DNA of 25,075 nucleotides, taken from positions 1 through 25,075 of the IMG/VR virus record IMGVR_UViG_3300034987_000053; one strand, written 5' to 3'. Numbering within the stretch: position 1 is the first letter of the stretch; every line of letters begins with the position of its first letter. The notes beneath the pieces are model-generated. The model had not been told where the DNA came from, made no database searches, and saw nothing but the letters and a program-made list of their open reading frames with translations. Source of the DNA: a virus. The position numbers and the translations under genes were made by a program. This document shows, piece after piece, positions 1 to 25,075 of this stretch.

Positions 1-1
1 C

Positions 2-316
2 TCATTAGAAGTTGTAAACTTTAAAAAAGAATTAAAACGAATTGAAGAAGAAGTTTTAGAGCTTGGGCAGATTGGTGTCCATGAACAAATAGACTACGCT
101 ACAGATCAACTAAGAATAGTAACTCCAGTAGATACTGGTGAAGCCCGAAAGGGCTGGCGTAACAAAAAGTATAATAATATTTTCAGACCAGAATCTGGAG
201 TTATTATTAATGATGTAGAACACATTGTATATCTCAATAATGGTAGTAGTCAACAAGCACCTAAATATTTCATTGAACAAGTGCTTTCTACCATTGGTGT
301 TTTAACCTCAGACTAA
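2..316 (+). CDS. HK97 gp10-like tail completion protein, C-terminal part (5' cut by window)
   Basis: The frame is open from the window edge and ends at TAA 314-316, leaving 104 codons. The visible part has a charged helical start, then TPVDTGEARKGW, then YLNNGSSQQAPKYFIEQ near the end. The pair VDTG...(R/K) and (Y)xxNGSSxxAPxxF is the signature of the HK97 gp10-like family of head-tail connector or tail completion proteins, which act at the head-tail junction during virion assembly. The N-terminus is missing. A terminator follows at once, so this is the last gene of its transcript. Family assignment rests on these motifs only. Confidence 0.72.
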   Translation, partial: SLEVVNFKKELKRIEEEVLELGQIGVHEQIDYATDQLRIVTPVDTGEARKGWRNKKYNNIFRPESGVIINDVEHIVYLNNGSSQQAPKYFIEQVLSTIGVLTSD

Positions 317-322
317 TAGATT

Positions 323-372
323 GCCCTTGATGGCCTTTGTTATATGCAAAGCTTGCTGTCAAGGGCTTTTTT
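323..372 (+). terminator. Intrinsic terminator between tail completion gene and tape measure gene
   Basis: GCCCTTGA (323-330) pairs perfectly with TCAAGGGC (359-366) and is followed by TTTTTT (367-372). A second small hairpin, CTTTG/CAAAG (335-339 with 347-351), sits inside the loop. This is a standard stem plus T-tract, right after the stop codon at 316. Confidence 0.85.
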
Positions 373-391
373 ATTAAAATAGGAGGATAAT

Positions 392-3300
392 ATGGCGGTT
401 AATATAAGAGTAAACGCTGATACAAGAAATGCAAGGGGTGAACTAAAAAAGCTTGAAGGTTCTGTAGCTAATATTGATAAAACTACTAAAAGAGTTTCTC
501 AATCTTTAACAAGATTAGCTAGCGGAATTGCTACTGCTTTTGGAACAGCTATTGCAGTAAAATCAATTAACAATACAACCAATTCATTAATTGAATTAGA
601 AAACAGAATTGCACTTGTAACTGGTAGAACAGATCAGTTAGCAAAATCATTAGATAATGTTTATACAATTGCAAGAAATGCTAGACAGCCTGTTGAGCTA
701 GCGGCAGAAACATTTAATAGGCTTGGCCTTGCTTTAAGAGGTTCTGGTACTAGTCTTCAAGATATTGAAAAAGCAACACTAGCTATTCAAAGAGCTGTAT
801 CAATTTCTGGGGGCAATATCGAATCAGCCAGAGCAGCTATATTTCAGCTAGGGCAAGGTTTGTCTGCTGGAGCGTTAAGGGGGCAAGAACTTAACTCTGT
901 ATTAGAACAAGCTCCACGTATTGCCATTGCTATTGCTGATAATCTTGGCTTAACAACTGGCCAATTAAGAGAAATTGCAGCTGAAGGTAAAATCACAGCA
1001 GATGTTGTTTTACAAGCTTTGCTTAATCAATCTAGCAAACTTGAAAGAGAATTTAGTGATTTAAACCAAACTTCAACACAAGCCTTCCAAGTTATGAGAG
1101 ATACTATTGGAAGAGTTGCTGGTGAGATTAGCAGAACTATTGGCTTCACTCAAGCATTTACTGATACATTTAATCGTATAACCGATGCAGTATTGAAAGG
1201 TGGCAATGCTTTTGAAATAGGCCTATATGCGGGCATTGCAGACGTTGTAGATATTTTAAGAGATGCAGAAATTGTTTTTAATGCAGTTTCTAAAGTAGCT
1301 ATAGCTTTTACCACTCGTTTAGGTCAAGCTATTGGTGACTTAATTACTCCTACAAGAACTCTATCTGATGAAATATTTGCAGGCTTTGTTGGTGCTTATT
1401 TAAAAGTATCTAATGCTTTCGCTAGGTTATCTACAAATATTAGATCTCTTTGGGACTCTCTTTTGTTTGGCGTTACGGGTGGTCTTGTTAGTGATTTATT
1501 TGATGTCAAGACCGTTGAAGAGTTTAGCTTGAAAATGGAAGAGTTAGCAGAAAGAATTATTCTTTATGAAAACAGATTTGTTAACTTAGGTAATCTAACT
1601 AAAAATATCTTTTATTCATCTGTAAACTCTATTCAAGATGCGTTAATTTATGTTGGAATTTTAAATCAAAGCTTATTCAGATTTAGAACAAGCTCTGCTA
1701 CAACATTTGAAATTGTTGGAGAAATAATTCTGGCAGTATTTAAAGAGCTTTATAGAAACTTAAAACAACTGCCAATTGTTACTGAATTACTAATTTCATT
1801 TTATGTATTTTCTCAAACTGTTAAGCGAGTATTAGAGGGTTTAGAAAATGATGTGGCTAGAATTTTAGGAAGAGTTAGCACTTTATTTAATAAACTATTT
1901 AATGACATTATTAGTAAATCTACCCAAGCAATGAATTTTGTTAAAGGCATTATTACGAATGCACTAATTTTTATTGAAAGAATGTTCTTTTGGGTGTATG
2001 ATCAAGTAATTGGTAACTCATGGTGGACAGACACTATGGAAGAAACTTATGGCTTGGCAGTTAAATATTTAAATAAAACTGTACAAGTTGTTAATAACTT
2101 TTCTAACAAAGTGATAGACGCATATAAAAATGTTTATACGAAGTCTAAAACCTATTTAAGTGATTTATATAATAATGAACAAATTAAAATTACAATAAAA
2201 ACAGAATTTGAAGAATTTTCAAAAGATCCGTTTAAGTATTTTAAGGAGTCTGTTTTAGGAATTGCCGAAAGTATTTTAAAACCTATTGGCAAAATAATTG
2301 CAGAAGCTTATAAAGAAATTTCTCAGATTTCGCCTTTATTGTCTGGCATACTCGTAGCAGCATTTGGCGCAAATTTAGTAGCATTAATTAGCACTAGCAT
2401 TTCAACTGGTATTTTAAAAGTTGTAAAGGGTGGGCTTATTGCTACTGCTTTTGGTTTTATTTCTTCCGCCTTTGGCGATGCAATTCTTGATTCTGCTGTA
2501 TTACAAGATTTTGGCAAAGCATTGGGCGCATCTGCCGGAGCACTTTTTGAAGTAATTATTGCTAATATTCCAAATATTGTAAGGGCATTCTTTCAAATTG
2601 CCAGAGGATTTGGCCAAGCTTTAGCAGATGAAATTTCAGGAATACCTGGTCTTCTATTAAAAGGCATTACCTCAATTGGGTTATTTGATTGGATTCCCGG
2701 TGCAATTGCTTTAGCTTTAACTGCTTATTTTACTGGCTTTGGACCTACTAAAATTATTGACAACTTTATTAAAGAGCGTCAAGACAAATTCGATAAAGGC
2801 GGAAATAGAATTAGCTTCTTAGAATCAGTATTGATTGGCAAAGGTGGTGGAAGAAGAACTTTAGCTAAATATGCAGGGCTTATATTTGCTGCTGATCAGG
2901 TCTTAAGATCTTTTATTGGTGATAATATGCTTACTGATGTAATTATTGCAGGAGGTATATTTTCTCAAATATTATTTGGAGGTAAACAAGCTTCTCAATT
3001 AATATTGCAATCACAATCTATTATACGGGGGATTGGGCAAGGCTTATTGGGGCTTCTTACTACTGGTAATCTTAGTACTTTTAGCCAATTATTTTCTGAT
3101 TCTGCTGACTTAATAAGAGATAAGTATCAAGGCACCATGGAAAATATTAGCTTTGCATGGTTACGCTTTAGTCGCAGATTTAGACGTCAAACAGCTGCAA
3201 ACGCTGCTGCAAATGCACTTTCCCTTAATGTTATGAGTTCCGCTTGGGAAAGTTTTATGTACCGTACTGGAACTAGATTTGCAGCGTTTACTACGTTTAT

Positions 3301-6300
3301 TAGGCGTCATATGGGCAAAATTGCAGCAGGAGCTGCTATTGCTTTTGCACTTATGCCTAGAGAAGCTGAAGCTGCAACAAGTGAAGTTTTGGACATTACC
3401 GACAATATGTTTGGCAGTATTGGTGCGCAAATTAGTCAATTTGTAGCAACCTACGGTGACGTAATTCTTTTTGCATTACTTGGAACAGGAGCAGGTGCAG
3501 CTATTGGTGTTGCAGTAAAGAAAGCTTTACAAGTTGCAGGTGCAGCTATTGCAAGCTTTGTTGGTGGTTTAGCCATTGGAAATACTGCAAGAGCAGGGAT
3601 TCTATCACTAGCAATTCTTGGTGAAGGTTCTTTCTTAGCTGGACTTAGTGTTGTTTTAAAAGGCGCTGGTGCTGCTATTGCATCTTTTATTACTGGAACA
3701 ATTGGTTTAGTATTAGCCGGAGCTACTGCAGCGGGCCTTGTGGGTATTGCACTTTTTGGTGAAGGTGATACTATCAGCGAACGTTTTGGTAATGCTTATG
3801 ATGAAGCTATGAAATTCTTCGGGGGGATGTCCCGAGCGGCAAAACGATTAAAGAAAGACCTTGAAGGATCATTAAGCGGATTTGACAGCGTTGAAGGCTT
3901 TGCAGATGCTGGTATTAATGTTAATTTTGACAAACTTTTAGCTGGATTTAACTTCGAGAATGTTAACGAAAAACAAACTAAAGAGCTTGTTAAGGTTGCT
4001 AATAGAACAAATAGAGTTTTAGAATCTGCCAAACGTTCTATTGAGACTAGCGGTGAATTAAGTGCTTCAGAAACCCGTAGGGTTAAAAGAGCAGTTGATC
4101 TTGTTAAAATTGAAATTGGTAAAGCAAATAAGGGTAGCCCGGATGCTGGCTCTGTTGTTACTGGCGTTTCTTTTGCACCTATTAGCCAAGCAATTGCTAA
4201 TCAAAGCGTTTCATTGGGCAATTATAATTCTGGAGATGAAAGAGGTCTTCTTAGACAGCTTGATATTAACAACCCAAGTGAAGCTCTTGTAGATTTAATT
4301 ACTAATCTTCAAACAGCTTTTAGCAAAGGAAGTGAATTAGATGTTGCTTCTGCTATTTTATCTATTCAAGATAATGCAGAATTACAAGCAACAGAATCTG
4401 GCAAAGCTTTTGCAATTGTTATCGAAAGCCTTGGCGCTTCTCTTTCAGCTGAAGTAGAAAAAGGATTAAGCCCAGAGGGCAAGCTAAGATTAAATGACCT
4501 TATTGCTGATTTTGCTGCTGCATTGTCAGTTCCTTTGTCTAGAAATTTATCTGGAATTTCTGATATTCAATCAGGAATAAATAAAGAACTTGACGACGCT
4601 AGAGCAAACTATATCATTGGCTTAAAGACTTCTGCTGAAGAATTATTCAAAAGTGCAGTTAAAAACCTTCAGGCAGCTGCAGGTGAAGACGCTTTTGATA
4701 TTGATGCTGACGAGGTGGCTAAAAGACTTAGCAGGAGACAATTAGTTGCGTTAACAGAACAACTAAATAACACAGCAATTGCTTATACTGAAGGGCTAGA
4801 GCGCATTGATGGCAACGAAGCAGGAGATGAATACCGTAAAAGATTTTTTGCTCGTTATGATGCTGCATTAAACGCAACAGCAGAAGGTATTGAAAAAGCT
4901 GCAGGATTAGCAGAAGGTAAGGTAGAAAAAGCCTTAACTCCTTTAGAAAAAATTAATCAACAATTATCAGAATTAGATATTGAAGAATTAATTGCTCCAC
5001 CAACCTTGTTTAAAAATGAAGATTTCTTAGCAAGAGCTAAACAAATTTCTGTGCTTCAAAATGAAATCAATGATGCGGAAAAAGAATTAGCAAATAATAA
5101 GAATTTAACAAATAAACAAGTTCAAGAGCAAGTTGCTAAAATTGCCAACTTAAAAGCATTGCTTGAAAACACAGTACAAGTTGAAAATGCTAGAACTAAT
5201 GCACTGATTCGATCAACAGATACTATCGAAAATGCGCTTAGTAAAGTTGAAAATTCAGTAAGTCTAGATCAAGTTTTAGGGTTTGAGCCTTCTAAAATTA
5301 CTCAAATTTTAAAAGCAAGCTCTGCTATTGATCAACTATCATTAGCTCTTGCAAGAATTGCTCTTGTAGGGTCTGGTCAAGTTGATACTGGTATTATTGA
5401 AGCCTTAAAACGAGCAAGAGCAAAGGCGCAAGAGCAACTTGATTCTATTTTAGGTGGGGGTGATTCTAGCACAAAATCTGGCGGCGGCAGCGGAGAAAGT
5501 CCTTGGGAGAAATTTGTTAGTTCTCTTGGAGGAATTGGTTTCGAGTTTGGTTTAGAAAATACACTTAATCTTTCAGGCAAGGCTATGAAAGAATTAATTG
5601 GGTATACTAAACAATACGAAGCTGCCCAAAAGAAAGTCAATAAGCTTGCAGTAGATGATATTACAAATCGTCAAAAGCTTGCTAAAGAATTAGATACTAT
5701 TCAGGCCAAAGTAGCAAATATTCTTGGTAACAGTACTTTTGCTAACCTTGACTCTGTTTTATCAGGGCTGGGCAGTCCTGTTGATGTGTCAGATATCCTT
5801 TCTAAACCTAGTGCTAATGTAAGAGAAATTCTTAAAAATACTTTGCGTTTAAGGGATATCGAACAAGAAATTGGACAACTAACTGTTGATCAAATTGATA
5901 AAGCTAGAGAGTTGTTTGCAGAAGCAGAAAAGATAAAGGCTAGTTTAGAAGGCAATACTGTTGGAGCTGACTTTGCAGAAAGCTTTAAAGGAGATTTTGA
6001 AAACGGATTAGCCGAAGCACTTAAAACAGGTGACTTCAAAGAATTCGGCAAGATGCTACTTGATAGCTTTACTAATTCTGTTATTGATGCCTTTGCAAAA
6101 GGTATTACTGAAGGCTTGTTTGGTGAAAATGGATTGCTTGGAAGTTTGTTCCAAAATATCTTTGACTGGTCAAAAGGTGTTGGTAAAACTGTTACTGGCG
6201 CTGCAGAAGCAGGTACTCAGCAAGGTGCTGCTATTGGTGACTTGTTTAAGAATATTGGCAACTTCTTTAAAACTATTTTCAAAGGATTATTTAGCTTTAT

Positions 6301-6628
6301 TGGTGGTATTTTTGGCGGTGGCGGTGGTGCAGCTTTGTATCAAGGTGGTGTTGTCCCAAATAAGTCATTCCAATATTTAAATTCTGGTGGTATTGTTAAC
6401 CCTCAAATTGGCAAAGACAGTGTACCTGTTATGCTTACTCCGGGTGAGTATGTATTACCAAGTAAACGAGCTGCTGAATTGTTAAAAGGCGAAAATAAGT
6501 CTACACAACAAACAGTAGTTAATCTTAATGTTACTGGCGATATCTCACGTCAGACAAAGAAGGAAGTTATGAAAATGATTCCTCAAATTGCAGCTGGCGT
6601 AGGAACTGTTAACAGAGAGAGAGGCTAA
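392..6628 (+). CDS. Tail tape measure protein
   Basis: This 2078-residue protein should set tail length and be ejected during DNA delivery in a long-tailed phage. Residues about 65-250 carry the tape measure N-terminal domain pattern (ELENRIALVTGRTDQLAKSL, later GQELNSVLEQAPRIAIAIAD). Hydrophobic Ala/Gly-rich stretches lie at about 648-700 and 1025-1125; the second contains two similar units built on GAAIASF. A charged coiled-coil-like segment lies near 1515-1600. The C-terminus has a poly-Gly stretch and the typical DSVPVMLTPGEYVLPSKRAA motif, with LTPGE at 2015-2019. The usual rule of about 1.5 A per residue gives a tail near 300 nm. The start has a strong ribosome site, AGGAGG, eight bases upstream. 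It lies between two terminators. The usual major tail protein and frameshifted chaperones are not directly upstream, nor distal tail genes directly downstream. Confidence 0.93.
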   Translation: MAVNIRVNADTRNARGELKKLEGSVANIDKTTKRVSQSLTRLASGIATAFGTAIAVKSINNTTNSLIELENRIALVTGRTDQLAKSLDNVYTIARNARQPVELAAETFNRLGLALRGSGTSLQDIEKATLAIQRAVSISGGNIESARAAIFQLGQGLSAGALRGQELNSVLEQAPRIAIAIADNLGLTTGQLREIAAEGKITADVVLQALLNQSSKLEREFSDLNQTSTQAFQVMRDTIGRVAGEISRTIGFTQAFTDTFNRITDAVLKGGNAFEIGLYAGIADVVDILRDAEIVFNAVSKVAIAFTTRLGQAIGDLITPTRTLSDEIFAGFVGAYLKVSNAFARLSTNIRSLWDSLLFGVTGGLVSDLFDVKTVEEFSLKMEELAERIILYENRFVNLGNLTKNIFYSSVNSIQDALIYVGILNQSLFRFRTSSATTFEIVGEIILAVFKELYRNLKQLPIVTELLISFYVFSQTVKRVLEGLENDVARILGRVSTLFNKLFNDIISKSTQAMNFVKGIITNALIFIERMFFWVYDQVIGNSWWTDTMEETYGLAVKYLNKTVQVVNNFSNKVIDAYKNVYTKSKTYLSDLYNNEQIKITIKTEFEEFSKDPFKYFKESVLGIAESILKPIGKIIAEAYKEISQISPLLSGILVAAFGANLVALISTSISTGILKVVKGGLIATAFGFISSAFGDAILDSAVLQDFGKALGASAGALFEVIIANIPNIVRAFFQIARGFGQALADEISGIPGLLLKGITSIGLFDWIPGAIALALTAYFTGFGPTKIIDNFIKERQDKFDKGGNRISFLESVLIGKGGGRRTLAKYAGLIFAADQVLRSFIGDNMLTDVIIAGGIFSQILFGGKQASQLILQSQSIIRGIGQGLLGLLTTGNLSTFSQLFSDSADLIRDKYQGTMENISFAWLRFSRRFRRQTAANAAANALSLNVMSSAWESFMYRTGTRFAAFTTFIRRHMGKIAAGAAIAFALMPREAEAATSEVLDITDNMFGSIGAQISQFVATYGDVILFALLGTGAGAAIGVAVKKALQVAGAAIASFVGGLAIGNTARAGILSLAILGEGSFLAGLSVVLKGAGAAIASFITGTIGLVLAGATAAGLVGIALFGEGDTISERFGNAYDEAMKFFGGMSRAAKRLKKDLEGSLSGFDSVEGFADAGINVNFDKLLAGFNFENVNEKQTKELVKVANRTNRVLESAKRSIETSGELSASETRRVKRAVDLVKIEIGKANKGSPDAGSVVTGVSFAPISQAIANQSVSLGNYNSGDERGLLRQLDINNPSEALVDLITNLQTAFSKGSELDVASAILSIQDNAELQATESGKAFAIVIESLGASLSAEVEKGLSPEGKLRLNDLIADFAAALSVPLSRNLSGISDIQSGINKELDDARANYIIGLKTSAEELFKSAVKNLQAAAGEDAFDIDADEVAKRLSRRQLVALTEQLNNTAIAYTEGLERIDGNEAGDEYRKRFFARYDAALNATAEGIEKAAGLAEGKVEKALTPLEKINQQLSELDIEELIAPPTLFKNEDFLARAKQISVLQNEINDAEKELANNKNLTNKQVQEQVAKIANLKALLENTVQVENARTNALIRSTDTIENALSKVENSVSLDQVLGFEPSKITQILKASSAIDQLSLALARIALVGSGQVDTGIIEALKRARAKAQEQLDSILGGGDSSTKSGGGSGESPWEKFVSSLGGIGFEFGLENTLNLSGKAMKELIGYTKQYEAAQKKVNKLAVDDITNRQKLAKELDTIQAKVANILGNSTFANLDSVLSGLGSPVDVSDILSKPSANVREILKNTLRLRDIEQEIGQLTVDQIDKARELFAEAEKIKASLEGNTVGADFAESFKGDFENGLAEALKTGDFKEFGKMLLDSFTNSVIDAFAKGITEGLFGENGLLGSLFQNIFDWSKGVGKTVTGAAEAGTQQGAAIGDLFKNIGNFFKTIFKGLFSFIGGIFGGGGGAALYQGGVVPNKSFQYLNSGGIVNPQIGKDSVPVMLTPGEYVLPSKRAAELLKGENKSTQQTVVNLNVTGDISRQTKKEVMKMIPQIAAGVGTVNRERG

Positions 6629-6637
6629 AACTATATT

Positions 6638-6665
6638 GGGAATCCCTTCGGGGGTTCCCTTTTTT
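6638..6665 (+). terminator. Strong intrinsic terminator after tape measure gene
   Basis: GGGAATCCC (6638-6646) and GGGGTTCCC (6651-6659) form a 9-pair stem, including one T-G pair, around a TTCG tetraloop, followed by six T. It starts ten bases after the tape measure stop codon and separates the tail transcript from the small-gene block. Confidence 0.93.
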
Positions 6666-6687
6666 ATCAAAAATGTCAACAAAAAAA

Positions 6688-6713
6688 GTGAGAAAATTAA
6701 CGCATCTATAATG
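6688..6713 (+). promoter_or_regulatory. Repeated TATAAT promoter, copy 1 (GTGAGA-N13-TATAAT)
   Basis: A perfect TATAAT (6707-6712) is preceded at 13 bases by GTGAGA (6688-6693). The same arrangement occurs at 6966 and 8150, with GTGAGAAAA, then a variable patch, then CATCTATAATGA conserved. There is no good TTGACA-like -35 box at 16-18 bases. It reads into the 57-residue membrane protein at 6743. Inference: a host sigma70-type promoter that may need an activator bound at the GTGAGA box. Confidence 0.72.
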
Positions 6714-6729
6714 ATATAACGTCATATCA
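6712..6729 (+). promoter_or_regulatory. Operator-like palindrome over presumed start site, copy 1
   Basis: TGATAT (6712-6717), a 6-base spacer, then ATATCA (6724-6729). The palindrome starts on the last base of the -10 box and covers the expected +1. A matching element with a paired base change exists at 6990-7007, which suggests the symmetry is selected. It may be a repressor site; an RNA role is less likely because +1 would fall in the middle. Confidence 0.5.
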
Positions 6730-6742
6730 AAGGAGAAAAAAT

Positions 6743-6916
6743 ATGACTGCTATCTTTACTATATACGTATTGCTTGCTGCGTTTTTAATGTCTCTAATGA
6801 CATTTAAAATTTCTAAGTACAATGGTAGGAACCCATACTTGTGGGCTATACTAGCGTTTTTCTTTGGAGCATTTCCAATGGCTTACGTTTTCTTTGCTAA
6901 ACCAAAGAATAAATAA
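6743..6916 (+). CDS. Small two-helix membrane protein (57 aa)
   Basis: The frame begins MTAIFTIYVLLAAFLMSLM and ends FFAKPKNK. Two hydrophobic helices are visible, about residues 3-20 and 34-52, joined by a short charged turn (KISKYNGRNP) and followed by a basic tail, so it should be an inner-membrane hairpin. AAAGGAG lies upstream of the ATG at suitable spacing, and a TATAAT promoter is 30 bases further upstream. I do not recognise the family. A holin-like role is possible because lysis-type genes follow, but small early membrane proteins that act on the host are equally possible. Confidence 0.75.
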   Translation: MTAIFTIYVLLAAFLMSLMTFKISKYNGRNPYLWAILAFFFGAFPMAYVFFAKPKNK

Positions 6917-6924
6917 AAGTTACA

Positions 6925-6948
6925 CCTGAGCATGTGTTAAAACTGCTC
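6925..6948 (+). repeat. 24-base intergenic repeat, copy 1 (GAGCA/TGCTC hairpin)
   Basis: CCTGAGCATG, two variable bases, then TTAAAACTGCTC. The same 24 bases recur at 12220-12243 with only two differences. GAGCA and TGCTC can pair as a 5-bp stem. Here no T-run follows; promoter copy 2 begins 18 bases downstream. The role is unknown: RNA processing site, weak terminator or protein site. Confidence 0.6.
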
Positions 6949-6965
6949 AAAACTATGTTATAAAA

Positions 6966-6991
6966 GTGAGAAAATTATAGCATCTATAATG
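6966..6991 (+). promoter_or_regulatory. Repeated TATAAT promoter, copy 2
   Basis: GTGAGA (6966-6971), 13 bases, TATAAT (6985-6990). The stretch GTGAGAAAATTA is identical to copy 1, and CATCTATAATGATA is also identical. It reads into the 65-residue membrane protein at 7041. Confidence 0.72.
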
Positions 6992-7007
6992 ATACAATAA
7001 AGTATCA
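6990..7007 (+). promoter_or_regulatory. Operator-like palindrome over presumed start site, copy 2
   Basis: TGATAC (6990-6995), a 6-base spacer, GTATCA (7002-7007). Compared with copy 1 the inner pair has changed from T-A to C-G while symmetry is kept, and the spacer sequence differs. Position relative to TATAAT is the same in both copies. Confidence 0.5.
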
Positions 7008-7040
7008 ACAACGCAAGTGCAAACCAAGAGGAAAATAATC

Positions 7041-7238
7041 ATGTCTGCAATTATGTTTGTTATCGTAGCCATCGTAGCAATTTTGTTTGTATTTAAGACT
7101 GTAAAGCTAGTAATTTCTGATTATTTAGTTAATACTGTAAAGAAGCGTAAATACAGAAAGCACGGATTTTCTGTATATCATGCTGATAAAAAAGACAAAG
7201 CAGCCGCTCTTAAAAAAGAGTATGCTGTTGTGTATTAA
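7041..7238 (+). CDS. Small single-pass membrane protein (65 aa)
   Basis: Residues 1-23 are strongly hydrophobic (MSAIMFVIVAIVAILFVFKT). The rest is basic and hydrophilic (KKRKYRKHGF, DKKDKAAALKKEY), so an N-terminal anchor with a positively charged cytoplasmic tail is expected. I chose ATG 7041 because AGAGGAAAA precedes it; an upstream in-frame ATG at 7017 lies too close to the promoter and lacks a ribosome site. It is the first gene after promoter copy 2 and is followed by its own terminator. Family not recognised. Confidence 0.7.
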   Translation: MSAIMFVIVAIVAILFVFKTVKLVISDYLVNTVKKRKYRKHGFSVYHADKKDKAAALKKEYAVVY

Positions 7239-7240
7239 CC

Positions 7241-7267
7241 AAATAGCCCTACGGGGCTATTTCTTTA
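7241..7267 (+). terminator. Intrinsic terminator after the 65-residue membrane gene
   Basis: AAATAGCCC (7241-7249) pairs perfectly with GGGCTATTT (7254-7262) over the loop TACG and is followed by CTTTA. The 9-bp stem is strong but the T-tract is short, so partial read-through into the lysis-type genes is plausible. Confidence 0.75.
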
Positions 7268-7284
7268 AAATCAGGAGAATCAAA

Positions 7285-7590
7285 ATGTTACAGTATCCTT
7301 TCCAGTTTTTAGTTTCTTTAATCATTCGTATAGGTTGGCACAAATATACTGATGAAAAGGTTTACGTAATAAATCGTTACGTAATAGTGTTGCTAATAAT
7401 TATTGGTCTATCTTTTTCTGGATTGTCAAGCATCCCCTACATGTTAGGGTTTTTCTTAATAGATTTTTTGTATTATATTAGTAAACAAATTGACAAAGAA
7501 ATAGAAGTAAAAAACTTTATTGCTGCACTTATAAACATGTTACCTGAAAAAACAGAGGTAGAAAATGCCGAAGAAATCAAAACCAAATAA
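7285..7590 (+). CDS. Two-helix membrane protein upstream of hydrolase, holin candidate (101 aa)
   Basis: After an amphipathic start (MLQYPFQFLVSLIIRIGW), two hydrophobic segments are visible: about residues 32-47 (RYVIVLLIIIGLSFSG) and 52-70 (PYMLGFFLIDFLYYISK). A charged tail follows, rich in K and E. ATG 7285 is chosen for its AGGAG site; the frame extends upstream to 7180 but without a ribosome site and across the terminator. Its end overlaps the next gene by 26 bases, and a SleB-type hydrolase follows two genes on. Size, two helices and a charged tail fit a class II holin, but this rests on context and topology alone. Confidence 0.7.
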   Translation: MLQYPFQFLVSLIIRIGWHKYTDEKVYVINRYVIVLLIIIGLSFSGLSSIPYMLGFFLIDFLYYISKQIDKEIEVKNFIAALINMLPEKTEVENAEEIKTK

Positions 7591-7753
7591 TGAAAGTTGG
7601 TCAAGTTCTATTGCTTTTGGTCTTTGGGATGCAGTCTCAATTATACCAAAATTTTTGTTTAGACCCCCGCTCTCAGTTGTAATCATGGAATGTCCTAAAC
7701 ACAAATGGGAAGATGTTATGAAAGATGCCTTAAAAGAGGCTATGGAGAATTAG
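7565..7753 (+). CDS. Hypothetical protein in lysis-type cassette (62 aa)
   Basis: It starts MPKKSKPNNESWSS, continues with a moderately hydrophobic middle (IAFGLWDAVSIIPKFLF, then PPLSVVIMECP) and ends in a charged helix (KWEDVMKDALKEAMEN). GAGG precedes the ATG. It overlaps the holin candidate by 26 bases and stops one base before the hydrolase start, so the three genes look translationally coupled. I do not recognise the family. An accessory lysis role is suggested only by position. Confidence 0.65.
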   Translation: MPKKSKPNNESWSSSIAFGLWDAVSIIPKFLFRPPLSVVIMECPKHKWEDVMKDALKEAMEN

Positions 7754-7754
7754 A

Positions 7755-8153
7755 ATGATTGAAGCAGTAATGTGTCTAGCTCTAAATATGTTCTTTGAAA
7801 CAAGGCACGAGGGTCCAGTTGCTCAAATGCTTGTTGCAGAGGTAACAATGAACCGAGTTAATGATCCTCGGTTTCCTAATGATATTTGTAGTGTAGTCTG
7901 GCAAAATAAACAGTTTAGCTGGACTCACGATGGTAAGTCTGATAACCCTGAAAACATGAGTTATCTTGATAGACAAGCTTGGGATCAGACTAAACGCTTA
8001 GCTCAAGAGCTTTACGACAACCCTCGCCTGTTACCAATTACAGGTGCAACTCACTATCATGCTAAGTATGTAAAACCATACTGGGCAATAGCTGACGATA
8101 TAGAACAAGTAGCTCACCATGGTGATCATATTTTCTATGTCTGGAAAAAGTGA
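7755..8153 (+). CDS. SleB-type cell wall hydrolase, probable endolysin (132 aa)
   Basis: The protein matches the compact Hydrolase_2 (SleB/CwlJ) pattern. CLALNMFFETRHEG has the likely catalytic Glu at residue 15. QMLVAEVTMNRV follows, then ICSVVWQNKQFSW (45-56), DRQAW, GATHYHA (97-103), PYWA and GDHIFY (123-128). This family cleaves the glycan strand of peptidoglycan, so release of progeny is the likely job. No signal peptide is visible, so a holin would be needed; the two-helix protein at 7285 is the candidate. The ATG follows GGAG in the end of the preceding gene. Its TGA stop lies inside the GTGAGA box of promoter copy 3. Confidence 0.87.
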   Translation: MIEAVMCLALNMFFETRHEGPVAQMLVAEVTMNRVNDPRFPNDICSVVWQNKQFSWTHDGKSDNPENMSYLDRQAWDQTKRLAQELYDNPRLLPITGATHYHAKYVKPYWAIADDIEQVAHHGDHIFYVWKK

Positions 8154-8175
8154 GAAAACTAACACATCTATAATG
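8150..8175 (+). promoter_or_regulatory. Repeated TATAAT promoter, copy 3, overlapping the hydrolase stop codon
   Basis: GTGAGA (8150-8155), 13 bases, TATAAT (8169-8174), in the same arrangement as copies 1 and 2. The TGA inside GTGAGA is the hydrolase stop codon (8151-8153). No TGATAY/RTATCA palindrome follows here. It reads into the 24-residue membrane peptide at 8197. Confidence 0.7.
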
Positions 8176-8196
8176 AACAAACCTATGGAGGATAAA

Positions 8197-8271
8197 ATGG
8201 GTGCTATGGTTCTAACTGGTGTATTTATAGTTATTTTGCCTGTTATGGCTTATATTGGCGACAGAATCTAA
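8197..8271 (+). CDS. Membrane microprotein (24 aa)
   Basis: ATG 8197 to TAA 8269-8271 encodes a peptide starting MGAMVLTGVFIVILPVMAY and ending IGDRI, essentially one transmembrane helix. GGAGG lies at ideal spacing upstream, promoter copy 3 lies 22 bases upstream, and an AAGGAGG site for the next gene overlaps its stop. Good signals on both sides support real translation despite its size. Function unknown; such peptides often act on membrane partners. Confidence 0.55.
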   Translation: MGAMVLTGVFIVILPVMAYIGDRI

Positions 8272-8281
8272 GGAGGTTAAA

Positions 8282-8455
8282 ATGCCAAACTTCGTTAAAA
8301 AGGTAAATGTTTACGATAACAATTTATCTTTAATATACTACGCTTCTTTTACTTCAACGAAAGAAGCCGAAGACTATGCTCGCAAACTCAGAGCAAAGTT
8401 TTTAGATCGTATTGGTAAAATAGAATTGGAGAGTGTGTATTATGAACAAAAATAA
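8282..8455 (+). CDS. Hypothetical small protein (57 aa)
   Basis: The frame begins MPNFVKKVNVYDNNLSLIYY and ends ELESVYYEQK. The pattern is strand, Ser/Thr-rich turn (ASFTSTKEAEDYA), helix, strand, which resembles the pattern of the proteins at 12710 and 12868 without evident sequence identity. The ATG at 8282 is chosen because AAGGAGG sits seven bases upstream; the frame is open back to 8255 through the microprotein. The next gene overlaps its end by 14 bases. Family not recognised. Confidence 0.7.
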   Translation: MPNFVKKVNVYDNNLSLIYYASFTSTKEAEDYARKLRAKFLDRIGKIELESVYYEQK

Positions 8456-8621
8456 AATGACTCAAGAAGAAAAACTTGAGTATCTTAATTCAATTAGCTT
8501 TAGCAACCTTGTTAAAGCAATTGATGAAAAGTGGTCTCATACTTATGAAGACTACATCGACGAAGAGTTTGAACAACAACTTGAGATTGTTGGATACTAC
8601 TTCGACGAGGATGCACAGTGA
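8442..8621 (+). CDS. Hypothetical acidic protein (59 aa)
   Basis: It starts MNKNKMTQEEKLEYLNSIS and ends GYYFDEDAQ. It is helical and acidic, with runs such as YEDYIDEEFEQQ. ATG 8442 has GGAGAG about ten bases upstream; GTG 8433 is an alternative. It overlaps the preceding gene by 14 bases and its stop is directly followed by the structured leader of the helix-turn-helix gene. Acidic early phage proteins often mimic DNA or bind host enzymes, but nothing specific is visible. Confidence 0.65.
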   Translation: MNKNKMTQEEKLEYLNSISFSNLVKAIDEKWSHTYEDYIDEEFEQQLEIVGYYFDEDAQ

Positions 8622-8624
8622 GAT

Positions 8625-8670
8625 TCTCAATGCCCATTAGCAATAGTGGGTATTTTGGGTTTCATTGAGA
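8625..8670 (+). ncRNA. Structured RNA element: bulged hairpin with GCAA tetraloop
   Basis: TCTCAATG (8625-8632) pairs with CATTGAGA (8663-8670). Directly stacked inside it, CCCATTA (8633-8639) pairs with TAGTGGG (8644-8650) over GCAA, a GNRA tetraloop. The 5' strand is continuous and the 3' strand carries a 12-base bulge (8651-8662). This 15-pair bulged stem is not a plain terminator because no T-run follows. It could be part of a leader regulating the helix-turn-helix gene or a small RNA. No known family recognised. Confidence 0.5.
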
Positions 8671-8674
8671 TCCT

Positions 8675-8734
8675 CCCTGTGTTGTAACTAGCCCTCTTTC
8701 TTAGAGGGTCTTTTAGACCACAGGGGTCTACAAC
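8675..8734 (+). ncRNA. Structured leader with competing folds (three-way junction or pseudoknot)
   Basis: One fold: GTTGT (8681-8685) with ACAAC (8730-8734) closes two hairpins, CCCTCT/AGAGGG (8692-8697 with 8703-8708) and AGACC/GGTCT (8715-8719 with 8725-8729), giving a three-way junction. A competing helix, CCCTGTG (8675-8681) with CACAGGG (8719-8725), crosses the outer stem. The inner CCCTCT/AGAGGG hairpin followed by TCTTTT could also act as a weak terminator. The element ends 18 bases before the start codon at 8753, so attenuation or translational control is plausible. Confidence 0.45.
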
Positions 8735-8738
8735 GCCA

Positions 8739-8752
8739 AAAGGAGATATACC
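8739..8752 (+). promoter_or_regulatory. T7 gene 10-like ribosome binding site
   Basis: AAAGGAGATATACC directly precedes ATGG at 8753. It contains AAGGAGATATA, the strong translation initiation core of the T7 major capsid gene. It predicts high translation of the helix-turn-helix protein. Confidence 0.7.
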
Positions 8753-8974
8753 ATGGCTAACACTGTAAAGAAAACTGCAAAAGCAAAATCCTACTATGTT
8801 CTTGCTGAAGGTCGTAAGTATACTAGTATTACCAATGCAATGCGTGTAATTGCTGCTTCAGAGGTTTTAGAAGGTTATTCTGTAAAAGATGTGGCTAACA
8901 AGTACAATGTAACTGGACCTACTGTTCGTAATTGGTTGAAGACTTTAATTCGTAACAATCCTCAGATTGTTTAA
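8753..8974 (+). CDS. Small helix-turn-helix DNA-binding protein (73 aa)
   Basis: The first 20 residues are basic (MANTVKKTAKAKSYYVLAEG). Residues about 40-67 read LEGYSVKDVANKYNVTG and then PTVRNWLKTLIRNN, a clear helix-turn-helix of the transposase/resolvase or sigma-region-4 type: SVKDVANKYNV then TGPTVRNWLKTL as recognition helix. It is probably a sequence-specific regulator or small DNA organiser. It stands alone between a structured leader and a trailer with two hairpins and a strong terminator, and has the strongest ribosome site in the window, so abundant product is expected. Direct targets are unknown; the TACTTG/CAAGTA sites at 8994 are candidates for self-control. It could also act on the palindromes near 6.7-7.0 kb. 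Confidence 0.75.
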   Translation: MANTVKKTAKAKSYYVLAEGRKYTSITNAMRVIAASEVLEGYSVKDVANKYNVTGPTVRNWLKTLIRNNPQIV

Positions 8975-8993
8975 GTTTAAACAATAAAATCCT

Positions 8994-9020
8994 CTACTTG
9001 GCAAGTAAGTGCGCAAGTAG
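8994..9020 (+). promoter_or_regulatory. Operator-like cluster of CAAGTA half-sites or RNA hairpin
   Basis: TACTTG (8995-9000), one base, CAAGTA (9002-9007), then a second CAAGTA (9014-9019). As DNA this is a 6-1-6 palindrome plus a direct half-site. As RNA, CTACTTG (8994-9000) pairs with CAAGTAG (9014-9020). It lies 20 bases after the helix-turn-helix gene. Confidence 0.45.
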
Positions 9021-9037
9021 TTGTAATAAAAATTCCC

Positions 9038-9069
9038 GACAGCTTTGTAGCTTACTCTGCAAAGTTGTC
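9038..9069 (+). ncRNA. Conserved-looking 10-bp hairpin in trailer of the helix-turn-helix gene
   Basis: GACAGCTTTG (9038-9047) pairs with CAAAGTTGTC (9060-9069), nine Watson-Crick pairs and one G-T, with a 12-base loop. No T-run follows. With the hairpin at 8994 and the terminator at 9079 it makes a three-hairpin 3' region, as seen in small RNAs processed from mRNA ends. Confidence 0.45.
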
Positions 9070-9078
9070 TATTCTTTT

Positions 9079-9103
9079 CCGCCCCTTCGGGGGCGGCCTT
9101 TCT
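9079..9103 (+). terminator. Strong intrinsic terminator before RNA polymerase gene
   Basis: CCGCCCC (9079-9085) pairs with GGGGCGG (9090-9096) around TTCG, followed by CCTTTCTTT. This is the most GC-rich stem in the window. It should stop transcripts entering from the small-gene block, so RNA polymerase expression needs read-through or an unseen promoter in 9104-9200. Confidence 0.88.
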
Positions 9104-9110
9104 TTAAATA

Positions 9111-9127
9111 TTTTTTTTTTTTTTTTT
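9111..9127 (+). repeat. T17 homopolymer
   Basis: Seventeen consecutive T follow the terminator region and precede the small frame at 9144 by 16 bases. It may act as a DNA flexibility or melting element or as an RNA U-tract. The exact length may be unreliable, as such runs are often misread. Confidence 0.8.
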
Positions 9128-9143
9128 CTTACCAAAGGATTAT

Positions 9144-9302
9144 ATGGTTTTAACAATTTCCCTATTGTATTTGTTTTTGTTTCAAGGGGAAATTATTATT
9201 AATGTTTCTAAAGAGTATAAGGGTCGAAAGACAAAGCCTTATGAACAGAAAGATATTAATGACCGAAAAAACAATACTAGAAAGTTTAACAGAAGATCTT
9301 AA
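9144..9302 (+). CDS. Possible small protein overlapping RNA polymerase start (52 aa)
   Basis: ATG 9144 follows AAAGGA at four bases and runs to TAA 9300-9302. It encodes a hydrophobic start (MVLTISLLYLFLFQGEIIIN) and a very basic tail (KGRKTKPYEQKD, RKNNTRKFNRRS). It overlaps the RNA polymerase frame by about 100 bases in another frame. The ribosome site is better than that of RNA polymerase, so it may be a leader gene that delivers ribosomes to the polymerase start. It may also be a chance frame; the extensive overlap lowers confidence. Confidence 0.4.
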   Translation: MVLTISLLYLFLFQGEIIINVSKEYKGRKTKPYEQKDINDRKNNTRKFNRRS

Positions 9303-11430
9303 GTATCGGCAGTCCCTTTTAGACAAAAGACAAGCAGCTAGCTTTCTAATAGAAATGAAAGCAGAAGACATAGTATCTTTTTCTTATACACATGTCCTAA
9401 AGGGTCTAGAAAGAAAAGCAACATTAGTTGAAGTTGCGAGTAATATTGGAAGGAGGCTACGACAAAAGCTACGTCAAAAACAGGATAGCGTATTAGATGT
9501 TCAGGGTGGCTGGTTTGTTCTAATTAGCTATATTGAGCTTGGTATTTTAGGTTATCGAAAAAAGCACACTTATCGAAACGGTAAAAAAGATAAACATCGA
9601 TCATACTTCTTATATGCAAAAGACTGGAAAGCCATTAAAGAGTTAATGGATCAAGTTGACAATGAAAAGTGTGACTTGTTCCCTGTTAATGTTCCAGCAG
9701 CTGATTGGACTCAGGAGGCTTATCATCGAGAAACAGGAATAAGCATAATTAAGAAAGGATACGAAGGAGCTATAAAAGCTTACGAGAATAATGATATGTC
9801 TTATATCATTGATACCCTTAATAAACTTAATCACACTGGTTGGCGTATTAATGCGCCTGTTTTCGAAGTATATAAGCAATGTATGAAGACTAAAGACAAT
9901 CCTTTTAAGTTTACAAAAGAGATTGATCCAATTAAAAGAGCTTCGTTAATTATTGAAGCGGAGGCAATACAAAGGTTAGCGGAGAAAAATCTTGACAAAA
10001 CCTTTTACCACTTATACAACCTTGATTTTCGAGGGCGAATCTACCCAAATACCGCCTTCTTACATGAACAATCCTCAGACAACGCAAAGGGACTCCTTCT
10101 CCTCGATGAACCCGTTGCTCTTGGATCTGAAGGTTTATACTGGCTCAGTGTTCACACCGCCAACGTCTGGGGTAATGACAAGGTATCACTTGATGACCGT
10201 GCGCAATGGGTCAACGATAACATGGATAGTATCCTAGACTATGCCAGCGACCCAATGCAAAACAAAGGCTGGATGAAAGCAGATAAGCCTTTTAGCTTTC
10301 TAGCAGCTTGTTATGAGTTTTCTATGCTATCTAACTGGCATGGTGACGGGTATGCAACAGAAAACTTCCCGAGTTGTTTACCTGTATATATTGACGGTTC
10401 TAATAACGGTGTTCAACACCTTGTAGCTATGTCTCAAGATGATGAAGTAGCACCTCTTGTTAACCTTGTTCCAAGTGAACTTCCAGGTGATGTTTACATG
10501 TTTATCGCTGAAAAAGTGTGGGATCGCCTTGAAGAAAGAGTTAACAAGTTAGAACCTGAGATTAAGAATAAGTTTGATGAAGTCTATCAGACAGCTATTA
10601 AGCTACAGACAGAATACAACAATGCACCTGATAAGTCAGAGCGTAAAGCACTAGCTTTTCAGGAAGCACAAAAGTGGAGAAATCAAAACAGAGATCTTCG
10701 TGAAAAACTATTCCCTGTATACTGGCATAATATTCAAGACAAGAAAATACAACGTAAGACTGTTAAACGTAATGTTATGACATTGGGTTACGGCGGTACT
10801 TCTTACGGAATGGGCCAGCAGGTAATTGAAGACACTCGTGATATTTCTGAATATTTACGAGACAAAGAACACTTATGGGGCGCTATGTTAGGTGCCCTTG
10901 TGTATCAAACTTGCTACGAGGAACTCAAAGGACCAGCAGCCATGCTAAGGCTTTTCCAGACCGTCGCTGAGCGGGCAAATAGTAGAAAAGAGCATATGCA
11001 CTGGTTCTCGCCTATAACCGGGTTCCCTGTAGTCCAAGCCTATCGTAAACCGACAACTAAACGTACAGAGTTGAAGTATGGTGATGATATCATCAAGGTA
11101 CAACTTCAAGTATGGGAAGAAACAACGGTTAACGAGAGTAAACAGAAAACAGGCGCTGCACCTAATATTGTGCATAGCCTAGACGCTGTTCACTTAACTA
11201 TGTGTATACATGATGCGACTTATCCGGTAACAGTTGTCCATGATTCCTTCGGGTCTCATGCTGGCAATATGGATAAGATGTTTTATCATGTTAGGCAGAA
11301 GTTCGTAGAACTTTATGAAGCTAACCCTTTAGAGAATATTCTAGAACAGCTTCACTCCCTAGACTTAATCCCAGAGAAAGGAACACTAAATGTCCGGGAT
11401 GTACTCCAATCAGACTTTGCTTTCGCTTAA
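9202..11430 (+). CDS. T7-like single-subunit DNA-dependent RNA polymerase
   Basis: This 742-residue enzyme should transcribe the phage's own promoters. The catalytic set is complete: DFRGRIYP (275-282), IDGSNNGVQHL with D398 (T7 D537), KTVKRNVMTLGYGG with K522, R523 and Y530 (T7 K631, R632, Y639), APNIVHSLDAVH with H658, and VVHDSFG with D681 (T7 D812). It ends DVLQSDFAFA; the last four residues match the T7 C-terminal foot. The specificity-loop region lies near 610-645. It is about 140 residues shorter than T7, mostly at the N-terminus. ATG 9202 has AAGGGG twelve bases upstream; Met14 (9241) and Met20 (9259) are alternatives. The strong terminator at 9079 lies just upstream. Base composition rises locally near 10080-10200 and 10920-11050. 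Confidence 0.96.
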   Translation: MFLKSIRVERQSLMNRKILMTEKTILESLTEDLKYRQSLLDKRQAASFLIEMKAEDIVSFSYTHVLKGLERKATLVEVASNIGRRLRQKLRQKQDSVLDVQGGWFVLISYIELGILGYRKKHTYRNGKKDKHRSYFLYAKDWKAIKELMDQVDNEKCDLFPVNVPAADWTQEAYHRETGISIIKKGYEGAIKAYENNDMSYIIDTLNKLNHTGWRINAPVFEVYKQCMKTKDNPFKFTKEIDPIKRASLIIEAEAIQRLAEKNLDKTFYHLYNLDFRGRIYPNTAFLHEQSSDNAKGLLLLDEPVALGSEGLYWLSVHTANVWGNDKVSLDDRAQWVNDNMDSILDYASDPMQNKGWMKADKPFSFLAACYEFSMLSNWHGDGYATENFPSCLPVYIDGSNNGVQHLVAMSQDDEVAPLVNLVPSELPGDVYMFIAEKVWDRLEERVNKLEPEIKNKFDEVYQTAIKLQTEYNNAPDKSERKALAFQEAQKWRNQNRDLREKLFPVYWHNIQDKKIQRKTVKRNVMTLGYGGTSYGMGQQVIEDTRDISEYLRDKEHLWGAMLGALVYQTCYEELKGPAAMLRLFQTVAERANSRKEHMHWFSPITGFPVVQAYRKPTTKRTELKYGDDIIKVQLQVWEETTVNESKQKTGAAPNIVHSLDAVHLTMCIHDATYPVTVVHDSFGSHAGNMDKMFYHVRQKFVELYEANPLENILEQLHSLDLIPEKGTLNVRDVLQSDFAFA

Positions 11431-11614
11431 AGAAGGCGATGTAGTCCATATTAAAGCGTTTGATGACATGCCAAAGTCTCGTATGCGTGTTCAAGAAGTA
11501 ATTGAAGACGCAGTTACGGGTATGGTCTTGTTTGAAGGAGACGATATGGAAGAGTATGGCGAACTGTATGCCGATGACTTCAATTTGGTAGAACATATTG
11601 AAATCAATATCTAA
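11390..11614 (+). CDS. Hypothetical small acidic protein (74 aa)
   Basis: It starts MSGMYSNQTLLSLKEGDVVH and ends FNLVEHIEINI. The pattern KEGDVVHIKAFDD, MRVQEVIED, GMVLFEGDD suggests a small beta-barrel (SH3-like), which is inference from strand spacing only. It overlaps the end of RNA polymerase by 41 bases and has AAAGGA eight bases upstream, so it is probably translated from the same mRNA. Its TAA stop lies inside the phage promoter at 11611. In T7-like phages this position often holds small regulators, but no family is recognised. Confidence 0.7.
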   Translation: MSGMYSNQTLLSLKEGDVVHIKAFDDMPKSRMRVQEVIEDAVTGMVLFEGDDMEEYGELYADDFNLVEHIEINI

Positions 11615-11638
11615 ATAATACCTGACGTTAAAGAACAA
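11611..11638 (+). promoter_or_regulatory. Candidate phage RNA polymerase promoter 1 (before SSB)
   Basis: CTAAATAATAC (11611-11621) followed by CTGACGTTAAAGAACAA. It is identical at 27 of 28 bases to 19457-19484. TAATAC (11616-11621) sits 17 bases before G 11633, the same geometry as the T7 promoter, whose -17 to -12 is also TAATAC. Transcripts from G 11633 would have a 44-base leader before the SSB gene. Assignment is inferred from repetition, intergenic place and the polymerase gene next door. Confidence 0.7.
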
Positions 11639-11676
11639 TTAAGTTCACTTACAATCAATCCAAGAGGAAATATACA

Positions 11677-12210
11677 ATGGCTATTTTGAAAAATGTTGAA
11701 CTGTGGTTTGCTAAACTGGACCCAAAGAAACCCAATGCTATGTTTGATAAAGAGTACCCAACATGGGAAGTCCAGATTCGTACTCGTGATAAAGCACAAG
11801 CTAAGTCATGGAAAGACCTAAAGATCAACGTAAAGCCTGATGAAGATGATGATGGTGTATTCTACAAAGCTACACTAAAGAAGAAATCAAAGAAGCGTAA
11901 TGGTGAACCTCAAAACCCAGTTGATCTAGTTGGTGGTGATCTTTCAAAGGTTGACCCAAACAAACTAGGTAACGGTTCTGTAGGTAATGTTCGTATTTAT
12001 CAGTATGAATACAACGTAGGTGGCCGTACAGGCATTGCTTCTATGCTTATGGCTGTTCAAGTAACAAAGCTTAAAGAGTATGAGCCTAAGCCTCGTGAAG
12101 ATGAGTTTGAAATGACTGATATGGAGGTCATTAAAGTAGCCGACAACCAAGTGGTAGACGATGATCAATTATCATTAGAAGATGATCTAAACGACGAAAT
12201 CAACTTCTAA
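11677..12210 (+). CDS. T7 gp2.5-like single-stranded DNA-binding protein
   Basis: The 177-residue protein begins MAILKNVELWFAKLDPKKPN and has the OB-fold pattern of the gp2.5-like SSB group: YPTWEVQIRTRD, a basic middle with KATLKKKSKKRNGEPQNPV, DLVGGD, and GNVRIYQYEYNVGGRTGIASMLMAVQV. The tail is very acidic and ends DDLNDEINF, with a terminal aromatic residue as in gp2.5, where this tail contacts DNA polymerase and helicase. It should coat ssDNA during replication and recombination. Its size is below T7 gp2.5 (232). AAGAGGAAA precedes the ATG, and the candidate phage promoter lies 39 bases upstream, suggesting strong middle expression. Confidence 0.85.
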   Translation: MAILKNVELWFAKLDPKKPNAMFDKEYPTWEVQIRTRDKAQAKSWKDLKINVKPDEDDDGVFYKATLKKKSKKRNGEPQNPVDLVGGDLSKVDPNKLGNGSVGNVRIYQYEYNVGGRTGIASMLMAVQVTKLKEYEPKPREDEFEMTDMEVIKVADNQVVDDDQLSLEDDLNDEINF

Positions 12211-12219
12211 TTAATTAGT

Positions 12220-12248
12220 CCTGAGCATGACTTAAAACTGCTCTTTTT
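12220..12248 (+). terminator. Second copy of the 24-base repeat, terminator-like
   Basis: CCTGAGCATG, two bases, TTAAAACTGCTC (12220-12243), then TTTTT. GAGCA/TGCTC can pair over an 11-base loop. The stem is short for an intrinsic terminator, yet position after the SSB gene and the T-tract fit one. The other copy at 6925 lacks the T-tract. Confidence 0.5.
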
Positions 12249-12265
12249 AATTAAAGGAGTCAACT

Positions 12266-12706
12266 ATGAATCTGTGCAGAGGCGTATACCTAGCTGGACC
12301 TATGGCTAATATGTCCGGTAAAGAAATGAAGATGTGGCGTGAGCATGCTACAATGGATCTAGATGCAGCGGGGATTGGTGTTTTAGATCCTACCCGAAGA
12401 GTTCCGTATCACATTCAATCTTTAGATGACAAAGGACTAGAAAGAAACATAGCCAATAGGATCTTTAAGCAAGACCTGCGAGATATAGCTAGATGTGAAG
12501 TTTTGTTAGTAGACATGAGAAACCATGAAGGAGTAAAAGCACAAGGCACAGCAGCTGAAGTTATGTTTGCGCATATGAAACATAAAGTGATTATCTTGTG
12601 GAAAAATCCAGATGATCACTTAAATCCTTTTATGACAGCAATGGCAACTGAAGTCCATGATGACTTGGATAGTGCAATTCAAGCAGCAATTGAGTATGCG
12701 GAGTAA
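12266..12706 (+). CDS. Nucleoside 2-deoxyribosyltransferase-like protein
   Basis: The 146-residue protein shows the family core: YLAGPM (8-13) in the first strand, FKQDLRDIARCEVLLVDM (67-84) with Asp70 and Asp73, and GTAAEVMFAH (94-103), where Glu98 fits the catalytic nucleophile. It ends with HKVIILWKNPDDH and FMTAM. Such enzymes move deoxyribose between bases or hydrolyse nucleoside or nucleotide glycosidic bonds. Here it may salvage or purge nucleotides during replication. AAAGGAG precedes the ATG. The neighbouring polymerases, reductase and MazG support a nucleotide-pool role. Exact substrate cannot be read; related phage proteins are also labelled DUF4406 or YtoQ-like. Confidence 0.75.
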   Translation: MNLCRGVYLAGPMANMSGKEMKMWREHATMDLDAAGIGVLDPTRRVPYHIQSLDDKGLERNIANRIFKQDLRDIARCEVLLVDMRNHEGVKAQGTAAEVMFAHMKHKVIILWKNPDDHLNPFMTAMATEVHDDLDSAIQAAIEYAE

Positions 12707-12709
12707 TCT

Positions 12710-12868
12710 ATGGAAGTTAGAGAAGAATACTACGAGTTGTATTTAGATGGGGACTATAAAGAAAGCTATCAAACTTATGATTCAGCACTTGAAGAATTAG
12801 CACGATGCTTAGATGATGATTGTGCTGAAATATACAAGGTAAGAGTTCTAGAAGAAAGGATGATATAG
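12710..12868 (+). CDS. Hypothetical acidic protein (52 aa)
   Basis: ATG 12710 to TAG 12866-12868 encodes a product starting MEVREEYYELYLDGDYKESY and ending VRVLEERMI. The pattern is strand, Tyr-rich turn, helix with SALEELARCLDDD, strand, resembling that of the next gene. Its TAG shares one base with the GTG start of the next gene, and it starts three bases after the previous stop, so it is part of a tightly coupled operon. Family not recognised. Confidence 0.65.
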   Translation: MEVREEYYELYLDGDYKESYQTYDSALEELARCLDDDCAEIYKVRVLEERMI

Positions 12869-13071
12869 TGGGGTTCTCACCTAGAATGTACGAAATTCAC
12901 GTACTAATGCCAGATGAACTTGGAGATCTTTACTGGGAGCCTTACGTTATGTTCGAGTCAAGAGAAAAAGCGTTTAAAACATACAGGGAGTATGTTGAAG
13001 ACGGGCATGACGTAAGAGTAGTTGAAACTAAGGTTGTAGCAGCTTATGAAGATGGAAAATTCTATGTCTGA
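12868..13071 (+). CDS. Hypothetical protein, GTG start (67 aa)
   Basis: The frame begins with GTG 12868, one base overlapping the previous stop, with GAAAGGA upstream. The product starts MGFSPRMYEIHVLMPDELGD and ends AYEDGKFYV. It has the same strand-turn-helix-strand layout as the preceding protein: YEIHVLMP, FESREKAFKTYREYVEDG, then DVRVVETKV. The two may be diverged members of one fold. Function unknown; the next gene starts eight bases before its stop. Confidence 0.68.
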   Translation: MGFSPRMYEIHVLMPDELGDLYWEPYVMFESREKAFKTYREYVEDGHDVRVVETKVVAAYEDGKFYV

Positions 13072-13258
13072 TATAAACGAAATAAAACAAGTAATTATTG
13101 ACATCAATGGTGCTGAACACCTGTCCATTGTGTCTTACATGGGCAAGCCTGAAATTGCTATTGTAGGTCCAGAAGGTGTTTACCACAATACCGTAACACC
13201 GCTGACTAACGAAAAAGACCTGCGTGAATTCTTGAAAAAATGGTTTGGAGACTCCTAA
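13064..13258 (+). CDS. Hypothetical protein (64 aa)
   Basis: I choose ATG 13064, giving MSDINEIKQVIIDINGAEHL at the N-terminus, because it makes the usual 8-base overlap with the upstream stop and has GGA at seven bases; ATG 13046 and 13052 in the same frame are alternatives. The rest reads as a small beta-rich protein (SIVSYMGKPEIAIVGPEGVYHN) with a C-terminal helix (EKDLREFLKKWFGDS). Not recognised. Confidence 0.65.
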   Translation: MSDINEIKQVIIDINGAEHLSIVSYMGKPEIAIVGPEGVYHNTVTPLTNEKDLREFLKKWFGDS

Positions 13259-13259
13259 T

Positions 13260-13739
13260 ATGTTTAAGAAAAATGTAAAGCCAGAAATCACATGTTTGAC
13301 AAAAGTTTATCAAAATAGACTTAATAAGATTGGCGTTAAAGGTGGTATACATGTCGTGTATCGTTTGTTTGTTCTTCAACACTTTGGTATTATGCAAGGC
13401 TATGTAGGAGTTAGCACACTAAACATTCAAGGTTTGATCCTTCGGTATATGATGGAATGCTACGAGGCGTCCATTGGTAAAAGAAAACATAGAGAAGTCT
13501 ATAATTTCCTATGGCGATATAATGATAGTGTCAAAGTAGAAATATTACAAGCAGGTCTAACTGCTCGTGATGCTTATGCACTAGAAGGCCGATTGCGCCC
13601 ATTTACTAACCGCAAAGGTAGCGCTGATTATGATCGTTATAATTGGAACACTGAAAAAGGGGGCAATATCCCTGGTTTCTTAGATCTTGAGAAAATAGAA
13701 GCAGAAGAAGCTAAAAGAGCAAGGAAGTTCTATGTATAA
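13260..13739 (+). CDS. GIY-YIG family nuclease-like protein (159 aa)
   Basis: The core motifs of a GIY-YIG nuclease can be followed: VVYRLFVLQ (32-40) as a diverged first strand, YVGVS (48-52) as the YIG motif, Arg62 in the next helix, VKVEILQAGL, then DAYALEGRLRP (104-113) with Glu109 as the metal ligand, and YNWN (127-130). The first motif is weak, so activity is uncertain. Such enzymes cut DNA as homing, repair or host-DNA nucleases. GGAG precedes ATG 13260, and the frame is open back to 13245. Its end overlaps the glycosylase-fold gene by eight bases, which suggests joint expression and perhaps joint DNA processing. Confidence 0.68.
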   Translation: MFKKNVKPEITCLTKVYQNRLNKIGVKGGIHVVYRLFVLQHFGIMQGYVGVSTLNIQGLILRYMMECYEASIGKRKHREVYNFLWRYNDSVKVEILQAGLTARDAYALEGRLRPFTNRKGSADYDRYNWNTEKGGNIPGFLDLEKIEAEEAKRARKFYV

Positions 13740-14295
13740 TCGTGATGTAAAATTAATTCAGCAGCATATCTTGAAAACAGGTTCCCAAGGTATTGTAGAC
13801 GTATTTAGCACAGTAATTGCAACAATACGTACAAGCTTTAAAGATATTACTAAGCTATCAGAAGACATACGAGCAAACAAACATAGCTCAAAGGCTCTCT
13901 GGGGGCATAAGATTGATAGCTACTTGGGGGTGGTAGAAAACAAAGATAATCTTTATGATTTGTTTGAGTCATCAGCGCCGGAAAAGATTATGCTACAAGA
14001 AGTTCTTAAAATCAAAGGACTAGGGTTAGCTAAAGCAAGCTTTGCTATGCAAATGATGGGTTATAACGTGGCTTGCCTTGATACACATAACCTTAAAAAA
14101 CTTGGCTACTCAAGCTCATACTTCAACAACAAAAAGAAAGCAGAAGAATATCTGCAAGTAGTCAAAAAAGAAGGAGCAGAATACTGGTGGAATACGTGGT
14201 GTGAGCTTATTCCAACAACTGAACGAAACCGGAAATACTTCAAGACAGCAGATGAAGTATCATATGAACATGTAAGAGCCGTAAGAGGATATTAA
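13732..14295 (+). CDS. Helix-hairpin-helix DNA glycosylase-fold protein (187 aa)
   Basis: The middle reads LKIKGLGLAKASFAMQMMG (92-110) and then YNVACLDTHNLKKLG (111-125). This is the helix-hairpin-helix plus conserved Asp arrangement of the HhH-GPD glycosylase superfamily (compare LPGVGRKTA...VDTH in endonuclease III), with Asp117 as catalytic candidate. The Lys of bifunctional enzymes is not at the exact position; Lys101 is one residue later. The four-cysteine iron-sulfur motif is absent. It may excise modified or uracil-type bases, or belong to the glycosylase-derived enzymes predicted to process hypermodified thymine in phages. It overlaps the GIY-YIG gene by eight bases and ends two bases before the next start. 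Confidence 0.66.
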   Translation: MYNRDVKLIQQHILKTGSQGIVDVFSTVIATIRTSFKDITKLSEDIRANKHSSKALWGHKIDSYLGVVENKDNLYDLFESSAPEKIMLQEVLKIKGLGLAKASFAMQMMGYNVACLDTHNLKKLGYSSSYFNNKKKAEEYLQVVKKEGAEYWWNTWCELIPTTERNRKYFKTADEVSYEHVRAVRGY

Positions 14296-14296
14296 A

Positions 14297-14665
14297 ATGG
14301 CAATAGCAGTATATTGGAATCTTCATAAAGATTGTTTTTCAATACAGTCCCGTGAGAAAGATACATATGGTCGAGTAATTCACCATGTTAACTCAGTAGT
14401 AATTTCATTACCAAAGTTTGTTGTTAGACAAGCTGGACGAGAAAAGGTCTTAAAAGAAGGTAAAAAGAATGTACACGCTTTTGTTGTAGGTGAGTTTTGT
14501 GCTTCACCTTACCACTTGTTTACTCAGGGGCGCAGGGTGACATATAATCCCTATAAATATAACAGCTTTGTAATAGCTGACACTAAAGAACCAATATACA
14601 ACGGATTACTAGCGGTTCTTCAGACTAAAGACAACAAACCACAAATGGAGGTTTACTATGGGTAA
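14297..14665 (+). CDS. Conserved phage protein of unknown function, NLHKD type (122 aa)
   Basis: The product starts MAIAVYWNLHKDCFSIQSRE, followed by GRVIHHVNSVVISLPKFVV and AGREKVLKEGKKNVHAFVVG. From memory, the combination NLHKDxxS, GRVxxH, and GRxxVxxxxKKNVHAFVxG recurs in many phage and prophage proteins with no assigned function; this recollection was not checked by search. Alternating strands suggest a compact beta fold. AGAGG lies upstream; the gene starts one base after the previous stop and overlaps the next by eight bases. Confidence 0.72.
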   Translation: MAIAVYWNLHKDCFSIQSREKDTYGRVIHHVNSVVISLPKFVVRQAGREKVLKEGKKNVHAFVVGEFCASPYHLFTQGRRVTYNPYKYNSFVIADTKEPIYNGLLAVLQTKDNKPQMEVYYG

Positions 14666-14921
14666 CTCATGGATGATCTTTGAGATTGAACAGTTTCGTC
14701 ATAGTTACTTGTTTGAAGTAGAAGTAGAAGCAAATATCACTTCTGGTGGATCTAACCGCTGGGGTTCAGATGAGCCTGAATGGGTAGAAGTAGAAATTCT
14801 TAATATGTACAACACTAAAACAGGTAAGAAGATTTCTAATCGTCTTTATTCTGCACTAGAAAAACAGTATGGCGACTGGATGGAAGAAAGCTTTATTGAG
14901 GAAAATAGCTATGGACTATAA
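14658..14921 (+). CDS. Hypothetical protein (87 aa)
   Basis: It starts MGNSWMIFEIEQFRHSYLFE. Strand-rich pattern EVEVEANITSG, then DEPEWVEVEILNMYN and TKTGKKISNRLYSALEKQYG, ending in an acidic helix. GGAGG lies at good spacing before the ATG, which overlaps the previous stop by eight bases. Similar EVEI-containing small proteins occur in phage operons of unknown role; no firm family is claimed. Confidence 0.68.
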   Translation: MGNSWMIFEIEQFRHSYLFEVEVEANITSGGSNRWGSDEPEWVEVEILNMYNTKTGKKISNRLYSALEKQYGDWMEESFIEENSYGL

Positions 14922-15108
14922 ACGTGAAGAATGGTTTATTCTAGAAGACTTGTACGAAGAACGTTGTGCTATTCTAGAGTATGATGCTGGTTATTCTCGT
15001 TATGATGCAGAACAGCTAGCTGCGCAGATGTATGGCTTTGAAAACAAGGCTGATCTAAAACAACATATACAGAAATTGAAAGCGGAGGAAGTAAATGGCG
15101 CAGTTTGA
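14911..15108 (+). CDS. Hypothetical helical protein (65 aa)
   Basis: ATG 14911 is chosen because GAGGAAAA lies upstream and it gives an 11-base overlap with the previous gene; the frame is open further to 14869. The product starts MDYKREEWFILEDLYEERCA and ends LKQHIQKLKAEEVNGAV. It is a predominantly helical, charged protein with a Tyr/Asp-rich centre (YDAGYSRYDAEQLAAQMYG). Family not recognised. Confidence 0.66.
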   Translation: MDYKREEWFILEDLYEERCAILEYDAGYSRYDAEQLAAQMYGFENKADLKQHIQKLKAEEVNGAV

Positions 15109-15811
15109 TTATCGGTTGAAGAAAAGTTTTGATGCAGAGCCTTTCTTTCGTACAGTTAGCTGGCAAGTAGCGTTAGATACTTGGATCGAGCTTAAGATAA
15201 GAAACCACTTTGAAGCTAATATTGAAATTTATGAAGACAATAGGCTTCGTCGAGTGATTACTTCAGAGTATTCTGCTAAAGAATGGTCTAACTACCTTAT
15301 GGAAAACAAGTACAACCGAGTGGAGAAACGGCTTATGAACGAGATGCTGCAGGATAAGTTTGATGCTATGGCTGTTGTTGAGCCTAAAGATCACCTAACA
15401 GAAGAAACAGGGTATAAAGACCAACAACCTGATGTTAGCAAATATAACAGCTTTGATGAATATGGGTTTTATGGCGAAAACAATGCACCACTGCCGCCTA
15501 TGAAAGAAGCAACTGATGACGTAATCAACCCAAAACATTATAAGCTAATCCCGAAAGAAGCTTATAAGAAACACCCAGAAGGTCTTGAATACTTTGACCT
15601 TATGGAGTATGTGCTTGCTCACCATGATCCTTATGTAGCTCATGGGCTTGGTCAAGCGTTTAAATACTTGTTACGTGCTGGTAAAAAAGATCCACTTGCT
15701 CAAGACTTAAAGAAGGCAAAGTGGTATCTTGATCGTACAATTCAGAATATCGAAACAATTGAAGAATGGGAAGAAAAATACCCTGACTTCGTAAATGGAG
15801 ACGTGAAATGA
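15095..15811 (+). CDS. DUF3310 protein, T7 gp1.7-like
   Basis: The 238-residue product starts MAQFDYRLKKSFDAEPFFRT. The C-terminal part (about 142-222) is a DUF3310 domain: VINPKHYK (143-150), LEYFDLMEYVLAHHD, HGLGQAFKYLLRAGKKD (183-199) and LKKAKWYLDRTI. In T7, gene 1.7 with this domain is a nucleotide monophosphate kinase, so a role in dNTP supply is plausible. The N-terminal 140 residues are charged and not recognised. The gene overlaps the previous by 14 bases and the next by four (ATGA), placing it in the replication operon upstream of DNA polymerase. Confidence 0.8.
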   Translation: MAQFDYRLKKSFDAEPFFRTVSWQVALDTWIELKIRNHFEANIEIYEDNRLRRVITSEYSAKEWSNYLMENKYNRVEKRLMNEMLQDKFDAMAVVEPKDHLTEETGYKDQQPDVSKYNSFDEYGFYGENNAPLPPMKEATDDVINPKHYKLIPKEAYKKHPEGLEYFDLMEYVLAHHDPYVAHGLGQAFKYLLRAGKKDPLAQDLKKAKWYLDRTIQNIETIEEWEEKYPDFVNGDVK

Positions 15812-16020
15812 TTACTGGCGATGGTATCTATAACTCAGAACAAGAACAAGAACAGGCGTTTAAAAACGTAAAGGATGACCTGCTTGCTGCACGTCATTCT
15901 ATTAAGAGTGCTTTACATTTTCTTGCTGAGACAGGGCGCTACGAAAGCTTTGAGCTAGACGAGTGTGCTGACAACCTTGAAACTTCGCTATTTCTTATCA
16001 ACGCAGTATTGGATCAATAA
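15808..16020 (+). CDS. Hypothetical acidic helical protein (70 aa)
   Basis: It starts MITGDGIYNSEQEQEQAFKN and ends SLFLINAVLDQ. The start overlaps the DUF3310 stop as ATGA, and GGAGA lies upstream. It is mainly helical with one Cys in LDECADNLE. No family recognised. Confidence 0.68.
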   Translation: MITGDGIYNSEQEQEQAFKNVKDDLLAARHSIKSALHFLAETGRYESFELDECADNLETSLFLINAVLDQ

Positions 16021-16021
16021 C

Positions 16022-16195
16022 ATGGGACGAATTGAACGGGCTTTCATTAAGCGCATGGCTAAAAACTATCGGCTATGGTATCCTGATGCAACAATCCGCA
16101 GAGCCGTTCACGAGGCTCAAATAGCCTATGAAATGTATCGTGAAGCAGAAATTAAAATGATGGATGAAGAATATGAACAACATGGACAAGCTTGA
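16022..16195 (+). CDS. Hypothetical small protein (57 aa)
   Basis: ATG 16022 gives MGRIERAFIKRMAKNYRLWY; the frame is open further upstream to 15965 inside the previous gene but ATG 16022, one base after that stop, fits the packed operon. It has a basic N-terminal half and an acidic helical end (KMMDEEYEQHGQA). The ribosome site is weak (GGA), so translation may be coupled. Not recognised. Confidence 0.6.
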   Translation: MGRIERAFIKRMAKNYRLWYPDATIRRAVHEAQIAYEMYREAEIKMMDEEYEQHGQA

Positions 16196-16376
16196 GTTTG
16201 ATCTTGGATCAAGCAACTATCAAGAGTTATCTGACAGTTTAGAGTACTGGGCACGTCAGTTCTATACAGGGGCTATCGATGAGCCTAACGCTATGCCAAT
16301 TGCGTATTTATTGTACAATATGTCAAAAGAAATGAAAAGGGTTTCTGATCTAGATGGAGACCTAAGCGAGGACTAA
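16173..16376 (+). CDS. Hypothetical small protein (67 aa)
   Basis: The start at 16173 has GGATGAAGA upstream; in-frame ATG at 16164 and 16182 are alternatives. It reads MNNMDKLEFDLGSSNYQELS, then SLEYWARQFYTGAIDEPNAM, and ends DLDGDLSED. It overlaps the previous gene by 23 bases and stops one base before DNA polymerase, so it is co-transcribed with it. Family not recognised. Confidence 0.63.
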   Translation: MNNMDKLEFDLGSSNYQELSDSLEYWARQFYTGAIDEPNAMPIAYLLYNMSKEMKRVSDLDGDLSED

Positions 16377-16377
16377 T

Positions 16378-18228
16378 ATGAAACTTGTATTTGATATCGA
16401 AGCAGACAACCTCTTGCCTAAGATATCTAAGTTTCATTGTGCTGGAGCAATTGATGTCGAAACTGGTACAGAGTACTGGTTTCGGCCTCACCAGCTAAAT
16501 GAATTCTTAGCATTATTAGATAAGGCAGATACTATTATTGCTCACAATGCTATGGGCTATGATGTACCTGCCTTAACTAAATTAACTAACTGGAAACCTA
16601 TGTCTACAGTAGTTTGTACAAAAGTTATGTCTCAAGTATTAAACTACCGTAGGTTCGGCTTTGGGCACAGCTTAAAGCAGTGGGGTGTTTTCTTTAGAGA
16701 CCACAAGGGTGATTATACAGGTGGGTTTGAAGAGTTTAACGAGGATATGTTTGAGTATATGCAGCAAGACGTAAGGCTTACTGTAAAAGTTTATAAGTAT
16801 CTTATGAAAGAATTAGCAGACCATATTCGTGTATGGAAAAATAAAAGCGTATTAAGTGCTTTACGTTCAGAAATTACTATGGACGGTATTATGGCAGAAC
16901 AGTGTGAGAATGGTTGGAAATTTGATCAGGAGTCTGCTAAAGAGCTACTTAGTACAATTGATGGTAAGATGAAACAAATTAGTGATTTTATAAATCCACT
17001 ATTACCATCTAAAGCTGTTGTAGTAGACCCTGATACTCAACAAGAACACGAACCAATAACAGGGAAACGCTATGCAATACCAAAGAAACCGAACTACACC
17101 AAAGCTGGAAAACTTAACGTTCACTTGGTGCGTTGGTTTAACCTTCCTGACGATACCAACGTCGATAATAGCCCTTTCTTTAGGGAAGATGGCTCTTTTT
17201 GTAGGGTTGATTTTAACGTGGGCGATATTGGGAATACTGATACGGTTAAATCTTATCTTGGAACAATCGGGTGGAAACCGAATGAATGGAACTGGAAAAA
17301 GATCAACGGAGAATTCGTTAAGGTCTCAGCAAAACTCTCAGATAGTTCATTGGAACCACTCGGGGAAGTAGGCCAAGCTTTAATGGAGTATTATACTCTC
17401 CGTTCTCGTAAATCAATTTTAGAAGGATGGTTCGAATATGTCGATGAAAATTCAAGACTACATGGAGACGTTTTTAATATCGGTACTCCAACGTTTCGGC
17501 AAACCCATAAAATCATCGCCAACTTACCTAGCGGGAAAGCGGTCCTCGGACCAGAATTCCGCAGGCTCTTCGTCGCAGAAGAAGGATACAAACTAGTATC
17601 TGCTGACTCTGCTGCTTGTCAGCTTCGATTACTTGCGCATTATATGGGCGATGACAACTTTACTAAGCAAGTGCTTGAAGGTGATATTCATCAGATGAAT
17701 GCAGATATTATTGGCTGTAGCCGTAATGAAGCTAAGCGATTTATCTTTGCTTATTTGTATGGTGCTGGTGCACAAAAGCTTAGCGGGTATATCAATCAAA
17801 GTGTAGATCAAACTCGCAAGTCAATTAACAAATACAAGAAAGCGTTGCCTAAGCTAGTTAGTCTAATTAATAAGTGTAATGCTGCAATTGAAGAAAGAGG
17901 CTTTATTTTAGGTCTTGATGGTCGTAAAATTATGCTTAGCCCACAAGACAGGCATAAAGCTTTAAATTACCTTATTCAAGGTGCAGAGGCTGTTGTTATG
18001 AAGTATACAGTAAATATGATTCACGATGAGCTAGCAAAAGCAGGCATTGATAGTCGTATTCTTTTGTTTTATCACGATGAAGTAACTTATGAAGTAAAAG
18101 AAGACCAAGCTACAAAGGCTCAAGAAATAATCATACGTTGTTTTGAAGAAGCACCTAAGCAGTTAGGAGTTAATATAATGACATGTGGTGACTGTAAAAT
18201 TGGAGATGACTATTATGACGTCCATTAA
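16378..18228 (+). CDS. Family A DNA polymerase with 3'-5' exonuclease domain
   Basis: This 616-residue T7 gp5-like replicative polymerase has an N-terminal proofreading domain: FDIEAD (D6, E8), IIAHNAMGYDVPAL (D62), and YMQQDVRLTV (D131). Polymerase motifs are A at 408-417 (SADSAACQLR, D410), B at 449-462 (RNEAKRFIFAYLYG, K453, Y461) and C (FYHDEV, D567). Two positions are notable. Motif A has Q415 where T7 and E. coli enzymes have the ribose-sensing Glu (E480/E710). The position equal to E. coli F762 and T7 Y526 is Phe457. It is shorter than T7 gp5 (704). GAGG precedes the ATG. GC rises to about 57 percent at 17521-17580, just upstream of the motif A codons. Confidence 0.95.
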   Translation: MKLVFDIEADNLLPKISKFHCAGAIDVETGTEYWFRPHQLNEFLALLDKADTIIAHNAMGYDVPALTKLTNWKPMSTVVCTKVMSQVLNYRRFGFGHSLKQWGVFFRDHKGDYTGGFEEFNEDMFEYMQQDVRLTVKVYKYLMKELADHIRVWKNKSVLSALRSEITMDGIMAEQCENGWKFDQESAKELLSTIDGKMKQISDFINPLLPSKAVVVDPDTQQEHEPITGKRYAIPKKPNYTKAGKLNVHLVRWFNLPDDTNVDNSPFFREDGSFCRVDFNVGDIGNTDTVKSYLGTIGWKPNEWNWKKINGEFVKVSAKLSDSSLEPLGEVGQALMEYYTLRSRKSILEGWFEYVDENSRLHGDVFNIGTPTFRQTHKIIANLPSGKAVLGPEFRRLFVAEEGYKLVSADSAACQLRLLAHYMGDDNFTKQVLEGDIHQMNADIIGCSRNEAKRFIFAYLYGAGAQKLSGYINQSVDQTRKSINKYKKALPKLVSLINKCNAAIEERGFILGLDGRKIMLSPQDRHKALNYLIQGAEAVVMKYTVNMIHDELAKAGIDSRILLFYHDEVTYEVKEDQATKAQEIIIRCFEEAPKQLGVNIMTCGDCKIGDDYYDVH

Positions 18229-18415
18229 CGAGCTTACTCCTGAAGAACGAACAAGGGCAGTAGAAAGAGAATTTATCAATAATATAGATGAATTTCATTA
18301 TTCTACTTTTGTTGAGTGGATTCGTTCAGGGCATGTAAACGATAAGACAATTGAGAACTATCTTAAACCTGTTCAAGACTGGTACTGGAAAAACAAAGAG
18401 GAGATCTTAAAATGA
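18215..18415 (+). CDS. Hypothetical protein (66 aa)
   Basis: ATG 18215 overlaps the DNA polymerase stop by 14 bases and has GGAG upstream; the frame is open to 18185. The product starts MTSINELTPEERTRAVEREF, followed by FHYSTFVEWIRSGHVNDKTI and ends DWYWKNKEEILK. It is helical and Trp-rich near the end. Position right after the polymerase suggests a replication accessory role, but no family is recognised. Confidence 0.66.
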   Translation: MTSINELTPEERTRAVEREFINNIDEFHYSTFVEWIRSGHVNDKTIENYLKPVQDWYWKNKEEILK

Positions 18416-18642
18416 GCGCTACTGTTTCTGTTGAAGTACTTATTGCTAATCGTTTTGATAAGTTTTATGATGAGTGTGTATTTCAAGGTATTGAACTATC
18501 TTGGGAGTTTAAGCAAATGTTAGATCAGCTTGAAGGCGATATCACTGATTTTGCAAAAGATCTTTCAACTACTGAGGCTAAGAACATTTATGATAAAGGT
18601 TATGACGATGGTTATCAAGCTGCTGAAGAAGATTATTGCTAA
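18412..18642 (+). CDS. Hypothetical acidic protein (76 aa)
   Basis: It starts MSATVSVEVLIANRFDKFYD and ends KGYDDGYQAAEEDYC. ATGA overlap with the previous gene and GAGGAG upstream support the start. It is mostly helical and strongly acidic. The last base of its stop is the first base of the next ATG. Family not recognised. Confidence 0.68.
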   Translation: MSATVSVEVLIANRFDKFYDECVFQGIELSWEFKQMLDQLEGDITDFAKDLSTTEAKNIYDKGYDDGYQAAEEDYC

Positions 18643-18845
18643 TGTTTACAGTTGAATTTGAGTCTGATGCAGCAGTAATCCGTTCTCTTGATACTCAAGA
18701 TGGAAATGAAGATCTTGAAGTAATTATTGGGGATGATGGCACTGTTTTTATTCGCCAGTGGCAAGACTGGAAAGACGAGTATGACGTTTTATGTGTAAGC
18801 TTCCAACAGCTTACTGATATTCTTGCCGCTATTAATTGCCCTTAA
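18642..18845 (+). CDS. Hypothetical beta-rich protein (67 aa)
   Basis: ATG 18642 overlaps the previous stop as TAATG. The product starts MFTVEFESDAAVIRSLDTQD, then LEVIIGDDGTVFIRQWQDWK and ends QQLTDILAAINCP. Alternating strands with a terminal helix are typical of a small single-domain binding protein. No family recognised. Its end carries the AAGGAG used by the MazG-like gene. Confidence 0.66.
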   Translation: MFTVEFESDAAVIRSLDTQDGNEDLEVIIGDDGTVFIRQWQDWKDEYDVLCVSFQQLTDILAAINCP

Positions 18846-18859
18846 GGAGCATACAAAAC

Positions 18860-19231
18860 ATCGAAGACTACAGCGACTGGGTAAACAACCCTGATAATAT
18901 TAAATTTGAGAAGTTAAGACTAACAAAAGACGGAGAGGAAATTCCAATGCGCACTGAAGTATATAACGATATGGTAATGGATTTCTTTGAACGGGGCACC
19001 ACCGATGAAATTTTATTTACTGGTTTAGCTAGCGAATGCGGCGAGGTTATGTCTGAACGAATGAAAGAAGTTCGCAAGAGCGTGAACCGAACAGAGGAGA
19101 TTATTGATGAGCTGTCTGACGTATTGTGGTTTGTAACAGTAATTGCAAAACAACGAGGCGTAAGTCTAAAAGAGCTTATGAAACACAATATTGATAAATT
19201 AGAAGACAGAGCTTTAAATGGAAAACGTTAA
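18860..19231 (+). CDS. MazG-like nucleotide pyrophosphohydrolase (start codon uncertain)
   Basis: The MazG core is clear: LASECGEVMSERMKEVRK, then EEIIDELSDVLWFVTVIAKQ and LKELMKHNIDKLEDR. The ExxE and ExxD metal-binding motifs are present. These enzymes hydrolyse NTPs or dNTPs to monophosphates, cleaning pools or altering ppGpp-linked signals. The start is a puzzle. The frame opens with TTG 18836, which has no ribosome site. AAGGAG (18844-18849) instead points to ATC 18860, which would give (M)EDYSDWVNN. ATG 18947 has its own GGAGAGGA site and yields a complete 94-residue MazG domain. Coding-like sequence between 18860 and 18947 argues for the longer form, so I list it. Confidence 0.75.
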   Translation: MEDYSDWVNNPDNIKFEKLRLTKDGEEIPMRTEVYNDMVMDFFERGTTDEILFTGLASECGEVMSERMKEVRKSVNRTEEIIDELSDVLWFVTVIAKQRGVSLKELMKHNIDKLEDRALNGKR

Positions 19232-19439
19232 AAAGTATTTAACAAGGGTCGGCACAGCTCTGTCTGTGCTGATCAACGTTATCCTTGGCGGAGCAAGTAA
19301 CCAAACTTTTTCTGCAAGAAATTATCAGTGGAAAAGAGATGAAAAACCTAATTTAGTATGGCTAATCGACAAGTTAATCGGAGAAGATCATTGCTCTGAT
19401 TGCTGGGTGTATTGGAAAGTTCGAGAAAAGAAATGGTAA
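19218..19439 (+). CDS. Conserved small phage protein with HCxxCW motif (73 aa)
   Basis: The product starts MENVKKYLTRVGTALSVLIN, followed by VILGGASNQTFSARNYQWKR, PNLVWLIDKLIG and DHCSDCWVYWKVREKKW. From memory, the string NVxLGGxxxQTFSAR...NLVWLID...HC recurs in small phage proteins of unknown function, including ones near lysis genes; this was not checked by search. A hydrophobic stretch at 13-25 suggests membrane contact, and HCxxC could bind metal. It overlaps the MazG-like gene by 14 bases and precedes candidate phage promoter 2. Confidence 0.72.
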   Translation: MENVKKYLTRVGTALSVLINVILGGASNQTFSARNYQWKRDEKPNLVWLIDKLIGEDHCSDCWVYWKVREKKW

Positions 19440-19456
19440 GCTAATGTTATTATTAA

Positions 19457-19484
19457 CTAAATAATAGCTGACGTTAAAGAACAA
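19457..19484 (+). promoter_or_regulatory. Candidate phage RNA polymerase promoter 2 (before exonuclease)
   Basis: CTAAATAATAG followed by CTGACGTTAAAGAACAA. It differs from the element at 11611 at one of 28 bases. TAATAG (19462-19467) lies 17 bases before G 19479. A transcript from that G would have a 20-base leader holding the AAAGGAG of the exonuclease gene. Intergenic and near-identical to promoter 1. Confidence 0.72.
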
Positions 19485-19498
19485 ATAAAGGAGCTATT

Positions 19499-20209
19499 AT
19501 GATAGCAATTATTGATGGTGATGTTCTTGTTTATATTAGCATTTGGAATGCTCAATCACTAGAAGAAGCAAGAACTAATTTTGATGAGTTGTTTACAGCT
19601 ATCAACGAAGAAATCTTTGCAGAAGACTATGTAATGGCCCTTGGTGGTCCTAACAACTTTAGATTAGATATTTATAGTGAATATAAGGCTAATCGATCAA
19701 AGTCAAAATCCACTCGACCAGAATGGTTTGATGATTTGAAGTCTGGTATTGTAAATGATTACGATGGTTGTATTTTTACTGATAACTGTGAAGCTGACGA
19801 TATGGTGCGTACTTGGGCAGAAGAATGCCGAGGTAAAAAGCCATTTGTTGTCGTTACTGTAGACAAGGACTTAGACTGCGTAGAAGGATTACATTACAAT
19901 CCTCGTAAAAAAGAAACATACACAATTGAGCCAAGCTATGCAAATAAGCATTATTGGAAACAAATTCTTATGGGAGATTCTACAGATAACATTCCCGGTG
20001 TCCCCGGTATTGGTCCAAAGAAAGCAGATGATCTTTTAGAAGACTCTGAAGATTATATTTCTGCTGTTTGTAGTGCTTATCATAATTATTATGGTGAACA
20101 AGGCTATGAGTATATGTTAGCTAATGCTCGTCTAATTCATATTTGGCGGCATATTGGTGATCATTTTAAATTTACAAGGGAACGTTATGACAATGCTATC
20201 GAAGAATGA
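19499..20209 (+). CDS. T7 gp6-like 5'-3' exonuclease (FEN family)
   Basis: The 236-residue protein has the metal-binding residues of the 5' nuclease family in order: IIDGD (D6, D8), CEADDM (E98, D100, D101), VDKDLD (D122, D124), and MGDSTDNIPGVPGIGPKKA (D160, D163, then the helix-hairpin-helix at 167-176). It should remove RNA primers and 5' flaps and help break down host DNA, as gp6 does in T7. AAAGGAG precedes the ATG. It is the first gene after candidate phage promoter 2 and heads the unit with the GIY-YIG nuclease and primase/helicase. The N-terminal IDGDVLVYIS is typical of the phage branch. Confidence 0.93.
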   Translation: MIAIIDGDVLVYISIWNAQSLEEARTNFDELFTAINEEIFAEDYVMALGGPNNFRLDIYSEYKANRSKSKSTRPEWFDDLKSGIVNDYDGCIFTDNCEADDMVRTWAEECRGKKPFVVVTVDKDLDCVEGLHYNPRKKETYTIEPSYANKHYWKQILMGDSTDNIPGVPGIGPKKADDLLEDSEDYISAVCSAYHNYYGEQGYEYMLANARLIHIWRHIGDHFKFTRERYDNAIEE

Positions 20210-20657
20210 GATCGGGCATTGGGAGTACCCTTATAAATTTGATCCAGAACAGTGGTTTGGGTTTGTATACTGTATTGAAAATAAAGCAACCAATCAATTC
20301 TATATTGGTAAAAAACAGCTTTATCATCGTGGTAAAAAGAAATCCAAAACTTATGGAAAAGAAATGTCATGGCGTACTTATGTAGGCTCGTCTGTTCATG
20401 TTAAAAATGACATAAAAAAGTATGGTAAAGACGCCTTTAAATTTGAGATTGTAGACTTCTATAAAACAAAAGGAGGTTTGTATTATGCGGAAGCATATTT
20501 ACAAATGTTATCTGATTGCATGACCGAGTATAAGTCTGATGGTAAACCACGTTTTTACAATAGACAAATTGCTGCTATCCGGTTTGTTCCAAGTGAGGCA
20601 CCTACAAATCGTACGAAGTCCTATATTAACAAAATAAAGAAAAGGTGGCTTGAATGA
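20187..20657 (+). CDS. GIY-YIG nuclease, Seg-like phage endonuclease (156 aa)
   Basis: GFVYCIENKATNQFYIGKKQ (25-44) holds both the GIY-like and YIG strands. SWRTYVGSSVHVKNDIKKYG (61-80), FKFEIVDFYKTKGG, AEAYLQ with Glu102, and FYNRQIAAIR (123-132) with Asn125 complete the domain. This layout is that of the phage endonucleases often labelled Seg-like. It lies between exonuclease and primase/helicase, near where T7-like genomes keep endonuclease I, so a junction-resolving or host-DNA-cutting role is possible besides homing. AAGGGA at six bases selects ATG 20187; it overlaps the exonuclease by 23 bases, and the frame is open to GTG 20154. Confidence 0.84.
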   Translation: MTMLSKNEIGHWEYPYKFDPEQWFGFVYCIENKATNQFYIGKKQLYHRGKKKSKTYGKEMSWRTYVGSSVHVKNDIKKYGKDAFKFEIVDFYKTKGGLYYAEAYLQMLSDCMTEYKSDGKPRFYNRQIAAIRFVPSEAPTNRTKSYINKIKKRWLE

Positions 20658-20854
20658 AGATTTCACCATTAGCGCCAGCACTATGGTTAACAAGTGTAAT
20701 TGTTTTAGCAGCAAACTTAGTGCTTTACGTAGCAGGTATTCCGTTTATGGATCCAATTATTAGCGTAATGTTTTTCTTGTTAGCTCAAGAATTAAGTAAA
20801 CTTGTAGCAGAAATTACGATGGAAAATGACGATGGGACGGATAGTAATTCGTAA
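20654..20854 (+). CDS. Small two-helix membrane protein (66 aa)
   Basis: It starts MKISPLAPALWLTSVIVLAA. Two hydrophobic helices are visible, about 9-27 and 30-48 (PFMDPIISVMFFLLAQ), and an acidic tail ends in NDDGTDSNS. ATGA overlap with the GIY-YIG gene and overlap of 23 bases with primase/helicase show tight coupling. A membrane protein inside the replication operon could tether the replisome or be a holin; sequence alone does not decide. Confidence 0.7.
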   Translation: MKISPLAPALWLTSVIVLAANLVLYVAGIPFMDPIISVMFFLLAQELSKLVAEITMENDDGTDSNS

Positions 20855-22466
20855 TCAACCATGCGAAAGCTGCGGAAGCAGTGATGCAAAACAAATATAC
20901 GATGATGGATCTGCTTTTTGCTTTTCCTGTAGGAAATCATACAAAGCTGTAGATGAGAATTATATGGAAAAACAAGAAACAACTCAAAAAGACTTTACAG
21001 ACAAGGTAAAGGAAATTACAAATGAATATCCTTCAAGGGGTTTTAAAGAACGTAATATCTATAAGCAAGTGGCTGAGCACTATGGAGTCAAAGTATCCTA
21101 TGACTTCGACGGTAATATTGATGCTCATTATTACCCTCATTATGATTCTGATCTTAGCACTATCGTAGGTTATAAGGTAAGAAAACTGCCAAAAACTTTT
21201 TCATCGATTGGTAAAGTAACTGAGTCTTTATTTGGTTTAAATTTGTATTCAAGCGGAAAAAGAATAGTTATTACTGAAGGTGAACTTGATGCAATGGCTG
21301 TTCAAACGGCATGGTATAAAAAATATAAAACTTTTTATCCAGTAATTTCTTTGCGTTCTGCATCTAGTGTTAAAGACTTAATCTCTCACAGAGAGCATAT
21401 CCGTAAATTTGATGAAGTAATTCTTTGGCTTGACAATGATGAAGCTGGAAAAATAGCTACAAAAGAAGCAGCTAGGATAATTGGTTATGATAAAATTAAA
21501 ATTGTTAAATGCAATGAAAAAGATGCGAGCGATGTTTGGATTAAAGAGCCAGATAAATTACTAGTTTATATTTACAACGCACAAACTTATACTCCAGCAG
21601 GTATTCTTAATAAAGACGAACTGTGGAATCAACTTGAAAAGTATAATGAAATTGAGTCAGTCCCTTATCCTGATTTCATGGAGGGTTTGAACGAAAAATT
21701 AAAAGGTATGCGTTTTGGTGAAATTACTTTATGGACTTCTGGCACGGGGTCTGGCAAGTCTACTTTGTTACGGGAAATTGCAGTTCACCTTCTTAATATC
21801 ACAGAAGACAAGATTGGTATTATATCTCTGGAAGAAAGCCCTGCAGAAACAGCCAGAAAGATGGCGGGCATGGCTATAAATAAAAACCCCGCTAATGAGG
21901 AGATTCCTATTGATCAGCTTCAACACGGCTTCAATCTTATCTTTGGCGATGATAGGGTTATGGTACTTGATCATCAAGGGTCCATTTCGGATGGCTCTAT
22001 TATGGATTTTCTTGAGTATATGTGTTTATCTGGTGTTAAATATTTATTTGTAGATCACATTACTATTCTTGCTTCTGAGGGAGCAGAAGGTCTATCTGGT
22101 AATGAAGCAATTGACAAAATTATGAATGACTTGCTTAGACTAGTTAAAAAGCACAATGTGTGGATTGGTCTAATTAGTCACTTGCGTAAAACAGACAATA
22201 AGGGAAGAAGCTTTGAAGAAGGTAAATTACCGTCAATGGATGATATTCGTGGCTCTGGTTCTATTAAGCAAATTTCTATGGACATTATTGCTTTTGCTAG
22301 AAATGTTGGGTCAGATAGCGTTGAAGAGCGTAACACTATTAAAACAAAAGTCCTTAAATGTCGATACACTGGTCTCACAGGTCCGTCAGGAAACCTTCAC
22401 TATGACTTCCAAACAGGCAGACTAGCTAAAGGTTCAGAAAAGTTTTCAGAGGAAATTATGATTTAA
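20832..22466 (+). CDS. T7 gp4-like primase/helicase
   Basis: The 544-residue protein has, in order: a zinc-binding domain CESC...CFSC (C11, C14, C30, C33); a TOPRIM primase core with TEGELDAMAV (E149) and LWLDNDEAGK (D201, D203); and a DnaB/RecA-type helicase with Walker A GTGSGKST (304-311), catalytic Glu in SLEES (335), Walker B LFVDH (D408), GLISHLRK (H450), and LKCRYTGLTG with R511 as the likely arginine finger. It should unwind DNA 5' to 3' and make RNA primers for the family A polymerase. ATG 20832 has GGAAAA at good spacing; ATG 20826 in frame is the alternative. It overlaps the membrane gene by 23 bases. Confidence 0.95.
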   Translation: MGRIVIRNQPCESCGSSDAKQIYDDGSAFCFSCRKSYKAVDENYMEKQETTQKDFTDKVKEITNEYPSRGFKERNIYKQVAEHYGVKVSYDFDGNIDAHYYPHYDSDLSTIVGYKVRKLPKTFSSIGKVTESLFGLNLYSSGKRIVITEGELDAMAVQTAWYKKYKTFYPVISLRSASSVKDLISHREHIRKFDEVILWLDNDEAGKIATKEAARIIGYDKIKIVKCNEKDASDVWIKEPDKLLVYIYNAQTYTPAGILNKDELWNQLEKYNEIESVPYPDFMEGLNEKLKGMRFGEITLWTSGTGSGKSTLLREIAVHLLNITEDKIGIISLEESPAETARKMAGMAINKNPANEEIPIDQLQHGFNLIFGDDRVMVLDHQGSISDGSIMDFLEYMCLSGVKYLFVDHITILASEGAEGLSGNEAIDKIMNDLLRLVKKHNVWIGLISHLRKTDNKGRSFEEGKLPSMDDIRGSGSIKQISMDIIAFARNVGSDSVEERNTIKTKVLKCRYTGLTGPSGNLHYDFQTGRLAKGSEKFSEEIMI

Positions 22467-22684
22467 TGGAACAAGAAAAAGTATTTTTGTTGTCAATTAT
22501 ATATCAGTTAATGGATTGTGGCCCCGATGTATCGGGTCTTAATCCGCATATTCAAGATTATTTAAAAGGGCTTCAGGAAGAGTTTGATCCTGAAGATCCG
22601 CAAGAAGGCCAGTTTTATAAAATGCTGTATCACTATGCTGATACTTGGTTTAACAATGAATACAACAAGGAGAAAATGCATTGA
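22466..22684 (+). CDS. Hypothetical acidic protein (72 aa)
   Basis: It starts MEQEKVFLLSIIYQLMDCGP and ends FNNEYNKEKMH. TAATG overlap with the primase/helicase stop. It is acidic and helical with a Pro/Glu/Asp-rich middle (EEFDPEDPQEG). Not recognised. It carries the AAGGAG of the next gene near its end. Confidence 0.66.
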   Translation: MEQEKVFLLSIIYQLMDCGPDVSGLNPHIQDYLKGLQEEFDPEDPQEGQFYKMLYHYADTWFNNEYNKEKMH

Positions 22685-22971
22685 AGAGTGTATTTGATAA
22701 ATTAAAACAAAAAGGTTACACTGACGAGCAGTTTGATGCTTACGTAAACAATCCTAATGTTATTAAAGTTCATGGGCGTAAAAATCTTAATACTTTAAAA
22801 GATATGTGGTATGATACAGGTAAACTTTTTATTAGAGATGAGCTTTATGATTCTATGAATAAAGATCAGCTAGATGAATACGCAATTACTGAATTTGGAA
22901 TTGATTTAGATAAGCGTTTTACTAAAGAAAATATGATTGAAGAGTTAGCAACAAAACTTAGCAAACAATAA
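22681..22971 (+). CDS. Hypothetical protein, TTG start (96 aa)
   Basis: The frame starts with TTG 22681, overlapping the previous stop as TTGA, with AAGGAG eight bases upstream. The product starts MKSVFDKLKQKGYTDEQFDA and ends MIEELATKLSKQ. It is helical; the end (QLDEYAITEFGIDLDKRFTKENMIEELA) has the look of a small SAP/HeH-type helix-extended-loop-helix, as in several phage proteins, which is inference. Upstream of the reductase by 14 bases. Confidence 0.7.
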   Translation: MKSVFDKLKQKGYTDEQFDAYVNNPNVIKVHGRKNLNTLKDMWYDTGKLFIRDELYDSMNKDQLDEYAITEFGIDLDKRFTKENMIEELATKLSKQ

Positions 22972-22985
22972 TAAGGAATAATAAA

Positions 22986-24851
22986 ATGGACGCTTATAGA
23001 AGTTTTATCCACCTGTCACGCTACTCACGTTTTCTAGATGATAAAGGTCGTCGTGAAACATGGGAAGAGACAGTAGATCGTGTCATTAACTTCTGGAAAG
23101 ATATGCAAGGTGACAAGCTTAAAGATAGTGAGTTTGAAGAACTACGCCAAGCTATTCTAAATCACGAAGTAATGCCTTCTATGCGATCAATGTGGTCTGC
23201 AGGTGAAGCTCTTAAAAAGAATCACTTCCGAGGCTACAATTGTAGCTTTAAATCTGTAGACCATCCCCGAGTATTTGATGAAATTCTTTTCATTCTTATG
23301 GCAGGTACTGGTGTTGGTTTTGGCTGTGAAGCTAAAGACGTAAACAAACTGCCAATTATTAACGACACGTTTACTAAGACTGAACGTGTTATTGCTATAG
23401 AAGACTCAGCAGAAGGCTGGGCTAAAGCACTACGTAAGCTAATCGCTGATTTATATTTAGGGAATGAGCATGAATGGGATTATAGCAAAATTCGGCCTGA
23501 AGGCGCTAGACTTAAGACTATGGGTGGACGAGCTTCTGGTCCGAAACCACTTATGGATCTTTTTGCTTTTGTAACAGAAACATTTAAGAAAGCAGCGGGT
23601 CGAAAACTACGTCCAATTGAGGTCCATGATATTGTATGTAAAATTGCTGAAATCGTTGTTGTAGGCGGTGTTCGTCGTTCTGCTCTTATTTCTATTTCAG
23701 ACCTTGGTGATCCTGAAGTTCGTGACTGTAAGTCAGGGCGTTGGTGGGAAACAGCACCTCATCGTGCTCTTGCTAACAACTCCGCAGGTTATGAACAAAA
23801 GCCTTCTATGGCTGTATTCATGGATGAGTGGACAGCACTTATGAAGTCTGGCTCTGGTGAACGTGGTATTGTATCTCGTTATGGTTTGCAAGCTATGGCA
23901 CCAGAACGCCGTGATGCTGATCAGATTGTTGGCCTTAATCCTTGTGCAGAAATTGCGCTACGAGATGGTCAGCTTTGTAACCTTACTGAAGTAGTATGTC
24001 GTGAAAATGACACTCATAAGGATTTAATTCGTAAAGTACGTCTTGCAACAATTCTCGGTACACTTCAAGCTTCACTGACTGATTTCAAATATGTTCGTTC
24101 TGTTTGGAAAAAGAACTGTGAAGAAGAAGCACTATTAGGTGTGTCTTTAACTGGTATTCAAGATTGTAAGATTCTGCGTAATCCAGATCCAAAGCTACTT
24201 GAAGCCATGAAAGCTCACGCTTATGAAATTAACAAAGAGTATGCTGCTCGTATTGGGATTAACCCTTCTGCTGCTATTACCACTGTTAAGCCTTCTGGGA
24301 CTGTTTCTCAACTAGTAGATTCAGCCTCTGGTATTCATGGTCGATTTGCTCCTTATTACATTCGTCGTGTTCGTCAGGCTAACCACGATCCTTTAACACA
24401 AATGCTAAAAGATCAAGGTGTACCTAGTGAACCTGATGTAATGAATCCTTTAAAGACTACTGTGTTTAGTTTCCCAATTAAATCACCTGCTGGCGCTACA
24501 TTAGCTAATAATCAAACAGCTATTGAACAGCTAGAAAACTGGTTACTATTTAAGAAATACTGGGCAGAACATTCAGTATCAGTAACTGTATATGTAAAAG
24601 ACCACGAATGGCTTGATGTAGGTGCTTGGGTATACAAACACTTTGACTATGTAACTGGTATTAGTTTCCTTCCATACTCAGAGCATACATATCAACAAGC
24701 ACCATACGAAGATATTAATGCTATGGAATATGATAAGCTTGTAGCTGAAATGCCTGTAGTTGACTTTAGCAAGCTATCTGAGTATGAACAAGAAGATAAC
24801 ACAGAAGGTGCTCAAACACTAGCTTGCGCAGCTGGTGGCTGTGAAATTTAA
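22986..24851 (+). CDS. nrdJ: Class II (adenosylcobalamin-dependent) ribonucleotide reductase
   Basis: This 621-residue monomeric class II enzyme reduces ribonucleotides to deoxyribonucleotides for phage replication, using B12 to form the thiyl radical. Active-site parts are visible: YNCSF with C86, LNPCAEI (317-323) with N318, C320 and E322, QLCNLTEV with C331 as reaction partner of C86, VKPSGTVSQLVDSASGIHGR as the phosphate-binding loop region, and a C-terminal CxxxxC (C614, C619) that would pass electrons from thioredoxin. It fits the monomeric Lactobacillus-type triphosphate reductase branch common in phages. AAGGAAT precedes the ATG. Because B12 is required, the host must make or import it. 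Its stop is shared with the DUF1289 start and candidate promoter 3. Confidence 0.95.
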   Translation: MDAYRSFIHLSRYSRFLDDKGRRETWEETVDRVINFWKDMQGDKLKDSEFEELRQAILNHEVMPSMRSMWSAGEALKKNHFRGYNCSFKSVDHPRVFDEILFILMAGTGVGFGCEAKDVNKLPIINDTFTKTERVIAIEDSAEGWAKALRKLIADLYLGNEHEWDYSKIRPEGARLKTMGGRASGPKPLMDLFAFVTETFKKAAGRKLRPIEVHDIVCKIAEIVVVGGVRRSALISISDLGDPEVRDCKSGRWWETAPHRALANNSAGYEQKPSMAVFMDEWTALMKSGSGERGIVSRYGLQAMAPERRDADQIVGLNPCAEIALRDGQLCNLTEVVCRENDTHKDLIRKVRLATILGTLQASLTDFKYVRSVWKKNCEEEALLGVSLTGIQDCKILRNPDPKLLEAMKAHAYEINKEYAARIGINPSAAITTVKPSGTVSQLVDSASGIHGRFAPYYIRRVRQANHDPLTQMLKDQGVPSEPDVMNPLKTTVFSFPIKSPAGATLANNQTAIEQLENWLLFKKYWAEHSVSVTVYVKDHEWLDVGAWVYKHFDYVTGISFLPYSEHTYQQAPYEDINAMEYDKLVAEMPVVDFSKLSEYEQEDNTEGAQTLACAAGGCEI

Positions 24852-24871
24852 TGCCTGACGTTAAAGAACAA
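24849..24871 (+). promoter_or_regulatory. Candidate phage RNA polymerase promoter 3, overlapping stop and start codons
   Basis: TAATGC (24849-24854) then CTGACGTTAAAGAACAA (24855-24871). The 17-base core is identical to promoters 1 and 2; TAATGC differs by one base from TAATAC. The TAAT box holds both the reductase stop and the next ATG. Transcripts from G 24866 would lack that ATG and serve the genes from 25004 on. Confidence 0.6.
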
Positions 24872-25021
24872 CTTACTCCTTGTATAAGAGTATGTCGTCT
24901 AGAAGGTGCCTACTGCAAAGGGTGTGGTAGGCACCAAGACGATATTCGTATGTGGTCTACTTATAGTAATGAACAACGTAAACAAATTATGAAAGAGATA
25001 TCTAATGGCACGTATCACTAA
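24851..25021 (+). CDS. DUF1289 cysteine-rich protein (56 aa)
   Basis: The product starts MPDVKEQLTPCIRVCRLEGA. The whole DUF1289 pattern is present: TPCIRVCRLE, YCKGCGR (21-27), DDIRMWSTYSNEQRKQIM. C11, C15, C22 and C25 could bind zinc or iron. Bacterial relatives are small proteins of unknown function, sometimes linked to oxidoreductases. Following the reductase, a redox or metal-delivery role is possible, but that is inference. Its first seven codons are also the candidate promoter 3 core. It overlaps the reductase by one base and the next gene by 18. Confidence 0.82.
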   Translation: MPDVKEQLTPCIRVCRLEGAYCKGCGRHQDDIRMWSTYSNEQRKQIMKEISNGTYH

Positions 25022-25075
25022 AGAAGTAACTGGTGTAAACATTGAGTTTGCTGAAAATGGTTTTGTGATGGACTA
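25004..25075 (+). CDS. Partial hypothetical protein (3' cut by window)
   Basis: ATG 25004 has AAAGAGA upstream and the frame stays open to the window end for 24 codons, starting MARITKEVTGVNIEFAENGF. It overlaps the DUF1289 gene by 18 bases in another frame. Too short to assign; it would be the first full gene downstream of candidate promoter 3. Confidence 0.55.

Follow-up and report, generated by a model that had tools for sequence, protein, structure and literature searches.

Short directional repeats in the genome of an uncultured marine phage are, very probably, promoters for the T7-type RNA polymerase that the phage itself encodes at 9202-11430. The repeats, their positions, their conservation in relatives and their covariation with the polymerase were observed directly, the most interesting result being that the promoter bases change from one phage group to another together with residues of the polymerase specificity loop. 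Judging from sequence, these elements are a new promoter family within the known class of T7-type promoters, and the literature search returned no paper on these promoters or on loop-promoter covariation. The window, i.e. the whole stretch of DNA analysed, corresponds to the whole IMG/VR fragment of 25,075 bases; as it is only a fragment, the complete-genome test was run on relatives.

As proposed in the initial annotation, a 28-base repeat located before the SSB gene (11611-11638, CTAAATAATACCTGACGTTAAAGAACAA) recurs before the exonuclease gene (19457-19484) with a single difference, TAATAC being replaced by TAATAG. Three exact copies of its 17-base core, CTGACGTTAAAGAACAA, begin in the window at 11622, 19468 and 24855, and the last one (24855-24871), also announced at the outset, has TAATGC directly upstream. 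When up to three mismatches are allowed, the core has 5 matches in the window against 0.15 expected from dinucleotide shuffles, none of the 100 shuffles reaching five; the two additional weak copies, at 8086 and 14571, are both intragenic. The spacing of 17 bases between TAAT and a G holds, base for base, at G 11633, 19479 and 24866. The elements and the neighbouring genes are as follows, promoters being numbered along the window.

11616 to 11638, + strand: predicted promoter 1 (-17 to +6), TAATACCTGACGTTAAAGAACAA, predicted +1 G at 11633.
11677 to 12210, + strand: SSB-like ORF, downstream of promoter 1 and adjoining the promoter in relatives.
14571 to 14593, + strand: likely fourth, intragenic promoter, TAATAGCTGACACTAAAGAACCA, +1 G at 14588.
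19462 to 19484, + strand: predicted promoter 2 (-17 to +6), TAATAGCTGACGTTAAAGAACAA, predicted +1 G at 19479.
19499 to 20209, + strand: 5'-3' exonuclease (Pfam 5_3_exonuc_N, PHROG 107), downstream of promoter 2.
24849 to 24871, + strand: predicted promoter 3 (-17 to +6), TAATGCCTGACGTTAAAGAACAA, predicted +1 G at 24866.
24851 to 25021, + strand: DUF1289 ORF (Pfam DUF1289, 4.5e-16), whose first codons, MPDVKEQ, contain promoter 3.

The gene labels originally given to the exonuclease, DNA polymerase, RNR and RNA polymerase are borne out by family matches in Pfam and PHROGs. The SSB label is backed by gene position and by an acidic, F-ended C-terminus, but the ORF at 11677-12210 has no match in Pfam or PHROGs. 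Besides, no Rfam match was found within the window.

Beyond the window, viral contigs hold the 17-mer core in at least 119 stretches, a few of which resemble chance matches in unrelated phages. The consensus of 173 aligned sites reads -14 TA[C/G]CTGACGTT[A/T]AAGAA[C/T]AA +6, conservation running from -14 to +6, and exhibits the frame of T7-type promoters, with an A/T-rich stretch at -17 to -13, specific bases at -11 to -7, a T/A-rich stretch at -4 to -1 and a purine at +1. The TAATAC of copy 1, originally put forward for its identity to T7, is indeed present but TAAT is not a conserved signal, since -17 to -15 are merely A/T-rich across the 173 sites. In long relatives (up to 60.8 kb), copies were found as expected of a promoter family, mostly in intergenic and orthologous positions, and in the same order, i.e. 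before SSB, before the exonuclease, after RNR and then in the terminase/portal/tail region, where the TTTAAGAATAA form of the site lies about 1.5-3.5 kb ahead of the terminase, two sites precede the portal gene in G004 and further sites lie close to the junction of phoH and tail fibre and ahead of the tape measure. Several coding-strand copies thus precede genes along the genome in these relatives, as they do in the isolate DSS3_VP1. Close matches in long relatives are on the coding strand, except for one G004 site with 3 mismatches (GCTGACGTTAAAGAAGAG, G004r 16029, in L127-L130), which is oriented against the other sites. Of note, in G001 (L137/L138) and L040 the exonuclease promoter has its place within the coding region, some 50 bases from the start of the exonuclease gene, the usual upstream copy being absent, and a relocation of the promoter into coding sequence is possible. 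Some late sites (G010r 5590, G014r 25808 and 35126, G009 23839), which precede tail and other late genes, carry GAAGGG or GAAGGA from +1 versus GAACAA or GAATAA, and such starts may mark promoter classes.

Regarding individual sites, the predicted start of promoter 1 lies 44 bases upstream of the SSB-like ORF and the site is kept in those long relatives in which the SSB gene is present, while that of promoter 2 lies 20 bases upstream of the exonuclease, the equivalent place being occupied in most long relatives. Promoter 3 overlaps the stop codon of RNR as well as the start of DUF1289, and the long relatives containing the RNR end have a site after RNR, with or without DUF1289; as an RNA from 24866 would be devoid of the ATG at 24851, this promoter would serve later genes rather than DUF1289. 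The copy at 14571 sits within an L5 gp82-like gene (14297-14665), with a predicted start at 14588, 70 bases ahead of an ORF at 14658, and is likely a fourth, intragenic promoter site. The division of the replication region by three sites, as first envisaged, is therefore to be amended: the copies do exist but the site at 14571 would be added to them and the third has its start inside DUF1289.

It is unlikely, though less so than the other alternatives considered below, that mere coding coincidences account for the intragenic copies, namely the one at 14571 and copy 3 where it overlaps DUF1289. In frame, the core reads ADTKEP or PDVKEQ, the TA at -14/-13 of the 14571 copy is missing from some relatives, and the copy at 8086, kept in none of the relatives, was rejected as a promoter and attributed to chance. 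At 14571, however, the codons GCT GAC ACT (or ATT) AAA GAA are kept in 12 of the 13 distinct relatives encoding AD[T/I]KE, each with a chance of about 0.04 under the codon usage of the window, despite proteins that are only 48-67% identical to that of the window; the rarer GAC is among the kept codons, whereas GAT is used by relatives that lack the AD pair and have DT at that place. As for copy 3, relatives in which no DUF1289 was detected also have a site at its position.

The enzyme to which these elements are here ascribed is described by two features.

9202 to 11430, + strand: single-subunit T7-type RNA polymerase, 742 aa (Pfam RNA_pol PF00940, 4.5e-88; PHROG 414, 2.4e-139).
11041 to 11124, + strand: specificity beta-hairpin, residues 614-641 (model strands 614-626 and 629-641).

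The polymerase thus has the RNA_pol domain, the fold and the specificity hairpin of T7-type single-subunit enzymes. An AlphaFold model built on close relatives only had a pLDDT of 41, a diverse alignment being needed for a usable one; with 26 diverse relatives in the alignment, the AF2 model reached a pLDDT of 88 and a pTM of 0.84, and matched the T7 RNAP-promoter complex 1cez with a Z of 35.1 (rmsd 4.0, 654 residues, 29% identity). Independent MAFFT and phmmer alignments agree in equating the hairpin residues R621, E623, I630 and K632 with T7 residues 746, 748, 756 and 758. In two relatives (L020 and L052), the polymerase gene aligns in two parts about 0.45 kb apart, with query residues overlapping at 511-529, which suggests that the gene carries an insertion such as an intron.

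Polymerase relatives were collected by profile search down to 46% identity, and in many groups where both genes are available one 20-mer, identical or nearly so, stands both upstream of SSB and upstream of the exonuclease. In divergent groups the shared 20-mers have the same geometry but a different sequence; the SSB-side site was found in nearly all of them, no promoter being recognised in the L219-L221 group. A fixed regular expression with C at -7 failed in the divergent groups because -7 itself varies, and an unguided repeat search returned mostly ribosome-binding sites. Promoters were thus chosen by a pattern leaving -11 to -5 free, with DSS3_VP1 and L180 assigned by hand and with the -10 to -8 bases of DSS3_VP1 differing among its own copies; most motifs are nearly specific to the locus of their own group. 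The resulting set comprised 27 groups (23 marine groups together with T7, T3, K11 and SP6), i.e. 22 residues by 8 bases or 176 pairs.

By mutual information, the top three of the 176 pairs were 758/-8 (z 11.3), 746/-7 (8.6) and 748/-11 (6.8), 756/-9 being also linked (4.0), though these permutation z-scores ignore relatedness and are inflated, as some near-relatives of the window were counted as separate groups. At -8, residue 758 goes with A when K (13/14), C when R (6/6), T when Q (3/3) and G when E/D (3/3); at -7, residue 746 goes with C when R (18/18), A when Q (3/3) and G when E/D (3/3); at -11, residue 748 goes with C when E/D (11/12), G when K/R (7/8) and T when L/Q/S (5/5); and R756 goes with C at -9 (6/6). 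Residue 746 contacts -7 in the T7 complex. The other three covarying residues (748, 756 and 758) coincide with published T7 contacts, namely N748 with -10/-11, R756 with -9 and Q758 with -8 (PMC5937735), and the N748D substitution switches T7 polymerase to T3 specificity (PMC11477551). When the loop was left out of the tree, 7 of the 8 changes at -8 fall on branches where 758 changes (p 7e-6, the best of the 176 pairs); in this crude parsimony test only 758/-8 was clearly significant and 748/-11, 756/-9 and 746/-7 were not, so that of the four covarying pairs matching -11 to -7 to the cognate loop, one alone is tree-significant.

According to the code read from these pairs, residue 758 would set -8 (K:A, R:C, Q:T, E/D:G), 746 would set -7 (R:C, Q:A, acidic:G), 756 would set -9 (R:C, aliphatic mostly G) and 748 would set -11 (acidic:C, basic:G, L/Q/S:T). 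This code was fixed from the first groups, before the remaining ones were read, and forecast 22 of 27 bases correctly in the latter; for five groups more distant from the training set (L195, L197, L200, L201 and L208), 10 of 15 were right, the forecasts for L195 and L197 being mostly wrong. The forecast for L207 was also wrong at -8. In L204, whose polymerase is 80% identical and has L at 748, TAGTGGACGTTAAAG stands at two sites in place of TACCTGACGTTAAAG, and by this comparison the window phage and L204 are a near-minimal natural polymerase-promoter pair. We consider it somewhat more probable than its contrary that the T7-type recognition code of marine phages is largely readable and that the specificity of closely related phages such as these two was switched via 748, which would make them mutually deaf in transcription.

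It is very improbable that the repeats are operators, or promoters for the host RNA polymerase with another factor. Short directional conserved elements before genes would look alike, and another repeated element of the window, the early one, does carry a TATAAT box. This early element is, however, clearly distinct from the repeats and located before the polymerase gene, the repeats themselves have no -10/-35 boxes, and their bases change with the specificity loop of the phage polymerase across groups, which a host factor would not explain. Slightly less probable still is that the repeats act in RNA or in replication, as a processing site, a leader motif or an origin, with transcripts starting elsewhere: conservation does reach downstream to +6 and, in T7-type phages, promoters can also serve as replication starts, but the best-correlated positions are upstream of +1 and linked to residues that contact the promoter in T7, and -17 to -13 are A/T-rich as in T7-type promoters. 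Orthologous recurrence and covariation with the loop at T7 contacts thus support the reading first advanced, namely a promoter family of T7 geometry serving the polymerase of the phage itself.

Regarding promoter function, binding, start point and timing at the elements are what we infer from these data. The specificity hairpin would read -11 to -7 (C T G A C), with an upstream contact to the A/T-rich stretch around -17 to -13; TAAA at -4 to -1 would open and the RNA would start at the G of AAAG, giving a transcript beginning with GAACAA. The host polymerase would first transcribe the early region together with the phage polymerase gene, and the phage polymerase would then fire the units that begin ahead of SSB, within 14297-14665, ahead of the exonuclease and at the RNR end and, in relatives, also those before terminase, portal and tail genes.

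Two further conserved elements were observed. The early element, GTGAGAAAA-N8-TCTATAATGA, is present at 6684-6714, 6962-6992 and 8146-8176 of the window and is common to the DSS3 phages, with a spacer of exactly 8 in 42/42 distinct copies found. It has a TATAAT box and no -35 box, and is probably a host-polymerase early promoter, with the GTGAGAAAA box at a position that an activator might occupy. Besides, the TTTAAGAATAA promoter form of the relatives is directly followed by a conserved leader of about 170-220 nt, upstream of the terminase and beyond the window end, as exemplified in three records.

L131, 12408 to 12598, - strand: leader.
L141, 8751 to 8931: leader.
L018, 7530 to 7770: leader.

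A long-range helix of 12 bp is perfect in 19 of the 20 distinct copies of this leader; it shows compensatory variants (CCAAAGTGATAC, CCTAGAAGATAC and CCTAAAAGAGAT), the C5/C6 and G5/G6 runs are matched, and the GACATC or GGTACT of the loop has its counterpart further downstream in GATGTC or AGTACC, a pairing judged by eye. With no Rfam family match in three of the records, it is probably an undescribed structured RNA.

With the promoter family comes a transcription plan that can be tested, in a widespread group of marine phages that are uncultured and whose closest isolates have drawn attention chiefly through their uracil-containing DNA. With some two dozen natural polymerase-promoter pairs bearing different loops, covariation makes specificity prediction from the loop testable at the bench, and these pairs are candidates for mutually independent expression systems.

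Among known systems, the nearest isolate polymerases are those of DSS3_VP1 and DSS3_PM1 (57% identical over 97%), roseophages with dU-DNA in Naomviridae, Noahvirus. These phages share with the window a similar gene order and the same early element, and the window phage may belong to Naomviridae. They have their own diverged promoter family, TAGG[GT][GT][GA]CGTTAAAG, with the geometry of the window family; in DSS3_VP1, the repeats obtained by unguided count resolve to TAGGNNNCG[T/C]TAAAG, and TAGGNNNCGYTAAAG is found 14 times, always on the + (coding) strand, against 0.06 expected in shuffles, 8 of these 14 copies being intergenic in a genome that is 6% intergenic. The DSS3_VP1 and window families share TA at -14, CG[T/C]T at -7 to -4 and AAAG, and differ mainly at -11 to -8; unlike the window, the DSS3 phages have G at -11 with K at 748, their RNA would start with GAGGGGG in many copies, and alpha and beta RNR subunits are annotated versus a single RNR. 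A search of the window group at an E-value of 1e-5 did not detect the DSS3_VP1 deaminase.

The cyanophage Syn5 is likewise a marine phage with a single-subunit polymerase and its own short promoter (ATTGGGCACCCGTAA; PMC3950665), but this promoter is different and single for the genome, whereas the window family has several copies. T7, T3 and K11 have in common with the window family the -17 to +6 frame, the A/T-rich start, C-7, T-4 A-3 and the +1 G, and T3 also has an acidic residue at 748 with C at -11; their -11 to -8 sequence differs, they start with GGG instead of GAA, and T7 and T3 have Q758 and T-8, unlike the window. The initial view that the rest of the element differs from T7 thus stands for -11 to -8, but the recognition bases turn out closer to SP6: compared by sequence, the -14 to -7 stretch is closer to that of SP6 (TAGGTGAC) than to T7. 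The SP6 promoter (ATTTAGGTGACACTATAGAAG) shares the geometry, T-14 A-13, T-10 G-9 A-8 C-7 and +1 GAA, and the SP6 polymerase, like that of the window, has a lysine at or next to 758 with A at -8, this column shifting between alignments because the SP6 loop is shorter. What separates the two is C at -11 with E748 in the window versus G at -11 with R748 in SP6, GT versus AC at -6/-5 in the main copies, as well as a much shorter polymerase in the window and a genome of siphovirus type (tape measure, long tail genes) rather than of Autographiviridae.
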